Assembly: GCF_006716115.1 (NCBI RefSeq)
Contig: NZ_VFOO01000001.1
Coordinates: 62,001-126,000 of the forward strand
Length of the DNA stretch: 64,000 nt
Reading direction: 5' to 3'
Origin: Subtercola boreus
GTDB taxonomy: Bacteria > Actinomycetota > Actinomycetes > Actinomycetales > Microbacteriaceae
Both the position numbers and the translations under genes were made by a program. The notes under the pieces were generated by a model, which was not told the DNA's origin, made no database searches, and saw only the letters and a program-made list of their open reading frames with translations. Each line of letters opens with the position of its first letter. The stretch's first letter is position 1. Positions 1-64,000 of this stretch are shown in pieces.

Positions 1-271
1 CGTGGTGGGCGAGGAACTGTGCCGCACGCAGGGTGAGCCGTGGTTCGGAGGTGCGCAGCAGTCCGGTCGCGGTGACGGGGTCGAGCGCCGCTGAGCCACG
101 GTGTCGTCCGTCGGAGCCGCCGTCGGCGGAGGCGAACACCGCGCGGGCCCAGTTCACGGCGGGGAGGGGCGGGCATCCGCTCTCGTTGAGAGTGCCGCCG
201 AAGAGCTGCTGGAGCCTCACCCGGGGGTCGACGTGGTCACCGAACAGTTTCGCTGTGAGTATCGACTGCAT
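1..271 (-). CDS. Unrecognised protein, N-terminal part, runs off the window
   Basis: Reading leftwards from an ATG at 269-271, the frame stays open to the window edge for 90 codons. The protein starts MQSILTAKLFGDHVDPRVRL and later reads LRTSEPRLTLRAAQFLAHH. An in-frame GTG lies three codons further upstream and could be the true start. No clear Shine-Dalgarno sequence precedes either start. A plausible promoter lies just upstream (-35 TTGGCG, -10 TACGCT), which supports a real gene. I do not recognise the family and no function is proposed. The codon pattern matches the neighbourhood, so it is probably coding, but only the N-terminus is visible. Confidence 0.5.
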   Translation of the reverse strand, partial: MQSILTAKLFGDHVDPRVRLQQLFGGTLNESGCPPLPAVNWARAVFASADGGSDGRHRGSAALDPVTATGLLRTSEPRLTLRAAQFLAHH

Positions 272-292
272 GAACCACACCCTAATGGGGGG

Positions 293-321
293 CAGCGTAC
301 CAGCGCCAGCCCAAACGCCAA
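293..321 (-). promoter_or_regulatory. Predicted promoter of the leftmost gene
   Basis: On the minus strand TTGGCG (316-321) and TACGCT (293-298) are separated by 17 nt, a standard -35/-10 arrangement, and sit about 20 nt in front of the ATG at 271. Inferred from sequence only. Confidence 0.4.
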
Positions 322-349
322 GTTGGTCCCCCAAATGGGTGGCATTCGC

Positions 350-676
350 TCACTGAACCTGTAGTGCGGCGATTGCTTCGACCTCCACGAGTGCACCTGG
401 GCGCGCGGGGGCGACCGCCAACACCGTCACGGCTGTGCGATGAAATCCCCACACCGACTGGGTCGCAGCGAACGCCTCGGCCGGATCGACCCCGGGGGCG
501 AGATGGATGGTCAGCTTGGCCACCAGTTCGGGCCCCGAACCGGCCTCGGCGAGCACGGCGAGCACATTGCGCATGGCCTGTGCCACCTGGGCTTCGAGGC
601 CATCGAGCAGGGCCCCGGCGGCATCCACTCCGTTCTGGCCGCCGACGAACAGGATCGGACCCGGTGGAAGGATCAT
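350..676 (-). CDS. RidA/YjgF/UK114 family protein, apparent 5' frameshift
   Basis: Members of this family hydrolyse reactive enamine/imine intermediates released by PLP enzymes, or act in related small-molecule deamination. The 108-residue open frame contains family-like segments (LFVGGQNGVDAAGALL near the N-terminus, VAKLTIHL, VEVEAIAAL at the C-terminus). The annotated ATG at 676 has no ribosome-binding site and cuts off the first strand. A better start, ATG at 718-720 with AGGAGGTG upstream (727-734), opens a frame that reaches a stop after 15 codons. One extra G in the five-G run at 709-713 would join it to this frame and give MPAPQLYRSPAFAQGMILPP. Either the gene is frameshifted or a base was lost in sequencing. 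It is transcribed away from the importer genes to its right. Confidence 0.75.
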   Translation of the reverse strand: MILPPGPILFVGGQNGVDAAGALLDGLEAQVAQAMRNVLAVLAEAGSGPELVAKLTIHLAPGVDPAEAFAATQSVWGFHRTAVTVLAVAPARPGALVEVEAIAALQVQ

Positions 677-861
677 GCCCTGGGCGAAGGCTGGACTGCG
701 GTAGAGCTGGGGGCGGGCATCCGTTCACCTCCTCTTCATCCGCTATCTCCACGGGAGGACCGGACCGGACGCAGGCGAGCCCTACCGTGTCAACGTCGCC
801 CACCGTGGCCCAGCAGCCCGCAGTCCAGCGCGGGCACCACGAGCGACGTACCGGAGGAATC

Positions 862-1992
862 TTGTTCACTGTTCGTCGTAGCACCATGGCTGTCGCCGCT
901 CTCGCTGTCGCAGCCCTCGCCCTGACCGCCTGCTCATCCACCGCCTCGACCGCGGGCGCTTCCGCCGGAAGCGTCGACGCCAAGACCGCGACCAGCGTCT
1001 CGGCGTTCGGTGACCTCGACGGCCTCGTCGCCGCCGCGAAGGCGGAGGGCTCGCTCAACGTCATCGCCCTTCCCGACGACTGGGCGAACTACGGCAAGAT
1101 CATCGAGGCCTTCAAGGCGAAGTACGGGATCACCGTGAATTCGGCCAGCCCCGATGCATCCAGTGCCGAGGAGATCACCGCGATCACGAGCCTCGCCGGC
1201 CAGGACACCGCCCCCGACGTCGTCGACGTGGGTCCGGCCGTGGCGCTCGCCAACACCGACAAGTTCGCGCCCTACCAGGTGGCCGCGTGGGGCGACATCC
1301 CCGACAGCAACAAGGAGTCGACCGGACTCTGGGTCAACGACTACACCGGGCTGATGTCGATCGGCTACAACTCGAACGTCGTCAAGACCGCCCCGGCGAA
1401 GCTCGACGACCTGCTCGGTGCCGACTACAAGGGCAAGGTCGCGATCAACGGCGACCCGACCCAGGCCGGTGCGGCCTTCGCGGCCGTCGGACTCGCAGCC
1501 GTGCAGTCCGGTGGCACGCTGGACGACTTCCAGCCCGGGATCGACTTCTTCCAGAAGCTGAACAAGGCCGGCAACTTCCTCACCGTCGACCCGACCCCGG
1601 CGACGATCGCCTCGGGCGAGACCGCCGTCGTCTTCGACTGGAGCTACAACAACCTCGCAGCCGCCGCGGCGACCCCCGGTTGGAAGACCACCGTTCTGCC
1701 CGGCACGGCCTACGGCAGCTACTACAACCAGGCGATCAACAAGGAGGCCCCGCACCCCGCGGCCGCCCGCCTCTGGCAGGAGTTCCTCTACAGCGCCGAC
1801 GCCCAGAACCTCTACCTGGCGGCGGGCGCGTTCCCGGTGCTCCTCGGAGCCATGGAGACGGCCGGCACGGTCGACACCGCAGCCGAAGCCGCTGTGGGGA
1901 AGATGCCCGAGAACTTCGTCTCGCCGACCTCCGACCAGAGCACGGCAGCAGCCGCACTGCTCTCGACGAACTGGGCCGCGGCGATCCAGTAG
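862..1992 (+). CDS. ABC importer substrate-binding lipoprotein
   Basis: Extracellular solute-binding protein of a PotABCD/iron-type importer, 376 residues. The start is TTG at 862, chosen because GGAGGA lies 4-9 nt upstream and because it places a lipoprotein signal (two arginines, hydrophobic core, LTAC lipobox with Cys24) at the N-terminus. The mature part alternates the usual periplasmic-binding-protein segments, including TAPDVVDVGPAVAL, GLWVNDYTGLMSIGYNSNVV and VFDWSYNNLAAAAATPGW. It is the first gene of a four-gene run with two permeases and an ATPase. The architecture is that of the polyamine/opine/phosphonate/ferric-ion group; the substrate cannot be read from the sequence. A possible -10 (TACCGT, 782-787) would give a leader of about 70 nt. 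Confidence 0.88.
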   Translation: MFTVRRSTMAVAALAVAALALTACSSTASTAGASAGSVDAKTATSVSAFGDLDGLVAAAKAEGSLNVIALPDDWANYGKIIEAFKAKYGITVNSASPDASSAEEITAITSLAGQDTAPDVVDVGPAVALANTDKFAPYQVAAWGDIPDSNKESTGLWVNDYTGLMSIGYNSNVVKTAPAKLDDLLGADYKGKVAINGDPTQAGAAFAAVGLAAVQSGGTLDDFQPGIDFFQKLNKAGNFLTVDPTPATIASGETAVVFDWSYNNLAAAAATPGWKTTVLPGTAYGSYYNQAINKEAPHPAAARLWQEFLYSADAQNLYLAAGAFPVLLGAMETAGTVDTAAEAAVGKMPENFVSPTSDQSTAAAALLSTNWAAAIQ

Positions 1993-2014
1993 CAGAGACG
2001 CACACCTCCACACC

Positions 2015-2860
2015 ATGACGAAGAAGCTCGCCGTTCTCGGCCTCACACCGTTCGCGCTGTACGTTCTGCTGTTCCTCGCGATCCCCTCGGTGCTGGCGAT
2101 CACGACGGGCTTCTTCGACAAGGCGGGGGCGTTCACCCTCGACAACGTGAGCGCGCTCTTCTCTCCGCAGATCCTGCAGACGTTCCTCAGTTCGTTCTGG
2201 GTCTCGGGAGTGACGGCCGTCATCGGGGCGGTGGTCGGTGCGCTCGTCTGCTACGCCCTGCTCGGCACGCGCCCGGAGGGGGTGCTCCGCTCCACGGTCA
2301 ACTCGGCATCCAGCGTGCTCGCGCAGTTCGGTGGGGTCATGCTCGCCTTCGCCTTCATCGCGACGATCGGCGTGCAGGGCGTGATCACGGTGTGGCTGAA
2401 GGATGCCGGACTCGACATCTACGGCGACGGGGTCTGGCTCTACCAGGTGCCCGGCCTCCTGCTTCCCTACCTCTACTTCCAGGTGCCGCTCATGGTCATC
2501 ACGTTCATGCCGGCACTCGAGGGGCTGAAGCCGCAGTGGGCCGAGGCGAATGCCAGCCTCGGTGGCAGCCGCTTCACCTACTGGGTTCGGATCGCCGGCC
2601 CGATCCTTCTTCCGTCGTTCCTCGGCAGCCTGCTGCTGCTTTTCGCGAACGCGTTCTCGTCGTACGCGACGGCTGCCGCGCTGATCAGCCAGGGATCGCA
2701 GATCGTGCCGTTGCAGATCCGTTCGGCGCTGATCAGCGAGACCGTGCTGGGCCGTGCGAACATGGCCGGCGCGTTGGCCTTCGGGATGATCGTGGTGATG
2801 GTCGTGCTGATGTTCGGCTATTCGCTGCTGCAGTCCCGCACGGCGAGGTGGCAGCGATGA
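2015..2860 (+). CDS. ABC importer permease, PotB-like
   Basis: Inner-membrane permease of 281 residues with about six hydrophobic segments. The binding-protein-dependent permease loop that contacts the ATPase is visible as EANASLGGSRFTYWVRIAGP (the EAA motif). It starts 22 nt after the binding-protein stop, without an obvious ribosome-binding site. Its last codons overlap the next permease in an ATGA junction, so the two are translationally coupled. It pairs with the downstream permease to form the channel of the importer. Assignment to the PotB/CysT-like family is secure; the transported substrate is not known. Confidence 0.88.
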   Translation: MTKKLAVLGLTPFALYVLLFLAIPSVLAITTGFFDKAGAFTLDNVSALFSPQILQTFLSSFWVSGVTAVIGAVVGALVCYALLGTRPEGVLRSTVNSASSVLAQFGGVMLAFAFIATIGVQGVITVWLKDAGLDIYGDGVWLYQVPGLLLPYLYFQVPLMVITFMPALEGLKPQWAEANASLGGSRFTYWVRIAGPILLPSFLGSLLLLFANAFSSYATAAALISQGSQIVPLQIRSALISETVLGRANMAGALAFGMIVVMVVLMFGYSLLQSRTARWQR

Positions 2861-3888
2861 TCGGCGGGCGGGTGGGGGCAGCGCCCTCGCGGCTGACCCG
2901 CACGATCATCCTGAGCCTCGTCGGGCTGGTGTTCGCGGTGCCGATCCTCGCGATGATCCAGTTCACCTTCCGCGACGGGCTGAGCGGTTCGTACACGCTC
3001 AGTCACTGGACGGGCCTCGCCGACCCGGCCGTCAACACGAAGTACGCTCCGCTCGTCACCGCTCTCGGCAACTCTCTCGTGCTGGTCATCGTGACCGTGC
3101 TGCTGGTGCTCGTGCTGCTGCTGCCGACGATGATCCTCGTCGAGCTGCGCTTCCCGCGGCTGCGGCGCGTGCTGGAGTTCGTCTGCATCATCCCGATCAC
3201 GGTGCCGGCGATCGTGCTCGTCGTCGGGTTGGTGCCGGTGTACAGCGTCGTGGTGAAGGTCACCGGCAGCTCGATCTGGTCGCTCGGCTTCGCCTACGGC
3301 GTCACGGTGCTGCCGTACGCCTACCGGGCCATCCAGGCGAATCTGGGTACGGTCGACGTGGTCACGCTGGGCGAGGCGGCGCGGTCGCTCGGGGCGGGCT
3401 GGGCGACGGTGCTGTTCCGTGTCATCCTGCCGAACCTCCGGCGCGGCGTGCTCGCGGCATCCTTCATCTCGGTGGCGGTCGTGCTCGGGGAGTTCACGAT
3501 CGCCTCCCTCCTCAACCGCGTCAACCTGCAGACCGCGCTGGTGCTGATCTCGAAGAGCGACCCGTACGTGGCCGTCATCTTCTCGCTGCTCGCACTCGCG
3601 TTCGCGTTCGTGCTGCTGCTGCTCATCGGCCGGCTCAGCACCGTCGGCGCCGGCGGCGGCCGCCGTCGCGGGCGGAGGGGCGGCGCGGCATCCCCGCCGG
3701 CGCCGGGCACGAGCTCCGCGACCCCGCCAGGGCCGGGCGCGACCTCCGCGACTTCCGCGACCTCGCCGGGGTCCGGCGCGGCTCTCGCGACCCCGGCGGC
3801 TCCCGCCCCGCTTCCCGTGGACGCCGCGCTCGCTGCGGTGCCCGCCACCCTCCCGACGGCTCCCGCCGCAGAAAGAGCCAGCCGATGA
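2857..3888 (+). CDS. ABC importer permease, PotC-like, with Ala/Pro-rich tail
   Basis: Second transmembrane subunit, 343 residues. It has an EAA loop (LGEAARSLGAGWATVLFRVI) and about six membrane segments ending near residue 265 (FVLLLLIGRL). After this comes an unusual tail of about 75 residues made of Gly/Arg and then Ala/Pro/Thr/Ser repeats. PotC-type permeases normally stop close to the last helix, so the tail is extra and probably cytoplasmic and disordered. The start overlaps the previous stop (ATGA at 2857-2860), and the stop overlaps the ATPase start. The tail is coded by repetitive GC-rich DNA, like several other 3' gene ends in this window. Confidence 0.86.
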   Translation: MIGGRVGAAPSRLTRTIILSLVGLVFAVPILAMIQFTFRDGLSGSYTLSHWTGLADPAVNTKYAPLVTALGNSLVLVIVTVLLVLVLLLPTMILVELRFPRLRRVLEFVCIIPITVPAIVLVVGLVPVYSVVVKVTGSSIWSLGFAYGVTVLPYAYRAIQANLGTVDVVTLGEAARSLGAGWATVLFRVILPNLRRGVLAASFISVAVVLGEFTIASLLNRVNLQTALVLISKSDPYVAVIFSLLALAFAFVLLLLIGRLSTVGAGGGRRRGRRGGAASPPAPGTSSATPPGPGATSATSATSPGSGAALATPAAPAPLPVDAALAAVPATLPTAPAAERASR

Positions 3889-5066
3889 CCTCACTCACCG
3901 CACCCGCTGTCCCGGCCGCACTCGCGCCCACTGAGGGCGCATCCGTCGAGCTCATCGACGTGGTCAAGGACTACGGCACCGGCACGCTCGCGCTCGACTC
4001 GCTGAACCTGCACGTGCGACCGGGCGAGTTCGTCGCCCTGCTCGGACCGTCGGGCTGCGGAAAGACGACGGCGCTCCGCTCGGTGGCCGGGCTCGAGAGC
4101 GTCACCGGCGGGCGCGTCTGCATCGACAACATCGACGTGACCGACCAGCCGACCAACCGCCGTGACCTCGGGATGGTGTTCCAGTCCTACTCGCTGTTCC
4201 CGCACCTCGATGCTGCGGCGAACGTCGAATTCGGGCTCCGGATGCGCAAGGTTCCCGCGTCTGCCCGGCGTACCCGGGCGCTCGAAGCCCTCGAGATGGT
4301 CGGTCTCGGCGGTTTCGGCGACCGGTACGCCCACCAGATGTCGGGTGGGCAGCAGCAGCGCGTCGCCCTGGCTCGCGCACTCGTGACCCGGCCCCGGGTG
4401 CTGCTGCTCGACGAGCCGCTGTCGGCGCTCGATGCGAAGGTGAGGGTTCAGCTGCGGGACGAGATCCGCCGCATCCAGACCGAACTCGGCATCACCACGC
4501 TGTTCGTGACCCACGACCAGGAGGAGGCGCTCGCGGTCGCCGACCGCGTCGCCGTGATGCGCGCCGGCACGATCGAGCAGATCGGCACGCCCGAGAACCT
4601 CTACACGCAGCCCGCGACCACGTTCGTGGCGGAGTTCGTCGGCCTCAGCAATCGCCTGCCCGGGGTGGCGGCGGGTGGGTACGCCCTGGTGCACGGGGTC
4701 GAGCTGCCGCTGCTCGACCCGACGGTGGCGCAGGGCCCGGTCACGGTGTTCGTGCGGCCCGAAGACCTGGAAATCGTGCCGGCCGGCACCTCGGCGGTGC
4801 CGGTGCGGCAGGGTGCCGACCGGGCCGGTGCCGGTGCCGAGGGCGGTGACGGTGGCGGTGGCGGTACCGGTGCGGGGCCGGCACCGGTACTCGGGGGCAC
4901 GGTCGTCTCGTCGAGCTTCCTCGGTTCGATCCGCCGCACGACCGTGCGACTGCCGGGCGGAGCACTCGTCGCCGTGCAGCACGGCGTCGCGGTGCGGCCC
5001 GCCCCGGGCGAGCAGGTGAACCTCCGCTTCGGTGGCGCCTGCGTCTCGGCCGTCCCCGCGCCCTGA
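3885..5066 (+). CDS. ABC importer ATPase, PotA/FbpC-like
   Basis: Cytoplasmic ATPase of the importer, 393 residues. Visible are Walker A GPSGCGKTT (residues 54-62), the Q-loop VFQSYSLFPH, the signature SGGQQQR (153-159), Walker B LLLDEP (172-177) and the switch His210 (FVTHDQEEA). A C-terminal TOBE-like regulatory region follows from about residue 240. It carries a Gly/Ala-rich insertion of roughly 30 residues (about 302-330). The start overlaps the permease stop (ATGA). With the three upstream genes it forms one transcription unit that ends at the palindrome at 5115-5175. Confidence 0.9.
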   Translation: MTSLTAPAVPAALAPTEGASVELIDVVKDYGTGTLALDSLNLHVRPGEFVALLGPSGCGKTTALRSVAGLESVTGGRVCIDNIDVTDQPTNRRDLGMVFQSYSLFPHLDAAANVEFGLRMRKVPASARRTRALEALEMVGLGGFGDRYAHQMSGGQQQRVALARALVTRPRVLLLDEPLSALDAKVRVQLRDEIRRIQTELGITTLFVTHDQEEALAVADRVAVMRAGTIEQIGTPENLYTQPATTFVAEFVGLSNRLPGVAAGGYALVHGVELPLLDPTVAQGPVTVFVRPEDLEIVPAGTSAVPVRQGADRAGAGAEGGDGGGGGTGAGPAPVLGGTVVSSSFLGSIRRTTVRLPGGALVAVQHGVAVRPAPGEQVNLRFGGACVSAVPAP

Positions 5067-5114
5067 CCCTCCCTCCCTCCCTCCTCCCGCTCCCTCCCAC
5101 CCTCCTCAGGGGGC

Positions 5115-5175
5115 CGCGAAGGGACCCATATCGTTCCACCCGATCCGCGGCGGCGCGATTTGGGCCCCTTCAGCG
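5115..5175. repeat. Intergenic palindrome, family copy A
   Basis: Left arm GAAGGGACCCATATCG (5118-5133) and right arm, read on the other strand, GAAGGGGCCCAAATCG pair around a loop of about 22 nt. The arm recurs at 21361, 36511 and 42419. It lies after the importer operon, where it could also end transcription. The rest of 5067-5284 is a CT-rich tract plus a possible -10 TAGTCT at 5230-5235. Confidence 0.75.
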
Positions 5176-5284
5176 CGGAACTGTGCCGGGTTCACCCGAT
5201 CGGGGGGTGCGTGCGGGCCCTCAGGTTGGCTAGTCTCAGCCTGCGCACGTGCGCGACATTCCGAACAGAACTCGAGCATCCGTC

Positions 5285-8005
5285 ATGCCGCGCAGAACTC
5301 CCCGCCACCGTTCTCTCCGCTTCCTCCGGCTTCCGGCCGTGCTCGCTATCGGGGCTGTCGTCGGCACCGGCGGCATCGTCGCAGCTCCCGCTCCCCAGGC
5401 CCAGGCGGCATCGTCCGTCTACTCGTCCACCACCACGTGGATCAAGACGATCACGAGCGTGCTCGGCCCGGCGGGCAAGGTGTTCGGCTTCGACTCGGCC
5501 CCGCTCGATCTCGCCGCGGCGTTCATCGGCCCTCTGCTGTCGATCATCCTCGGTGGCGGCGACGATCAGCCCAAGGGCCCGCAGATCCAGGACGTGCTCG
5601 ACCGGCTGGAACAGCTGAACGACATCGAGAACAAGATCGACATGCTGCATGACGATCTGGCGACCATCCAGAGCCAGATCCTCGACACCGACCAGCACGT
5701 GCTGATGGGCACCTGCACCGTGCAGACCACGCAGCTGAACGCCTATCTGACGAAGCTGCAGTCGGCGCAATCGAAGTACAAGACGATGCTCGACCGGGTG
5801 GAGGACCTGCGGGAACACGGCGGCGACGGCACCGAACTGCAGCTCGCGGTCAACGAGTTCGTCGACTACTCGCTCGGTGACGCCGGTCGCACGGCCGTCG
5901 TCGGCACGCCGCTCGGCGACGGCGTGATGTCGGTGAACACGGCGCTGCTGACGACCGGCGGAGGTCCGGGGCTGATCAAGAGCTGCGGAGAGGCCTACCT
6001 CGCCGGCTGGCGCAACGACCAGGCGCACGCCGGAGCGGACGATGCGGGCCGCTGGCTCGACGACCGCAACTACTACCAGCCTCTGCAGAACCTGGTGGAG
6101 TTCTGGCAGACCGCCAGCGCGCAGGGCGCGTTCCTGGTGGAGGAGGCCGCTCTGCTGAAGTCGGCACGCACGTGGGTCGGTGACGGCAACGCCCTCGCAC
6201 CCGAAGACCAGGCGTCGGTGTGCAAGCTCGCTCTCAACGCCACCGGTTCGACGACCTCGGCCAAGACGAGAGCGATCTGCCGCGACGGATCCGTGTTCAT
6301 GCAGACCTACTACAACGGACTCGCCGCCGAGTGGCGTGAGGTCGGGATGCCGCTCAGCAACGACGACATGGTGCTGAGCCCGGGCTCCGCCGTGACGGGC
6401 GTCGTCTACAACAACAGAGTCGTGCCCTCGACGCTCTGGGCCCGGAACCCCTCCACCTTCCCCGCGACGTGGACGAGCGGCACGTGGACAACGTCCGCGA
6501 CACCGGTCACCGTCGACAGCATCCCGGGATTCGCGCCGGCAACGGAGTCGCAGTGGCTCGACCTCAGCTCGAGCTACGCGGCAACCCACCCCTCGAACCA
6601 GCCGGTGGTGGCGAAGACCCAGAACAGTTGGACCGCTCAGAAGAACGCGTACAAGGCAACTGAGGTCACGCCCTTCGCCCCGGTCGACGTTCTGGCCCAG
6701 ATGCGGAACAGCGTGCAACCGGGGACGCCGGCCGCCGACGGTACCCCGACCACGACGCACCTCTTCGACCTGACGGGAGTGACGTCGGCGTGGATCCCGA
6801 ACCAGACCGCGAGCCACACGTTCCCGATGTTCGTCGGCCGTGAGCCTTTCGAACTCGGCAAGGCCGACGGACTGACCTTCCCGCCATCGTCGTTCCAGGA
6901 CGGTTTCAACGAATCCGGGCAGGCCGACTACCTCTACGACGACAACGGGCTCGCGGTCAAATGTTTCGTGGCCCCCGTCGACGGCGTGGTCTGCAGCGAC
7001 ACCGTCGGTTCGTGGTTCATCGCCAGGGAAACGTCGGAGTACAACTACGGCGAGGCCTACCAGGTCTTCGCGGTGAACCCGGGGGCACCGGAGACCGGCC
7101 GGCTTGCGATCGCCTCCTACCCCGACTCTGGATGCCTCGGCATCCCCACAGAGTGCGCCTGGCGTGTGACATCCATCGACCGCACCTACGACCTCCCCTC
7201 CTGGCTCGCCCCGTTCACGACGAAGTCGGGCCAGAAGTACGAGGGTGACCCGACCGCGAAGGCGACGCTCTGGCCGGTGGCCGCGGTTCCGAAGGAGTGC
7301 GGGACGACCAGCTGGGGCGTGCCGACGCAATGCCGGGCGAGCATCGACGCGTGGCTGAAGGCGACCATCCCGAACCCGAGCATCCCGGGCCCGGTGGCGA
7401 CATCGGCGGCGACGGTCAGCGACCACGACTTCACCGACCGCGCCTATTGCGAAGTGCCCGGCTGGCAGCCGAACACGAGCGAAGCCGGGGTCGCGATCAC
7501 GACGGGTGAGGTGACCTGGACGGGCTGGAAGACGGATGGTGTCACCTACACCGCCACGACAGCCGCCGCGGATCCGCTCGCGCTGACCGACTTCGCGCGG
7601 AAGGCGGGCTGGTACTCCGACGACTTCGCCCGGGCGCGGGAAACGTTCACCCTGCGGTGTTCGTTCGCCGCCCGGTACACCGACCTCGCGACGGAGACCA
7701 CCGTGCAGAGCGCCGTTGCAACCGCGACGCGCGTGACGGGGTCGAACACGTTCAGCCTCGCGAGGGTCGGAGCCGAAGACCCGGGGGCTGGGTCGGGCAC
7801 GCCCGGTGCAGGCTCGCCGGGTACCGGCACGGGCGGATCGCAGCAGCCCGTCGTGGGGACGAATCCGAGCCACGCCTCGGGTGGCCAGCTCGCCGCCACG
7901 GGCAGCGAGGCGGCGCCCTGGGCGCTCTTCGCGGCCGCTCTCGCCCTCTTCGGGTTGTGGGCAGCACTGGTGGCGCGGCCGCGCGTGCGGCGCCGGGGCC
8001 GCTAG
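5285..8005 (+). CDS. Large secreted, LAATG-anchored surface protein of unknown function
   Basis: 906 residues from the ATG at 5285; an in-frame GTG at 5249 is an alternative start. The N-terminus is basic and followed by a hydrophobic stretch and Ala-rich cleavage region (signal peptide, about residues 1-40). Residues 80-170 are rich in predicted helix with coiled-coil character (VLDRLEQLNDIENKIDMLHD). The middle is Trp/Thr/Ser-rich with paired cysteines. The C-terminus has a Gly/Ser/Pro linker, LAATG (869-873), a hydrophobic helix and an Arg-rich tail. This is the layout of class E sortase substrates (LAXTG), which are joined to peptidoglycan. No sortase gene is in the window. I find no enzyme motif. 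The helical N-terminal part after a Gly/Ile-rich hydrophobic patch recalls pore-forming proteins only loosely. Confidence 0.85.
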   Translation: MPRRTPRHRSLRFLRLPAVLAIGAVVGTGGIVAAPAPQAQAASSVYSSTTTWIKTITSVLGPAGKVFGFDSAPLDLAAAFIGPLLSIILGGGDDQPKGPQIQDVLDRLEQLNDIENKIDMLHDDLATIQSQILDTDQHVLMGTCTVQTTQLNAYLTKLQSAQSKYKTMLDRVEDLREHGGDGTELQLAVNEFVDYSLGDAGRTAVVGTPLGDGVMSVNTALLTTGGGPGLIKSCGEAYLAGWRNDQAHAGADDAGRWLDDRNYYQPLQNLVEFWQTASAQGAFLVEEAALLKSARTWVGDGNALAPEDQASVCKLALNATGSTTSAKTRAICRDGSVFMQTYYNGLAAEWREVGMPLSNDDMVLSPGSAVTGVVYNNRVVPSTLWARNPSTFPATWTSGTWTTSATPVTVDSIPGFAPATESQWLDLSSSYAATHPSNQPVVAKTQNSWTAQKNAYKATEVTPFAPVDVLAQMRNSVQPGTPAADGTPTTTHLFDLTGVTSAWIPNQTASHTFPMFVGREPFELGKADGLTFPPSSFQDGFNESGQADYLYDDNGLAVKCFVAPVDGVVCSDTVGSWFIARETSEYNYGEAYQVFAVNPGAPETGRLAIASYPDSGCLGIPTECAWRVTSIDRTYDLPSWLAPFTTKSGQKYEGDPTAKATLWPVAAVPKECGTTSWGVPTQCRASIDAWLKATIPNPSIPGPVATSAATVSDHDFTDRAYCEVPGWQPNTSEAGVAITTGEVTWTGWKTDGVTYTATTAAADPLALTDFARKAGWYSDDFARARETFTLRCSFAARYTDLATETTVQSAVATATRVTGSNTFSLARVGAEDPGAGSGTPGAGSPGTGTGGSQQPVVGTNPSHASGGQLAATGSEAAPWALFAAALALFGLWAALVARPRVRRRGR

Positions 8006-8112
8006 TCGGCTGAGGTGCGGGGCCGCTCCCTCTGCGGTCGGCGAGTGTGGCGGCGTTCCGGTGCGCGGTGCCCCGGTGCCCGGTGCGCCGGAGCCCCGGT
8101 GCCCCGGTGCGC

Positions 8113-8118
8113 GATACT
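8113..8118 (+). promoter_or_regulatory. Possible -10 box for the Cds1-like gene
   Basis: GATACT at 8113-8118 is the best -10-like sequence in the 245-nt gap. It would give a long leader that contains the three palindromic units at 8172-8243. Confidence 0.25.
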
Positions 8119-8171
8119 GGGGGGCGTACGCCACGTCCGGCCCCCCCCGGGCCCGGCGGAGCGCGAGTGGC

Positions 8172-8243
8172 GGGCCGCGCAGGCCCGAGAGTGCTGGGCC
8201 GCGCCGGCCCAAGTGTGCCGGGCCGCGCCGGCCCGAGAGATGA
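8172..8243. repeat. Three 24-bp tandem units, each palindromic
   Basis: Units start at 8172, 8196 and 8220. Each contains GGGCCGCGC.GGCCC, a strong hairpin. They end seven nt before the GTG start at 8251. The upstream part of the gap (8043-8110) holds CCGGTGC-type simple repeats. Confidence 0.7.
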
Positions 8244-8250
8244 GGACCCC

Positions 8251-9303
8251 GTGACACCCGACCGCCGCTGGATCACCGAGGCCATCCGCGAACTGAAAGC
8301 CGACAGCACCCGGAGCGCCGACACGCACCTGCTGCGCTTCCCCGTGCCAAGCGACTGGGGCGTCGACCTGTACTTCAAAGACGAGTCCTCGCATCCGACC
8401 GGTTCCCTCAAGCACCGACTCGCCAAGTCGCTGTTCATCTACGGCCTCGTCGGAGGGCGGATCGGTGCGGGCACAACGGTGGTCGAGGCATCCAGTGGCT
8501 CGACCGCCGTCTCGGAGGCCTACTTCGCGCGGATGCTCGGCCTCGACTTCGTCGCCGTGATGGCCGCGTCGACCAGCCGGCGCAAGATCGAGCTGATCGA
8601 GGGCTACGGCGGACGCTGCGTTCTCGTCGCCACGGCGGGCGAGGTGTACGCCGAGGCCGAGCGCATCGCGCGGGACTCCGGCGGCTACTACCTCGACCAG
8701 TTCACCAACGCGGCCGTCGCCACCGACTGGCGCGGCAACAACAACATCGCGTGCTCGATCTTCGAGCAGATGGCGGGGGAGCGGCATCCGGAGCCCGCCT
8801 GGATCGTCTCTGGGGCCGGCACGGGCGGAACCACCGCCACCATCGCCCGCTACGCCCGGTACGCCGGGGTCGCGACGCGTGTGGCGGTCGGCGACCCGGA
8901 AGGGTCGGTCTTCGAGGAGGCGTGGCGCACGGGGCGAACGGATGTCACGGGCCGCGGCTCCCGCATCGAGGGCATCGGGCGGCCCCGCGTGGAACTCTCG
9001 TTCCTGCCGTCGGTGATCGACTGGGTGCAGACGGTTCCGGATGCGGCGTCCATCGCCGCGATGACGGTGGTGTCCGACGTGCTCGGCCGGGCGCCCGGCC
9101 CGTCGACCGGTACGAACCTGGTGGTGGCGCTCGACCTGGCGCGGGACATGGTCGCCCGCGGCGAGACCGGCAGCATCGTGACGCTGCTCTGCGACGGCGG
9201 CGACCGCTACTCGGACACGTACTACGACGCCGGCTGGGTGGCGGCGCAGGGCTTCGACGTCGCGCCGCCGCTGGCCGCGCTCCGCGAGCGCCTCGCGGGC
9301 TGA
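8251..9303 (+). CDS. PLP-dependent cysteine desulfhydrase / cysteine synthase family (Cds1-like)
   Basis: Fold-type II PLP enzyme of 350 residues, resembling mycobacterial Cds1-type L-cysteine desulfhydrases, which release H2S, pyruvate and ammonia from cysteine. Visible are [17 protein letters not shown] with the Schiff-base lysine at 54, the substrate loop [12 protein letters not shown] (80-90), and the phosphate-binding loop GAGTGGT (188-194). [13 protein letters not shown] and [14 protein letters not shown] also fit this subgroup. The start is GTG at 8251, in frame and preceded by GATGAGG; the upstream open frame is low-complexity repeat and not coding. It is a single-gene unit bounded downstream by a hairpin. 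Cysteine synthase activity remains an alternative. Confidence 0.88.
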
Positions 9304-9321
9304 CCCCGCCCCCGCCTCGCT

Positions 9322-9351
9322 GCGGCGAGCGGCGAGCCGACCGCTCGCCGC
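9322..9351 (+). terminator. Hairpin after the Cds1-like gene
   Basis: GCGGCGAGCGG (9322-9332) pairs perfectly with CCGCTCGCCGC (9341-9351) around an 8-nt loop, 18 nt after the stop. There is no T-run, as is common in high-GC actinobacteria. The remainder of 9352-9500 shows nothing supported. Confidence 0.55.
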
Positions 9352-9500
9352 CACCCGCTGCTGACCTAACGGACGAGGCTCAGCGAACGTGACCCCGGAT
9401 GCGGGCGCGTGTCGCCTCAGATGCGTCCGTTCGTGCAGCAGGGGCCCGTTCGCACGTGCCGCGGCCGACATCAGGTCCACGGCTGGGGCTGCGGCGGGTG

Positions 9501-10064
9501 TCAGGCGCGGGGGAGCGCAGCGGCCTGCGCGAGGAGCTGCGCCGCGACCACGTCGAACGGTTCGAGCGACTGCGATGCGCGGCTCATCACCACGGCGCCC
9601 TCGCTCGACGCGATGAGCAGCGCGGCGAAGCCGGCGGCCGCCCCGGGCTGGGCGCCGCTTCGCTCGAGCAGCGACGTCAGCGCCTCCCGCCAGTCCCGGA
9701 AGACCCCGGCCGCCGTGCCGAGCAGGTCGGCCGAATCGGTGGCCACCGTGACCGCGAGCACCGAGCATCCGGCCGTGAACTGCGACCGCACCAGCAGCTC
9801 ACGCCACAGGCCGAGGAAGAAGCCGGCCACCTCGACGGGCGGCGATCCGGCGACGGTGTCGAGGGTCGCCCTTGTGCGCGCTCCCATCGAGGTGATTGCG
9901 GCGGCGACGAGTTCGTCTTTGCCGCCCGGGAAGTGATGGTAGATCGAGCCCCGCGGTGCGCCGGTCGCGGCGAGCACCTCGGTGAAGGATGCCCCCTGCA
10001 GCCCTCTCTGCGCGAGCAGCCGGATGGCGCCGTCGATCATCAGCGCTCGTGAGTCGGCAGCCAT
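9501..10064 (-). CDS. TetR family repressor
   Basis: 187 residues. The N-terminal helix-turn-helix is typical of TetR (GAIRLLAQRGLQGASFTEV and GAPRGSIYHHFPGGKDELV). The rest is an all-helical ligand-binding domain of the YxaF/LmrA-like type. The ATG at 10064 follows AAAGGGGAA. The gene starts 25 nt after the tautomerase stop on the same strand, so both genes probably share one mRNA. A perfect 9+9 bp palindrome lies at the promoter of that unit and is the likely operator, implying autoregulation. The inducer is unknown. Confidence 0.88.
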   Translation of the reverse strand: MAADSRALMIDGAIRLLAQRGLQGASFTEVLAATGAPRGSIYHHFPGGKDELVAAAITSMGARTRATLDTVAGSPPVEVAGFFLGLWRELLVRSQFTAGCSVLAVTVATDSADLLGTAAGVFRDWREALTSLLERSGAQPGAAAGFAALLIASSEGAVVMSRASQSLEPFDVVAAQLLAQAAALPRA

Positions 10065-10088
10065 CGTTCCCCTTTCGGAGCCTCCACT

Positions 10089-10586
10089 CTACGCAGCGGG
10101 ACTCCCCGAGGAGGCCTCAGCCCCGGCTCCAGCCCCAGCACCAGCAGCTGCCGCCGCGGCCGCCTGCAGACCGGCGATCTGCGTGCGAGCCGCCAGCACC
10201 AGCTCGTCGTTCGTGTTCGCGTGGCCGCCGAGCCCCCAGCCGCCGGCGACGGCCTCTGTGAGCAGCACCCAGGTGCGATCGGCCAGGGAGGGGTCGCCCG
10301 CCGCGCTCGCGACGATCGCGGTGAACTGCGACACGACGGCGAGCTGCTGCTCGCGGCTCAGCGCTCCCGCATTGGTGAGCACCTGCACGCGCACGTAGTC
10401 GCTCGCGCCGTCGACGTTCGACAGGTCGCCCTGCGGCAGTTCGTGCACGAAGCCCGCGGTGTTCTGCCGGAACAGGGGGATGTCGGGCACCTGCTCGATC
10501 GTCTTCAGAGTGGTGGCAAGGTCGCGGGCGAGCTGGTGCTTGTCGGCGAAGGTTCCGGCGGTGGCGTAGACGTCGATCATGGGCAT
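10089..10586 (-). CDS. Tautomerase superfamily protein with Pro-1
   Basis: 165 residues starting MPMIDVYATAGTF. In the 4-oxalocrotonate tautomerase/MIF superfamily the proline exposed after removal of Met is the catalytic base, and it is present here. The start at 10586 is chosen for this proline and for the GAGGAG 8-13 nt upstream. The body (about residues 1-135) is the size of a fused tautomerase. The C-terminus is a low-complexity Ala/Gly run of about 25 residues. It is the first gene of a two-gene unit with the TetR regulator. Its substrate is not evident. Confidence 0.82.
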   Translation of the reverse strand: MPMIDVYATAGTFADKHQLARDLATTLKTIEQVPDIPLFRQNTAGFVHELPQGDLSNVDGASDYVRVQVLTNAGALSREQQLAVVSQFTAIVASAAGDPSLADRTWVLLTEAVAGGWGLGGHANTNDELVLAARTQIAGLQAAAAAAAGAGAGAGAEASSGSPAA

Positions 10587-10639
10587 GGCGGTGGACTCCT
10601 CGAGTAAGACGATCGTCATAGTGACACCGATCATCCTGC

Positions 10640-10659
10640 ACTATGACGCCCGTCATAGT
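10640..10659. promoter_or_regulatory. Palindromic operator in the tautomerase-TetR / GNAT divergent promoter
   Basis: ACTATGACGCCCGTCATAGT is a perfect inverted repeat of 9 bp with a 2-bp centre. A second, imperfect site overlaps 10611-10622 (CGTCATAGTG). The first site lies about 54 bp before the tautomerase start and 25 bp before the TAGGCT box (10685-10690) of the divergent GNAT gene, so one repressor could control both. Confidence 0.7.
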
Positions 10660-10720
10660 CAACCGGGGCAGCTCGGACGCCGTCGTAGGCTGGGGGGCAG
10701 AGCGAAGAGGAGGCGGCACC

Positions 10721-11287
10721 GTGCAGCACCAGATCCACCTCGAGGGGTACGGCATCCGGCTCCAGCCGATCTCCGCCGGGCATGCCGATGCGCTGCAGGC
10801 GCTCACCGATGACGCGCTCTGGGCGGGCATGACCTCTCCGAGGCCGATGGATGCCGCGGCCTACGCCCGCCACATCGAGGCCCAGCTCGCCGAACCGAGC
10901 ACGATGACCTTCGTGGTGGAGGGTGAGGGTGGCGACATCCGGGGCACCACCAGTTTCGACGACCACTCGCCCTCGCAGCGCCGGATCGAGATCGGCAGCA
11001 CGTGGTACGGCCGCGAATTCTGGGGTGGCCGCACGAACCCCGCGGCCAAGCGACTGCTCTTCGGGTATGCCTTCGACGAGCTCGGTCTGGCCCGCGTGGC
11101 GCTCCGCTGTGATGCGCGCAACACCCGCAGCGCCGCGGCGATCCAGCGGCTCGGAGCGGTTCCGGAGGGCGTGTTGCGCTCGCACCGCTCCTCTCCCGAC
11201 GGCAGCCGCGGCGACACGGCCTACTTCTCCGTGATCGCGCAGGAGTGGCCGGATGTTCGGCGCAGGCTCGACGAGCGCCTGGCGTGA
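10721..11287 (+). CDS. GNAT acetyltransferase, RimJ/RimL-like
   Basis: 188 residues. GTG at 10721 is chosen because AGAGGAGG lies 8-15 nt upstream. The sequence has the Acetyltransf_3 layout: IRLQPISAGHADALQALTDD at the N-terminus, GSTWYGREFWGGRTNPAAK with the acetyl-CoA binding turn, and LARVALRCDARNTRSAAAI followed by GAVPEGVLRSH at the C-terminus. Such proteins acetylate the N-termini of ribosomal proteins or small molecules; the substrate here is unknown. TAGGCT at 10685-10690 is the likely -10. The stop overlaps the GTG start of the next gene. Confidence 0.88.
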   Translation: MQHQIHLEGYGIRLQPISAGHADALQALTDDALWAGMTSPRPMDAAAYARHIEAQLAEPSTMTFVVEGEGGDIRGTTSFDDHSPSQRRIEIGSTWYGREFWGGRTNPAAKRLLFGYAFDELGLARVALRCDARNTRSAAAIQRLGAVPEGVLRSHRSSPDGSRGDTAYFSVIAQEWPDVRRRLDERLA

Positions 11288-11952
11288 GGGCCGTCACCGC
11301 AGCGCACCTGCACGGCCGGCGGGTGACCCGGCTGGTCGCGGCCGTCGCCGGCCTCGCCGCCTTCGCGCTCGTCGCGCTGGTCTCCCTCGCCCCGCCGCCG
11401 CAGGCGCCGACCGCGGATGGTGCCCACGGTTACGTGCAGACGAGCGCCCAGGGTTCGCTGCAGATCGTGACGGTGCCCGGGGATGCGGCGGGGGTGACGG
11501 TCACGCGCGACGACTACTCGGCCACCGCCGGCGTCAAGACTCTCGCGGCCGGGAGCACCAACAAGGACTGGGCGACGCTCGTTCTACTGCTGGCCGGATT
11601 CCCGATGACCGATTCCAACATCACGGTGATGATGCGCTGGATGCGGCAGGAGAACGGTCCGCCCGACTGGTGGAACCGCAACAATCCGCTGAACAACGGT
11701 TGGGGATCCGGCGGTGGCAGCGGTTTCGGCAGCTACGACAATCTCTCCACCGCGGCGGCCAACTGCGCCGAGGCGCTGCACAGCGTGAGCGGGTACTCGG
11801 CGATCGTGGCCGGGTTCCAGGCCTCAGCTCCGACCGCCCAGATCGAGAGCGCCATCTGGGCCTCGCCGTGGGCGTCGAGCCACTACGCGAACGGGTCGCA
11901 CTGGTCCTATGCACCGGTGCCGGTGATTGCCTCGCCGGCGGGTACGTGGTGA
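11284..11952 (+). CDS. Secreted lysozyme/glucosaminidase-like protein
   Basis: 222 residues from the GTG at 11284, which overlaps the GNAT stop (GTGA). A basic N-terminus and hydrophobic segment (residues about 14-40) form a signal peptide or anchor. The mature part has MRQENGPPDWWNRNNPLNN, then FGSYDNLSTAAANCAEAL and GYSAIVAGFQASAPTAQIES. The Glu plus N-N-P-L-N pattern followed by a Tyr-x-N loop is seen in small peptidoglycan-degrading lysozyme-like proteins of phages and actinobacteria. This makes a cell-wall hydrolase the best guess, but the similarity is motif-level only. Coupling to an acetyltransferase gene may be incidental. Confidence 0.65.
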   Translation: MRAVTAAHLHGRRVTRLVAAVAGLAAFALVALVSLAPPPQAPTADGAHGYVQTSAQGSLQIVTVPGDAAGVTVTRDDYSATAGVKTLAAGSTNKDWATLVLLLAGFPMTDSNITVMMRWMRQENGPPDWWNRNNPLNNGWGSGGGSGFGSYDNLSTAAANCAEALHSVSGYSAIVAGFQASAPTAQIESAIWASPWASSHYANGSHWSYAPVPVIASPAGTW

Positions 11953-11988
11953 GCCGGGCTGAGGCACTCCCGCCCCGGGGCTGCTCGA

Positions 11989-12636
11989 TCAGTGCTGCGC
12001 TGCACCGCGGCTGAGCATCCAGACCGGCAGGGCCGAGACGATGAGGTCGAGCAGGAAGTCGACCTCGGGGGTCTCGGGATGCTGCAGCCAGGACTGGATG
12101 GCGCCGGCATAGGCATGCGCAACGAACGACGAGTACATGGCCAGCGCGGCCCCACGGTGGGGCTCGTCGTCGAACCCTCTGAGCCGTGGCGGAGTGCGGT
12201 GCAGGGCGACGATCGACTGCTCGACCGCCGCCGCGAAGTGGTCGCTGAGCAGCTGGTAGAGCTCGGGGGAGAGCCCGCCTCCGCCCTGCAGGTAGATCTG
12301 CCGGCGAGCGTCGACGGCGGAGAGGATCGCGCGCAGGCGGTGTCTCACCGCGCGCTCGAGGTCGGCCGACGACATGGTCAGCTCCTGCTCGGCTCGGTCG
12401 CGGGCCTCGTCGAGCTCGGCGGTGAGGGTGCGGGCGAGCAGCTGGGCGGGGGTCGCCGCATGGTTGTAGAAGGTCTTGCGGCTGACGCCGGCCGCGCCGA
12501 CGAGGGCCGTCACCGAGATCGACGAGGCCGGTCGGGTGGAGGCGAGGCGCAGCACGGCCTCCCGCAGCCGGGCGGCGCTCCGTTCGCTCCGCGGATCGGT
12601 GGCGGCGGCAGCGGTGGCGTGTTCGGTTCCGGTCAC
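11989..12636 (-). CDS. TetR family repressor, divergent from MFS pump
   Basis: 215 residues from GTG at 12636; a TTG two codons upstream (12642) is possible. A TetR helix-turn-helix (SISVTALVGAAGVSRKTFYNH, read with one break) is followed by a helical ligand domain. It faces the MFS gene at 12684 across a 47-bp gap that contains an AT-rich palindrome, the usual arrangement for a repressor that controls the neighbouring efflux pump and itself. Confidence 0.85.
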   Translation of the reverse strand: MTGTEHATAAAATDPRSERSAARLREAVLRLASTRPASSISVTALVGAAGVSRKTFYNHAATPAQLLARTLTAELDEARDRAEQELTMSSADLERAVRHRLRAILSAVDARRQIYLQGGGGLSPELYQLLSDHFAAAVEQSIVALHRTPPRLRGFDDEPHRGAALAMYSSFVAHAYAGAIQSWLQHPETPEVDFLLDLIVSALPVWMLSRGAAQH

Positions 12637-12644
12637 ACCCAACT

Positions 12645-12662
12645 ATTACACACCTGAGTAAT
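12645..12662. promoter_or_regulatory. Operator between TetR gene and MFS pump
   Basis: ATTACACACCTGAGTAAT matches its own reverse complement at 14 of 18 positions. It is the only AT-rich stretch in the gap and lies just upstream of the TAGCGT (12669-12674) that is the probable -10 of the pump gene. Confidence 0.55.
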
Positions 12663-12683
12663 AAGGTGTAGCGTGACATCATC

Positions 12684-14126
12684 ATGACCGGCATCCGCAT
12701 CGACTCACCGCGCCTCATCCTCCCGACCCTCGTCTTTCTCGGAACCGTCTCGACGGCGGTCGGCAGCCTCGGCGCACCGCTCCTGCCCACGATCGCCCGC
12801 CTCGACGGGGTGTCGCTCGCGGCCTCCCAATGGGCCCTCACGATCACCCTGCTCGCCGGGGCCGTCGCGTCACCGGTGCTCGGAAAGCTCGCTGACGGCA
12901 GCCATCGCCGCGCCGTCATCGTCGGCGCGCTCGCGATCGTCGCCGCCGGCTGCGTGCTCGCGGCCCTGCCGTTCGGCTTCGGCTGGCTGCTTGTCGGCCG
13001 GGCGATGCAGGGGATCGGCCTCGGTCTGGTGCCCCTCGCGATCGCTGCGGCCCGGGATGCCCTGCCGCCCGCCAAGGCCGGCCCGGGCATCGCGCTCCTG
13101 GGAGTGACCACCGCGGCCGGGCTCGGCATTGGCTACCCCATCGCCGGCGTCGTCACGCAGTTCTTCGGGCTCGCTGCAGCGTTCTGGCTCGGCGCCGTCA
13201 TCACAGCGATCGCCGCGATCGGGGTGCTGGTCATCCTGCCCGACAGTCCCGCCCGGCCGGCCACGAAGCTCGACCTGGTCGGGGCCGTGCTGCTGGCCGT
13301 CGCGATCGCGGGGTTGCTGCTGGTGTGTGCGGAGGGGCCGCAGTGGGGGTGGGCATCCACCGCTCTCGTCGTGACTGCCGTCCTCGCTATCGTCGCCTCC
13401 GTGTTGTGGGTGCTCTGGGAGCTGAGGGTCGCTTCGCCGCTGGTGAACGTGCGGCTTCTGGTGCATCCGTCGGTGCTGGCCGCCGACGTGATGGTCGTGC
13501 TCGTGGGCGCCGGCATCTACCCGTTGCTGTCGCTCGTCGTGCGCTACGTGCAGACGCCGACGGATGCCGGGTACGGGTTCGACTACCCGGCGGCCATCGC
13601 CGGGCTGATGCTCGTGCCGTATTCGCTGGCCAGCTTCTTCGCGAGCAGGGTGGTGCAGCGACTCATCGCCCGAGTGTCGCTCGAGGTGCTCGTCGTGGCG
13701 AGTAGCGTGGTGCTGATCGGATCGATGGTGGTGTTCCTGACGGCCAGGGGCTCTCTCATTCCGCTCCTGATCGCGATGGCGCTCGCAGGGTTCGGCATCG
13801 GGGCGATCTTCGCGGTCAATCCGGCGCAACTGCACCAGGGGGTGCCCGCCCACGAGACCGCCAGCGCGAACAGTTTCTACCAGGTGCTGCGCTACATCGG
13901 GTATTCGCTCGGCAGCGCGCTCAGCGCGACGCTGCTTGTGGCGACGATCCCGACCGGCGGCTCGGTGCCGACGGAGGGCGGCTACAGTGCGGCGGCCTGG
14001 TTCGGCATCGCCGCCCTCGTGGTGGCCGTGGTCGCAGGCACCCTGCTCAGCCGGCACAGTGCGCGTCGCCGTGCGATCGGGGTGCGTGAGGAGCAGATCG
14101 CAGCAGAGGAGTCGCTGGCGGGCTGA
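12684..14126 (+). CDS. MFS transporter, DHA2/EmrB-QacA type
   Basis: 480 residues with about 14 hydrophobic segments, the number typical of DHA2 drug:proton antiporters. Motif A-like sequence GKLADGSHRRAVIVGA follows helix 2, and GRAMQGIGLGLVPLAIAAARD matches the helix 4 region with its conserved arginine. The ATG at 12684 lies 9 nt after a TAGCGT box, so the leader is very short. The gene is paired with a divergent TetR repressor, which suggests inducible efflux of a toxic compound. The substrate is unknown. Confidence 0.88.
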   Translation: MTGIRIDSPRLILPTLVFLGTVSTAVGSLGAPLLPTIARLDGVSLAASQWALTITLLAGAVASPVLGKLADGSHRRAVIVGALAIVAAGCVLAALPFGFGWLLVGRAMQGIGLGLVPLAIAAARDALPPAKAGPGIALLGVTTAAGLGIGYPIAGVVTQFFGLAAAFWLGAVITAIAAIGVLVILPDSPARPATKLDLVGAVLLAVAIAGLLLVCAEGPQWGWASTALVVTAVLAIVASVLWVLWELRVASPLVNVRLLVHPSVLAADVMVVLVGAGIYPLLSLVVRYVQTPTDAGYGFDYPAAIAGLMLVPYSLASFFASRVVQRLIARVSLEVLVVASSVVLIGSMVVFLTARGSLIPLLIAMALAGFGIGAIFAVNPAQLHQGVPAHETASANSFYQVLRYIGYSLGSALSATLLVATIPTGGSVPTEGGYSAAAWFGIAALVVAVVAGTLLSRHSARRRAIGVREEQIAAEESLAG

Positions 14127-14134
14127 GCGGCGGA

Positions 14135-14470
14135 CTACGGCGCGCGGAGGTCCTCGACGGCGCTCTCTGAGGTGAGGAAGGCGACCAGGCCGGGGAAGCG
14201 GGCTTCGAGCTCGTCGCCCCGAAGCGCGATCCGGTGGCTGCGGCCCTCGACGATCACCGTCGTCAGGCCGGCCTCCCGCAGCGTTTTGAAGTGGTGCGAG
14301 AGCGTCGACTTCTGGATGTCGAGACCGAACTCGTCCACGTTGCAGGCGTGGTACTCGCCGTCGGCCAACACCTGCAGCATCTTCACCCGCCCAGGGTCGG
14401 CGAGGGCGCGCAGGATGTTCGTCAGTCTGATGTCGTCGACATCGGGCTGCGGGAAGGGGTTGTCGGTCAT
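14135..14470 (-). CDS. ArsR family transcriptional regulator
   Basis: 111 residues with the winged-helix signature of ArsR/SmtB proteins: LRALADPGRVKMLQVLADGE, then the recognition helix KSTLSHHFKTLREAGLTTV and the wing EGRSHRIALR. A single Cys (YHACNV) is present but the classic CXC metal motif is not, so a non-metal signal is more likely. It is divergent from the MFS gene at 14527 across a 56-bp AT-rich gap, which suggests that it represses that gene. It converges on the upstream MFS gene, 8 bp from its stop. Confidence 0.87.
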   Translation of the reverse strand: MTDNPFPQPDVDDIRLTNILRALADPGRVKMLQVLADGEYHACNVDEFGLDIQKSTLSHHFKTLREAGLTTVIVEGRSHRIALRGDELEARFPGLVAFLTSESAVEDLRAP

Positions 14471-14514
14471 CCGGAGAGCTCCACAAATAGTTCGATCTTC
14501 GTCAAACCATCTGC

Positions 14515-14520
14515 TACCTT
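14515..14520 (+). promoter_or_regulatory. -10 box TACCTT, leaderless start predicted
   Basis: Six nt separate this hexamer from the ATG at 14527, so transcription should begin at or next to the start codon. The divergent ArsR start is 45 bp upstream. Confidence 0.6.
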
Positions 14521-14526
14521 ATCGGT

Positions 14527-15747
14527 ATGACGAACATCGAACAATCATACGCCGCGCGACGGTTCGACGGGCGGCTGGTGCTGTTGGCCATCGGGCTCTT
14601 CGTCGTCGGAACCAACGCCTTCGTCATTGCGGGCCTCCTGCCCGCCATCGCCTCGACCCTCGGCGTCGACGCGAGCGACGTCAGCTACTCCATCACCTTC
14701 TACGCGATCGTCGTCGCCGTGGCGGCACCGGCCGTCGCCATTCTGCTGCCCCGGCTCTCCCGAACGACCCTGATGGCCGCGGGTCTCGGGCTGATCGCCC
14801 TCGGGACGGTGCTCGCCGCCGCATCCACGACCCTGCCCCTCTTCACCGCGGGCCGCATTCTCGCCGCGCTCGGTGGGGCCGCGCTGGTTCCCGCCGCCAC
14901 AGCGGCCGCCGCCAGCCTCTCGACTCCGGCCGCCCGGGGCCGCGCCATCGCCTTCGTCTCGCTCGGCTTCACGGCGGCGACCGCGCTCGGCTCGCCGCTC
15001 GGTACCGCCCTCGGCGCCGTCGGCGGCTGGCAGCTCCCGCTGCTGATCGTCGCCGGCATCGCGGCCGTGCTCGCCGTGGCTGTGGCACTGTTGGTGCGCG
15101 GCATTCCCGTCGGGCACCCTGTGTCGATGAGGGCGCGGTTCGCCCCGCTCGCCGACCACCGCATCGTGCTGTCGCTGGCGGCCACGCTCTTCCTCACGGC
15201 AGGGTTCAACGTCGTCTACATCTTCAGTTCGTCCATCACCGCGGGTGCGACCGGGGGCGCCGGCGGTCTGCTCGCTCTGCTGCTCCTCGTCTACGGTGTG
15301 GCCGGAACCGGGGGAAACCTGGTCTCGGGGCGACTCACCGACCGGCTCGGCAGCAGACGAACGGCCACCATCGCGCTGGCAGTGCACGCGGCCGCGCTGA
15401 TCGCGCTTCCGGTGATCGACGCGAACTACCTGACCACGGCGATCGTCTTCGCCGTCTGGGGATTCGCCGCCTTCGCTGCTGCACCCGCCGTGCAGCACCG
15501 GATGATCACGATCGACCCGGCCGCATCCGGCCTCGCCCTCTCGTGGTACACCACCGCCATGTACGCCGGAATCGGGATCGCGCCACCCCTCGGTGCCGCG
15601 GCGCTCAGCTTCGGCGGGGCGCAGTCGGTACCTCTCGCCGGGGCGGCGGCGGTCGTGCTGGCCCTCGGGCTGTTCCAGCTCGGCTACCTCGTGAAGCGCG
15701 GCCGCGCGCTCGCGCCGACGGCCCCGGAGGGCGCGCTCGCCTCATAG
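14527..15747 (+). CDS. MFS transporter, DHA1 type (AraJ/Cmx-like)
   Basis: 406 residues with 12 predicted membrane segments. VGTNAFVIAGLLPAIASTLG in helix 1, and AGRILAALGGAALVPAATAA with a conserved arginine in helix 4, match the DHA1 sugar/drug efflux group. VSGRLTDRLGSRRT is the mid-protein motif A repeat. No ribosome-binding site precedes the ATG, consistent with the leaderless promoter. The adjacent divergent ArsR gene is the likely regulator. The substrate is unknown. Confidence 0.87.
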   Translation: MTNIEQSYAARRFDGRLVLLAIGLFVVGTNAFVIAGLLPAIASTLGVDASDVSYSITFYAIVVAVAAPAVAILLPRLSRTTLMAAGLGLIALGTVLAAASTTLPLFTAGRILAALGGAALVPAATAAAASLSTPAARGRAIAFVSLGFTAATALGSPLGTALGAVGGWQLPLLIVAGIAAVLAVAVALLVRGIPVGHPVSMRARFAPLADHRIVLSLAATLFLTAGFNVVYIFSSSITAGATGGAGGLLALLLLVYGVAGTGGNLVSGRLTDRLGSRRTATIALAVHAAALIALPVIDANYLTTAIVFAVWGFAAFAAAPAVQHRMITIDPAASGLALSWYTTAMYAGIGIAPPLGAAALSFGGAQSVPLAGAAAVVLALGLFQLGYLVKRGRALAPTAPEGALAS

Positions 15748-15765
15748 GTGATCCGCGCCTCGCCA

Positions 15766-16078
15766 CGCCTCGCCACGCTGCGCTGGGCCACGCCACGCCG
15801 CGCCTCGCCACGCTGCGCCGGGCCACGCCACGCCGCGCCTCGCCACGCTGCGCTGGGCCGCGCCTCGCCGCGCCTCGCCACGCTGCGCTGGGCCACGCCA
15901 CGCCGCGCCTCGCCGTGACTCGCCTCGCCACGCTGCGCTGCGCCTCGCTGCGCCGCGCCTCGCTGCGCCGCGCCTCGCTGCGCCGCGCCTCGCCGCGCTG
16001 CGCCGCGCCTCGCTGCGCCGCGCCTCGCTGCGCCGCGCCTCGCCGCGCTGCGCCTCGCCACGCTGCGCCGCGCTGTGG
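15766..16078. repeat. Tandem array: four 35-bp units, then 15-bp units
   Basis: Units of exactly 35 bp start at 15766, 15801, 15836 and 15871 and begin CGCCTCGCCACGCTGCGC. After 15905 the array continues as 15-bp units (CGCCTCGCTGCGCCG) to about 16078. No spacers, so not CRISPR. It fills the gap between two convergent genes; no gene is supported in 15748-16153. Confidence 0.85.
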
Positions 16079-16153
16079 GGTCGCTGTGACGCCCGCCGCC
16101 GCCCCACTGCCGCTCTCGGCACGCCGCTCACTGCCCGCTGCGTGAAGCTCGGC

Positions 16154-16570
16154 TCAGGCGCCGAGCGTGAACTCGAAGAACGCGCCGTCGGCGTCGTGCA
16201 CGATGCGAGCGGAGCCGGCGAAACCGGTGAAGTCGCCGGTACCGGTGCCGGGCACGATGTAGCCGAAGGCCGACGGGTCGCTCGGATGCTGCAGGGCGCC
16301 GTGATGCACGGTGAACGAGCCGGTGCGGCCGTCGTCGAGGGTTCCGGTGATGCGCTCGGCCGCGAGGTATCCGCGGCCCGACTCCTCGTCTCCCGACGAG
16401 AGGAACTCGGCGACGCTCTCGCCCACGATCCCGGCGGTGTAGGTCTTCCGCATGATGATCGCGCCGACCCACTCGCCGTCACCGTCGAGGCCGACGAGCG
16501 GCGACGGGTCCCACCCCGTCACCGAGAATCGAGCGATGAGGGTGGTGGGGCTCGGCGCCTTGTCAGTCAT
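16154..16570 (-). CDS. DUF3224 family protein
   Basis: 138 residues. MTDKAPSPTTLIARFSVTGW at the N-terminus, YTAGIVGESVAEFL, and the C-terminal strand pair GTGTGDFTGFAGSARI are features of the DUF3224 beta-barrel family, whose function is not established. ATG at 16570 is preferred over GTG at 16576 because TAGGCT (16577-16582) is then six nt from the start. It lies between the tandem array and the APC permease and is transcribed in the same direction as the permease. Confidence 0.82.
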   Translation of the reverse strand: MTDKAPSPTTLIARFSVTGWDPSPLVGLDGDGEWVGAIIMRKTYTAGIVGESVAEFLSSGDEESGRGYLAAERITGTLDDGRTGSFTVHHGALQHPSDPSAFGYIVPGTGTGDFTGFAGSARIVHDADGAFFEFTLGA

Positions 16571-16576
16571 GCCCAC

Positions 16577-16582
16577 AGCCTA
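16577..16582 (-). promoter_or_regulatory. -10 box TAGGCT, leaderless start predicted
   Basis: On the minus strand TAGGCT is followed by six nt and the ATG at 16570. It overlaps the last codons of the upstream permease gene, so DUF3224 may have its own promoter. Confidence 0.6.
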
Positions 16583-18385
16583 CGGAGCGGCGTCGGTCGG
16601 GGGAACATCCGGAGCGGAGTCGCCCGTCCGGGCATCCGGAGCGGGGTCGCCCGCCCGGGCATCCGGAGCAGCTGCGTTCCTCTTCTGCTTCGCGTACCGC
16701 TTGCCGGTCTCGAGGTCGACCGCGATGAGCCCCGTCGGCAGGTTCGAGAGGTCGCGGGCGATCACCGTGGTCTCCTCGGAGTCGGGCAGACGTATGCCGA
16801 CAGGGTAATGTTCGCCGGCGAGGATCAGGTCGCTGCGGCGTTCGAGTGTCTGGCCTTTGAAGAAGGCCGGGCTCCGCCAGCGCATGATCAGCATCAGAAT
16901 GACGCCCAGCACGAGAGATCCCACGCCGACGACCGCGACCGCTCCGATGCCGAAGATCGTCACGTTCTCGTCGTTCTCGTCGGTCAGCCAGTCGGGCAGC
17001 GCGTACTGGATCAGCCCGAAGATGAACACGGCGGTGAGCATCAGCCCACCGAGCAGCGGGATCAGCCCGCGCATGATGAAGTCGCGGAACGTCGCCGTCA
17101 GCGTGCGCCGGTAGTACCAGACGCAGGCGAAGCCCGTGAGGCCGTAGTAGAAGGCGATCAGCAGGCCGACCGACCCGATCAGCGCGCTCAGCAGCGTGGG
17201 CGAGATCAGCGTGAACAGCAGGTAGAACGCGGCAGAGATGATGCCCATCCCGACGGTCGACCAGGTCGGCGTGAGGAACTTCGGGTGGATCTTCGCGAAA
17301 CTCTCGGGTACCGCCTTGTAGACCGCCATCGAGAGGGAGGTGCGCGCCGTCGGCAGGATCGTCGTCTGTGTCGACGCAGACGCGGAGGTCAGGATCGAGA
17401 TGTAGAGCAGCGCCAGCATGACTCCGCCGAACGCCGAGTCGCCGAACAGGTCGGGGCCGATCGCGCTGAAGACGTCGCTCGCGTTCTCAGGGTTGCCGAG
17501 GCCGACGCCTTCGGTTCCCACACCGGCGAAGGCGATGGTCGCCACAGCGACGAGGGCGTAGGTCACGAGCAGCAGGAGCGTCGAGATGACGGCGGCGCGG
17601 CCGGGCGTGCGGCCCGGGTCGTCGCTCTCCTCGTTCACGGCGACGGCGGTGTCCCAGCCCCAGTAGATGAAGACGGCGGTGAGGATGGCCGGGGCGATCA
17701 CGGTGCTGAAGTCGAGGTCGAACGGGAGGAACCAGGAGATGTCGGGCATCAGGGAGTACGTCTCGGCGGTGCCGGTGTAGACCTTCACGAGCGCGAAAAC
17801 GGCGAAGGCGACGAGGATCACGACCTCTATGCCGAGAAGGGCATATTGGAGACGGGCGGACACCTCGATGCCGCGATAGCAGATGTAGGTCATAATCGCG
17901 ATCCAGGCGAGACCGGCGACCGTCGACCAGAACACGTCGCCCGAGAGGGCGCTGATCGCGTCGTCGCTGAACAGTTTGCCGACCAGGGTGAACGAGTATG
18001 ACCCCGCGATCTGGGCCAGGTTCGCCATCACGATCACGTCGGCGGCGATGATGCCCCAGCCGCCCATCCAGCCGGTCTTCGGGCCGAACGCCCGCGAGGC
18101 CCACGTGAAGGTGGTGCCGCAGTCGGGCTCGGCCTTGTTGAGCTCCTGGTAGGCCACGGCGATGAAGTACATCGGCACGAACGCAAGCAGGATGATGCCG
18201 GGCGACTTCACGCCCGCGAGCAGGGAGCCGCCCGATGCCACGATGAAACCGAGGCTCGCTGCGAGCGAGTAGGCCGGGGCTGTCGACGCAACACCGACCA
18301 CCACGCTGCCCACGAGACCGAGGGCGCCGCCCTTCAGCCCCTTGCTCTCGACATCCGTGCTGCCTCGTGCGGGAGCTGTTGTCAT
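16580..18385 (-). CDS. APC family amino acid permease with repeat tail
   Basis: 601 residues with 12 or more membrane segments, of the APC/LAT-type amino acid transporters. The N-terminal region GLVGSVVVGVASTAPAYSLA holds the unwound helix 1 glycine motif. Beyond the last helix there is a cytoplasmic domain (from about residue 510) and a tail of near-repeats of PDARAGDPA. The tail is coded by roughly 27-bp repeats that run almost to the stop codon. Substrates are probably amino acids or polyamines; the sequence does not tell which. Confidence 0.87.
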   Translation of the reverse strand: MTTAPARGSTDVESKGLKGGALGLVGSVVVGVASTAPAYSLAASLGFIVASGGSLLAGVKSPGIILLAFVPMYFIAVAYQELNKAEPDCGTTFTWASRAFGPKTGWMGGWGIIAADVIVMANLAQIAGSYSFTLVGKLFSDDAISALSGDVFWSTVAGLAWIAIMTYICYRGIEVSARLQYALLGIEVVILVAFAVFALVKVYTGTAETYSLMPDISWFLPFDLDFSTVIAPAILTAVFIYWGWDTAVAVNEESDDPGRTPGRAAVISTLLLLVTYALVAVATIAFAGVGTEGVGLGNPENASDVFSAIGPDLFGDSAFGGVMLALLYISILTSASASTQTTILPTARTSLSMAVYKAVPESFAKIHPKFLTPTWSTVGMGIISAAFYLLFTLISPTLLSALIGSVGLLIAFYYGLTGFACVWYYRRTLTATFRDFIMRGLIPLLGGLMLTAVFIFGLIQYALPDWLTDENDENVTIFGIGAVAVVGVGSLVLGVILMLIMRWRSPAFFKGQTLERRSDLILAGEHYPVGIRLPDSEETTVIARDLSNLPTGLIAVDLETGKRYAKQKRNAAAPDARAGDPAPDARTGDSAPDVPPTDAAP

Positions 18386-18519
18386 GCGGGCACCACTCTC
18401 TTCTGCGGCTCACCGGCATCACCGGGATAGAGAGACAGTAGTGCCCCGGAGGTTCCGCGCGCCAGAGCCGTCGTGTTACGGCTCTGTGACGGGTTGCGGA
18501 TGCGCGGTGGGGCCGGTGC

Positions 18520-18692
18520 CGTGCCGGGCCGCCGCGCCCGCCTGTCGGCGCCTACGGGCCTGCCCCGTGCCGGGCCGCCACGCCCGCCCGTCGGCGCTTA
18601 CTGGCCTGCCCCGTGCCAGGCCGGCGCCCCGTCGGCGCCTGGGGGCCGGTGCCGTGCCGGGCCGGCGCGCCCGCCTGTCGGCGCCTGCGCCA
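18520..18692. repeat. 46-bp tandem array
   Basis: CGTGCCGGGCC-headed units start at 18520, 18566 and 18612, with a fourth at 18653 after a 5-bp deletion. It lies in the gap 18386-18859, which has no supported gene; 18768-18859 shows only GC-rich sequence. Confidence 0.75.
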
Positions 18693-18700
18693 GCGTTTGA

Positions 18701-18767
18701 CGAATCGGCGGCCACAGCCCGTTCCGCCTCGAATACGCCGACGGTGCTGGGCTCGGCCGCCGATTCG
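18701..18767. repeat. 67-bp palindromic element
   Basis: CGAATCGGCGGC (18701-18712) is perfectly inverted at 18756-18767, and the stem extends inward through AGCCC/GGGCT. It lies beyond the 3' end of the SDR gene. Confidence 0.7.
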
Positions 18768-18859
18768 ATGTTCGCGGGTGGTGCTCAGCGGCCCGCGGCC
18801 CGCGTTGGTTGCGGTGCGGGCCGGGTTGCGGGGCGGGTGGGCAGGCCGGGCATGTCCGC

Positions 18860-19558
18860 TCAGTTCGCGGGAGGCGTGAAGGCGGAGCTCGGCAGATCCT
18901 TCTCGTCGTTCACGATCGCCGCGACGATGCGGTCGGCTACGGCGTCGGGGTCGAGACCCGCGGGGAATGTGGGCGCGGTCCCAGCGAGCGGATGCCGCGA
19001 CAGCTCGGTCTCGGTATGGCCCGGTCGTGCATCCAGAACCCGGATGCCCGACCGCCGCAGCTCGCGCGACGCCGCCTGCACGAACGCGGCCAAGCCGGCC
19101 TTGGACGCCGAATAGGCCGCCATCCCGGCGGTCGGCGACTCGGCGACGATGCCACTGATGGTCACGATGAACGGTTTGCGGCCGGCCGCTGCCGACTCGC
19201 TGAGGCGGGGCAGCGCGCCGCGGATGAGGCGGATCGGCGCCGACGTATTCACGGCGAACAGGGCGTCGAGCGTGTCGTCGTCGAGTTCGCCGACCGGTCC
19301 GAAGGCCACGGCACCGGCCGCGATCACAACCCCGTCGAGGTGTTCCGGGTGGGCCGCGGCGGCTGCGAGAAGCAGGGCGTCGGCGGATTCGGGCGCCCGC
19401 AGGTCTGCGAGGTAGGCGTCGGGCCCGGCCAGCGTCGCGGGGTTGCGCGCCGCCCGCACGACGGTCGTGCCGGCCTCGGCCAGGCGGCTCGCGATGCGCT
19501 GGCCCAGCCCGCCGGACGCACCGACCACCAACACCACAGCACCGTTGATGTTCGTCAT
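18860..19558 (-). CDS. Short-chain dehydrogenase/reductase
   Basis: 232 residues, classical SDR. The nucleotide-binding GASGGLG is at 13-19, the active-site Ser135 is in TISGIVAE, and YSASK gives Tyr149 and Lys153. VLDARPGHTETELSRHP is the loop after the active site that usually reads PG.v.T. The start at 19558 is supported by a TAGGCT box six nt upstream. The arginines after strand 2 (RAARNP) suggest NADP(H). The substrate is unknown. Confidence 0.88.
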   Translation of the reverse strand: MTNINGAVVLVVGASGGLGQRIASRLAEAGTTVVRAARNPATLAGPDAYLADLRAPESADALLLAAAAAHPEHLDGVVIAAGAVAFGPVGELDDDTLDALFAVNTSAPIRLIRGALPRLSESAAAGRKPFIVTISGIVAESPTAGMAAYSASKAGLAAFVQAASRELRRSGIRVLDARPGHTETELSRHPLAGTAPTFPAGLDPDAVADRIVAAIVNDEKDLPSSAFTPPAN

Positions 19559-19564
19559 GCGCCG

Positions 19565-19570
19565 AGCCTA
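19565..19570 (-). promoter_or_regulatory. -10 box TAGGCT, leaderless start predicted
   Basis: Minus-strand hexamer with six nt to the SDR ATG at 19558. Confidence 0.6.
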
Positions 19571-19632
19571 ACCCGGCCGGGTGGATGCCCGGCAGGGCTT
19601 GCGAACGTACGCTGCGCCCTCTCGCATGCACA

Positions 19633-19696
19633 AACGGACGTGGACCAGCCGACAGGAGGCCGCCGGGGCGGTTGTGTTGGCTGGTCCACGCCCGTT
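19633..19696. repeat. 64-bp palindrome between two minus-strand genes
   Basis: The 22-bp arms at 19633-19654 and 19675-19696 match at 20 of 22 positions; both contain CGTGGACCAGCC. The 20-nt loop carries a smaller CCGCC/GGCGG hairpin. Confidence 0.75.
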
Positions 19697-19762
19697 CGAC
19701 GTGTGGACGGGCATCCGCCGACTCGCGACTCACGCCGCAGGTGGGATGCCACCGACCGAAGG

Positions 19763-20413
19763 CTACGCGGTCGCGGTCGCGCGCACGCCCTTCGTCAGAT
19801 TCTCGATCAGCTCGTGCTTGTTCTGCCGCACCACGTAGGCCGGCTGGTCGCGCTCGACGCGCCAGCTCTCCGCGAGCGGACCGACGTTCACGGTGTCGAA
19901 TCCGAGCTCGTCGTAGAGGTTGGTCACCAGTTCTGCGGCCTCCTCGAAGTCGCTCGCGGTGGCGAGGGCGCGGCGGTTCTCGGTGCCGGCGGGGGTGCCG
20001 TCGGTGGTGATGTCGTCGGACTTGATGTGGTTGAAGCCCTTGGCGACCTTGCTGTCGACGAGGTGACGCTGCAGCATGCCCGACACGGTGTCGAGACCGT
20101 TGTCGAGGGCGGCGATGTGGCCGTCGCGCTCGAAGTAGTAGTTGTTGGTGTCGATCACGATCTTCCCCGCGAGAGGCTCGACCGGCACGGCCTCATACGC
20201 CTTCAGCGGCACGGTGACGACGGCGAAGTCGGCTGCCTCTGCGGCCTCGGTCGGGGTCGCGGCGCGAGCCTTCGGGCCGAGGTCGGCCACGAGGTCTGCG
20301 AGCGTCTCCGGCCCGCGCGAGTTGCTGATCACGATGTCGTAGCCCGCCGTGATCGCCGCGCGTGCGACCTGGCTGCCGATGTGTCCTGCTCCGATGATTC
20401 CGATTGTTGTCAT
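19763..20413 (-). CDS. F420:NADP oxidoreductase-like NAD(P)-binding protein
   Basis: 216 residues. GIIGAGHIGSQVARAAITAG is the N-terminal Rossmann motif, followed by ISNSRGPETLADLV, where SNSRGP is the NADP phosphate-binding loop. The fold and length match the F420-dependent NADP reductase family and its F420-independent relatives. DTNNYYFERDGHIAALDNG and VAKGFNHIKSDDITTDG fit the latter group. Other probable F420 enzymes occur in the window, so use of F420 is plausible but not shown. Confidence 0.8.
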   Translation of the reverse strand: MTTIGIIGAGHIGSQVARAAITAGYDIVISNSRGPETLADLVADLGPKARAATPTEAAEAADFAVVTVPLKAYEAVPVEPLAGKIVIDTNNYYFERDGHIAALDNGLDTVSGMLQRHLVDSKVAKGFNHIKSDDITTDGTPAGTENRRALATASDFEEAAELVTNLYDELGFDTVNVGPLAESWRVERDQPAYVVRQNKHELIENLTKGVRATATA

Positions 20414-20454
20414 GTGTGAATGAACCGCGCAGGGTGGGGTTCCTATTCCCGCTT

Positions 20455-20690
20455 GCGCGGGTGGCGGGGTGGTGAGTGTGGCGCCCTGCCGGGCCGCGGC
20501 GCGGGATGGCGGGCAACGGTGCCGGCTGGCGGTGCGGCCGGCGGCCGGGCGGGGCGGTGCGGCCGCGCGGAGCGGTGCGGCTGGGCGGGCCGGGATGGCG
20601 GGCGGGGGTGGCGTCCGTCCGGGCGGGGCGGGGTGGCTGGCGGCGGCGCGGCCGCGCGAGGGCGGCGTCCGGCCGGGCGGCGGCGCGGCG
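20455..20690. repeat. G-rich low-complexity tract
   Basis: The gap 20414-20715 consists mainly of GGCGGGG/GGTGCGGC-type simple repeats on the plus strand. A small CCCGC/GCGGG hairpin lies at about 20448-20461. No gene is supported before the GntR start. Confidence 0.6.
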
Positions 20691-20703
20691 GATGTCGGTG
20701 CGG

Positions 20704-20709
20704 TACGGT
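20704..20709 (+). promoter_or_regulatory. -10 box TACGGT, leaderless start predicted
   Basis: Six nt separate it from the ATG at 20716. Confidence 0.55.
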
Positions 20710-20715
20710 TTCGGC

Positions 20716-21099
20716 ATGACGGAGTCCGACGGGCCGAACGTGTTCACCGTGCGCCTCGACGCGGGTGCGGCCGAGCCGCCGTACGAGCAGGTGCGACGGC
20801 AGGTCTCCGAGGCCGTGCTGGCGGGCATCCTCGTGCCTGGATCGAAACTCCCCACCGTGCGCGGTCTCGCCGATGAGCTCGGGGTGGCGGTCAACACCGT
20901 CGCAAAGAGCTATCGCGAGCTCGAATCGGATGGGGTCATCGAGACGCGGGGTCGGAGCGGGTCGTTCGTTGCGGCCTCCGGCGACCCGCGGATGCGCGAG
21001 GGCCAGACCGCTGCCCTGGCCTTCGTGGAGCGGGTGCGTCACCTGGGGTTCACCCGCGACGAGGCCCTCGATCTCGTAAAGGGCGCACTCCGCACCTGA
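20716..21099 (+). CDS. GntR family regulator, YtrA subfamily
   Basis: 127 residues, the short YtrA-type layout without a large ligand domain. The winged helix reads EPPYEQVRRQVSEAVLAGIL, then LPTVRGLADELGVAVNTVAK (recognition helix) and ELESDGVIETRGRSGSFVA (wing). A helical C-terminal piece completes it. The longer upstream open frame is repeat-derived and was excluded; the start is fixed by the promoter six nt in front of the ATG. YtrA-type regulators often control ABC transporter operons, but none is adjacent. Confidence 0.86.
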   Translation: MTESDGPNVFTVRLDAGAAEPPYEQVRRQVSEAVLAGILVPGSKLPTVRGLADELGVAVNTVAKSYRELESDGVIETRGRSGSFVAASGDPRMREGQTAALAFVERVRHLGFTRDEALDLVKGALRT

Positions 21100-21109
21100 G
21101 CCCGGCCGG

Positions 21110-21350
21110 CCGCGGAGCCCTCGTCCCGCGCCCCACACCCGCGCACGCCAACCCTCGCCCACCCCCTCGCGCCCGCCCGCCCGCACACTCCCGCCCGTGC
21201 CCTCCCACCCGTGCCCCCTTACCCCGGGCCCTCTCCACCCGCGCCCGCGCACCCGCGCACCCGCCAACCCGAGCCCGCCAATCCGCGTCCACCCACCCGT
21301 GCCTCCCACCCACCCGCGCCCGCGCGCCCACCCACACCCGCCCTTCCTGG
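21110..21350. repeat. C-rich low-complexity tract
   Basis: Plus strand made of CACCCGCGCCC-type repeats. The gap 21100-21449 holds this tract and the palindrome that follows; no gene. Confidence 0.6.
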
Positions 21351-21360
21351 CAAGAGGGCG

Positions 21361-21422
21361 CGCGCAAGGGACCCATATGGTCCGTCCTTTTCGGCGATGG
21401 GACGATATGAGTCCCTTCGCGA
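21361..21422. repeat. Intergenic palindrome, family copy B
   Basis: Left arm CAAGGGACCCATATGG (21365-21380); the right arm read on the opposite strand is GAAGGGACTCATATCG. It shares the 13-mer AAGGGACCCATAT with the copy at 5115. It sits between convergent genes. Confidence 0.75.
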
Positions 21423-21449
21423 CGCCCGCACGGTCGTGAGCAGGGGGAA

Positions 21450-22001
21450 TTACGCTTCGGCGGCGCGCTCGCGGAACGCGACCATGTTCATCCGGTTGCC
21501 GCACCGCACGCTGCAGAAGCGTTTCGAGCCGTTGCGGGAGAGGTCGAGCAACAGGCCGTCACAGTCGTCGGCTGCGCACGCCCGCAGGCGGCCGTTCTCG
21601 TCCGACCGGATCACGTCGACGAGCGCCAGTGCGACCTCGACCCGGATCCGCTCGGCCAGCGGCGCCTCCGGGTCGGTCGCGTGCAGGTGCCAGTCGAGGG
21701 TGTCGTGCCGCACCAGCTGGGGGAGTGCCCGCGCGTCGGACAGCATCGCGTTGACCTCGCCAACCGCGTCGGTGCGGGCGAGCATCCAGACCCGGCGGAG
21801 CCTCGCGCGGGTGGCGCGTACCTCCGCGAGTTCGAGGTCGTCGAGGTCGATGCGTCCGGAGTACTGCCAGAAGCTCAGGATCGCGCCGAGTTCGGCGGGG
21901 GTCGCGAGGGCGTCGAGGCCGCTCTTCGTCGCGCCGGCGACGGTGTTCATGAGGTCGACGGCGAAGCTCAGGGTGTCTTCGGTGTCAGGGGCAAAATGCA
22001 A
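21450..22001 (-). CDS. CGNR zinc finger / ABATE domain protein
   Basis: 183 residues. The N-terminal helical part (LSFAVDLMNTV...) is the stress-associated ABATE-like region. The C-terminus has the CGNR zinc finger: Cys142, Cys147, Cys163 and Cys167 in CGNRMNM. These proteins are thought to be DNA-binding regulators. The start is TTG at 22001, placed 5 nt after AAGGAG. It is divergent from the EamA exporter gene and so a candidate regulator of it. Confidence 0.85.
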   Translation of the reverse strand: MHFAPDTEDTLSFAVDLMNTVAGATKSGLDALATPAELGAILSFWQYSGRIDLDDLELAEVRATRARLRRVWMLARTDAVGEVNAMLSDARALPQLVRHDTLDWHLHATDPEAPLAERIRVEVALALVDVIRSDENGRLRACAADDCDGLLLDLSRNGSKRFCSVRCGNRMNMVAFRERAAEA

Positions 22002-22037
22002 GTTGACTCCTTACTGTGGAACACACTACCGTCGGCA

Positions 22038-22083
22038 ACAGGGTGTGAGCGAGAAGACGCACAGGGTGTGAGCGAGAAGACGG
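22038..22083. repeat. Perfect 23-bp tandem duplication in the CGNR/EamA promoter gap
   Basis: Two copies beginning ACAGGGTGTGAGCGAGAAGA at 22038 and 22061 differ only in the last base. They lie just upstream of the EamA ribosome-binding site, in a divergent regulatory gap. Confidence 0.8.
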
Positions 22084-22094
22084 TGAGGAAGACC

Positions 22095-23075
22095 ATGGCG
22101 AAGACGTCGACGTCGAAAGGACTGGCTGTCGCGATCCTGGCCGCGGCCACATTCGGGGCGTCCGGCGCGTTCATCAAGCCGCTGCTCGAAGCGGGTTGGA
22201 GCCCGGCCGCCGCCGTCACCGTTCGCGCCCTCATCGGCGGAATCGTGCTGCTGCCGTTCGCCCTCCTCTCCCTCCGCGGTCGCTGGGCAGCGCTCTGGCG
22301 CGGCCGTTGGCGGGTGCTCGCGATGGCGTTGGTGGGAGTCGCCGGCACGCAGTTGGTGTACTTCGCGGCCATCCAGCGCATCCCGGTCGGAACGGGCATC
22401 CTGATCGAATACATGGCGCCCCTGCTGCTGGTCGCGAGCGTCTGGGCGATCAGCCGGCGCCGTCCGAAGGTGGTCGTGCTCGTCGGATCGGTCATCGCTC
22501 TGGTCGGGCTCGTGCTCGTCGTGTCGCCGGGCGGTGGCGGGGCGATGGATGCACTGGGAATCGTCTTCGCGCTGATCGCCATGGTCGGCTGCGCCCTCTA
22601 CTACGTGATCGCGGCCCGCCCGGCCGACGGTCTGCCCGCGGTGGCGCTCGCCGGATTCGGGCTGCTGCTCGGTGGTCTCGTGCTCGGCGCGGTCGGGCTC
22701 ACCGGCGCCGTTCCGTTCACCGCGTCCTTCGGCGAGGTCGGTCTGCTCGGGGGTTCGGCGCCCTGGTGGATCCCGCTGCTCATCGTCGGCGTCATCAGCA
22801 CGGCGATCGCCTACGCGGCGAGCATCGCGGCCAGCGGGATGCTCGGCTCCCGCCTGGCGTCGTTCGTCGGGTTGCTCGAGGTGGTGGCCGCGACGTTCTA
22901 CGCCTGGCTGCTGCTCGGTGAGGCGCTGTCAGCGGCCCAACTGGTCGGTGGAGCGCTGATCCTCGTCGGAATCGGATTCGTGCGCTCGGAGAAGCGCGCG
23001 GCCGAACCCCTCGCGCCCGGCGCCGATGGCGACCCAGACGCGAGCTTCGACGCCGAACAGTTCGCGAAGGCGTAG
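22095..23075 (+). CDS. EamA family (DMT) transporter
   Basis: 326 residues with ten hydrophobic segments in two EamA repeats (about residues 8-140 and 150-290), as in RhaT/YdcZ-type metabolite exporters. Conserved EamA features include GASGAFIKPLLEAGWSP, GTGILIEYMAPLLLV and LLEVVAATFYAWLLLGE. The ATG at 22095 follows GTGAGGAAG. The tail after residue 300 is acidic and hydrophilic. Divergent CGNR regulator upstream. Substrate unknown. Confidence 0.86.
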   Translation: MAKTSTSKGLAVAILAAATFGASGAFIKPLLEAGWSPAAAVTVRALIGGIVLLPFALLSLRGRWAALWRGRWRVLAMALVGVAGTQLVYFAAIQRIPVGTGILIEYMAPLLLVASVWAISRRRPKVVVLVGSVIALVGLVLVVSPGGGGAMDALGIVFALIAMVGCALYYVIAARPADGLPAVALAGFGLLLGGLVLGAVGLTGAVPFTASFGEVGLLGGSAPWWIPLLIVGVISTAIAYAASIAASGMLGSRLASFVGLLEVVAATFYAWLLLGEALSAAQLVGGALILVGIGFVRSEKRAAEPLAPGADGDPDASFDAEQFAKA

Positions 23076-23234
23076 CCGCGCATCCGGGGCTGCGCCGCCC
23101 GCGCACTCGCGGCGCCCCCGCCCCGCGCCCGCCCCTGCGCCGCCCACGCGAGCCGCGCACCCTGGCGGAGCCGCACACACGCACTTGCGCCGCGCACCCT
23201 GCCCTGCGCTGCACCCGCCCCTGCGTCGCGTCGC

Positions 23235-23393
23235 GCCCCACCGCCGCGTCCCCGCGCCGCGTCCGCCCCTGCGTCGCGTCGCGTCGCGCCCCACCGCCGG
23301 GTCCCCGCGCCGCGTCCGCCCCTGCGTCGCGTCGCGTCGCGCCCCACCGCCGGGTCCCCGCGCCGCGTCCGCCCCTGCGTCGCGTCGCACCCC
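23235..23393. repeat. 53-bp tandem array, three units
   Basis: GCCCCACCGCCG-headed units start at 23235, 23288 and 23341. The whole gap 23076-23500 is GC-rich and repetitive. A TACGGT box (23458-23463) and AGGAGGA serve the next gene. Confidence 0.8.
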
Positions 23394-23500
23394 CCGCGCC
23401 GCGCCGGCAGGCGGCCCGAGCCGGTGCCGCGGGGCATCCACATGCCGGCGCCGTTCGGTACGGTTGTTCCACGGCCACCGTCGCCCCCAGGAGGAACCAC

Positions 23501-24190
23501 ATGCAGCTCGAACGCACCGGCGACGTGTTCGTCATCCGCCTCGATGAGAGCGAGAACCGTTTCAACCCGGGCTGGGTGGGCGACTACCTGAGGCTGCTCG
23601 ATGAGGCCGAGTCGACGTCTGGCCCGGCCGCGCTCGTGACCGCCGGCACCGGCAAGTTCTTCTCCAACGGGCTCGACCTCGACTGGATCACCGCCCACCG
23701 CGCCGAATCGGCGGCCCTCCTCGGAGACGTGCACGAACTCTTCGCCCGCACGCTCTCCTCAGGCCTGCCGACCGTCGCCGCCGTGCAGGGGCACTGCTAT
23801 GCGGCCGGCGCGATGCTCGCGATCGCGCACGACTACCGCATCATGCGGGAGGATCGCGGCTTCCTCTGCCTCCCCGAGATCGACATCAGGGTGCCGTTCA
23901 CCCCCGGCATGGCCGACCTCGTCGCCGGCAAGCTGACTCCGCAGACGGTGCGCGACGCGATGCTGTTCGGCACGCGGTACACGGCTCCGGATGCCCTGCG
24001 AGCCGGCATCGTCGACGAGGTCGCTCCGGCCGACGCCATCGTCGACCGCGCGATCGCGCTGGCCGCCTCACTCGTGGGAAAAGACGCAGCCACACTCCGC
24101 GCGATCAAGCAGGCCGTGCACGCCCACGCCCTCGACTCGCTGCGGAACAACCCGGCGAACACCGCGATCCGCGGGGTCTTCGCGGACTGA
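23501..24190 (+). CDS. Enoyl-CoA hydratase/isomerase family protein
   Basis: 229 residues, crotonase fold. FNPGWVGDYLRLLDEAEST and TGKFFSNGLDLDWI form the first oxyanion loop, and VQGHCYAAGAMLAIAHDYRI the second. CLPEIDIRVPFTPGMADLV is the active-site region. The short form and the position of the acidic residue (PEIDI) resemble the enoyl-CoA isomerase-like PECI/YdbS group more than FadB-type hydratases. The ATG follows AGGAGGA with ideal spacing. It appears to be a single-gene unit. Confidence 0.86.
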   Translation: MQLERTGDVFVIRLDESENRFNPGWVGDYLRLLDEAESTSGPAALVTAGTGKFFSNGLDLDWITAHRAESAALLGDVHELFARTLSSGLPTVAAVQGHCYAAGAMLAIAHDYRIMREDRGFLCLPEIDIRVPFTPGMADLVAGKLTPQTVRDAMLFGTRYTAPDALRAGIVDEVAPADAIVDRAIALAASLVGKDAATLRAIKQAVHAHALDSLRNNPANTAIRGVFAD

Positions 24191-24335
24191 CGCCTCGGCG
24201 CTCCGCCGTCGGGCCGGCCGCGGCCGCGGCGCCAGTCTGGGGTCCCACCGCTGCGCACGCCGTGGGCCGGACGTTGTCCGGTGGCCGGCCGCTCGCCGCG
24301 GTGCTCCCGAAGTCGCCCTTCGTCGCGGGAATCGG

Positions 24336-24400
24336 GAACCGACACGGAATCGGCGATCCGGCGACATGTGTGACGAGGATGCCCGAATCGGTGTCCGTTC
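24336..24400. repeat. Palindromic element between convergent genes
   Basis: GAACCGACACGGAATCGG (24336-24353) matches the inverted 24383-24400 at 15 of 18 positions around a 29-nt loop. The rest of 24191-24616 is GC-rich without a supportable gene. Confidence 0.6.
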
Positions 24401-24616
24401 GTGGCCGCTCGGGAGGAGCTGGGCCGAACCGTCGCGAATGTAGCCGAGGATCGGCTGTGCTCCTCCCGGATGCGGAGCGGGCAGCGGCTCGGGGAGACGA
24501 GGAGGGGCGCGAGCACAGGGCAGAGAGGGTTTTGCGCGGGCCGGGGCGCGCCGGAGCGCAAGGCGTGGCTCGCGGAGCCGCGCCCTGCGGGGCCGGGCGG
24601 GGTGCGGGCGGGCGCG

Positions 24617-26032
24617 CTAGGCGGGGTCGGCCGCGCCGAGGTGCGACGCGCCCCGCGAACGTTCCTGCTGCGCGCGGAGTGCCGCGTCGTAGCCGGCCGC
24701 CCAGTCCGGTTCGACGGGGATGCCCAGCCGCTCGGCCTCCTCGATGCTGAGTTCCCGCGGGAACCCATTGGTGTCAGAGAGCCGGAAGATGTCCTCGCCC
24801 GTCAGGGTGCCCCCGGCGTACCCCCCGATCATCCGGAGACCCGCTTCGAGCGTGCGCCGGAACGACCTCTCCTCCTTGAGCAGCACGGCTACGATCTCCT
24901 CCCTCGCGGAACGGATCTCGGGGTAGTCGTTCTCGTACAGGTCGGCGATCTGGCCGACGACCTCCTCGAAGAATGTGTCGCGGAGGTCGATCGAGTAGGC
25001 GGTGCGGATGGCGCGGCGGAGCAGTCGCCGCATGACGTAGCCCTGCTCCTTGTTGGATGGCCGCACCCCGTCGACCGCGAGGAACACGGCACCGCGCAGG
25101 TGGTCGGCGATGATGCGGAGGGGGCGGGGATCCGCTTCGTAGGAGGCGCCGGAGAGACGCGACAGGGTCTCGACGATCGGCCAGAGCAGGCTGATGCGGT
25201 ACACGTCGGGCGTGTCGAGGGCTGCCGCGGCGATGCGCTCCAGCCCGCCGCCGAAGTCGACGTTGCGCTGGGTGAGGGGGGTGAACGATCCGTCCTGTTC
25301 GCGGCGGTACTGCATGAAGACCTGATTGCCGATCTCCATGAACTGGCCGCTGTCGCTCGCCGGGTGCGCCTTGCCGAAGCTCGCGTCGTGGTGGTCGGGA
25401 CCGAAGTCGTAGAAGACCTCGCTGTCGGGGCCGCAGGGGTCGCCGAGCGGGGTTCCGAGAAGGCTGCCGCCACGACTCCACCAGTTCTCGCCGGAGTCGT
25501 AGAAGAAGATCTTCTCGCCCGGTGCCACTCCACGGGCATCCCCATCGGCCTGGCTGCCGACCGTCGCGATACGCGCCTCGATGCCGCGCTCGGCGAAGAC
25601 GGCCTGCCAGATCGCGGCCGCCTCGTCGTCGCGCGGGATGCCGTACTCCTCATCGCCGATGAAGCAGCTCACGGCGAGTTTCGTCGGGTCGAGGCCGACG
25701 ACATCCACCAGGAAGGCGAAGAACGCGCGGATCTGCTGCTCTTTGAAGTAGTCGCCGAGGCTCCAGTTGCCGAGCATCTCGAAGAAGGTGGTGTGGCGGT
25801 TGTCGCCGACCTCCTCGATGTCCTGGGCGCGGAGGCAGGGCTGGCTGTCGGTCAGCCGGATCCCGTCGGGGTGGTGCTCGCCGAGCAGGTACGGCAGCAG
25901 CGCCTGCATGCCGCTGCCGGTGAAGAGAGTGCTGCCGTCGCCGCGCGGAACGAGGTTCGCCCGCGCGATCTGCACATGGCCGCGCTCACGCTGGAAGTCG
26001 AGGTAGGCGTTGCGGATGTCGTGTGCGTCCAT
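24617..26032 (-). CDS. Truncated alanyl-tRNA synthetase-like protein (catalytic part only)
   Basis: 471 residues that align with the N-terminal half of AlaRS. Class II motifs are recognisable: the start DIRNAYLDFQRERGHVQI, motif 2-like GDNRHTTFFEMLGNWSLGDYF, and motif 3-like VDFGGGLERIAAA. RPSNKEQGYVMRRLLRRAIR belongs to the tRNA-recognition helices. The protein ends at AALRAQQERSRGAS, which matches the end of the aminoacylation region, so the editing and C-Ala domains are absent (full AlaRS is about 880 residues). The cut falls at a domain boundary with no sign of frameshift. Such stand-alone paralogs exist in several bacteria; they may charge tRNA or a non-tRNA acceptor. Its role here is unknown. 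Confidence 0.82.
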   Translation of the reverse strand: MDAHDIRNAYLDFQRERGHVQIARANLVPRGDGSTLFTGSGMQALLPYLLGEHHPDGIRLTDSQPCLRAQDIEEVGDNRHTTFFEMLGNWSLGDYFKEQQIRAFFAFLVDVVGLDPTKLAVSCFIGDEEYGIPRDDEAAAIWQAVFAERGIEARIATVGSQADGDARGVAPGEKIFFYDSGENWWSRGGSLLGTPLGDPCGPDSEVFYDFGPDHHDASFGKAHPASDSGQFMEIGNQVFMQYRREQDGSFTPLTQRNVDFGGGLERIAAAALDTPDVYRISLLWPIVETLSRLSGASYEADPRPLRIIADHLRGAVFLAVDGVRPSNKEQGYVMRRLLRRAIRTAYSIDLRDTFFEEVVGQIADLYENDYPEIRSAREEIVAVLLKEERSFRRTLEAGLRMIGGYAGGTLTGEDIFRLSDTNGFPRELSIEEAERLGIPVEPDWAAGYDAALRAQQERSRGASHLGAADPA

Positions 26033-26036
26033 GGTT

Positions 26037-26140
26037 CCCCGGGGTCGTTTCGGTGCTGCGGTGCGGTGCCGTGCGGCGTGGTGCGGCGTGGCGTGGTGCG
26101 GTGCGGTATGGCGCGGTGCGGCGTTGCGGTTTCGGGTGCG
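26037..26140. repeat. GGTGCGGT simple-sequence tract upstream of the AlaRS-like gene
   Basis: Irregular repeats of GCGGTGC/GCGTGGTGC between the AlaRS-like start and the end of the PPOX gene. Confidence 0.6.
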
Positions 26141-26158
26141 CCGGCGGGCCGGCAGCCC

Positions 26159-26551
26159 TCACTGCTTCGTTGTGCGCTCGATGCTCATCACGAGGATGAC
26201 GCGGTCGGCCGAGTCGGGCGGTGGGGCCTGGTCGGGGTTGCCGTAGCGCTTGCCGAGCACCACGTAGAACGCTCCGGTCGGATCAGGCACGACCTTGGTC
26301 AGCCGGCCGCGCACCTCGAGGTACCGGAACGGGTTCTCGGGATCGATCACCGCGAGGCTCATCGACGGATTCTGCAGGAGATTGCGGTACTTCGCGCGCT
26401 TCGTCGTGTGCGTGAAGCGCAGCGTCTCGCCGTCGTAGAGGAACCACATCGGGTTCACCTGGACGGTGTTGTCGGGGCGGATCGTGCCGAGCGAGCCGTA
26501 ATTGGGCCCTTCGAGCAGCCGGACGTAATCGGCGGGGATTTCAGCTGTCAT
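26159..26551 (-). CDS. PPOX-class F420-dependent oxidoreductase
   Basis: 130 residues, split beta-barrel flavin/F420-binding fold. MWFLYDGETLRFTHTTKRAK, YRNLLQNPSMSLAVID and FRYLEVRGRL are the characteristic strands and the phosphate-binding Thr/Lys/Arg cluster of the PPOX family. Members reduce substrates with F420H2. It starts 31 nt after the LLM gene stop on the same strand, so the two are probably co-transcribed; a weak -10-like CATGCT lies six nt before its ATG. Confidence 0.85.
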   Translation of the reverse strand: MTAEIPADYVRLLEGPNYGSLGTIRPDNTVQVNPMWFLYDGETLRFTHTTKRAKYRNLLQNPSMSLAVIDPENPFRYLEVRGRLTKVVPDPTGAFYVVLGKRYGNPDQAPPPDSADRVILVMSIERTTKQ

Positions 26552-26582
26552 GCGCCCAGCATGCCAGAGGCGGCCGACATCG

Positions 26583-27614
26583 TCAGGGGGCCGACGGCGT
26601 CCAGCCGAGCAGCGGCGCCAGGCGGGTCGCGATGTCGGTCAGGATCTGCACGTAGTCCTCGTGCTCGAACGAGAACGGGAGGGCGAACACCACCTCGTCG
26701 ACGGCCTGGTATCCGGCATGGGAAAGCAGGGCATCCGCGATCTCACCGGAACTGCCGACGATGTCGGGGGCGAACAGGATGCGGCCCGGCCCCTGCGGCG
26801 TGAGCGTGCGTTCAAAGCGGCTGGCGGCGTACGCCCGGTACTTCGCGGCCTGCTCGGGGCTCGCGCTGTCGGTCGGAATGACGACGAGGCCCTGCGAGGC
26901 CCGTGCTGCCTCGCCCAGCGGATGCTTCGACCGGAACAGCTCGATCTGGGCGCGCTGGATGCGGGCGAAATCATCGTCCTCCTCGGCCCGCACGACGCTG
27001 CTCGACAGCAGGTTGAGGCCGTGCTCGCCCGCCCAGGCTGCGGACGACAGGCCGGCCGCGCCGTACCAGACCCGCTCGGCGAGGCCTGCGGCGAACGGTT
27101 GGATGCGCGGGGAGTACGCCTCGATTCCCTCGGTTCCCGTGAAGGTGCTCACCGGCTCGCCGCGGAGGTTGGCGAGGAGGCGCTCCGCACGCTCGTGTCC
27201 GAACTTCTCGGTCTGCCCCGAATCCGGGTACAGGTGCTCCCTGATGGCCTCGAAGTGGGTGGGTTCGCCCACGCTGATACCCGGGTTGAGGCGGCCACGA
27301 CTCAGGACATCGACGGTGGCCAGATCCTCGGCCAGGCGGAACGGGTTCTCGAACCCGAGCGGGATGACCGCTGTGCCCAGCTCGATGCGGCTCGTGCGCT
27401 GGGTCGCGGCGGCCAGCACGGCGACGGGTGAGGAGATGCCGAACTGCAGGTGCCGATCCCGGAGCCAGGCGCTGTCGAAGCCCAACTGCTCGCCCAGTTC
27501 GATGATCTGCAGAGTGCTTTCGTGGCCGCCGAGCGGGTCGTGTTCGTCGAAGAAACCGATCGTGAGGAAGCCGAGCTTCGCGAGCGGGCGGTCGGTGCCG
27601 GTGCTGCCGGTCAT
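26583..27614 (-). CDS. LLM class flavin/F420-dependent oxidoreductase
   Basis: 343 residues, luciferase-like monooxygenase fold. The first strand is LGFLTIGFFDEHDPLG, followed by GFDSAWLRDRHLQFGI, RIELGTAVIPLGFENPFRLA and the phosphate-binding-type segment SRGRLNPGIS. The ATG at 27614 is preferred because GAGGAGGAG lies 4-12 nt upstream; the longer open frame is not preceded by one. The pairing with a PPOX protein suggests a small oxidoreductase unit. The substrate is unknown. Confidence 0.85.
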   Translation of the reverse strand: MTGSTGTDRPLAKLGFLTIGFFDEHDPLGGHESTLQIIELGEQLGFDSAWLRDRHLQFGISSPVAVLAAATQRTSRIELGTAVIPLGFENPFRLAEDLATVDVLSRGRLNPGISVGEPTHFEAIREHLYPDSGQTEKFGHERAERLLANLRGEPVSTFTGTEGIEAYSPRIQPFAAGLAERVWYGAAGLSSAAWAGEHGLNLLSSSVVRAEEDDDFARIQRAQIELFRSKHPLGEAARASQGLVVIPTDSASPEQAAKYRAYAASRFERTLTPQGPGRILFAPDIVGSSGEIADALLSHAGYQAVDEVVFALPFSFEHEDYVQILTDIATRLAPLLGWTPSAP

Positions 27615-27733
27615 GGGCTCCTCCTCGGGGACGATCCAGCCTAACCGCGCCGACCTGTTTCCTAGCCCGCCCCGCCTCGCGGTGGTGGCGGGCGCGCGCA
27701 CGGCGAGGAGGCGGGGCGTGGGATGATCGGCTC

Positions 27734-28675
27734 ATGACTGGGCGACTGATGCTCCTCGACACCGCTTCGCTCTACTTCCGCGCCTTCCACGGCGTGCCCG
27801 ACACGGTCCGGGCGCCCGATGGGTCACCCGTGAATGCCGTACGCGGACTGCTCGACATGATCGCCCGGCTCGTCGCCGACTTCGAACCGACGGACCTGGT
27901 CGCCTGTTGGGACGATGCCTGGCGCCCGCAGTGGCGTGTCGCGCTGATTCCGTCGTACAAACAGCACCGCGTCGCGGAAGAGGTCGCCGGGGGAGTCGAC
28001 ACCGAGGAGGTGCCCGAGCTCCTCACCCAGCAGATCCCCCTGATCAGGGAGGTTCTGACCGCTTTCGGGATCCCGATCGTCGGGGCAGACGACCACGAGG
28101 CCGACGACGTGATCGGAACCCTCGCCAGCCGTGCGTCCGGTCCCGTCGATGTGGTGACCGGCGACCGCGACCTCTTCCAGCTGGTGGATGATCGCACCGC
28201 CGTGCGCGTGATCTACACGGCCCGCGGCATGAGCCGCCTTGAACTCGTGACCGACGAGGTGCTCGAGGCGAAATACGGGATCTCGCCCCGGCAGTACGTG
28301 GACTTCGCGGTGATGCGTGGTGATGCCTCGGACGGGTTGCCCGGAGTCGCCGGCATCGGGGAGAAGACGGCGCGAACACTCCTGGTGGATCATGGCGATC
28401 TCGCAGGGATCATCGTTGCGGCGGAGGATTCGGGGTCGCCGATGTCGGCGGCGGTGCGCGCACGCTTCGCCGTGGCGGCGGACTATCTCAGGGTCTCGCC
28501 GAAGGTCGTCGAGGTGGTGCGAGACCTCGACCTCGGTGGGAAGCCGGCCGCCGGCGAAGCGACGCTGGGTGCGCTCAGTCCCGCCCAGCTCGCCGCCATC
28601 GATTCCCTTCGGGAGCAGTGGGGCCTCGGAGGTTCGGTCGACCGCGCCCTCCGCGCCCTCAATCGTCCGGCGTGA
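27734..28675 (+). CDS. 5'-3' exonuclease, PolI N-domain type
   Basis: 313 residues, stand-alone flap-nuclease/5'-3' exonuclease. MLLDTASLYFRAFHG holds the first metal-binding Asp, ADDHEADDVIGTLA the acidic cluster, VTGDRDLFQLV the third site, and GDASDGLPGVAGIGEKTART the helix-hairpin-helix DNA-binding motif. It has the size of the isolated nuclease domain of DNA polymerase I and acts on RNA primers or DNA flaps. A GATGAT hexamer lies six nt before the ATG and may be its -10. Confidence 0.9.
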   Translation: MTGRLMLLDTASLYFRAFHGVPDTVRAPDGSPVNAVRGLLDMIARLVADFEPTDLVACWDDAWRPQWRVALIPSYKQHRVAEEVAGGVDTEEVPELLTQQIPLIREVLTAFGIPIVGADDHEADDVIGTLASRASGPVDVVTGDRDLFQLVDDRTAVRVIYTARGMSRLELVTDEVLEAKYGISPRQYVDFAVMRGDASDGLPGVAGIGEKTARTLLVDHGDLAGIIVAAEDSGSPMSAAVRARFAVAADYLRVSPKVVEVVRDLDLGGKPAAGEATLGALSPAQLAAIDSLREQWGLGGSVDRALRALNRPA

Positions 28676-28697
28676 CCGGCCCGCGCGCCCGCCGCCC

Positions 28698-28740
28698 CGC
28701 TCAGACCCCCCGCTCAGACCCGCCCCCGGACGCTCAGACC
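28698..28740. repeat. CGCTCAGACC repeats that include the nucleotidase stop
   Basis: Copies at 28698, 28711 and 28731. The last contains the reverse-strand stop codon of the nucleotidase (28734-28736); the other two extend beyond the gene. Confidence 0.6.
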
Positions 28741-31004
28741 CGCTCGCGGGAGGTGACAGTGACCGGAGCCCAGCCGACCAGCGACCCGTCGCCCGCGTAG
28801 ACGGCGAGCGGATGCGGCCCGGGCGCGTATCCCGCCGGAAGTCGGACGCTCACGTGCCCTCCGGTCACGACCGCCGTGGCGAGCGGCAGTTGCGGACCGT
28901 AGCCGACGATGGTCACCGTCCGCCCGTCGTGGCCCGCCACGTTCACCTGCACGACGGTGCCGGCCGGTGCCGAGGCCGGCGTCACGCTCACGGATGAGTA
29001 GCTCTGCGCGTTGCCGTCGGTGAGGGCACCGCCAGCGAGCGGAGCGGCAGCCCGCACGCGAAGGGGGACCTCCACGCTCGTTCCCGTTCCGGGAACCCGC
29101 ACGGTCAACGCGGCTTCACCCACCTCGCCGTCGCCCGGCAGCACGGCGCTGACGGTGGCGCGGCCCACCTCGTCGGTTGTGTCCACGATCGTCGGATCGA
29201 TGATCGACCGGCCGATCACAGACCCCCGGTAGAGCACCTCAACGGTGCGCGCCGGAACCTCACCCCCGCTGAAGAGCAGCGACGAGAGCGTCAGAGTGAC
29301 GGTCTCGCCGGGCGCGATACCGCTGGCACTGCCTCCGGCCAGACGCACACCGACGGCGCGCTGGCCTGAGTCGGGGCTCACCGTCGGGTGCGCCGTGAAG
29401 AAGGAGATCATCGAATCCAGGTCGATCCGCCCCGTGTCCGAGCGGTTCGTGCCGCCGGCGAACGTGGTGAAGTTGTCGCCACCATCGGCGAGGTACTTGT
29501 TCGCAACGACTCGGTAGATCGACGAGGCACCGATCGCCACCCCGTTGAGCGTCATGCGCACGATGCGCGATCCTCTCGCCGCGGTCGGGTCGTAGGTGTA
29601 CTGGAATCCGCGCGACACACCGAGCTTCAGGAACGGCCGACCGGTTCCGGTGGGCTGCCACTGCTGCTCGAGGGCAGCTGCGAGCTGCGCACCGGTGAGA
29701 TCCAGGGCCACGAGCGTGCTCGCGAAGGGTTGCACAGCGTTTGCCTCGCTGTACGTGACGTTGCCATCCGGATCGCCGGCCGAGGTGGACGCGTAGGTGA
29801 GATTCACGCGCATGCCGCCGGGGTTCATGAAAGCGATCTGCGTTCCGATGTCGGCGGTCGCCGCGAGTTGGGCGTCTGCCACGAAGTTGCCGAGCGAGGA
29901 TTCCCCGCCGCGGTTGTCGCTCCCATCGGACTGCCTGGCCTTGTTCAGGTCGGCGGTGATCATGCCGACCCTGACCGAACCCGGTATGGCCGCGTAGGCC
30001 TCGGCATCCGACACGATCGCCGCCACCTTCGGATCGGGTGTGAAGCGCGGGGACTTGTCGGGGTTGGTGAGCGGCACCAGTTCTGCTGCCATCGACTGCG
30101 GCTGGTGTGTCGCCCCGTCGACGACGAGCGTCAGATGGCCGATCGTCTCCCCGTACTCGCCGGCTTGGATGACCGGCCGTTTGAGCGTCGTCGGCCAGCT
30201 GGCGACGGAGATCGAGTGCGCGTAGCTCTGGTGGGTGTGGCCGGAGACGATGGCGTCGACGTTCGCGTCGGCACCCGTCACGATGCGGCCGAACGCCGAC
30301 GCGTCGGTCGATGAGGCCTCGGCCGGTGTGGCCGCGCCCTCGTGGACGAGGAGCACGACCACATCGGCCTCCCCGTCCGCCGGGTCGCCGTCGGAGAGCC
30401 GGTCGGCGACCGCGTTCACCTCGGGAACGACGCTCCTCACTTCCAACCCGGACAGTGAACCGGCCGTGACCAGCGACGGCAACTGTTCGGTCACTGCGCC
30501 GATGAACCCGACCCGGACGCCGTCGATCACCGAGATCGAGTACTGCTGGTACGCGGGACTGCCCGTAGCTGTGTCGTAGAGGTTCGCCGCGAGGTAGGGG
30601 AAGGCAGCCGCTGTGCGCACTCGCCCGTCGACGTCTGCGCGGCCACGATCGAACTCGTGGTTGCCGAGTGCAGAGGCCGTCAACCCCATCGTGTTGAGTA
30701 CGTCGATGGTCGGCTTGTCCTTCTGGATGAAGGAGGTGAAGGTCGAGGCCCCGATGTTGTCCCCTGCCGAGACGAGCCGGGTGTCAGGGTTCAGTGCGCT
30801 GTAGTGGTTGACGGCCCCGGCAAGGACGGCGGCGCCGGCCACGACCCCGTCAGCCGAGATCCGCCCGTGGAAGTCGTTGATGCTCAGGAGGTCGATGGTG
30901 ACGGTCGATGCAGCGGCGGCGCTGCCCGCGGTGCCGATGCCGAGGCCGGCTGTGCCGGTGAGCACCAGCGCGGCTGAGAGTGCGAAGGAGAGTGGACGCT
31001 TCAT
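28734..31004 (-). CDS. Secreted metallophosphatase / 5'-nucleotidase
   Basis: 756 residues. The signal peptide is MKRPLSFALSAALVLTGTAG plus an Ala-rich cleavage region. The metallophosphatase domain shows INDFHGRI, GDNIGAST, GNHEFDRG and SGHTHQS, the metal ligands of UshA-type enzymes. A 5'-nucleotidase C-terminal domain follows (GGESSLGNFVADAQLAAT; YKVVANKYLADGGDNF-type segment). The last 170 residues are Ig-like repeats. It removes phosphate from extracellular nucleotides. Its ATG overlaps the stop of the upstream nuclease, so DNA breakdown and nucleotide dephosphorylation are coupled. Confidence 0.9.
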   Translation of the reverse strand: MKRPLSFALSAALVLTGTAGLGIGTAGSAAAASTVTIDLLSINDFHGRISADGVVAGAAVLAGAVNHYSALNPDTRLVSAGDNIGASTFTSFIQKDKPTIDVLNTMGLTASALGNHEFDRGRADVDGRVRTAAAFPYLAANLYDTATGSPAYQQYSISVIDGVRVGFIGAVTEQLPSLVTAGSLSGLEVRSVVPEVNAVADRLSDGDPADGEADVVVLLVHEGAATPAEASSTDASAFGRIVTGADANVDAIVSGHTHQSYAHSISVASWPTTLKRPVIQAGEYGETIGHLTLVVDGATHQPQSMAAELVPLTNPDKSPRFTPDPKVAAIVSDAEAYAAIPGSVRVGMITADLNKARQSDGSDNRGGESSLGNFVADAQLAATADIGTQIAFMNPGGMRVNLTYASTSAGDPDGNVTYSEANAVQPFASTLVALDLTGAQLAAALEQQWQPTGTGRPFLKLGVSRGFQYTYDPTAARGSRIVRMTLNGVAIGASSIYRVVANKYLADGGDNFTTFAGGTNRSDTGRIDLDSMISFFTAHPTVSPDSGQRAVGVRLAGGSASGIAPGETVTLTLSSLLFSGGEVPARTVEVLYRGSVIGRSIIDPTIVDTTDEVGRATVSAVLPGDGEVGEAALTVRVPGTGTSVEVPLRVRAAAPLAGGALTDGNAQSYSSVSVTPASAPAGTVVQVNVAGHDGRTVTIVGYGPQLPLATAVVTGGHVSVRLPAGYAPGPHPLAVYAGDGSLVGWAPVTVTSRERV

Positions 31005-33106
31005 CGGGTTGCTCCAGTCGGGGTCGTCGGAATGGTGGGCGGGGTGTGCGTCGGAAGGCCGAGGCCGATGACCAGGGGGTCGTGATCGGATGACCGGTAG
31101 GGGTCTCTGGGATCGACGAAGGTCGACACGTTCGCATCGGCCGCCGAGTACTGCCGGATGGGAGCTTCGACCGAGTTGATGTTCCAGATGTCCGCGCCGG
31201 TCAGAATCGTCTGCGCTCCGGCGGAGGCGAACACATGGTCGATCGAGCCCGACTCGCCGGAGAAGCTGTAGGACGCTCTGCCGGTTGCGGCTCCCGCGTC
31301 TGCATAACCGGCCGAGACGATCGCCAGGGCCGGGTCTTCGTGGGCCAGCGCATTGAAGTCGCCCACGAGGAAGACCCGGTCGGTCGAAGCCGCCGCTGCA
31401 ACCGAGGTCGCGAAGTCGAGCAGTGCATGAGCCTGCCTCGTGCGGTCACCGTTGAAGGCGCCCTGGCCCGCGTCGACGTTGTCTCCTGTGGCGTCCGAAC
31501 CCGACTTCGACTTGAAGTGGTTCGAGACGACCAGGAACGTCTCGTCGTCGGTGCCGTAGACCGGTCGGAACGCCTGGGCATCGGGCTCCCGGGCATTGTC
31601 GAACGGCGCAGAGCCGATCAGGATCGATGTCTCTCCCACGGTCTCCGCGACCGAAGCGCGGTAGATGAAACCGGTTCTGATCAGGTCTTCGTCGGCCAGC
31701 GCGGGAAGAACAGCAGGTGACGGCACGTAACGCCAGTCCGAACGGTGGTCGGCCGCGTTCAGCGCGTCGACGAGCACGCCCAGAGCATGGTCGCGCGGCA
31801 GCCCGAGCTTTGCGGAGTTCTCGATCTCCTCGAGCGAGACGATGTCCGCTCCGAGAGCCAGGATCGCGCTCACGATCTTCGACTGCTGTTGCAGGAAGTG
31901 GGCGCGCGTCGCGGCGCCCCGAACGCCGCACCCCGGGGCATCGCTGTTGTTCACCGTCACAGGTCTGCCGCTGCGATCGGTGAAGTACGTGCATCCGGTG
32001 CGCTCGTCGCCCGTGGTCGGGAAGAAGTTCAGCACGTTGAAGGTACCGAGATGGATGCTGCCACCGACGTCGGCGGGTGACGCCGTCCGGGTGGGGCTGA
32101 AGTGCACGGGCGAGGTGGTCGCCTCGTTGGCGCCTGTCACCTCGCGTGTCGGCTGGAAGCGCCACGCGCCGTTCCGGTAGTCGAGCACGACAGGAGCCGT
32201 GAATGTGACCGCTGAGCCGACGCGCACGGGAGCGGAGCGCACGGGGGCCGAGAGATACGGCAGTGGTTTCGACGTGCCCGAGGCGGTCGTGAAGCTGGTG
32301 CTCGCGCCGTCGTCGAGCCACACCGCCCTCGCCCGGTTGAGCAGGACCGTCGCCGCGTATGCCGTGCTGCCGACGGATCCCACGCTGGTCGGGGCGGCAA
32401 GGGGCACGGTGCCCGCTGCGAGCTCGATCTGCCCGAACTGCGCCGAGGACTGCAGCCCGGTCACCGTGAAGTCGCCGCCCGGCTGCACGATCATCCCCTC
32501 CAGAGGTTCGCGTTCGCCGTCTGACCCGGGATAGCCCGTCGGTACCGGTTGCGGGGGAGTCAATCCGGCAGGGTCGAGCTGGATGACCGATCCGGGGTTC
32601 GGCGGAGAGAGCTCCGTGAGCCCGGCGAACTCGGACACAACGCCCGACACCTGCAGGTAGTCGCCGATCCCGACAGTGACGGGGGCGCCACCGAGATAGA
32701 CGAAGAGGCCGTCGGAGGCGCGGTGGATGCGCGGGTCTGTGGTGCCACCGGAGCCTGCCGACTGGAGGAAGAACCCGCCGAGCCCTCCCGTGGGATAGGC
32801 AGCCGTGACGAATCCCGTGGTGGTGACGGTGCTCCCGACGAGCGGGCTCGCGACGGAGGTGCCCTGGATCGTCGCAATCGAGACCGTTGCAGCCTGTGCT
32901 GCAGGGACAGGCGAGGCGAGGCCGGCGGCACAGACGGCCGCGATGGCGAAAGCGGCGAGGCCGGCCGCAGTGGGCAGCTTTCGGCGCGAGAGGGTTGGAT
33001 GTTCGGACAAGTGGTGGCCCGCTTTCGGAGGATGGTTCGCTGGATGGACCCAGCCCGCCGACACCGTGCCGACGACCCCCGGCCGCATGACTCCCTGGGG
33101 ATTCAT
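31001..33106 (-). CDS. Secreted ExeM/NucH-type endonuclease
   Basis: 701 residues. The N-terminus contains LSRRKLPTAAGLAAFAIAAV, a signal sequence with a twin-arginine-like SRR. The start may be ATG 33106 or a TTG shortly before this segment. An OB-like domain (ATIQGTSVASPLVG...) precedes an endonuclease/exonuclease/phosphatase domain: LGTFNVLNFFPTTG, IVSLEEIENS, VVSNHFKSKSGS, FLVGDFNAL and YRSSDHDPLVIGL, which carries the catalytic His/Asp. This is the layout of extracellular DNases of the ExeM/NucH family. It is first in a two-gene unit with the nucleotidase. Confidence 0.9.
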   Translation of the reverse strand: MNPQGVMRPGVVGTVSAGWVHPANHPPKAGHHLSEHPTLSRRKLPTAAGLAAFAIAAVCAAGLASPVPAAQAATVSIATIQGTSVASPLVGSTVTTTGFVTAAYPTGGLGGFFLQSAGSGGTTDPRIHRASDGLFVYLGGAPVTVGIGDYLQVSGVVSEFAGLTELSPPNPGSVIQLDPAGLTPPQPVPTGYPGSDGEREPLEGMIVQPGGDFTVTGLQSSAQFGQIELAAGTVPLAAPTSVGSVGSTAYAATVLLNRARAVWLDDGASTSFTTASGTSKPLPYLSAPVRSAPVRVGSAVTFTAPVVLDYRNGAWRFQPTREVTGANEATTSPVHFSPTRTASPADVGGSIHLGTFNVLNFFPTTGDERTGCTYFTDRSGRPVTVNNSDAPGCGVRGAATRAHFLQQQSKIVSAILALGADIVSLEEIENSAKLGLPRDHALGVLVDALNAADHRSDWRYVPSPAVLPALADEDLIRTGFIYRASVAETVGETSILIGSAPFDNAREPDAQAFRPVYGTDDETFLVVSNHFKSKSGSDATGDNVDAGQGAFNGDRTRQAHALLDFATSVAAAASTDRVFLVGDFNALAHEDPALAIVSAGYADAGAATGRASYSFSGESGSIDHVFASAGAQTILTGADIWNINSVEAPIRQYSAADANVSTFVDPRDPYRSSDHDPLVIGLGLPTHTPPTIPTTPTGATR

Positions 33107-33193
33107 TAGCTGAAATTACCTCATTAAAAAGAGGCTGCGACAAGAGTTTCTGCAGATTCGACGCACCTTTTCCCCGCTGTCGGAGGCTGCTCC

Positions 33194-33199
33194 TACGCT
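33194..33199 (+). promoter_or_regulatory. -10 box TACGCT, leaderless start predicted
   Basis: Six nt before the GTG at 33206. The 99-bp divergent gap is AT-rich for this window and also holds CCTCATTAAAAAGAGG. Confidence 0.55.
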
Positions 33200-33205
33200 C
33201 GCGGT

Positions 33206-34129
33206 GTGGCGGAGAACATCGGGGCCTGGTGGGCCAGGCGACAGCGTTCGAAAGGGCGCGAGGTGCCTTATGAGATCGGTGCGTACCGTTCAGAATGGGA
33301 GCGCTACCCTGTGCTCGTTCGGCAGTACCATCCCGACCTCAATCGAAACATCACGCTCACGCAGATTCCGCCCGCGGCGGAGGTCTACCTCACCTGGCAG
33401 TGCGATGCCGGCCACCTCTTCGTGGCCACGCCCGACGAGCAGCGGCACAGGCCCGGCGGGGTGCGCCGCAGATCGTCGTGGTGCCCCGACTGTCTCGCTC
33501 TCGCCGCCCCAAAGCGCATCGTCAACCGTCACTCGACGACCGCCCCGTCGGCGAATCCGCCGCGCACCGAGCCCACGGCGCTGGATGCCCGGGGGAGCCG
33601 TTCCCGCCCCACCGACGCCGCACCACAGCGCGCCGCGCCGCGCCCCCGCCCCGTGCACGCACCGGTGCGTCCGACCCTCGCCGGCCCGACCCCGGGCGAG
33701 GCCTTCCACAGCGGACGGGCACCCCGCCCCGCATCCGCCGCCGAAGGCGAACTGCGCAGCCGGCTCGCGAAGCGCATCGACCTCGACCTCCGCGCAGCGA
33801 ATGCTGTCGGCGTGCGCCGGCCGTTCTTCACGCACCGGGAGGTCTGGCCCGACATCGTGCTGCCAGAACTGAAGGTCGCCATCGAGTACGACACGATCGG
33901 CCGGTTCGGCCTGGAACACGTGGGCACCCGCGAGGCCACCGATCGCCGCAAGGACAGGCTGCTGCGTGAGGCGGGCTGGGAGGTCATCCGGGTGCGCTGC
34001 GGCAAACTGAACCCGCTCGGCCCGTACGACCTGCAGGCCGGGGCGGTGACCGATGCCCTGGTGGAACGTCTCCTCGACAGGCTCCGCGAGATCCGCGGTG
34101 ACCTCTTCGTGAACGCCTACCTCCGCTGA
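33206..34129 (+). CDS. Zinc-ribbon plus PD-(D/E)XK nuclease-like protein
   Basis: 307 residues in three parts. Residues 60-100 form a probable zinc ribbon of the DUF4379 kind (WQCDAGHLF with Cys66/His70, and SWCPDC with Cys93/Cys96). Residues 105-175 are a Pro/Arg/Ala-rich linker. Residues 178-307 look like a Vsr/DUF559-type nuclease: Glu182 in SAAEGELRSRLAKR, then WPDIVLPELKVAIEYD with Asp216 and Glu227, and DRRKDRLLREAGWEVIRVRC. Vsr-like nucleases act in mismatch repair or in phage defence. The start is GTG at 33206 with a promoter directly in front. Function unproven. Confidence 0.78.
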   Translation: MAENIGAWWARRQRSKGREVPYEIGAYRSEWERYPVLVRQYHPDLNRNITLTQIPPAAEVYLTWQCDAGHLFVATPDEQRHRPGGVRRRSSWCPDCLALAAPKRIVNRHSTTAPSANPPRTEPTALDARGSRSRPTDAAPQRAAPRPRPVHAPVRPTLAGPTPGEAFHSGRAPRPASAAEGELRSRLAKRIDLDLRAANAVGVRRPFFTHREVWPDIVLPELKVAIEYDTIGRFGLEHVGTREATDRRKDRLLREAGWEVIRVRCGKLNPLGPYDLQAGAVTDALVERLLDRLREIRGDLFVNAYLR

Positions 34130-34168
34130 CCGTGTACCGGCACGCGCCGACGGCCTGGCGCGGCGGCG

Positions 34169-34174
34169 TAGAGT
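34169..34174 (+). promoter_or_regulatory. -10 box TAGAGT, leaderless start predicted
   Basis: Seven nt before the ATG at 34182; it supports that ATG over the TTG at 34179. Confidence 0.5.
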
Positions 34175-34181
34175 CGGGTTG

Positions 34182-34382
34182 ATGACCGACCCGGCCCCCC
34201 ACTACGCACTCCTCCTCCGCGGAGCGAACACCGCCGACCACGGCGTGCAGGTCGCCCTGCCGCGCGGCGCGGACGGGGAGCCCGAGCGCATCCTCCGCTT
34301 CCAGGGCGAGGCGTGGGAACTGCTCACGCAGTCCGTGACGCCCGGCGGTTTCTACGAATACGGGAACCCGCGCGCCCTCTGA
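34182..34382 (+). CDS. Small hypothetical protein
   Basis: 66 residues (MTDPAPHYALLLRGANTADH ... FYEYGNPRAL). It has its own -10 box, reads in the same direction as both neighbours and has coding-type base use. No signal peptide, membrane segment or known motif. Not recognised. Confidence 0.6.
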   Translation: MTDPAPHYALLLRGANTADHGVQVALPRGADGEPERILRFQGEAWELLTQSVTPGGFYEYGNPRAL

Positions 34383-34453
34383 TCCGGGGCCGGCGTCCGA
34401 ACGCCGAAGACCCGCTGGGGAATCATCCCCGCGCCGATCCGGTTGGGTTCACC

Positions 34454-35599
34454 ATGACTTCCACGAACACCACCACCGATCCCGGCACCGGCACGCTCCT
34501 CGAGGGCGTGGATCCCGCCCCGCTGTTCACTCCTTTCGGCGCCGGCGAACTCACCTTGTCGAACCGGTTCGTGATGGCGCCGATGACCCGCGGGTTCTCG
34601 CCGAACGGCGTGCCGGGTGCTGACGTTCGCGACTATTACGCGCGCCGCGCCTCGCACCTCGGACTCATCGTCACCGAGGGAACCTACGTCGATCATCCGT
34701 CGGCCGGATCGAGCGACCGCATTCCGACCTTCTACGGCGACGAGGCGCTCGCGGGCTGGAAGAGCGTGGTCGACGCCGTGCACGCCGAGGGTGGGCGCAT
34801 CTTCCCGCAGCTCTGGCACCTCGGCGTGACCCGGTCGGCGGGCGCGGCGCCGCACCCCGATGCCCCGGTGATCAGCCCTTCCGGGGTGCGGTCCGATGGA
34901 TCTCCGAAGGGTGAGGCGGCATCGACGAAAGACATCGACGACATCATCGCCGCGTTCGTTCAGGGTGCTCTGGATGCCCAGCGCATCGGCTTCGACGGCA
35001 TCGAGTTGCACGGGGCGCACGGCTACCTGCTCGACCAGTTCCTGTGGGCGGCGACGAACCGGCGCGGCGACCGTTTCGGCGGCTCCACCGGCAATCGCAC
35101 CCAGCTCGCGGCCGAAGTCGTCGCGGCGATCCGCTCGGAGGTCGGACCGGAGTACCCGATCGACTTCCGTTTCTCGCAGTGGAAGGGCAACGCCTACGAC
35201 GCCCGCATCGCGTCGACGCCGCAGGAGCTCGAGCAGATCCTGACCCCGCTCGTCGACGCCGGGGTGTCCATCCTGCACGCTTCGACGAGGCGTTACTGGC
35301 TGCCCGAGTTCGACGGCTCCTCCCGCACCCTGGCCGGGTGGACGAAGCACCTGACCGGGCTGCCGACGATCGCCCTAGGCTCAGTGGGGGTGTCTGCCCC
35401 GTTCCTCGGCGGCACCGACGAGGCGCAGCCCACGCTCAGCATCGCGCCTCTGCTGGAGCTGTTCGAGCAGGGTGAGTTCGACCTGGTTGCACTGGGGCGT
35501 TCGGTGCTCGCTGACCCCGAGTTCACCGAGAAGCTCCGCACCGGCCGGGCTGGCGAGATCCGCGCGTACCAGAAGGATGACGAGTCGACCCTGTACTGA
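34454..35599 (+). CDS. NADH:flavin oxidoreductase, Old Yellow Enzyme family
   Basis: 381 residues, FMN-binding TIM barrel. LFTPFGAGELTLSNRFVMAP begins the barrel. The active-site region contains FDGIELHGAHGYLLDQFLWA, with the paired His/His-type catalytic residues, and NRRGDRFGGSTGNRTQLAAEV. DLVALGRSVLADPEF closes the barrel at the FMN phosphate site. Members reduce activated alkenes with NAD(P)H. The ATG at 34454 has only weak upstream pairing to 16S rRNA. A strong hairpin follows the stop. Confidence 0.9.
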   Translation: MTSTNTTTDPGTGTLLEGVDPAPLFTPFGAGELTLSNRFVMAPMTRGFSPNGVPGADVRDYYARRASHLGLIVTEGTYVDHPSAGSSDRIPTFYGDEALAGWKSVVDAVHAEGGRIFPQLWHLGVTRSAGAAPHPDAPVISPSGVRSDGSPKGEAASTKDIDDIIAAFVQGALDAQRIGFDGIELHGAHGYLLDQFLWAATNRRGDRFGGSTGNRTQLAAEVVAAIRSEVGPEYPIDFRFSQWKGNAYDARIASTPQELEQILTPLVDAGVSILHASTRRYWLPEFDGSSRTLAGWTKHLTGLPTIALGSVGVSAPFLGGTDEAQPTLSIAPLLELFEQGEFDLVALGRSVLADPEFTEKLRTGRAGEIRAYQKDDESTLY

Positions 35600-35623
35600 T
35601 CGGGTTCCGTTCGCCGGCGGTGT

Positions 35624-35662
35624 GGATGACCGGCTTTCGCGCTCGGCGAAAGTCGGTCATCC
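35624..35662 (+). terminator. Hairpin after the OYE gene
   Basis: 17-bp arms (GGATGACCGGCTTTCGC at 35624-35640 and its inverse at 35646-35662, one mismatch) around a 5-nt loop, 25 nt after the stop. No T-run. Confidence 0.6.
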
Positions 35663-35689
35663 GGAGTCGACGCGCGCCCGCCGCAAACC

Positions 35690-35695
35690 TAGGCT
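35690..35695 (+). promoter_or_regulatory. -10 box TAGGCT, leaderless start predicted
   Basis: Seven nt before the ATG at 35703. Confidence 0.6.
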
Positions 35696-35702
35696 TGAGA
35701 GT

Positions 35703-36323
35703 ATGAGCGACCGGAGGAAGCGGAGTGACACCCGCCTGAACGTCTCCCGGTACCTGGTCGACGGTTCACTGCCGGGTGATGAGGAGCGCGGGGCCGAAGC
35801 CGCAGAGGCCGAGGACGACACCGCGCTGGCTGGGCAGCGCTCGATGGAGGCGCGGGCCCAGTTCGTGGAGGTCTCGATCCAGCAGGCCATGCGCCGCGGG
35901 GACTTCGACAACCTGCCGGGCGCGGGTAAACCGCTCCGCAACCTGCATGATGCCTATGACCCCAACTGGTGGATCAAGCAGAAGATCGAGCGCGAGAACA
36001 TCACCGGGCTGGGCCCGCCGGCGCTCACGCTTCGGAGCGAGAACGCGGGGCTCGACGAGCGACTGGATGCCGCACCATCCGAGAAGCGTGTTCGGGAGCT
36101 GCTCGACGACTTCAACGCGCGGGTCGTCGAGGCGCGGCGCCAGCTCAAGGGCGGGCCGCCGGTCGTGACACCGACACGGGATGTCGAGGCTGAAGTGCTT
36201 CGCTGGCGGGAGCGCCGCGAGGCGAGGCTCGTCGCGTATGAGCGGCAGCGCGCGGCCGACGAGGCCGCCTACCGGGCGCTGCCGTGGCGCGAGCGCCGCC
36301 GTGCCCGCCGCCCCGGCCCGTAG
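35703..36323 (+). CDS. DUF1992 (DnaJ C28-type) domain protein
   Basis: 206 residues. The conserved block FVEVSIQQAMRRGDFDNLPG, GKPLRNLHDAYDPNWWIKQK is the DUF1992 signature found in bacterial YhdN-like proteins and eukaryotic DNAJC28. No J-domain is present. The C-terminus is Arg/Glu-rich and likely helical. The function of the family is not established. Confidence 0.85.
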   Translation: MSDRRKRSDTRLNVSRYLVDGSLPGDEERGAEAAEAEDDTALAGQRSMEARAQFVEVSIQQAMRRGDFDNLPGAGKPLRNLHDAYDPNWWIKQKIERENITGLGPPALTLRSENAGLDERLDAAPSEKRVRELLDDFNARVVEARRQLKGGPPVVTPTRDVEAEVLRWRERREARLVAYERQRAADEAAYRALPWRERRRARRPGP

Positions 36324-36510
36324 GAGCGCCGCCCAGCCCCGGGCCCAGCCCCAGCGTCCCGGCTCTGCCCCGCCCTAGCGTCCCGACCCGGCCCTAGCGT
36401 CCCGGCCCAGCCCCGGCTCTGGCGCCCCGGCCATGCCGCGGTCCCAGCCTCCCGGGGTCGCTCCCGCCCGCTTGCGGCGCCCGACCGCACTGCCCGTGTC
36501 GCCCAAGTGG

Positions 36511-36570
36511 ACGAGGGGACGCAAATCGCTCTGCGGAGCGGCTTTTGCAGCACTTTGCGTCCCTTGGTTG
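36511..36570. repeat. Intergenic palindrome, family copy C
   Basis: Left arm GAGGGGACGCAAATCG (36513-36528); right arm, opposite strand, CAAGGGACGCAAAGTG. It lies between convergent genes. 36340-36425 in the same gap holds short CCCAGCGTCCCGGC-type repeats; no gene is supported in 36324-36651. Confidence 0.7.
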
Positions 36571-36611
36571 CAGGCCCCATTAGCGGCCGAACCGAGGCAG
36601 GCGACTGCTCG

Positions 36612-36675
36612 CAGACGGATCAGGCGCCGACCGCGGCCGGCGCCAGACGGATCAGGCGCCGACCGCAGCCGGCGC
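36612..36675. repeat. 32-bp direct repeat across the FdhF-like stop codon
   Basis: Two adjacent 32-bp copies (36612-36643, 36644-36675) differ at one base. The second carries the last codons and the stop of the FdhF-like gene; the first is a copy beyond the stop. Confidence 0.8.
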
Positions 36676-38964
36676 CCCCACCTTCTCGAGCCGCACGACG
36701 ATCGCTTTCGAGACCGGCGTGTTGCTCTCCAGCGCAGCGCTGTCGAGCGGGATGAGCACGTTCGCTTCGGGGAAGTACGCCGCGGCGCACCCCTTCGCGG
36801 TCGGGTACGACACCACGCGGTAACCGCGCAGCTCCCGGTCGGGCTCGTTCTTCCACTCGCTGAAGATGTCGACCGTGTCACCGTCTGCCAGCCCGAGCTC
36901 GGCCAGGTCGTCGGGGTTCACGAACACCACGTTGCGGCCCTTCTTGATGCCGCGGTAGCGATCGTTCAGGCTGTAGATCGTGGTGTTGAACTGGTCATGG
37001 GAACGCATCGTCTGGAGGATGAGCCGGCCAGCCGGGCGTTCGAGAGCCTCAAGGTGGTTGATCGTCAGGTGGGCCTTGCCGGTGGAGGTGTTGAAGGTGC
37101 GCGAGTCGCGCGGACCGTTCGGCAGCACAAAGCCGCCCTTTCGGCGCACGTCGGCGTTGAAGTTCTCGAACCCCGGCACCACACGCGAGATGGACTCCCT
37201 GATGGTGTCGTAGTCGTTCTCGAACGCCTGCCAGTCGATGGGCCCGTCGTCGCCGAGCACGGCGCGCGCCAGGCGCGTGACGATCGAGACCTCGGAGAGC
37301 AGGGAGGGCGCGACCGGCGGAACAGCCCCGTGCGTCGCATGCACGGCGCACACGGTGTCTTCGACGGAGAGGAACTGCGGCCCCGCCTCCTGCAGGTCGA
37401 CCTCGGTGCGCCCGAGGGTCGGCAGGATGAGCGCTTCACGCCCGATGACGGCATGCGAACGGTTGAGCTTGGTGGAGACCTGCACGGTCATCTCGGTGCC
37501 GCGCATCGCCGCCTCAGCAGCCCGGGTGTCGGAGATCGCCGCCACGAGGTTGCCGCCGAGGCCGAACCAGACCTTGATCTCGCCGCGTTGCATCGCCTCG
37601 ATGCCCTTCAGCGAGTCGACTCCGTGCTCACGAGGTGAGTGGATGCCGAACTCGGTGTCGAGTGCATCGAGGAAGCTCTCGGGCATCTGCTCCCAGATGC
37701 CCATGGTGCGGTCGCCCTGCACGTTGCTGTGGCCACGGATGGGTGATGCCCCCGCGCCCAGTCGCCCGATGTTGCCGCGGAGCAGCAGCAGGTTCACGAC
37801 CTCCCGCAGCGTGTCCACCGACTTGCGGTGCTGGGTGAGCCCCATGGCCCAGGTGATGATGGTGCGATCGGAAGTGATGTAGCGCTCTGCGAGCTCGTCG
37901 ATCTCGGCACTGGTCAGCCCCGTGGCCTCGAGAACGGTGTCTTCACTGAGGTGTTCGAGGTGGGCCCGGAGGGCATCCAGGCCCTGGGTGTACGTCTGCA
38001 GGAAATCATGGTCAAGAACAGTGCCCGGGTTGCGGTCTTCGGCCTCGAGCACGCGCTTGGACAGCGCCTGCAAGAGAGCCATGTCGCCGCCCAGCCGGAT
38101 CTGCACGAACTGGTCGGCGATCGCGGTTCCCCGACCGAGGATTCCGCGGGCCGTCTGCGGATTCTTGTACCGCAGAAGCCCCGCCTCGGGAAGCGGATTC
38201 ACGGCGACGATCTTCGCGCCCTTCTTCTTCGCGTCTTCGAGCGCCGTGAGCATGCGCGGATGATTCGTACCCGGGTTCTGGCCCATGATGATGATCAGGT
38301 CGGTGTTCTCGAAGTCGTCGTACGCGATCGTCGACTTGCCGACACCGATCGTCTCGTTCAACGCCGTGCCGGTGGACTCGTGGCACATGTTGGAGCAGTC
38401 CGGCAGGTTGTTCGTGCCGAAGGCGCGAACGAAGAGCTGGTAGACGAAGGCCGTCTCGTTCGCGGCCCGACCCGAGGTGTAGAACGCCGCTTCGTCGGGT
38501 GAGGCGAGCCCCTTCAGCTTCTCGGCCGCAATGCTGAAGGCCTTCTGCCAGCTCACAGGCTCGTAGTGGTCGCTGCCCGCCGGTTTGTAGACCGGCTCGA
38601 CCAGGCGCCCCTGCATGCCGAGCCAGTACTCGCTCTTCTCCAGCAGGTCGCTCACCGAGTGCTCGGCCCAGAACGTGGTGGGCACCGTGACGGGCGTCGC
38701 CTCCCAAGTGATGGCCCGGGCCCCGTTCTCGCAGAACTCGGCCACCTTGCGGTGGTCGGGATCCGGCCACGCGCAGCTCATGCAGTCGAAGCCGTCTTTC
38801 TGGTTCACCTTCGTGAGCAGCGTGAACGCTCGGCCGACGCCCATCTCGACGAGCGCGGGTTCGCTGGCCGAATAGATCGCGGGGAGCCCGACCGCCCACT
38901 TCTCGGGTGGGTGCACGGTCATGTCGTCGTAGTCGGGGTCTTCGACGGGAGGTCTGCGGCTCAT
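36652..38964 (-). CDS. FdhF/YdeP family molybdopterin oxidoreductase
   Basis: 770 residues. Molybdopterin-binding segments are clear: FYTSGRAANETAFVYQLFVR, IIIMGQNPGTNHPRML, LLLRGNIGRLGAGASPIRGH, and a C-terminal dinucleotide-binding domain (LGLADGDTVDIFSEW). Near the N-terminus FDCMSCAWPD gives only Cys61 and Cys64, the reduced cluster region of YdeP-type proteins and not the four-Cys motif of classical formate dehydrogenases. NMCHEST (Cys194) lies where FdhF enzymes carry a metal-ligand Cys or Sec. The ATG overlaps the fdhD stop. The real substrate of YdeP-type enzymes is uncertain. Confidence 0.88.
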   Translation of the reverse strand: MSRRPPVEDPDYDDMTVHPPEKWAVGLPAIYSASEPALVEMGVGRAFTLLTKVNQKDGFDCMSCAWPDPDHRKVAEFCENGARAITWEATPVTVPTTFWAEHSVSDLLEKSEYWLGMQGRLVEPVYKPAGSDHYEPVSWQKAFSIAAEKLKGLASPDEAAFYTSGRAANETAFVYQLFVRAFGTNNLPDCSNMCHESTGTALNETIGVGKSTIAYDDFENTDLIIIMGQNPGTNHPRMLTALEDAKKKGAKIVAVNPLPEAGLLRYKNPQTARGILGRGTAIADQFVQIRLGGDMALLQALSKRVLEAEDRNPGTVLDHDFLQTYTQGLDALRAHLEHLSEDTVLEATGLTSAEIDELAERYITSDRTIITWAMGLTQHRKSVDTLREVVNLLLLRGNIGRLGAGASPIRGHSNVQGDRTMGIWEQMPESFLDALDTEFGIHSPREHGVDSLKGIEAMQRGEIKVWFGLGGNLVAAISDTRAAEAAMRGTEMTVQVSTKLNRSHAVIGREALILPTLGRTEVDLQEAGPQFLSVEDTVCAVHATHGAVPPVAPSLLSEVSIVTRLARAVLGDDGPIDWQAFENDYDTIRESISRVVPGFENFNADVRRKGGFVLPNGPRDSRTFNTSTGKAHLTINHLEALERPAGRLILQTMRSHDQFNTTIYSLNDRYRGIKKGRNVVFVNPDDLAELGLADGDTVDIFSEWKNEPDRELRGYRVVSYPTAKGCAAAYFPEANVLIPLDSAALESNTPVSKAIVVRLEKVGAPAAVGA

Positions 38965-39890
38965 CGGGCGGTCACTTTCTGGAGCGATTCAGGTTCGGTG
39001 TGATCATCCTGTGCCATGAGGGACGACACAGGCGTCTGCTCGACGGAATCTGTGGAGAACCCGTCATCCACCCGGTCTGTGCGGGAGTAGACGTTCATCG
39101 TCGACCCGCGCAGGAACCCGACGAGCGTGATCCCCATCTCCTCGGCGAGCTCAGCGGCAAGGGACGAGGGCGCGGAGACCGCCGCCAACACCGGAATCCC
39201 GGCCATCGACGCCTTCTGCACGAGCTCGAAACTGGCCCGCCCCGACACCATCAGCACGGTTCCCGCCAACGGCAGCAGATCGGCGGTCACCGCCCAGCCG
39301 ACCACCTTGTCGACCGCATTGTGCCGCCCCACATCCTCCCGCAGCACCAGCAGTCTGCCGGTTCGGCCGTCGAAGAGCGCCGCCGCGTGGAGCCCGCCGG
39401 TTTTCTCGAAGACCTCCTGCTGCGAGCGGAGCACATCGGGGAACGATGCCAGCAGCTCCGACGAGACGACCAGAGGATCGCTCGCCGTCTCGTACTGTGA
39501 CAGCGTGCGCACCGCATCGATGCTCGCCTTGCCGCAGAGTCCGCACGAACTCGTCGTGAAGAAGTTGCGTTCGAGGCTCGGATCCGGCGGCGCAACGCCC
39601 TCTGCCAACACCACATCGAGCACGTTGTACGTGTTCAGGCCCTCCTCGGTGGCGCCCGCGCAGTAGCGGGCCGATGCGAACTGGTCGCCCCGCGAGATCA
39701 CCCCCTCCGACACCAGGAAGCCCGCAGCGAGCTCGAAATCGTGACCGGGTGTGCGCATCGTGATCGCCAGAGCGCGGCCTCCGACCCTGATCTCGAGCGG
39801 TTCCTCAGCGGCGAGAAAATCTTCGCGGGTGCGGCTCCGTTCCCCGACAGTGAACCTGGTCACGCGACGTCGAACGGTGATTCTGCCCAT
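38961..39890 (-). CDS. fdhD: FdhD sulfurtransferase for Mo-enzyme maturation
   Basis: 309 residues. FdhD transfers sulfur from IscS to the molybdenum cofactor of formate dehydrogenase-type enzymes. The persulfide loop SSCGLCGK (Cys116 and Cys119) and LREDVGRHNAVDKVVG, SGRASFELVQKASMAGIPVL and GFLRGSTMNVYS are conserved FdhD features. The stop overlaps the start of the FdhF-like gene, its expected client. A GATACT hexamer (39899-39904) lies 8 nt before the ATG. It is divergent from mobA. Confidence 0.93.
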   Translation of the reverse strand: MGRITVRRRVTRFTVGERSRTREDFLAAEEPLEIRVGGRALAITMRTPGHDFELAAGFLVSEGVISRGDQFASARYCAGATEEGLNTYNVLDVVLAEGVAPPDPSLERNFFTTSSCGLCGKASIDAVRTLSQYETASDPLVVSSELLASFPDVLRSQQEVFEKTGGLHAAALFDGRTGRLLVLREDVGRHNAVDKVVGWAVTADLLPLAGTVLMVSGRASFELVQKASMAGIPVLAAVSAPSSLAAELAEEMGITLVGFLRGSTMNVYSRTDRVDDGFSTDSVEQTPVSSLMAQDDHTEPESLQKVTAR

Positions 39891-39974
39891 GTGTCAGGAG
39901 TATCACCGAAAGACCGCAGACACAATGCGGGTGCGTACAGGCTGGAGCCGCGCATCCGGCAGCCGTGCGGCTCG

Positions 39975-39980
39975 TAGGCT
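39975..39980 (+). promoter_or_regulatory. -10 box TAGGCT, leaderless start predicted
   Basis: Seven nt before the mobA ATG at 39988. Confidence 0.6.
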
Positions 39981-39987
39981 GGGCCGC

Positions 39988-40698
39988 ATGATCTTCGACG
40001 CCATCGTTCTCGCGGGCGGGCGGAGCTCTCGGCTCGGCGGTGTGCCGAAGGCGCTGCTCGACCTCGGAGGAGAGTCGTTGGCCGGGCTGGCGCTCGATGC
40101 GGCTCTGGATGCCCGCCAGCGAGTCGTCGTCGGCGACTCTGCCGCGCTGGCCGCAGTCCTCGGCGATCGCATGGTGCTGTTCGCGCGCGAACATCCGCCC
40201 TTCGCGGGGCCCGCGGCCGGTGTCGCGGCCGGCCTGGACGCGCTGGGTGCCCGCGACGCCGCCCCCGGGTCGGCTCCCGCCGGCTTCGTGCTGGTGCTCG
40301 CCTGCGACATGCCGCGGGTGGCGTCGGCCGTCACCCCTCTCCTCGCGGCTGCGAGGGAGGCTGCGGGCGCAGAGGATGCCGCTGCCGAGGGGGAGAGCGC
40401 GGCCGCGGAGGATGCCGCGGTGCTGTCGGCAACCCGCGCACCGTCCACCCCCGCACCGGCCGACGCCTTCGTCGCCCGCAGCCCCGACGGGCGCCTCCAG
40501 CCGCTCGCCGCCCTCTACTGCGCCGGCGCGATCAGCCGCGCCGTGGAGCGGCACCGTGCCGCCGGCGACCTCGAGAACCTGTCGATCCGCGCGCTGTTCT
40601 CCGGCCTTCGGACCGTTCCTGTCGACGTGCCCGAGGGGGCGACCGACGACATCGACACCGTGGAGGATGCTGTGCGCTCCGGAATCCGACTACCGTGA
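39988..40698 (+). CDS. mobA: Molybdenum cofactor guanylyltransferase (MobA-like)
   Basis: 236 residues. It attaches GMP to Mo-molybdopterin to form the dinucleotide cofactor needed by FdhF-type enzymes. VLAGGRSSRLGGVPKALLDL is the nucleotide-binding loop of NTP transferases, and VLVLACDMPRV carries the metal-binding Asp. Between about residues 118 and 152 there is an Ala/Glu-rich low-complexity insertion (EAAGAEDAAAEGESAAAEDA). The start at 39988 is set by the promoter in front; the longer open frame covers the fdhD promoter. Followed by DUF6457 and moeA. Confidence 0.88.
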   Translation: MIFDAIVLAGGRSSRLGGVPKALLDLGGESLAGLALDAALDARQRVVVGDSAALAAVLGDRMVLFAREHPPFAGPAAGVAAGLDALGARDAAPGSAPAGFVLVLACDMPRVASAVTPLLAAAREAAGAEDAAAEGESAAAEDAAVLSATRAPSTPAPADAFVARSPDGRLQPLAALYCAGAISRAVERHRAAGDLENLSIRALFSGLRTVPVDVPEGATDDIDTVEDAVRSGIRLP

Positions 40699-40759
40699 GG
40701 AGCCCCCCACCGAGCCGCCTCGCACCGTCTCCCACGACCCGATCCGATCTGGAGAACCC

Positions 40760-41100
<341 letters not shown>

Positions 41101-41104
<4 letters not shown>

Positions 41105-42444
41105 CCGCGAACCGACAGGCCACGAACCCACAGGCCGCGAACCCACCCGGGCCCAGCATCCGCCCGGCCTGGCAGGAGGCGCGCGTCTATGCCCACCGCG
41201 CGGCGGCCGCCCTTCCCGCCGTCACGGTGCCGCTCGGTTCGGCCGCCGGGCGGACCCTGGCCGCCGACCTCGCTGCGCTCTGCGACGTGCCGCACTACGC
41301 CTCGTCCGCGATGGACGGCTGGGCTGTCAGCGGCGACGGACCGTGGATGCTCGCCCCGACCCGTGCCGGCAGTGACCCCTCACTGGTACCTCTCTCTCCC
41401 GGCGAGGCGCGGATCATCGTCACCGGAGGGCTCGTGCCGCCCGGCGCCGACCGGATCGTGCCGACGGAACGCGCAACACTCGACACGAACAAGCTGAGCG
41501 AGGCCGCTGCCCCGCCAGCCAACCCCGAGGCCGCCGCCCCGCCAGCCAACCCCAACCCCAACCTCAACCCCGCCCCCAACCCCGCCCCCAACCGCCCCCG
41601 CACCCACATCCGACCCACGGGCGAGGAGGCGCGCAGAGGCGACATCGTGCTCCGCAGAGGCCTTGTGCTGAATCCGGCGCACCTCGCCGTCGCTGCGGCC
41701 TGCGGTCACGACGATCTTCCGGTGCGCGGCCGCGCACGGGTAGCGCTCGTTCTGACCGGCAACGAGGTGCAGGTGGCGGGCATCCCCCGCCCCGGTTTCG
41801 TGCGCGACAGTTTCGGCGTCACCCTCCCGTCTCTCGTCGGCTCCCTCGGTGGGGACGTCGTCAGGGTGTCGCGCTCGCGGGATTCGAGAGCGGAACTCGT
41901 CGCAGAGCTCCGACGTTCAGACGGCCTCGAACCCGGTGTCGACCTGATCGTGACCACCGGCAGCACGGGCGGATCGGGTGCCGACCACCTGCACGACGCG
42001 CTACGCGAGATCGGTGCTGAGCTGATCGTCGATCGTGTGGCCATGCGCCCGGGCGGGCCGTCGCTTCTCGCACGGCTGCCGAGCGGATGCCTGCTGCTCG
42101 GGCTGCCCGGCAACCCCCTCGCGGCCATGGTGGCTCTCGTCGTTCTCGGGCATCCGCTGCTCGCCGGGTTCGCGGCCGCACCGCTGCCGCCGGTGTCGCA
42201 GGTGGTCACGCGGGACGCCGTCGAGGGGCGCCCCGGTGCTGCGCTGTTCAGCCCGTTCCGCCTCGTCGACGGCCGTGCCGTACTGAACGACTTCACGGGC
42301 TCGGCCATGATGCGTGGGCTCGCTGACGCCGACGGCCTGCTGGTCTGCCCCGCCGAGGGTGCCCCCGCGGGCTCGTCCCTCGACGCACTCCCCGTTCCCT
42401 GGCGTCCCCTCCCACCGTCATCGAGTGGGCACTTCGGGCCCTAA
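41101..42444 (+). CDS. moeA: Molybdopterin molybdenumtransferase
   Basis: 447 residues. MoeA inserts molybdate into adenylylated molybdopterin. Conserved parts are the AMDGWAV loop (70-76), IIVTGGLVPPGADRIVPTE, the MoaB/Mog-like domain with VALVLTGNEV, TTGSTGGSGADHLHDAL and LLLGLPGNPLAAMVAL. Residues about 134-167 are an unusual Pro/Asn/Ala insertion (APPANPNPNLNPAPNPAPN) in the MoeA N-terminal domains. GTG at 41101 overlaps the DUF6457 stop. The last residues (SSGHFGP) and the stop codon are supplied by the palindrome at 42419-42481. Confidence 0.9.
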
Positions 42445-42481
42445 AACCACCGGTTTTTGGGCCCAAATCGCCCACTCGATG
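42419..42481. repeat. Nested palindrome, family copy D, containing the moeA stop
   Basis: Outer arms CATCGAGTGGGC (42419-42430) and GCCCACTCGATG (42470-42481) are perfect. Inner arms 42436-42448 and 42452-42464 match at 12 of 13 positions. It shares GGGCCCAAATCG with the palindrome at 5115. Confidence 0.8.
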
Positions 42482-42530
42482 CGGGATGGGCCTGAACCTG
42501 TGAGAATCGGCGTAGGGAGGGAGCGTGGGA

Positions 42531-43331
42531 ATGGGCAGATTGCTACGGGCTGAGACGCTGAGACCAGACGTCCGGCGGTGGACGGGCATCTCCGCCATCG
42601 CGGTCGCCTCCCTGATGGCGGCCGAGTTCGTGGTGCAGGTCACGACGGTCGGCACCCGCCCCGAACTGTTCGAAGAGGATGCCCTCGCCGCCTTCATGAC
42701 CACAGCGGCGAACCCGACGCTCTTCGTGATCTTCCTCGACACGTTCCTGATGGCGGCGCTGATCGTGTTCCTCGCGAGCTTCCGGCAGCTGATCACGCAC
42801 ACGCGCCACGACATGCAGTGGGTGGCCGACCTCGGCTACGGCGCGGGCCTGGTGTTCGTGGCGATCACGCTGGTCGGCGACGCGATGGATGCCGGAACCG
42901 CCCTCGACGCGATCCACCAGCCGGCCAGCGGCACGGTCATCCGTGCGCTCACCGAGGGGCACATCGTGATGTTCGGCTCCGTCGGCTGTGTGCTGACGGC
43001 GCTGGTCGTCGCGGCGGCGGGGTACGTGACATTCGCTTCGGATGTGCTGCCGCGCTGGACGGGCTGGCTCGCCTTCGCGGTCGCAGCCTCCAACCTCGTC
43101 ACGGTTCCGGCGATCTTCAACGGTACGAGCCCGACCGATCCGTTCTCCGCGGGCGGTGCCGGCGTGACGGCGCTCGCGACGTTCCCGTTCCTGGCCTGGG
43201 TCGCGATCGTGGGGATCGTGACCATCCGCGGACAGCACCACCATGCGGCCAAGCGCACGGCCGCCGCTGTCGGGGTCGCTCTCACGAATCGACCGTCGAT
43301 ACCGCAGAAAGATCTCATAGACGGGTCATAG
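42531..43331 (+). CDS. Integral membrane protein (DUF4386-like)
   Basis: 266 residues with about six hydrophobic segments. ATG at 42531 is preferred over the GTG at 42525 because GGGAGGGAG then sits at the right distance. It has SGTVIRALTEGHIVMFGSVG in the middle and a hydrophilic His-containing C-terminus (GQHHHAAKR). The pattern resembles DUF4386-type membrane proteins of unknown function. It precedes the dioxygenase-like lipoprotein gene by 71 nt. Confidence 0.7.
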   Translation: MGRLLRAETLRPDVRRWTGISAIAVASLMAAEFVVQVTTVGTRPELFEEDALAAFMTTAANPTLFVIFLDTFLMAALIVFLASFRQLITHTRHDMQWVADLGYGAGLVFVAITLVGDAMDAGTALDAIHQPASGTVIRALTEGHIVMFGSVGCVLTALVVAAAGYVTFASDVLPRWTGWLAFAVAASNLVTVPAIFNGTSPTDPFSAGGAGVTALATFPFLAWVAIVGIVTIRGQHHHAAKRTAAAVGVALTNRPSIPQKDLIDGS

Positions 43332-43402
43332 GAGGCGCAGAGAGTTCGCCTAGCCTCATCCGCTTTCCTCATTGGAAGGCAACGATGAGAAGGAGCACAG
43401 GA

Positions 43403-44308
43403 ATGGCTGGGACAGACGAACAGAGCACCGCCGAATGGCGCGACGCGGACGGCAACGAGATCGACGAGGACGACCGCGGGCTGGTCTACGACATCCGCAC
43501 TCTGGTCAACCGCCGCAACGTGCTCGGGCTGTTCGGCGGCGTGGCGGTGGCGTCGCTTCTGGCAGCGTGCTCCAGCCCGGGGTCGTCGACGGCCGCAGGG
43601 ACCGCTGCCGCGACATCCACCCCCACGGCGACGGCGGGGACCGGGGCCGCGACCTCCACGGCCACCGCGACACCCGAGCCAGACCTCACCGAGGTTCCGG
43701 ATGAGACCGCCGGTCCCTACCCGGGTGACGGGTCGAACGGGGTGAACGTGCTCGACGATTCGGGCATCGTGCGGAGCGACATCCGGTCGAGTTTCGGATC
43801 GTCGACCACGACGGCCGCCGGGGTGCCGCTGACCATCCGGCTCACGGTGCGCGACGCCTCGACGGGTGGTGCGCTGGCCGGCGCGGCCGTGTACCTCTGG
43901 CACTGCAACCGGGACGGGGAGTACTCGCTCTACGGATCGGGTCTCACGAACGAGAACTACCTGCGCGGAGTGCAGGAGGTCGGCGCCGACGGCACCGTGT
44001 CGTTCACGTCGATCTATCCGGCGGCGTACTCCGGTCGGTGGCCGCACATCCACTTCGAGGTCTACAAGGATGTCGCGACGGCGGTCGCCTCGGGGCCGAT
44101 CGTCAAGACGTCCCAGATCGCGCTGCCCCAGGAGACCTGCGAGGCGGTCTATGCCACCAGCGGCTACGAGCAGAGCGTGCGGAACCTCGCGTCGACGAGC
44201 CTTGCGAAGGACAACGTCTTCGGCAACGACAGTGGCATCCATCAGATCGCGAGCATGTCGGGATCGGTCGCGGCCGGCTACACGGCAGCGCTCACCATCG
44301 GCGTCTAG
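43403..44308 (+). CDS. Exported intradiol ring-cleavage dioxygenase-like lipoprotein
   Basis: 301 residues. The N-terminus is hydrophilic, then VNRRNVLGLFGGVAVASLLAACSS combines a twin-arginine pair (38-39) with a lipobox (Cys56); a Thr/Ala/Ser linker follows. The catalytic domain has YLWHCNRDGEYSLYGSG and YSGRWPHIHFEVYKDV, the Fe(III)-ligand His region of the protocatechuate/catechol dioxygenase superfamily. Tat export would allow folding with iron inside the cell. The start is ATG 43403, seven nt after AAGGAG. Exported members occur in many actinobacteria; the aromatic substrate is unknown. Confidence 0.85.
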   Translation: MAGTDEQSTAEWRDADGNEIDEDDRGLVYDIRTLVNRRNVLGLFGGVAVASLLAACSSPGSSTAAGTAAATSTPTATAGTGAATSTATATPEPDLTEVPDETAGPYPGDGSNGVNVLDDSGIVRSDIRSSFGSSTTTAAGVPLTIRLTVRDASTGGALAGAAVYLWHCNRDGEYSLYGSGLTNENYLRGVQEVGADGTVSFTSIYPAAYSGRWPHIHFEVYKDVATAVASGPIVKTSQIALPQETCEAVYATSGYEQSVRNLASTSLAKDNVFGNDSGIHQIASMSGSVAAGYTAALTIGV

Positions 44309-44329
44309 CCCGGCCCGCCGCAGACGCAG

Positions 44330-44359
44330 CAGTGCCCCGGCGGGAAGGCCGGGGCACTG
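44330..44359. terminator. Bidirectional hairpin terminator
   Basis: CAGTGCCCCGGC (44330-44341) and GCCGGGGCACTG (44348-44359) form a perfect 12-bp stem with a 6-nt loop, centred between two convergent stop codons. Confidence 0.75.
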
Positions 44360-44385
44360 GGATCACGCGGGGGAGCGGAGGCGAA

Positions 44386-45159
44386 TCAGGCCTCGCTCAT
44401 CACAGCGTTCTCGGCCTGGCCGCGGGCCGCGAGGGCGGCGGCACGGGCGGCGAGACGGCGGGACTGCTCGGCCTGCCCGGCGTCGAGCACATCCTGCGGA
44501 ACCTCGACGCTCTCGACGTGGTTCACACCGTTGTACTTCTCGATGTAGGCGTCGAGCTCGGGGCCCGACTCCCACGACGTGATGAGGCAGTAGCGCGGGT
44601 CGGGGCCCGGGTGGGTCGCGGCGTGCCACAGGCGCTGGGTGTCGACGATCAGCTGCGCGCCGGCGGGCAGCGCGATGCGGGTCTCGCCCTGAGGGTCGGT
44701 GCGGTTCTCGCGCAGCACGAAGAAGCTGGTCGCGTCGTCGGTCAGGTTGAAGAAGCCGCGCACGACCCAGCCCGTGCCGTCGGGGTTCAGGCGGTTGTTG
44801 TCGTCCTGGTGGAGGTTGTAGAGGGTGTCGGCATACTCGTTCGGCTGCAGCTCGATGACGCGGCAGCGACCGACGTTGGCACCCGGCTCCTGCGCGCGAC
44901 GCGTCAGGTTCGGGGCCTTCTCGATCTGGGAGTCGATCCACACGCCGTCTTTGTCGGTGCGCGGCGGCTTGTGGTTCCAGAAGCCGTTGCACTCGATCGC
45001 TCCGAAGGCACTGGCGAGAGGAGCGAAGCGGGTGTCACCCGACGACTTCCAGTCGTTGTATTCGATGTCCAGCCACTCTTTCGGGTCGAGTTCCTGGTTG
45101 TAGCGGTCGAGCACTACGTAGCCAGTTTCTTCCAGAGCGGCGGATTTTATGTATCCCAT
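44386..45159 (-). CDS. Putative 2OG-Fe(II) oxygenase-like protein, iron-box regulated
   Basis: 257 residues. LHQDDNNRLNPDG gives the pair His117-x-Asp119, LIVDTQRLWHAATHPG the distal His179, and DPRYCLITSW Arg189 at the spacing expected for 2-oxoglutarate binding. FFNLTDDATSFFVLREN lies between, as in double-stranded beta-helix oxygenases. I infer the family from this pattern; overall similarity to a named enzyme is not recognised. The C-terminus is an Ala/Arg-rich helix. A good DtxR/IdeR box lies at 45206-45224, so the gene should be repressed when iron is plentiful. AAAGGG precedes the ATG. Confidence 0.68.
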   Translation of the reverse strand: MGYIKSAALEETGYVVLDRYNQELDPKEWLDIEYNDWKSSGDTRFAPLASAFGAIECNGFWNHKPPRTDKDGVWIDSQIEKAPNLTRRAQEPGANVGRCRVIELQPNEYADTLYNLHQDDNNRLNPDGTGWVVRGFFNLTDDATSFFVLRENRTDPQGETRIALPAGAQLIVDTQRLWHAATHPGPDPRYCLITSWESGPELDAYIEKYNGVNHVESVEVPQDVLDAGQAEQSRRLAARAAALAARGQAENAVMSEA

Positions 45160-45205
45160 GGTGAGATCTTGCCCTTTCGTCTTGGACCAGCACGTTTTAA
45201 CAGGT

Positions 45206-45224
45206 CCAGGTTAGGTCAGCCTAA
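45206..45224. promoter_or_regulatory. DtxR/IdeR-type iron box
   Basis: CCAGGTTAGGTCAGCCTAA matches the consensus TTAGGTTAGGCTAACCTAA at 14 of 19 positions. It lies 47-65 bp upstream of the minus-strand oxygenase-like gene and 56 bp upstream of the DUF262 gene. Confidence 0.7.
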
Positions 45225-45266
45225 CATCCGGCCCCTGCGTGGGCCATGGGCTGCGCAGGGTGTCTG

Positions 45267-45272
45267 TACGAT
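45267..45272 (+). promoter_or_regulatory. -10 box TACGAT, leaderless start predicted
   Basis: Seven nt before the ATG at 45280. Confidence 0.55.
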
Positions 45273-45279
45273 CGGAACC

Positions 45280-47367
45280 ATGTCCAGCGCCACCAACGTC
45301 GAAGCCACGGCGGTCAACACCGTGCAGTGGCTCTCCGCCCCCCAGACGTCGATCGTCGTTCCGGTGTACCAGCGCCAGTACCGGTGGGACATCGGCGGGT
45401 GCGAGCAGTTGCTCGCAGACATCCGTGCGGTGGCCGATTCGGATGACCGGCAGAGGCACTTCATCGGATCGATCCTCTCGACGGCCGCGGGTGAGGATGC
45501 TCCGCGTTCGGATTCGGCGGACGAACTGGTGCTGATCGACGGCCAGCAGCGCATCACGACGCTGATGCTCCTCGTCGCAGCCCTCCACCACACGGTGCTG
45601 CAGGAAGCGCGGCAGTCGCCCGACGCGCCGGACGAGAACCCCGCACTGGCCCGTGAACTCAAGGCCGTGCTCGTACGGGCATCCGACCCGGATCGCACGA
45701 AACTCCGCCCGCACCGGGCCTGGGCCGACGTCTTCGAGAGCGTCGTGCTCGACCGCCGCAGCGCAGGCGACCAGCTGGGCGATTCACGTTTCGACGACAA
45801 CTACGCGTTCTTCCGCAGCCAGGTGCTGGTCGATGAGGTGCCGCGCATCTGGCGGGGGCTGCAGAAGCTCGAGCACGTCGCGATCACGCTCGGCGCCGAC
45901 GCGAACGCTCAGCAGATCTTCGAGAGCCTGAACTCCACGGGCGAACCGCTCCTCGACCACGAGCTGATCCACAACTACGTACTTATGGGTCTCTCACACG
46001 CGGAGCAGAGCGAGATCGAGGACACCTACTGGCTGCCGATCGAGCAGAACACCGGGGAATCGATCGCCAGCTTCTGGCGCCACTATCTTGTGATGATCAC
46101 CGGTCGTGAGGTCGCGGTGGCGGGCGGTCGCGGGGTCTACGACGCCTTCCGGCAGCAGTTCCCCCGGCTCGACCTCGACACCCTGCGCCTGCGGGCGGCC
46201 GAGTGGCGGGAGCTCTCCGCGGACTATCGCGTGCTGCTCGACCCGTCGCTGGCCCCCGACCCGGGCATCGCCCGGCAGCTCACCTTCCTCAACACGTTCG
46301 GGCGGGGTTCGTATCCGCTCGCCCTCCGGGCATACCGGGACTGGTCGCGCGGAGAGACCACGGCCGCTGTGCTCACCGGGGTGCTCGAGCACATCCAGTC
46401 GCTCCTCCTCCGCCGCACCGTGGTGGGGATCGGCACCGAGCGTGTCGTCGCGCGTCTCTGCCGCGCCCGCGAACTCGGGCCCGAGGCCCTCGTTCTGGCA
46501 ATCGCCCGCATCACCCCGTCCGACGAGCGGGTGCGCGTGGCGCTGAAGTTCAGCGACCTGCCGCACCCCGGCTACGTGCTCGGTCGGATCGCCGACCGCA
46601 CCGGGCGGGGAACGGATGCCGCGGGGGGCGGCCTCTCCGGCCTCTCCGGGTTCGACGTGGAGAACATCTTCCCGCTCTCCCCGCCCGACACGTGGAGCGG
46701 TGACGGCACGCGCGCGTGGACCGACTACACCGACGACGAGCAGAACAGCCACCGCGCCCTCGCGCAGACCCTCGGCAACCTGGCGCTGATCGAGCAGCCC
46801 CTCGCCGAGCGGGCCGTCGACCGGTCGTTCCCGGTCAAGCGTGCGCTCTACGCAGGCAGCGACATCCTCACCACCGCTGAACTCGCCGAGGCGACCGAAT
46901 GGGGCACGGCAGCCATAGCCCGGCGTACCGCCCGCCTCACCGAGGTCTTCCTCGAGGTCTGGGCACGCCCGGCCGCCGTCGGGATCGACGACGACGGTCT
47001 CACGCCGATCCTCGATGCGGCGCGGAGGCGCGGCTGGCCGCGCGGGTGGGAGCGCGAGTTCGAATACGTCGAGTACCGCGGCGAGCACTGGGAGGTCTAC
47101 GACGTCAAATACCTCTTCAACCGCATCTTCAAGCGGCTGTGGGCGGATGCCCGGGAGAGTGTCGTCGCGTTCAGCGCTCGCCGAGGCGGCCCGATCTACG
47201 AATCCCAGGCGTGGAACGGCCACTGGGACGCCCTCGACGAATCCCACTACCTCTACATGGGCTGGGATTCGAAGTACATGTTGACCGCCCTGCAGGGCGT
47301 ACTCGACGAAGCGGGCATCGCGGCCGAGGTCTTCGTCAAGTACTCCTACATCGGCGCGGTCATGTAG
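45280..47367 (+). CDS. DUF262/DUF1524 (GmrSD-like) protein with altered nuclease motif
   Basis: 695 residues. The N-terminal DUF262 domain has VPVYQRQYRWD (28-38) and the ParB-like IDGQQR (86-91), used for nucleotide binding and hydrolysis in GmrSD/BrxU-type restriction systems. The DUF1524 region normally carries an EHIxPQ-type His-Me finger; here it reads VENIFPLSP, so the key His is Asn462. The downstream LGNLALIEQ is kept. About 150 residues follow (DVKYLFNRIFKRLWADARE...). The protein may therefore bind modified DNA without cutting, or use another site. Coding starts directly behind a -10 box. Confidence 0.85.
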   Translation: MSSATNVEATAVNTVQWLSAPQTSIVVPVYQRQYRWDIGGCEQLLADIRAVADSDDRQRHFIGSILSTAAGEDAPRSDSADELVLIDGQQRITTLMLLVAALHHTVLQEARQSPDAPDENPALARELKAVLVRASDPDRTKLRPHRAWADVFESVVLDRRSAGDQLGDSRFDDNYAFFRSQVLVDEVPRIWRGLQKLEHVAITLGADANAQQIFESLNSTGEPLLDHELIHNYVLMGLSHAEQSEIEDTYWLPIEQNTGESIASFWRHYLVMITGREVAVAGGRGVYDAFRQQFPRLDLDTLRLRAAEWRELSADYRVLLDPSLAPDPGIARQLTFLNTFGRGSYPLALRAYRDWSRGETTAAVLTGVLEHIQSLLLRRTVVGIGTERVVARLCRARELGPEALVLAIARITPSDERVRVALKFSDLPHPGYVLGRIADRTGRGTDAAGGGLSGLSGFDVENIFPLSPPDTWSGDGTRAWTDYTDDEQNSHRALAQTLGNLALIEQPLAERAVDRSFPVKRALYAGSDILTTAELAEATEWGTAAIARRTARLTEVFLEVWARPAAVGIDDDGLTPILDAARRRGWPRGWEREFEYVEYRGEHWEVYDVKYLFNRIFKRLWADARESVVAFSARRGGPIYESQAWNGHWDALDESHYLYMGWDSKYMLTALQGVLDEAGIAAEVFVKYSYIGAVM

Positions 47368-47480
47368 CGCTGCGCTTGCGCCGCCAGTCTGCTTGATATA
47401 TGCTCAATATGTCTTCTGTAGTAGCGGAAGAAAGTGAGCTCGGTAGCCTTCCGGACGGTCGGCGTGCCGAGCTTCGCGCT

Positions 47481-47690
47481 TTAACGTGACAGATCTTGCA
47501 CGTCTTCGATGAGTGGTGCGATCCGGGACTTCCACTCGCCTCCTTCCTTCACCATGTGAACTCGAGCCTGGCCACTCTTTCGAAGCTTCGCGACCTCTCG
47601 ACGAAGCTTCTGGATGTCCCGGTGTGACACAGTCGCTGCTGCAACGGTGTAGCCGCGGGTCTTGCTTTCGTCTATGAAGACGGTGTCCAT
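47481..47690 (-). pseudogene. DUF3800-like protein, N-terminal fragment
   Basis: 69 residues beginning MDTVFIDESKTRGYTVAAAT and containing RREVAKLRKSGQARVHMVKE. This is the start of a family of roughly 200-residue proteins with a D-E-S motif, probably an RNase H-like fold related to DUF3800. The frame ends at VQDLSR after about one third of the expected length. The surrounding 47370-47720 has lower GC than its neighbours and no matching C-terminal part. It is a remnant or a very short version. Nothing else is supported in the gap to 47801. Confidence 0.5.
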
Positions 47691-47789
47691 GACTCCCTTG
47701 TCGCTTTAATGAGTATCAGTCGACTATATCTCTGGACGGCGTGTTGCCCTGACAGGGCCCGGCGGGTGCGCGGGCGCGCTGGTGCGGCG

Positions 47790-47795
47790 CATAAT
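47790..47795 (+). promoter_or_regulatory. -10 box CATAAT, leaderless start predicted
   Basis: Six nt before the ATG at 47802; one mismatch from TATAAT. Confidence 0.5.
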
Positions 47796-47801
47796 GGGCT
47801 C

Positions 47802-48161
47802 ATGCTCACAGGCCGCCAGCTCCCCGACTCCCACATCTTCGAGATCGACTACGCGGGCGCGGTCGACGCTGCCGAGTTCGAGGCGCTGCGCGACGCGCTC
47901 TCGGCGTTCCTTGACGCGAACGATCCGGCGGACATCCTCGGCATCTACTCCGACATCGACCTCACGAAGATCGAGCCGAAAGCGCTCTGGGAGGACCTGA
48001 AGTCGGCGGGGCTGGAGAAGAAGGTGCGCCGGGCGGCGCTGCTGACCGGTTCGCTGATGCTGAAGACGCTGGCGAAGGGCGCGAGCCACTTCATCCAGGC
48101 CGATGTGCGGGTGTTCGGCCTCGACGAGCGCGACGCGGCGCTGGAGTGGCTGAACTCGTAG
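47802..48161 (+). CDS. SpoIIAA-like (STAS-fold) protein
   Basis: 119 residues. HIFEIDYAGAVDAAEFEALR, ILGIYSDIDLTKIEPKALWE and ADVRVFGLDERDAALEWLNS match the SpoIIAA-like DUF3478 family, which has a STAS-type alpha/beta fold and is often found as a stress-related or lipid-binding single-domain protein. The function is unproven. The promoter is directly in front of the ATG. Confidence 0.82.
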   Translation: MLTGRQLPDSHIFEIDYAGAVDAAEFEALRDALSAFLDANDPADILGIYSDIDLTKIEPKALWEDLKSAGLEKKVRRAALLTGSLMLKTLAKGASHFIQADVRVFGLDERDAALEWLNS

Positions 48162-48232
48162 GCCGACGACGGGGGGTGACGCGGGCGGCCCGCGTCTCGT
48201 AGGCTCGGAGGCGAGCGAGGTCTGGAGCACGG

Positions 48233-49213
48233 GTGAACGGGATCGAAGAGGTTCTCGAGCAGTTCGCCGCCGCGGCCGGAGTGACGGCCGACGAGGTGAA
48301 GGCGCACAGGGCGCTGCGCGACCGGGTCGCCGACGTGCTGACGGGTGACATCGCGGGCGGCGTCGGCCGGGGCGCGATCGAGGTGCTGCGGCTGGTCGAT
48401 GCGGGGTCGTTCCGGCATGGCACTGCGGTTCGGGGCGCGAGCCGGTTCGACGTGTTCGTCGTGCAGGGCGGCGCGCGGCCGAAGTCGCTCGCGCGGGTGC
48501 TGCAGGGCATCCGTGCGGCCGTTCAGGATGCCCTGCCCGACCTGTCCGTGAGTACGACGTCCGACTCGGTGCTGGTCGACGCGCCCACAGCCGACCGCGA
48601 GCGCGAGGCCCGCGCTGGTGCCGACGCCCGCACTGGCGCTGACGCCCGCTCCGGCATCGACGCCCGGAGCGCAGACGCCCCAGTTGCCGTGCGGCTGCGG
48701 CTCATCCCTGCGGTGGAGGCCCCGGACGACGCCGGCAGCGCGGTGGTCGCGATCCCCGATGCGGCGAGACGCTGGGTTCTGAACCGGCCCGGCGCCCGGG
48801 AGCAGCTGATCGACCGGATCGACGACTCGCACCTCCGCTCGCTTATCCGGCTGCTCCTCGTCTGGAAGCACGTGAACCGGGTGCCCGTCTCGTCGTACTA
48901 CCTGGAGACGGCCGTGGTGCGCCAGGCCCTCCGGCAGCCGTCGTTCAATCTGCTCTGGGACCTCTGCTGGGCCTTCGAGCAACTCGCCCACGACGATCTG
49001 GTGGGCCTGCCCGACCTGTCGAGCCCGTCGCAGGTGCAGAAGGTGCGCGCGGCCGAGACCCTCGGCCGGCGGATCGAGGCGCAGGGCCCGATCGACGAGG
49101 CAGCCGTGCACGCCCGCGAGGCCGTGAACGCGTACCTCGACGACGACCGCCCGGTGGTGGATGCCCGGCTCACCGAACTCTTCGGCCCGAGTTTCGCGAC
49201 CTTCGACCGCTGA
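48233..49213 (+). CDS. Nucleotidyltransferase-like protein with degenerate active site
   Basis: 326 residues from GTG 48233. The N-terminal part resembles the OAS/CD-NTase fold: DAGSFRHGTAVRGASRFDVFVV fits the GSxxxGTxxxxxSDxD pattern. However, the first catalytic Asp is Arg71, with only Asp73 left, and the third-Asp strand reads VRLRLIPAVE in place of a vDlvP motif. Between them is a repeat insertion (residues about 125-148, DARTGADARSGIDARS). The C-terminal helices LIRLLLVWKHVNRVPVSSYY are like those of the OAS-type helical domain. TAGGCT (48199-48204) gives a short leader. It may be an inactive relative or a sensor; the family call is inferred from motifs. Confidence 0.6.
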   Translation: MNGIEEVLEQFAAAAGVTADEVKAHRALRDRVADVLTGDIAGGVGRGAIEVLRLVDAGSFRHGTAVRGASRFDVFVVQGGARPKSLARVLQGIRAAVQDALPDLSVSTTSDSVLVDAPTADREREARAGADARTGADARSGIDARSADAPVAVRLRLIPAVEAPDDAGSAVVAIPDAARRWVLNRPGAREQLIDRIDDSHLRSLIRLLLVWKHVNRVPVSSYYLETAVVRQALRQPSFNLLWDLCWAFEQLAHDDLVGLPDLSSPSQVQKVRAAETLGRRIEAQGPIDEAAVHAREAVNAYLDDDRPVVDARLTELFGPSFATFDR

Positions 49214-49315
49214 CGCACCCCGCCGCCTCGTCCCGCCCATCGCCCGCCGCCGTGCGGGCATGCAGCTGGCGCGGGCGGGCGGGCTCGCGGGCAGGCGGGG
49301 CCGGCGCGGGCCGGG

Positions 49316-50362
49316 TCAGGCCGCGGGCAGGGCGGCGCGCGCCGCCTCGAACGAGGCGAGCCGCCCGGCGGCGGTGGGCGCGAGCGGTTGCGCGACGACG
49401 GTGGTCACGCCCGAGGCGGCGAGGGCGGCGAGCCGTTCCTGCACCCGGGACTCCGTTCCGATCAGCGATGAGGCCAGCACCAGGTCTTCGGGGACCGCAT
49501 CCGCTGCCGCCGCCTTCTCGCCGGCGAGGTACAGCTCCTGCACGCGCGCGGCCTCGTCGGCATAGCCGTAGCGCACGGCCAGGTCGTTGTAGAAGTTGGC
49601 GCCGCGGGCGCCCATTCCGCCGAGGTAGAGGGCCATGCGCTGGCGGTAGGCCTCGAGCATCCGGTCGCCGTCGTCGCCGACGTACAGGGGCAGGCCGACG
49701 ATGACGTCGAGCGGGCCGAGCGCGGGGTCGCGGAGTGCGGCGCCCGCCTGCAACGACGCTCCCCAGGCGGCGGAGGCCCGTTCGGGGTGGTAGAGGAACG
49801 GCAGCCAACCGTCGGCGATTTCGGCAGTCTGTTCCACGGCGCGGGGCGCGAGGGCGGCGATCGCCACGGGAATGGATGATCGCACAGGCCGATTGATCAG
49901 TTTGAGAGGTTTCCCGAGCCCGGTGCCCTGCCCCTCCGCGAGCGGAACGGTGTAGTTGCGTCCCGAGTGCGCCAGCGGCTCGCGGCGCCAGACCGACCGG
50001 CAGATCTCTACCGTCTCCCGCAGGTGGCCGAGCGGCCGCTGGAACGGCACGCCATGGAAACCTTCGATGACCTGCGGGCCCGAGCTGCCGAGCCCGAGCT
50101 CGAAGCGGCCGCCGGAGACGGAGTCGAGCCCGGCCGCGGTCATCGCGAGCAGGGCGGGCGTGCGCGAGTAGATCGGCAGGATGCTCGACATCAGCGTGAC
50201 GGTGCTCGTGATCGCGGCGAGGTAGCCGAGGCGGCTGACGGCGTCGAACGAGTACGCCTCGGAGACGGCGATCACGTCGGCTCCCGCGCGTTCGAAGCCC
50301 TGCACCTCGATGGCGGCGCCGGTGAAGTCTTCGGCGTAGTCGATGGTGATGCCGAGTCTCAT
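49316..50362 (-). CDS. LLM class flavin/F420-dependent oxidoreductase
   Basis: 348 residues, luciferase-like fold: MRLGITIDYAEDFTGAAIEV, GADVIAVSEAYSFDAVSRLG, SGGRFELGLGSSGPQVIEGF (phosphate-binding loop) and PVAIAALAPRAVEQTAEIAD, typical of F420-dependent LLM proteins. The ATG at 50362 is preceded by AAGGAGTG. It lies only 2 nt after the ltrA-like stop and is last in a six-gene run. The substrate is unknown. Confidence 0.85.
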   Translation of the reverse strand: MRLGITIDYAEDFTGAAIEVQGFERAGADVIAVSEAYSFDAVSRLGYLAAITSTVTLMSSILPIYSRTPALLAMTAAGLDSVSGGRFELGLGSSGPQVIEGFHGVPFQRPLGHLRETVEICRSVWRREPLAHSGRNYTVPLAEGQGTGLGKPLKLINRPVRSSIPVAIAALAPRAVEQTAEIADGWLPFLYHPERASAAWGASLQAGAALRDPALGPLDVIVGLPLYVGDDGDRMLEAYRQRMALYLGGMGARGANFYNDLAVRYGYADEAARVQELYLAGEKAAAADAVPEDLVLASSLIGTESRVQERLAALAASGVTTVVAQPLAPTAAGRLASFEAARAALPAA

Positions 50363-50364
50363 GC

Positions 50365-51606
50365 TCACTCCTTCGTGATGGTGTCGGCGCTGCCCGCGCC
50401 GCTGGCCGAGGTGCTGTCGGCATCGCTGCCATCGCCGACCCCGGAGCGGTTCGTGCCATCGCGCCCTGTCGCCACCAGCGTAGCGACGATGGCCACCAGC
50501 AGCGCTGCCGTCCAGATCTCGGCGGAGGGCAGCAGCGCGCTCGCCGCGATCGCCACGCCGGCGAGCGGGATGATCGTGTTGGCCACTGCCGTGGCCGCGG
50601 GTCGCACGGCGGTCAGCCAGACCGCCAGCACGAAGACGGCGACGGGAACGGTGAGCGTGGCGGCAGCCTCGACGGACGAGAGTTCGGTCTCGCCCCCGTG
50701 GAAGTCGACCAGCACCTCGATGCCCGCCGACATCGCCGCTGCCGCCGCGAAGATCACATAGTGGGCATAGCCCAGCGTCAGCGATTGGCGGAGCGTTCCG
50801 AACCGGCTGTGTAGGGGGGTCGCGAAGTAGAGCCACCACATCGCCGCGACGATCAGGAGCGAGCAGACCGCGAGTGCCACCAGGGAGACGATGTGCTCCG
50901 TGTCCTTCAGCGAGTCGATGATGGCGTTGGCCGAGCCGAGCAGGCCTTCGCCGAGCACGACGAGGGTGAACAGTCCGAAGCGCTCGGCGATGTGGTGGTT
51001 GTGGAAGGGCGTGACCTGGCGGTGTTCCGCCCAGATCGGCACGCAGACCTCGGCGACGGCCAGCACGACGAAACTGATCACCCCGGTCTCCTCGGGCAGC
51101 AGCAGTCTGAGCAGCCAGGCCGCCTGGACGAGGGTGATGCCAGCGGCGTAGCGGAGAGCCGTGCGCCGGTACTCCGGCGAGTTCACTGCAGCGCGGAGCC
51201 ACTGGCTCACCATCGCGAGCCGCATGATGACGTATCCCCACGTCACCGCCGTGAAGTCGCTGTGCACCATAGCCGCCTCGACGCCGGCGGCCAGCACGAG
51301 CACACCGGCCATCTGCGCGATCGTCGTGACCCGGTAGAGCCAGTCGTCGTTGTCGAAGGCGGTCGCGAACCACGTGAAGTTCATCCACGCCCACCAGATG
51401 GCGAAGAACACCATCAGGTACGCACCGACCCCGACGGCCACGTGCTGTTCGGACTCGAGGTGGTGCAGGGTCTGGGCGGCGAGCGAGACGGCGACGACGA
51501 ACACCAGGTCGAAGAAGAGCTCGAGCGTCGAGGCGACGCGGTGCGGTTCGTGCTTGTCGCGGGGCCGCACGGGCCGGAGGTCGAGCCGGCTCAGGATGCT
51601 CGTCAC
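50365..51606 (-). CDS. LtrA family membrane protein
   Basis: 413 residues with about 12 hydrophobic segments. The start HEPHRVASTLELFFDLVFVV is the signature of the low-temperature-requirement protein A family, and AERFGLFTLVVLGEGLLG is its second conserved block. The molecular role of LtrA is not known. The start is GTG 51606 after GGGAGAC. A Ser/Asp/Ala-rich tail follows the last helix. Confidence 0.87.
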   Translation of the reverse strand: MTSILSRLDLRPVRPRDKHEPHRVASTLELFFDLVFVVAVSLAAQTLHHLESEQHVAVGVGAYLMVFFAIWWAWMNFTWFATAFDNDDWLYRVTTIAQMAGVLVLAAGVEAAMVHSDFTAVTWGYVIMRLAMVSQWLRAAVNSPEYRRTALRYAAGITLVQAAWLLRLLLPEETGVISFVVLAVAEVCVPIWAEHRQVTPFHNHHIAERFGLFTLVVLGEGLLGSANAIIDSLKDTEHIVSLVALAVCSLLIVAAMWWLYFATPLHSRFGTLRQSLTLGYAHYVIFAAAAAMSAGIEVLVDFHGGETELSSVEAAATLTVPVAVFVLAVWLTAVRPAATAVANTIIPLAGVAIAASALLPSAEIWTAALLVAIVATLVATGRDGTNRSGVGDGSDADSTSASGAGSADTITKE

Positions 51607-51618
51607 GAACGTCTCCCG

Positions 51619-52026
51619 TCAGCCGACGAGCTCGGCTTCGACCGCGGCCCGGAGCGCCGCCGGGATCGGCACCGGACGCTGGGTTTCGCGCCCGACGAAG
51701 ACGTGCACGAACTCGCCGGTCGCCACCAGGACACCGTCGCTCTGCCGGAACATCTCGAGCGCCCACGCGATGCTCGTCGTTCCCACCCTGCCGGCGCGGA
51801 GCGTCACGTCGATCGTGTCGGGGAAGGCGGCCGGCTCGATGAACCGGCACGACGACGAGACGCAGAACGCCAGCGTGTCGGAGGTCTCGATGTCGAAGTG
51901 GCCGCCGGTGACGAGCCAGGTGGTGATCGTGGTGTCCATCGCGGTGTAGTAGACCGTGTTGTTCAGGTGGCCGAAGACGTCGTTGTCGTTCCAGCGGGTG
52001 GCGAAGGGGCGGCGGATGCTGTTCAC
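51619..52026 (-). CDS. Acyl-CoA thioesterase, hotdog fold
   Basis: 135 residues, 4HBT type: RWNDNDVFGHLNNTVYYTAM carries the catalytic Asp and the HLNN loop. CRFIEPAAFPDTIDVTLRAG continues the fold. It hydrolyses acyl-CoA thioesters and is in the same run as an acyl-CoA synthetase, so the two may act on related acyl groups. GTG at 52026 lies six nt after a TAGAGT box. Confidence 0.86.
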   Translation of the reverse strand: MNSIRRPFATRWNDNDVFGHLNNTVYYTAMDTTITTWLVTGGHFDIETSDTLAFCVSSSCRFIEPAAFPDTIDVTLRAGRVGTTSIAWALEMFRQSDGVLVATGEFVHVFVGRETQRPVPIPAALRAAVEAELVG

Positions 52027-52032
52027 GTCGAA

Positions 52033-52038
52033 ACTCTA
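52033..52038 (-). promoter_or_regulatory. -10 box TAGAGT, internal promoter predicted
   Basis: Minus-strand hexamer six nt before the thioesterase GTG at 52026, overlapping the last codon and stop of the DUF202 gene. It may start a second transcript for the distal three genes. Confidence 0.5.
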
Positions 52039-52398
52039 CCCGGCGGCCGCGATCACGTAGCCGAGCGCGACGATCCCGGCCAGCAGGGCGGCCCCGGCGA
52101 CGACGGCCGGCAGCACCGCGCCGGGCAGCTGCGCCGGCGATGGCGCGGTCAGCACTCTGTGCACGTGCCGGTGCCGGATGCCGGACTGCACGAACACGAA
52201 CAGTCCGAGCAGTGCCCCGGCGACCCCGAGCCCGATGCCCCACCAGCCAGCCTCCGGGGCGATGATCCGCGCGCCGACCAGCGACCCTGCCATGAGGGCG
52301 AGCCCGGTGCGCTGCCAGGAGAGGGCGGTGCGTTCGACCTGGAGCCCGTCGTCGAACCGCGCGCGGGCTGGTCCTTCGGACGGGGTGCTGCCGGTCAT
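52036..52398 (-). CDS. DUF202 membrane protein (short)
   Basis: 120 residues from ATG 52398. RFDDGLQVERTALSWQRTGL is the DUF202 signature (ERTxLxWxRT), followed by three hydrophobic segments. It is the partner of the YidH-like protein encoded just upstream; such pairs are common. A near-copy of its start region (GCCGGTCATCCGCCCGC) occurs 42 bp upstream in another frame and is not used. Function unknown. Confidence 0.85.
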   Translation of the reverse strand: MTGSTPSEGPARARFDDGLQVERTALSWQRTGLALMAGSLVGARIIAPEAGWWGIGLGVAGALLGLFVFVQSGIRHRHVHRVLTAPSPAQLPGAVLPAVVAGAALLAGIVALGYVIAAAG

Positions 52399-52456
52399 CC
52401 GCCCGCCGCCGTCTCGTGGCTCGAAGAAGGGTTGCCGGTCATCCGCCCGCCCGCGT

Positions 52457-52909
52457 TCACCGGAGCGCGTACCCGAGCAGCAGCAGAACACCGACCACGC
52501 TGACCACGGCGGCGAGCGGCGCGGTCAGCACCGACCCCGGCAGGGCGCGGCCGAGACGCATCGCCTGTTCGACGCGCGCCCAGCCGAACCACGCCTGGAG
52601 GGGTGCGAGGATGCCGGCCACGACCAGCACGAGGGAGGCGGCGAGCCGGAGACCGGGTTGGAGGGGCAGGTCGAGGGCTTCGAGGGCGACGCCGCCCGCG
52701 ATCAGGGCCAGCGAGGTGCGGATCCAGGCGAGGAAGGTGCGTTCGTTGGCCAGGGTGAACCGTGGGTCGGGTTCCGATCCCCGCCCGAAAACCCGACGCG
52801 GGAAGCGGCCGCGGGCTCGATCGGGATGCTCCCGGGGGGTGTCGCGTCCGGTCACCGTGCCGTCGCCGGTCACCCGGCCCTCGCCGGTCACCCGGCCCTC
52901 GCCGCTCAC
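52457..52909 (-). CDS. YidH-like DUF202 membrane protein
   Basis: 150 residues. FTLANERTFLAWIRTSLALI is the DUF202/YidH signature; three membrane segments follow (about 65-150). The N-terminus consists of VTGEGRVTGEGRVTGDGTVT-type repeats coded by 15-bp units, another repeat expansion at a gene end. The ATG overlaps the stop of the acyl-CoA synthetase gene (ATGA). Confidence 0.86.
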   Translation of the reverse strand: MSGEGRVTGEGRVTGDGTVTGRDTPREHPDRARGRFPRRVFGRGSEPDPRFTLANERTFLAWIRTSLALIAGGVALEALDLPLQPGLRLAASLVLVVAGILAPLQAWFGWARVEQAMRLGRALPGSVLTAPLAAVVSVVGVLLLLGYALR

Positions 52910-54657
52910 CGCCTCGTCACACCGTCGAGCAGCCCGGCGAAATCCTCTTCGCGGAACTCGCCGGGGCGCCGCTCGCCCGCGCGGTCCGCCTCGTCTTCGA
53001 GCTGCCGCAGGTCGACGCGGCGGATCTTGCCCGAGATCGTCTTCGGCAGCTCGGCGAACTCGATCCGGCGCACGCGCATGTACGACGGCATGGTCGAGGC
53101 GGCGTGCACGAACAGCGCGCGGGCGGTGTCGGCATCCGGCAGCCAGCCGTCGGCGAGCACGATGTACGCCTTCGGTGTGGTGAGCCTGGTCGCATGGGGG
53201 GCCGGCACGACCGCAGCCTCGACGACCGCCGGATGCTCGATCAGCAGGCTTTCGACCTCGAATGGTGACACCTTGTAGTCCGAGGACTTGAAGACGTCGT
53301 CGGTGCGCCCGATGTAGGTGATGTTGCCCTTGTCGTCGCGGGAGGCGACATCTCCTGTGTGGTAGTAGCCGCCGAGGGTCACTTCCTCGTTCCGCTCGGG
53401 GTCGTCGAGGTAGCGGGTCATCAGCGTGAACGGATGCTGGGCGAGGTCGAGGCAGAGCTCGCCCTCGTCGGCGAGCTCGCCGGAGACCGGGTCGACGAGC
53501 ACGACGGGAACGCCGGGCAGCGGGCGCCCCATCGAGCCGGGCTTCACCGGGCTGCCGGGGGTGTTCGCGACGGAGGCGGTCATCTCGGTCTGCCCGTAGC
53601 CGTCACGGATGGTGAGCCCCCAGCGCGACTCGATCCGGCTGATCACCTCGGGGTTCAGAGGCTCGCCCGCGGAGAGCGCTTCGCGGAGCGCACGGGGCTT
53701 CCGGGCATCCGGTGCCTGGATGAGCATGCGCCAGACGGTCGGCGGTGCGCAGAACGTCGTGACCCCGGCCCGGTCGAGCTCGGCGACCAGTTTCACCGCG
53801 TCGAACCGCGCGTAGTTGTAGACGAAGACGGTGGCCTCGGCGATCCACGGGGCGAAGATGAGGCTCCAGGCGTGCTTCGCCCAGCCCGGTGAACTGATCG
53901 CGAGGTGAACGTCGCCCGGCCGCATCCCGACCCAGTACATGGTGCTGAGATGGCCCACCGGGTACGACGTCTGCGTGTGTTCGACCATCTTCGGCTTGCT
54001 GGTGGTGCCGGAGGTGAAGTAGACGAGCAGAGGATCTCCGGAGGCGGGTTCCGCGCGCTCGAAGTCGGCGGGGGCGGATGTCGCGGCGGCGGTGCCGGCG
54101 AGGGCGTCGCGGTAGTCCGCCCAGCCCTCGGGGATGGCACCGTCGCCGGCCCCGATCGCGATGCGCGTATACGAGCCGTCGACTCCGTCGAACTTGCCGG
54201 CATCCGACGCATTCGTCAGCACGTGCACGATCCGCCCGCGCGCGATCCGGTCGACGAGTTCGCTCGGGCCGAGGGCCGTCGCGCCCGGCACGATGACGGC
54301 GCCGAGCTTGCTGAGGGCGAGCACGCTCTCCCAGAGCTCGACCTGGTTGCCGAGCATCACCATGACCCGGTCGCCCTGCTTCACGCCCCGGCCGGCCAGC
54401 CAGGCGGCGACGCGGTCGGAGCGCTCGGACAGTTCGGCGAAGCTGTAGACGGCCTCGCTGCCGTCCTCCTCGACGATCCAGAGGGCCGGCCTGTCGTTGC
54501 CCCGGGCGATGACGTCGAACCATTCTGTCGCCCAGTTGAACGTGGGCCCGATCTCGGGCCAGCGGAACTCGGCAACAGCGCGGTCGTAGTCGTTCGCGAG
54601 CTCTATCAGCTGGTCTCTCGCGGCGCGGATGTTCCGGGTGTTCCGGGTCTCGCTCAT
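52906..54657 (-). CDS. AMP-binding acyl-CoA synthetase, medium-chain/acetyl type
   Basis: 583 residues, ANL superfamily. YFTSGTTSKPKMVEHTQTSY is the P-loop, DGYGQTEMTASV the A5 motif, YYHTGDVASRDDKGNITYIG holds the A7 Asp, and SDYKVSPFEVESLLIEHPAV and LPKTISGKIRRVDL supply the A8/A10 regions with the catalytic Lys. Short- or medium-chain fatty acids are likely substrates. The ATG follows GAGGAGACG. It heads the six-gene run and is divergent from the histidine kinase gene. Confidence 0.9.
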   Translation of the reverse strand: MSETRNTRNIRAARDQLIELANDYDRAVAEFRWPEIGPTFNWATEWFDVIARGNDRPALWIVEEDGSEAVYSFAELSERSDRVAAWLAGRGVKQGDRVMVMLGNQVELWESVLALSKLGAVIVPGATALGPSELVDRIARGRIVHVLTNASDAGKFDGVDGSYTRIAIGAGDGAIPEGWADYRDALAGTAAATSAPADFERAEPASGDPLLVYFTSGTTSKPKMVEHTQTSYPVGHLSTMYWVGMRPGDVHLAISSPGWAKHAWSLIFAPWIAEATVFVYNYARFDAVKLVAELDRAGVTTFCAPPTVWRMLIQAPDARKPRALREALSAGEPLNPEVISRIESRWGLTIRDGYGQTEMTASVANTPGSPVKPGSMGRPLPGVPVVLVDPVSGELADEGELCLDLAQHPFTLMTRYLDDPERNEEVTLGGYYHTGDVASRDDKGNITYIGRTDDVFKSSDYKVSPFEVESLLIEHPAVVEAAVVPAPHATRLTTPKAYIVLADGWLPDADTARALFVHAASTMPSYMRVRRIEFAELPKTISGKIRRVDLRQLEDEADRAGERRPGEFREEDFAGLLDGVTRR

Positions 54658-54800
54658 GGCGTCGTCTCCTCAGAGGTACGAAAGTGTGGCGGCAGAGGGG
54701 CAGAGCCCCGCCTGTGGAGCAACACCCGGCCAGCCCCAGTGTACGACTCCCCGTGTCACGCTCCGCCTGCAGAGGGATGCCCCCCGGCCCGGGTGCTTGC

Positions 54801-54806
54801 TACCGT
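54801..54806 (+). promoter_or_regulatory. -10 box TACCGT, leaderless start predicted
   Basis: Six nt before the ATG at 54813. Confidence 0.55.
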
Positions 54807-54812
54807 GGCCGC

Positions 54813-56189
54813 ATGGCTCCAACCACCGAGAGTTCCCTCCCCTGGCAGCGACCCCGTCCGCTCCCGCGGGCCCTTCGGCGGGATGCGCTCCTGGCCGGTC
54901 TGCTGGTTCTGGCCACGGCGGCCAGCGCCTTCCTCTACTCGTCGATCGTCACGGCGCCGCCTGCAGCCTGGTGGGTCACGGTGCTCTGGGCGATCGTGAT
55001 CGCCGGATCCCTCGCCCTTCGCCGGAGGTTCCCCGCCGTCGTGGCCGTCGTCGTGTCGGCTGCCTTCGTCGTGGGCCAGTTGCTGTCGGTGCCCGAGGTG
55101 CTGTTCAGCAACATCTGCCTGTTCATCGCCATCTACTCGCTCGGGGCGTGGGGTCGCAGTCGCAGGGTCGCCACGACCGTGCGAGTGGTGATCATCGTGG
55201 GTATGTTCCTCTGGTTGTTCGCCTTCCTGCTGGTGAGTGCGACGGCTCCGACCGCTTTCTCGATGGGCGGCCACGGGATGCTCGATCCCTTCGTCGCTCT
55301 CGCGGCGTTCCAGGTGCTGCAGAACCTGCTCTACTTCGCCGCGGCCTACTATTTCGGCAACAGTGCGTGGACCTCGGCACTCGCACGGCACCAGTTGGAG
55401 ACGCGCACGCGCGAACTGCAGGCCGAACGGGAGATCAGCCAGGCGCAGGCTGTCATTCTCGAACGGGTGCGCATCGCCCGGGAGCTCCACGACGTCGTCG
55501 CTCACCACGTGTCGGTGATGGGCGTGCAGGCGGGAGCGGCCCGGCGTGTGCTCGCCACAGTGCGGGGCGAGCACGCCGGGGATCCGGCGCAGCTGGCGAA
55601 AGCCACTGCCGCCGTCGCCGCCATCGAACAGAATGCGAGGCAGGCGGTGGATGACCTGCACCAGTTGCTCGGAGCCCTGCGCCAGCCCGGGGCGGGCGTC
55701 TCCACCCCGGGCAACGACGCCAGCACGCACGGCGTCGAGCAGCTCCCGGCTCTCATCGACCAGACCCGCCTGGCCGGCCTGGTGGTCGACTTCTCGGTCA
55801 TCGGCAGCCCGCGAGCCCTCTCGCCCGCCACGAGCCTGAACGTCTACCGCATCGCGCAGGAGGCCCTGACGAACAGCCGGAAGCACGCGGGTGCCGCGGT
55901 ACGGGTGGATGCCCGGCTGCGCTATCTCGACAACGCGGTCGAGATCGAGGTGAGCGATGACGGGCGCGGCTCCGGTCGCGCGCAGGTCGACGGGGAACGT
56001 GCCGGTCTAGGACTCGTCGGGATGCGTGAACGGGTCGATGCCGCTGGAGGCATATTGGAGGTCGGACCCAAAGCCCGCGGGGGATATGTCGTCCGGGCGC
56101 GACTGCCGCTCGCGCCCGAAGACGCTGACGCGCCGGAAGACACCGACGCGCCGGAAGACACTGACGCGCCAAGTGAGGTGCACGCGTGA
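54813..56189 (+). CDS. Sensor histidine kinase, NarL-type
   Basis: 458 residues. Four to five membrane segments occupy residues 25-185, with no large extracellular domain, so the signal is probably sensed in the membrane. A HisKA_3 dimerisation domain has ARELHDVVAHHVS with phospho-acceptor His226, and the ATPase domain has LNVYRIAQEALTNSRKHAGA and GLGLVGMRERVDAAGG. The C-terminus ends in APEDTD repeats. The stop overlaps the GTG of the response regulator. This type, next to a NatAB-like exporter, often responds to envelope stress or antibiotics. Confidence 0.9.
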   Translation: MAPTTESSLPWQRPRPLPRALRRDALLAGLLVLATAASAFLYSSIVTAPPAAWWVTVLWAIVIAGSLALRRRFPAVVAVVVSAAFVVGQLLSVPEVLFSNICLFIAIYSLGAWGRSRRVATTVRVVIIVGMFLWLFAFLLVSATAPTAFSMGGHGMLDPFVALAAFQVLQNLLYFAAAYYFGNSAWTSALARHQLETRTRELQAEREISQAQAVILERVRIARELHDVVAHHVSVMGVQAGAARRVLATVRGEHAGDPAQLAKATAAVAAIEQNARQAVDDLHQLLGALRQPGAGVSTPGNDASTHGVEQLPALIDQTRLAGLVVDFSVIGSPRALSPATSLNVYRIAQEALTNSRKHAGAAVRVDARLRYLDNAVEIEVSDDGRGSGRAQVDGERAGLGLVGMRERVDAAGGILEVGPKARGGYVVRARLPLAPEDADAPEDTDAPEDTDAPSEVHA

Positions 56190-56914
56190 TCGGTGGGACG
56201 GGCATCCAGAACCCGGCGGAGGCCACGCCGACCGCACCGATCCGCGTGTTACTCGTCGACGACCAGCATCTCGTGCGGGTCGGGCTCCGGATGATCCTTG
56301 AGACCGAGGAGGGCATCGACGTGGTGGGCGAGGCCTCAGACGGAGCCAGCGCGGTGGCGCTCGCGGCCGAGCTGTCGCCCCAGGTGATCTGCATGGATGT
56401 GCAGATGCCGGGCATGGACGGTCTCGAGGCGACCCGGCGGATCGTGGCGAGCGGCTCGTCGGCGGGCATCCTGGTGCTGACGACCTTCAACCGGGACGAC
56501 TATCTCTTCGACGCACTCAAAGCGGGCGCCAGTGGCTTCGTGCTGAAGAACGCGACGCCCGAGAGCATCGTCGAGGCGGTGCAGGTGATCGCGCGCGGAG
56601 AGGCGCTGCTCTCGCCCGACGTGACCCGCACCGTGATCGAGCACCTCGTGAGCGGCACGGAGCGCCCGGTCGGGCGACCGGCCCCGGTACCGGAGCTCAC
56701 CGACCTCACCGACCGGGAACGGGAGGTGCTCGGCCTGCTCGCCGCCGGACGCTCGAACGCCGAGATCGCGCGCGAGCTGTACCTCGGTGAGGCGACGGTG
56801 AAGACGCACGTTTCGAAGATCCTCGCGAAGCTGGGGCTCCGCGACCGCATCCAGGCCGTGGTCTTCGGTTACGAGAACGGGATCGTCGTGCCCGGGATTC
56901 AGCCTCCCGGCTGA
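56186..56914 (+). CDS. Response regulator, NarL/LuxR type
   Basis: 242 residues from GTG 56186, which overlaps the kinase stop. The receiver domain (IRVLLVDDQHLVRVG) has phospho-acceptor Asp71 in ICMDVQMPGMDGLEAT, Thr in VLTTFNRDD and Lys in VLKNATPES. The LuxR helix-turn-helix is LTDREREVLGLLAAGRSNAE through ATVKTHVSKILAKLGLRDR. Likely target: the ABC transporter genes that follow. Confidence 0.91.
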   Translation: MIGGTGIQNPAEATPTAPIRVLLVDDQHLVRVGLRMILETEEGIDVVGEASDGASAVALAAELSPQVICMDVQMPGMDGLEATRRIVASGSSAGILVLTTFNRDDYLFDALKAGASGFVLKNATPESIVEAVQVIARGEALLSPDVTRTVIEHLVSGTERPVGRPAPVPELTDLTDREREVLGLLAAGRSNAEIARELYLGEATVKTHVSKILAKLGLRDRIQAVVFGYENGIVVPGIQPPG

Positions 56915-56993
56915 GAGCAGCCCGCCTCGCGGTTGATGCGCGCCGCCGGCGACCTTCGTAGCGTGGAAGCATCACCCACGGAATGGAGACAGC

Positions 56994-57917
56994 ATGCTCG
57001 AAGTCGCGAATGTGTCCAGGTCGTTCGGGGGCCGCCGGGCCCTCGACGATGTCAGCTTCACGGTCGGCGACGGCCGGATGACCGGGTTCGTCGGCGGCAA
57101 CGGGGCCGGCAAGACGACCACCATGCGGATCATCCTCGGAGTGCTCTCGAGTGACGCCGGATCGGTCTCGCTGGACGGCCGCGCCCTCACCCCGGCTGAC
57201 CGCGCGCTCTTCGGCTACATGCCCGAGGAACGCGGGCTCTACCCGAAGATGAAGGTCGCCGAGCAGATCGTCTACCTCGGCCGGTTGCACGGAATGTCCC
57301 GTGCCGCGGCCAGCTCGAACACCGAACGACTGCTGCAGAGCCTGTCGCTGACCGAACGGGCCGACGACACCGTCGAGAGCCTCTCGCTCGGCAACCAGCA
57401 GCGCGCCCAGATCGCCGCAGCACTGGTGCACGACCCCGAGGTGCTCGTGCTCGACGAGCCGTTCTCGGGGCTCGACCCGATCGCGGTCGAGTCGGTGCAG
57501 GGCGTGCTCACCGAGTACGCCTCCCGCGGGGTGCCCGTGCTCTTCTCCTCGCACCAGCTCGACATCGTCGAGCGCATCTGCGACGACCTGGTGGTGATCG
57601 CGGGCGGCTCGATCCGGGCGAGCGGGTCGAAGACCGAGCTGCAGGCCGAGCACGGCGGTTCGCGCTACGAGATCGAGCTGTCGGTCGACGCCGGCTGGCT
57701 GCGCGACGTCGACGGGGTCACCGTGGTCGACTTCGACGGCGGGTACGCGCTCTTCGAGGTGAACGGTGCCGCCGCGACATCCGGAGCGGAGGCCGCCGCC
57801 GACGCCGACGCCGTCGCGCAGGGCGTGCTGGCCGAAGCCCTCCGCCGGGGACACGTGCGCCGCTTCGCCCCCGAACATCTCTCCCTCACCCAGATCTTCA
57901 AGGAGGTCGTCCGATGA
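56994..57917 (+). CDS. ABC exporter ATPase, NatA-like
   Basis: 307 residues. Walker A GGNGAGKTTTMR, signature LSLGNQQR (LSxGNxQ as in NatA/CcmA-type exporters), Walker B LVLDEP and switch SSHQLD are all present; a DUF4162-type tail follows with an Ala-rich insertion. TAGCGT (56957-56962) and GGAGAC precede the ATG. The stop overlaps the permease start. Probably controlled by the upstream two-component pair. Confidence 0.9.
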   Translation: MLEVANVSRSFGGRRALDDVSFTVGDGRMTGFVGGNGAGKTTTMRIILGVLSSDAGSVSLDGRALTPADRALFGYMPEERGLYPKMKVAEQIVYLGRLHGMSRAAASSNTERLLQSLSLTERADDTVESLSLGNQQRAQIAAALVHDPEVLVLDEPFSGLDPIAVESVQGVLTEYASRGVPVLFSSHQLDIVERICDDLVVIAGGSIRASGSKTELQAEHGGSRYEIELSVDAGWLRDVDGVTVVDFDGGYALFEVNGAAATSGAEAAADADAVAQGVLAEALRRGHVRRFAPEHLSLTQIFKEVVR

Positions 57918-59074
57918 CCGCACCACGATCGACCACGCCCGGTTCGTCCGCGCCCGGGTCGGCCGCACCACGCTCGACACCGCGATTCAGCCAGAGCGTC
58001 CGGCTCGTCGCCCAGCGCGAGATGTCCATGCGGCTCCGCAGCAAGGCGTTCCTGATCTCCACGGGCATCCTGATGTTCGCTGTGCTGGCGTCCGTCGTGA
58101 TCGGCGGTCTCGTCGGCGGCATGAGTTCTGCTCCCAAGGTCAGCGTCGTCGAGGGATCCAGCGTCGCCACAACCGTGCAGGCGATCGATGGTCTCGACGT
58201 GCGGGTCGCTCCATCGACGGATGCCGCGGAGGCACTCGTGCGCGACGGCACGGTCGACGCGGCCGTTCTCGGCGCAGACACGGGGTCGGCGGCATCCGGA
58301 GCCTCACCCTTCACGGTCGTCGCGCTCGACACGGCCCCGGCCGGAGTGGTGCAGGCGCTCAGCATCGCGCCGACCGTGCAGCTGCTGGAGCCGAGCGACC
58401 AGAATCCCCTGATCGTCTACTTCGTCGCGCTGGCGTTCGGGCTCGTCTTCTTCATGTCGGCGATCACCTTCGGCAGCACCATCGCGCAGAGCGTCGTCGA
58501 GGAGAAGCAGACCAGGGTCGTCGAGATCCTGCTGTCGACCATCTCCGCCCGAGCTCTGCTCGCCGGCAAGGTGCTCGGCAACAGCCTGCTCGCGTTCGGG
58601 CAGATCTCGGCCATCGCCGTGCTCGCGGGGATCGGACTGCTCGTCACCGGCCAGACCGCCCTGCTCGGGAGCCTCGGGCCGTCGATCATCTGGTTCGTGG
58701 TGTTCTTCGTCTTCGGCTTCGTGCTGCTCGCCTCGCTCTACGCGGCGACCGCGGCGCTCGTCTCCCGGCAGGAGGACATCGGATCGGTGACCTCGCCGGT
58801 GATGATGCTCGTGATGATCCCCTACTTCCTGGTGATCTTCTTCAACGACAACCCGGTGGTGCTCGGCATCATGTCGTACGTGCCGTTCTCGGCGCCGGTC
58901 GGGATGCCCATGCGGCTGTTCCTCGGCACGGCCGAGTGGTGGGAGCCGCTTCTCGCCCTCGTGGTGCTGGTCGTCGTGACGGCCGGGGTGATCGCGCTGG
59001 GTTCGCGGATCTACGCGAACTCGCTGCTCCGCACCGGAGCCCGGGTGAAGCTTGCGGACGCGCTCCGCGGCTGA
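57914..59074 (+). CDS. ABC-2 type permease, NatB-like
   Basis: 386 residues. One N-terminal membrane helix (residues about 45-70), an extracellular domain of about 110 residues, and five C-terminal helices from about residue 175, the ABC-2 NatB layout. [20 protein letters not shown] is the cytoplasmic coupling helix typical of this family. It forms an efflux pump with the preceding ATPase. The stop codon lies in the first unit of the 27-bp array. Confidence 0.88.
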
Positions 59075-59180
59075 CCCAGCGCGCGCGGCTCGCGCGTCGG
59101 ACCCAGTGCGCGCGGCTCGCGCGGCCGACCCAGTGCGCGCGGCTCGCGCGGCCGACGCACCGTGCGCGGCTCGCGCGTCA
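59073..59180. repeat. 27-bp tandem array filling a convergent gap
   Basis: GACCCAG-headed units start at 59073, 59100 and 59127, with a fourth variant at 59154. The array starts in the permease stop codon and ends in the stop of the opposite gene. In the permease frame it would encode nine-residue repeats of DPVRAARAA. Confidence 0.8.
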
Positions 59181-60506
59181 GGGGGCGGTGATGCGGAGCA
59201 TCACGCGCGGCTTCTGGCGGCGGGCCGCGATCCGCTCGATGAGCATCACCACGCGGTACTCGAAGCCGTACTTCGCGCGGAACGTTCCGGTGAGACGCTC
59301 CACCTCCTCCGGGGCATCGATGATCCGGGCACTGCCCTCGATCATCGGGGCCCCCGCCGGCACCCGGCCGCGCCGGTCGCAGGGCCGCAGCTCCACCCGG
59401 GTGTTGTTGCGGAGGCGCTTGACCTTGCCGCTCTCGGACGGCGTCACGACGAGCAGCGCATCTCCGTCCCGCGCCACCCAGACCGGTGTCGACACCGGCA
59501 CCCCGGTCTTCCGGAAGGTCGTCAGCGATGCGAACGGTTCGCCGGCCAGCGCGGTGAGGGATCCGGCGGCTGCGCCGGCCTGTTCGGAGGGAGTCATGAT
59601 CCTGAGCTTACGGTCGCGCGGCGCCGTCTCGTCGCGGAGCACGCTCCCCACATGGCGGAGCGCGCGTCGGGCCTCGGGTGTCCACGGAGCCCCGACGAAG
59701 TCGTGGAAGGCCGACGCGTACAGCCGCAACTCGATCCGCCCACCCGCAGCCGCGACCGCGCGGGCCAGCGCCTTCGCGTCCGGCGCGAGCAGGTCGTGGG
59801 CACCCTGGTAGACGTAGACGGGTGGCAGGTCCGCGAGGTCGGCGAAGAGTGGGCTCACCAGCGGGGACCGGGGGTCGAGGTCGTCCGCCCACCACATCCC
59901 GGCCGCGACCATGCCTGCCACGGCGAGCATGGGGTCGAGCCTGGCGGCTGCGGGCACCTCCGGGTTCGAGAGGGTGATGTCGAGCCAGGGCGAGAAGAGG
60001 ATCACCGCCCGGGGCGGGGTGAGTCGGGCATCCCGGAGCCGGATCGCCTGCCCGAGCGCCAGCCCGCCACCCGCCGAGTCGCCGGCGAGGTACACCCGGT
60101 CGCCGTGTGTGCGGACGGCCGCCGCGTACACCGCGTCGAGCAGGTCGTACGCCTCGTCGACATGGTGTTCGGGCGCAAGACCGTAGAACGGCACGGTGAC
60201 GGTCGCCCCGCCCGAGGCGATGAGCGACGCTATGATCTGCCAGTGCGCCGCGACGAGCGGGTACACGTAGACGCCGCCGTGCGTGTAGATCACGTGCGCC
60301 CCGCTCGCCCCCGATTTCGGGGTCAGCTGCACCACGCGACATCCGTCGACGGTGAGCTCCCGCACGGTGGCGAGGCGGTGGATGGCCCGGGGGATCGGGG
60401 CGGCCGGCTTCCGGTCGGCGACCCGGCCGAGCACGGTGGCGGCATCCTTCGTACCCACCGGCCTCGTGCGGAGGAGCATCCGGGTCACGGCCATCGAGAT
60501 CGACAT
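59178..60506 (-). CDS. Alpha/beta hydrolase fused to a PPOX F420-dependent domain
   Basis: 442 residues with two domains in one frame. Residues about 50-295 are an HSL/carboxylesterase-type hydrolase: oxyanion-hole HGG (76-78), nucleophile Ser144 in GDSAGGG, Asp238 in GAHDLL and His268 in SAFHDF. Residues about 304-442 are a PPOX/F420-type split barrel ([48 protein letters not shown]). The second part begins at Met304, as a stand-alone protein would. No stop or shift separates them. A hydrolase acting on esters coupled to a reductase is implied; the substrate is unknown. Confidence 0.85.
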
Positions 60507-60573
60507 GGGAGCTCCTTCTGCGGGGTTGCTCCGATGATACGGCGCGGATGCCCGGGCCAGACCGGATCATTAC

Positions 60574-60586
60574 TGGACTCAGTCCA
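60574..60586. promoter_or_regulatory. Operator-like palindrome in front of lipB
   Basis: TGGACTCAGTCCA is a perfect 6+1+6 inverted repeat 7 bp upstream of the lipB -10 box, where a bound protein would block the -35 region. The divergent hydrolase/PPOX gene starts 68 bp away. Confidence 0.6.
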
Positions 60587-60593
60587 TCAAAGC

Positions 60594-60599
60594 TATACT
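60594..60599 (+). promoter_or_regulatory. -10 box TATACT of lipB, leaderless start predicted
   Basis: Six nt before the ATG at 60606; the best match to TATAAT in the window. Confidence 0.65.
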
Positions 60600-60605
60600 C
60601 GTGCC

Positions 60606-61325
60606 ATGGTGGACATGAGGGAACTGGGCGTCGGGCGCGAATTCGTGCCCTACGCAGAAGCGCTGGCGCTCCAGCGCCGCACCCACGCGAGCGTCGTCGC
60701 GGGACAATCGGCCGGCACGGTGCTGCTGCTCGAACATCCGTCGGTCTACACGGCAGGCAAGCGCACCGACCCGTCGGAGCGGCCCGACGACGGCACCCCG
60801 GTGATCGACGTCGACCGTGGCGGCAAGATCACCTGGCACGGCCCCGGGCAGCTCGTCGGCTACCCGATCGTCAGGCTGCCGGAGCCGATCGACGTTGTGC
60901 AGTACGTTCGCGACCTCGAATCCGTGCTGATCGCTGTGCTCGCAGACCTCGGAGTCGACGCGCGGCGGGTGGTGGGACGATCGGGCGCCTGGGTGGGTGA
61001 GCCCGGTGCGGAGGCCAAGATCGCGGCCATCGGCATCCGGGTCGCCGACGGCGTCGCCATGCACGGCTTCGCCCTCAACTGCAGCAACAGCCTCGAGGCG
61101 TACGGGCGCATCGTGGCCTGCGGCATCCGCGACGCGGGCGTGACCACCATCTCGGAGGTCGTCGGCCGGGAGGTCACCCCGGCCGAGGCGCTGCCGTTCG
61201 TGGAAGAACGGCTCGCCCAGCTCTTCGAACGGTGGGTGGATGACCGGGCCGCCGCCGAAGGCCTCGCCGCCTCGCGTGCCGCCGCCGGGCGCGCCGCCAT
61301 CGCAACCGCGGGGGTCGCCGCATGA
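60606..61325 (+). CDS. lipB: Octanoyl-[acyl carrier protein]-protein N-octanoyltransferase
   Basis: 239 residues. LipB moves octanoyl from ACP to lipoyl domains, the first step of lipoate synthesis. Conserved sites are [17 protein letters not shown], the [20 protein letters not shown] loop with its His, the catalytic Lys in [10 protein letters not shown] and the catalytic Cys in [20 protein letters not shown]. An Ala-rich tail of about 30 residues follows. The stop overlaps the lipA ATG. Confidence 0.95.
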
Positions 61326-62311
61326 GCGTCGAGATCCCCGCCGGCCGGAAGCTCCTGCGCCTCGAGGTGCGGAACGCCGAAGTCCCCATCGAGAAGAAGC
61401 CCGAGTGGATCAAGACGAAGGCCAAGTTCGGGCCTGAGTACCGGCAGCTGCAGGAGCTCGTGAAGACCGAAGACCTGCACACGGTCTGCCAGGAGGCCGG
61501 CTGCCCCAACATCTTCGAATGCTGGGAAGACCGCGAGGCGACCTTCCTGATCGGTGGTTCGCAGTGCACCAGGCGCTGCGACTTCTGCCAGATCGACACC
61601 GGCAAGCCCGCAGACTACGACACCGACGAGCCGAGGAGAGTCGCGGCATCCGTCGCCTCGATGAAGCTGCGCTACGCGACCGTCACGGGCGTGGCGCGCG
61701 ACGACCTGCCCGACGAGGGCGCGTGGCTGCATGCCGAGACCGTGCGGCGGATCCACGCAGAGAACCCGGGAACGGGCGTCGAGATCCTCGCCACCGACTT
61801 CTCGGGGAACCCTGCGCTGCTGGGCGAGGTGTTCTCGTCCAGGCCCGAGGTGTTCGCCCACAATGTGGAGACGGTGCCGCGGATCTTCAAGCGGATCCGC
61901 CCGGCGTTCCGCTACGAGCGGTCGCTCGACGTGCTGTCGCAGGCGCGGGCGGCGTCGCTGATCACGAAGTCGAACCTCATCCTCGGGATGGGGGAGGAGC
62001 GCGCTGAGATCAGCCAGGCGCTACAGGACCTCCACGATGCGGGCACCGACATCATCACGCTGACGCAGTACCTGCGGCCTTCCCCCCGGCACCTGCCGGT
62101 CGCGCGCTGGGTTCACCCGTCGGAGTTCGTCGAGCTGAAGGAGGAGGCGCAGCAGATCGGATTCCTCGGGGTGCTCGCCGGCCCGCTGGTGCGGTCGTCG
62201 TACCGCGCCGGCCGTCTCTGGGCGCAGTCCATGCGCGCGAAGGGCTGGGCGCTGCCGCCCGCGCTCGCGCACTTCGAGGAGCAGCCGGCCTCGTTCCTGC
62301 AGGCCGTCTGA
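61322..62311 (+). CDS. lipA: Lipoyl synthase
   Basis: 329 residues, radical SAM enzyme that inserts two sulfurs into octanoyl groups made by LipB. The auxiliary cluster ligands are Cys56, Cys61 and Cys67 ([12 protein letters not shown]), and the SAM cluster is CTRRCDFC (Cys82, Cys86, Cys89). The C-terminal Ser ligand is in VRSSYRAG. Length and motifs are standard. Confidence 0.96.
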
Positions 62312-62562
62312 CCCGTCGTCTCTCCGGCCGAGCACAGTCGCCGCGCGGCCGTTGCGCGCCCGCCCTCGGCTCGCCGCCCCCCGCCCGGCCGATCTCAACG
62401 AGCCACCGGGGGAGGCGGCCGAGTACGAACGGGCGTCGCTCAGGTCGCACGGCCGCGCGGGTGGTGCCGTGTCGGCTCATGTTCGTCCATTTGACGCTGC
62501 CGGGTGGGGGGCGGCCGGGTGGCAGGGCCGGGTAGCAGGGCCGGGTGCGGCGGGACGGCGGC
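62312..62562. other. Convergent intergenic gap with inverted repeat
   Basis: CCGCGCGGCCGT (62341-62352) recurs inverted at 62449-62460, about 100 bp away. GCAGGGCCGGGT repeats lie near 62520-62545. No gene seen. Confidence 0.5.
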
Positions 62563-63774
62563 TCAGCCGCGCGGCAGGTGGGGGTACTCGGCCGCGCGGC
62601 CCTGGAACTCGAGGATCGCCGGGTTCTGGATGCGCCCGCCGGCGATCTCGATGGCGCGGGTGATCGTGTCCGACTCCGCCCAGGCATCCGGACCCGACAT
62701 CACGGGGCGGAGGAACGGCATCAGCGCCTCGCTGATCTCCCAGGTGGTCGAGTTCCAGAGGAACGACGGGCTGTGGTCGACGGCGTAGTAGTTCGTGGCC
62801 TGCCCGACCGTGAACATCGGGTCGGCGAAGGTCGTCGGCCGCGCCCAGCTGAAACCCATTCCCTCGTCGACCGAGACATCCACGATCAGGCTGCCCGGCC
62901 GGAACGCGTCGAGGTCTTCGAGGCGCAGGTACGTGAGCGGAGCGTTCGGGTCCTGCAGGGTGCAGTTCACGACGATGTCGCGCTCGGCGAGGAACGGCGC
63001 GAGCAGCACGGGACCCTCGGCCGAGTTCACGATGCTCTCGTACGGGGCTTCGTCGTTGTGCTCGAACTGGATGATGTCGACCGACGGTATCGGTGAGCCG
63101 ACCGCCGCGATGCTGCGGTTGGTCAGCACCTGAACGTCGTGGATCCCGTGGGCGTTCAGCGCGGTGACGGCCCCGCGGGCGGTCGCGCCGAACCCGATCA
63201 CGACGGCGGTGAGCCGGCGGCCGTAGTCGCCGGTCGATCCGCAGAGCTGCAGGGAGTGCAGCACCGAGCAGTATCCGGCGAGTTCGTTGTTCTTGTGGAA
63301 CACGTGCAGGCCGTAACTGCCGTCGCTGTTCCAGTGGTTCATGGCCTCCCACGCGATGAGGGTGAGGCTCTTGTCGATCGCGAGCTGGGTGATTCCCCTG
63401 TCTTGCACGCAGTGCGGCCAGCCCCAGAGCGTCTGGCCGTCACGCAGCTCTTCGAGGTCGCTCGCCTGCGGTTTCGGCAGCAGCACGACGTCGGCCAGCG
63501 CGAGGATCTCCTCCCGGGAGCCCATCGCCCCGACGAGCGGCGCGAGGTCGGCATCCGCGATTCCGAAACGTTCCCCGTAGCCGTACTCCAGCACCATGTT
63601 CGCGCGCAGATCTTCGTCGATCCGTTCGAAGTGCGCTGGATGGATCGGCAGCCGCTTCTCGTCGACCTTCCGTGAGGTGTGCAGAACTCCGAGCCGCAAC
63701 AGGGACTGGGGAGGAGTGGACGCGCCTGTGGACGAGAGGTCGGGAGCGGTCGTGTCAAGGGAGGTCGGGGCCAT
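62563..63774 (-). CDS. N5-(carboxyethyl)ornithine synthase / alanine dehydrogenase-like protein
   Basis: 403 residues, of the alanine dehydrogenase/PNT superfamily. RLGVLHTSRKVDEKRLPIHP is the N-terminal substrate-binding start, with the conserved Lys/Arg. TLWGWPHCVQDRGITQLAID and LTLIAWEAMNHWN are close to the carboxyethylornithine synthase pattern. VVIGFGATARGAVTALNAHG is the Rossmann dinucleotide loop. The enzyme would reductively join pyruvate to an amino acid or deaminate alanine; which is not decided. A TAGCCT box lies six nt before the ATG. Confidence 0.78.
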   Translation of the reverse strand: MAPTSLDTTAPDLSSTGASTPPQSLLRLGVLHTSRKVDEKRLPIHPAHFERIDEDLRANMVLEYGYGERFGIADADLAPLVGAMGSREEILALADVVLLPKPQASDLEELRDGQTLWGWPHCVQDRGITQLAIDKSLTLIAWEAMNHWNSDGSYGLHVFHKNNELAGYCSVLHSLQLCGSTGDYGRRLTAVVIGFGATARGAVTALNAHGIHDVQVLTNRSIAAVGSPIPSVDIIQFEHNDEAPYESIVNSAEGPVLLAPFLAERDIVVNCTLQDPNAPLTYLRLEDLDAFRPGSLIVDVSVDEGMGFSWARPTTFADPMFTVGQATNYYAVDHSPSFLWNSTTWEISEALMPFLRPVMSGPDAWAESDTITRAIEIAGGRIQNPAILEFQGRAAEYPHLPRG

Positions 63775-63780
63775 GGGCTG

Positions 63781-63786
63781 AGGCTA
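63781..63786 (-). promoter_or_regulatory. -10 box TAGCCT, leaderless start predicted
   Basis: Minus-strand hexamer six nt before the ATG at 63774. Confidence 0.55.
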
Positions 63787-63818
63787 CGCCACGCAGCTCA
63801 CTGCCGGGTTTCGGTGCG

Positions 63819-63824
63819 TAGGCT
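63819..63824 (+). promoter_or_regulatory. -10 box TAGGCT, leaderless start predicted
   Basis: Seven nt before the ATG at 63832; back-to-back with the divergent box at 63781. Confidence 0.55.
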
Positions 63825-63831
63825 TGGAGCC

Positions 63832-64000
63832 ATGACGACTGTGTACCCCGCTCCCCTCACTCCGGCGCTCGAAACCCTCCTGGCCTCTGTGGAGGAGACC
63901 GCACCTGTCGAGACCGGAGCCATCACCTTCGGCGGGTTCGGCGGCTTCCTCGCCAAGCCCGCGGCACCGGATGCCCGCCCGGCCGTGCTCATCATCAGCG
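63832..64000 (+). CDS. Probable dienelactone hydrolase family protein, N-terminal part
   Basis: 56 codons, open to the window end. The segment ITFGGFGGFLAKPA followed by RPAVLIIS resembles the first strands of dienelactone hydrolase-type alpha/beta hydrolases, just before the oxyanion region. The ATG at 63832 is fixed by a TAGGCT box seven nt upstream. Catalytic residues lie outside the window. Confidence 0.55.
   Translation, partial: MTTVYPAPLTPALETLLASVEETAPVETGAITFGGFGGFLAKPAAPDARPAVLIIS

Follow-up and report, generated by a model that had tools for sequence, protein, structure and literature searches.

CD-NTases are bacterial immune enzymes that produce cyclic-nucleotide alarm signals, and a competent CBASS cyclase carries a D/E-x-D motif and a third D/E, binding two metals. 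In DncV, Lys287 and Ser301 are reported to touch the beta and gamma phosphates of GTP (PMC7288161), and in LpCdnE Lys201 and Ser220 are reported to touch the donor gamma phosphate (PMC10442399). The BcCdnD variants D73N and D75N are reported to be inactive (PMC13424991). Dead members of the cGAS/OAS-type fold are already known in animals, namely OASL and NF45/NF90. OASL reportedly has Thr152 in place of the third acid, and binding of dsRNA is described as central to how it works (PMC4446440), while the DZF domains of NF45/NF90 are described as NTase-fold pseudoenzymes that have lost key catalytic residues (PMC11952958). A conserved dead bacterial CD-NTase was not described among the literature matches listed, which came mostly from outside subscription journals and preprints.

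The window analysed here is a 64,000-nucleotide stretch of the Subtercola boreus genome (contig NZ_VFOO01000001.1, positions 62,001 to 126,000). It contains a gene whose product is probably a stand-alone CD-NTase-fold pseudoenzyme, in which the cyclase died once in the ancestor of the clade and was kept for a non-catalytic job. The gene is an open frame with an RBS-like element ahead of it.

48224..48227, + strand: RBS-like GGAG, 5 nt ahead of the start codon, by sequence
48233..49213, + strand: pseudo-CD-NTase coding sequence, 326 aa, GTG start codon; PDLC00776 match at E 5.4e-35; 25 carriers in three genera

Family assignment was made using profile searches. The PADLOC model PDLC00776 ('oligonucleotide-cyclase') matched the window protein in two stretches. 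It also matched all 30 rows of alignment A3, which holds 24 dead and 6 active sequences, and the match was close to full length in several carriers (residues 3-285 of 287 in G776, for example). Profile A1, built from relatives, matched P. aeruginosa CdnD in the PDB with an E value of 4e-8, and CdnD is the best solved relative of the window protein. Pfam assigned the window protein no domain of any family, the top match being DUF883 at E 0.047, under its cut-off. The Pfam SMODS profile did not reach E 0.001 with the window protein and did so with 7 of the 30 A3 rows, and the NCBIfam models CBASS_cyclase_b and CBASS_cyclase_a scored 27 and 24 bits, far short of the cut-off of 200. Searching the window's genome with PDLC00776 revealed no second CD-NTase, the single match being this gene. 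The sequence match to CD-NTase models across both lobes places the protein in the CD-NTase superfamily by descent. The window protein descends from CD-NTases, yet falls short of what that family needs for catalysis.

The fold was assessed using AlphaFold2 models. The first model was built from four sequences (the window protein, two from S. boreus and one active relative from a viral contig) and had a mean pLDDT of 55 and a pTM of 0.57, with residues 71-120 modelled best (block means 76-86) and the C-lobe mostly below 50. Foldseek matched this model to 11 chains with E below 0.001 (3.5e-6 to 9.5e-4), all of them CdnC, CdnD, CdnG or NF45, at low TM-scores of 0.31-0.40. In VIA-align, with 114-135 residues aligned at 3.0-4.0 A, the Z scores were 11.1 (CdnG), 10.4 (CdnD), 9.5 (NF45) and 8.8 (OASL); further nucleotidyltransferases, URT1, GLD-2 and TUT7 among them, also came to about 9. 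The matches mostly covered residues 13-204, with VIA-align barely reaching past about 204. A second model made without the active relative was poorer (pLDDT 52, pTM 0.46); CdnD again came first and Foldseek returned zero matches below 0.001. The first-pass annotation had proposed a CD-NTase/OAS-like fold from the letters alone and had named a search for related folds as the check. The proposal was supported by PDLC00776, by the match of A1 to CdnD and by the Foldseek and VIA-align matches to CdnC, CdnD, CdnG and NF45, the models themselves being weak. Taking the model and the sequence matches together, the predicted N-lobe fold is well supported; the predicted C-lobe, unlike the N-lobe fold, is not well supported.

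Active-site positions were located by profile alignment with P. aeruginosa CdnD (PDB 6p82, 6p8u) and counted in A3. The window protein reads GSFRHGT at residues 58-64, S-R71-F-D73 at residues 70-73 and V153-R-L-R156-L-I-P on the third-acid strand. In the CdnD alignment R71 fell on the first and D73 on the second Asp of D-I-D, and R156 fell on the Asp position of 'VDAVP'. Left out of A3 were L045 (G744), the two broken copies (G490, G293), the weakly matching frame of G516 and more distant cyclases, and the 25th carrier, G780, was read apart from A3.

48404..48424, + strand: GS loop G58-S-F-R-H-G-T64, kept; in dead A3 rows G 24/24, S 21/24, H 22/24, G 23/24, T 24/24
48443..48451, + strand: R71-F-D73, first metal Asp replaced and second kept, by A3 residue counts; G780 has R and D
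48581..48682, + strand: linker, low-complexity and length-variable (residues 117-150), by the A3 alignment
48698..48700, + strand: R156 at the third metal position; dead A3 rows R 23, H 1, active rows E 6/6; G780 has R
48857..48859, + strand: L209, Lys in active relatives; dead A3 rows L 20, I 4 versus active K 6/6; G780 has L
48890..48895, + strand: S220-S221, by motif the donor-phosphate Ser, kept; S220 in 22/24 dead rows (T in 2), S221 in 24/24

Metal positions 1 and 3 were non-acidic in all 25 carriers, the third being Arg in 24 and His in one, and the C-lobe Lys position was Leu or Ile in every carrier. The second Asp (D73) was present in 25 of 25. Residue 71 varied among the dead A3 rows (R in 12, L in 5, W in 3, H in 2, A in 1 and Q in 1), and W211 and K212 were retained. 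Eight intact near relatives (the six active A3 rows and two more) kept all four residues (D, D, E, K). Among the more distant cyclases, an intact D-x-D was read by eye in all 15 loci listed. By motif, L209 and S220/S221 are the likely counterparts of the donor-phosphate Lys and Ser of DncV and LpCdnE. The protein lacks both the full set of three metal acids and, by motif, the donor-phosphate Lys of a catalytically competent CBASS cyclase. Because two-metal binding as in CD-NTases is impossible and the likely donor-phosphate contact is lost, cyclic-nucleotide synthesis is very unlikely, and on the residues present we are highly confident that nucleotidyl transfer is absent. The loss of catalytic acids claimed in the first-pass annotation was thus seen at R71 and R156, which stand at the first and third acid positions. 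It had asked whether R71-F-D is conserved in homologs: the acid loss is, in 25 of 25 carriers, with residue 71 itself variable and D73 fixed. A replacement acid elsewhere was looked for as well, and no invariant candidate was evident in A3, where the D56 position was acidic in 23 of the 24 dead rows.

To determine the distribution of the gene we scored all candidates in two genera: 9 of 12 Subtercola genomes have it, as do 15 of the 16 from a second genus. It was also present in the one genome of a third genus. The first genus was taken as Subtercola since its members G152 and G151 have the same proteins as two S. boreus records, L001 and L002. The frames of all 25 carriers were free of internal stops. 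Since 3 of the 12 Subtercola genomes and 1 of the 16 in the second genus do without the gene, it is dispensable. Searches across the class, family and phylum scored about five or six candidates per genome, so their counts are lower bounds. In the family-wide search at least 20 of 398 genomes matched at 1e-8, 18 with the dead type and two (G606, G744) with other CD-NTase relatives. In the class-wide search at least 8 of 394 genomes matched at 0.001, the window's own included; the seven others were five active-type CD-NTase relatives (one split, in G490), a broken copy in G293 and, in G516, a weak match lying in a frame that resembles a membrane protein. The split gene in G490 (L073) is interrupted by an apparent transposase gene, read by eye, and the broken copy in G293 (L083), also of active type, has three in-frame TAG stops. 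Viral contigs scanned with A1, A2, L080 and L047 yielded no relative from the dead clade and one active relative, L080, twice. In L080 (2421-3816 of viral contig IMGVR_UViG_2892702859) the active-type CD-NTase gene lies right after a small gene for an apparent membrane protein with no Pfam match. In this sample the dead type is restricted to three Microbacteriaceae genera.

The origin of the dead type was assessed using a 36-row tree with a midpoint root, G780 being left out. The 24 dead rows formed one side of a branch with support of 100/100, recovered in all 200 bootstrap trees. The stem of the dead clade is long, at 1.95 changes per column, so that no one active relative is singled out as the nearest sister. 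L045 of G744 grouped with the active relatives; this separate CD-NTase-like frame (L045/L068), whose long branch falls outside the dead clade, has Gly at acid positions 1 and 3 and may have lost the acids independently. On the 30-row tree the fewest changes needed were 8 at position 71, none at position 73, 2 at position 156 and 3 at position 209. The first position drifts, Asp is fixed at the second and Arg is now nearly fixed at the third, which is not the pattern of simple decay.

Selection was measured from dN/dS in 11 hand-picked pairs of dead orthologs and from pairwise identity.

48758..49210, + strand: C-terminal helical lobe, residues 176-326, under the strongest constraint by pairwise identity and dN/dS

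Overall dN/dS was 0.064-0.401 in the 11 pairs, which have branches in common and in which dS is lowered by GC-rich codon use. Divided by lobe, it was 0.060-0.281 in the C-lobe versus 0.076-0.493 in the N part, with the C-lobe lower in 10 of the 11 pairs and L038-L077 being the one without the contrast. One of two active pairs was usable and gave 0.205 in the N part and 0.184 in the C-lobe; the second pair had a saturated dS, with dN roughly the same for the two parts. All 276 dead pairs, non-independent but uniform in direction, were more alike in the C-lobe than in the N core (mean identity 0.63 vs 0.46), as compared to only 6 of 15 pairs of active relatives (means 0.49 vs 0.50). Constraint has shifted from the catalytic lobe to the helical lobe, and the substitution rates indicate purifying selection on the gene, centred on the C-lobe.

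These data also bear on whether the protein is still an enzyme, with D73, D56 and other residues sustaining a different or weak nucleotidyl or hydrolytic reaction. The GS loop, D73, the mostly acidic D56 position, S220/S221 and K212 are all kept, and catalytic residues are reported to have possibly migrated in some pseudoenzymes (PMC10211241). However, every carrier lacks acids 1 and 3 as well as the C-lobe Lys, position 1 drifts, the N core is the less constrained lobe and the reported inactivity of BcCdnD D73N and D75N (PMC13424991) points the same way, leaving a residual activity improbable.

A conserved element was found upstream of the gene.

48200..48205, + strand: TANNNT (-10-like) box TAGGCT, beginning 33 nt ahead of the start codon

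The TANNNT box occurred upstream of 22 of 24 dead genes, compared to 2.6 on average, and at most 8, across 2000 mononucleotide shuffles, and had the form GTAnnnTC in 21 of those 22 (read by eye). The upstream stretch of G780 carries the same box. As the sequences are related, this recurrence is conservation and not a set of independent events. A sigma-70 consensus scan of the window found zero promoters, making this a conserved box but no proven promoter; its recurrence suggests that the gene may travel with its own transcription start. The gene's absence from 3 of 12 Subtercola and 1 of 16 second-genus genomes would suit a gene in decay, or an ordinary gene read this way by chance, but purifying selection, the invariant columns, the conserved upstream box and the 25 stop-free frames make that explanation barely credible. 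The gene is very probably functional and not decaying.

Neighbourhoods were read at 19 of the 25 dead loci, with genes called by a frame heuristic that missed some (c4 in three loci, later recovered by tblastn). The dead gene sits in at least five settings. In five Subtercola genomes, the window's included, it lies before LtrA (5/5), and a GmrSD-like gene is upstream in four of these five clade-A loci, the fifth being at a contig edge, and in none of the 14 other stretches. In three others the gene lies between TetR-like and MinD-like genes (names read from sequence), and G007 and G026 have one separate setting each. In the second genus it follows gene c4 in 9 of 9 loci and precedes a diacylglycerol-kinase gene in 7 of 9. 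G093, where the gene is absent, has c4 and the diacylglycerol-kinase gene about 90 bp apart and so provides an empty site. Gene c4 (loci L051, L058-L065) encodes about 211 aa with no Pfam match in two members scanned. The scanned neighbours in the window were GmrSD-like, SpoIIAA-like, luciferase-like, LtrA and thioesterase-like.

45430..47367, + strand: GmrSD-type gene (GmrSD_N and GmrSD_C), upstream; syntenic in G150 and in S. boreus L001 and L002
47709..48161, + strand: SpoIIAA-like gene between the GmrSD-type gene and the pseudo-CD-NTase gene

That interval has no called gene in G150 and in S. boreus P27444 (L001 4159-4925) it holds a VapBC-like pair, read from sequence, which the window lacks; in L002 a SpoIIAA-like stretch lies further upstream. 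No partner gene was common to all 19 dead loci. The GmrSD-like gene was rejected as a constant partner, being restricted to four of five clade-A loci. Gene c4 was likewise rejected: it is upstream in 9 of 9 loci of the second genus and 3.9 kb off in G007, and since every one of the 14 tested genomes has one or two members of the c4 family, the link is weak. A toxin-antitoxin pair (MNT-HEPN, for example) was not supported either, the gene having at least five neighbourhoods and no common adjacent gene. The first-pass annotation had offered a sensor, toxin-antitoxin or defence role in place of second-messenger synthesis; a non-catalytic role remains the best reading of the data, and the toxin-antitoxin part found no support.

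We also compared the dead loci with seven active relatives whose neighbours were read (L066, L067, L069, L070, L071, L072 and L080). An S_4TM effector adjoins three of them (L066, L067 and L072) and an HNH protein adjoins L069. In L066 (7142-9760, G597) two CD-NTase genes flank one S_4TM effector, and this genome also has the dead type. No gene of the 19 dead loci clustered with the S_4TM effectors of the active relatives. A CBASS operon was not supported, no adjacent effector having been found by S_4TM clustering in the 19 loci or by the profile scan of the window's neighbours. Of 29 genomes, 5 had SMODS (PF18144) above cut-off, four of them among the 25 carriers and one among the 4 non-carriers. 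All 12 Subtercola genomes lacked such a match, 21 of the 25 carriers had no other SMODS gene above cut-off, and G775 has a further place below it.

Two further explanations were weighed. In the first the protein is a prozyme, serving as regulatory subunit to an active CD-NTase in the same genome. A dead paralog that activates a live partner has a reported precedent in the TbAdoMetDC prozyme (PMC5201418), and G597 has active-type cyclases together with the dead type; however, another SMODS gene above cut-off is present in just 4 of the 25 carriers, besides the sub-cut-off place in a fifth, G775, and PDLC00776 detects no further gene in the window's genome, which makes a prozyme very improbable. 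In the second the protein is a phage-defence decoy or guard, a dead look-alike that binds anti-CBASS proteins, phage RNA or cyclic nucleotides and triggers or spares another system. The fold is that of immune enzymes, a related cyclase is reported to bind phage RNA through a positive surface (PMC10686824) and Panoptes, reported to guard cyclic-nucleotide immunity, is a precedent (PMC12657218). Set against this are the steady presence of the gene in most genomes of two genera, the lack of a common defence partner across the 19 loci and the lack of another SMODS gene above cut-off in 21 of 25 carriers and 12 of 12 Subtercola genomes. We regard a decoy or guard as unlikely.

We return to a stand-alone pseudoenzyme kept for a non-catalytic job, most likely the binding of a ligand or partner, for which we propose the following course. 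An ancestral active cyclase would have become catalytically dead once, in the clade ancestor. A contact between R156 and D73, joined by R71 in about half of the members, would replace the two-metal centre, and with this contact in place of metals no cyclic nucleotide would be made. The pocket may hold a phosphate-bearing ligand without metal, or a salt bridge may close the site; the GS loop, the Ser pair, D73 and the fixed R156 would be compatible with either. Conserved charges were gained in 4 positive and 4 negative columns and lost likewise in 4 and 4, and because gains and losses balance neither metal-free ligand binding nor salt-bridge closure is favoured. A net positive pocket was rejected as unsupported on the same balance. 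The conserved C-lobe surface may dock a partner protein or nucleic acid, a function that the strong conservation of this lobe fits, and by such docking the protein would work much as OASL or NF45 do, as a sensor or a scaffold. A ligand-gated sensor is possible and is put forward tentatively, as is a pure scaffold. It is more doubtful that the protein is a full bacterial counterpart of OASL, shared by entire genera, in which a charge-swapped pocket would recognise a nucleotide, an oligonucleotide or phage-derived RNA metal-free and the C-lobe would signal to a partner; such a protein would be a receptor of the cGAS family with no second messenger.

If the pseudoenzyme reading is true, pseudo-CD-NTases arose in bacteria as well as in animals, and present profiles either miss such proteins (Pfam SMODS) or call them cyclases (PADLOC). 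A PADLOC 'Cyclase' match then calls for inspection of the three acids. The gene would also offer a simple single-gene setting for studying the non-catalytic functions of the fold.

Compared with known systems, the window protein shares its sequence family (PADLOC PDLC00776) and N-lobe fold with the CBASS CD-NTases of the CdnD/CdnC type (PDB 6p82, 6p80), along with the GS loop, the second Asp and the WK and SS motifs of the C-lobe. It differs from them in lacking metal acids 1 and 3, the C-lobe Lys and an adjoining S_4TM effector, and in that the dead type is a single gene, widespread within its genera. Human OASL is likewise a dead member of the OAS/cGAS-type NTases, reportedly retained for a non-catalytic role, and the model aligns to it with a Z of 8.8 over 122 residues; OASL differs in having reportedly lost the third acid only (PMC4446440), in its ubiquitin-like domains and in belonging to another kingdom with other partners. 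NF45 was among the top structural matches of the model, whereas NF45/NF90 form heterodimers in RNA-binding complexes and their sequence similarity to the window protein is non-significant (E 0.22). As in OASL and the DZF proteins, the window protein has a predicted NTase fold with its catalytic acids lost and is kept by selection. By analogy, it may work like the OASL and DZF proteins while being a member of neither group.
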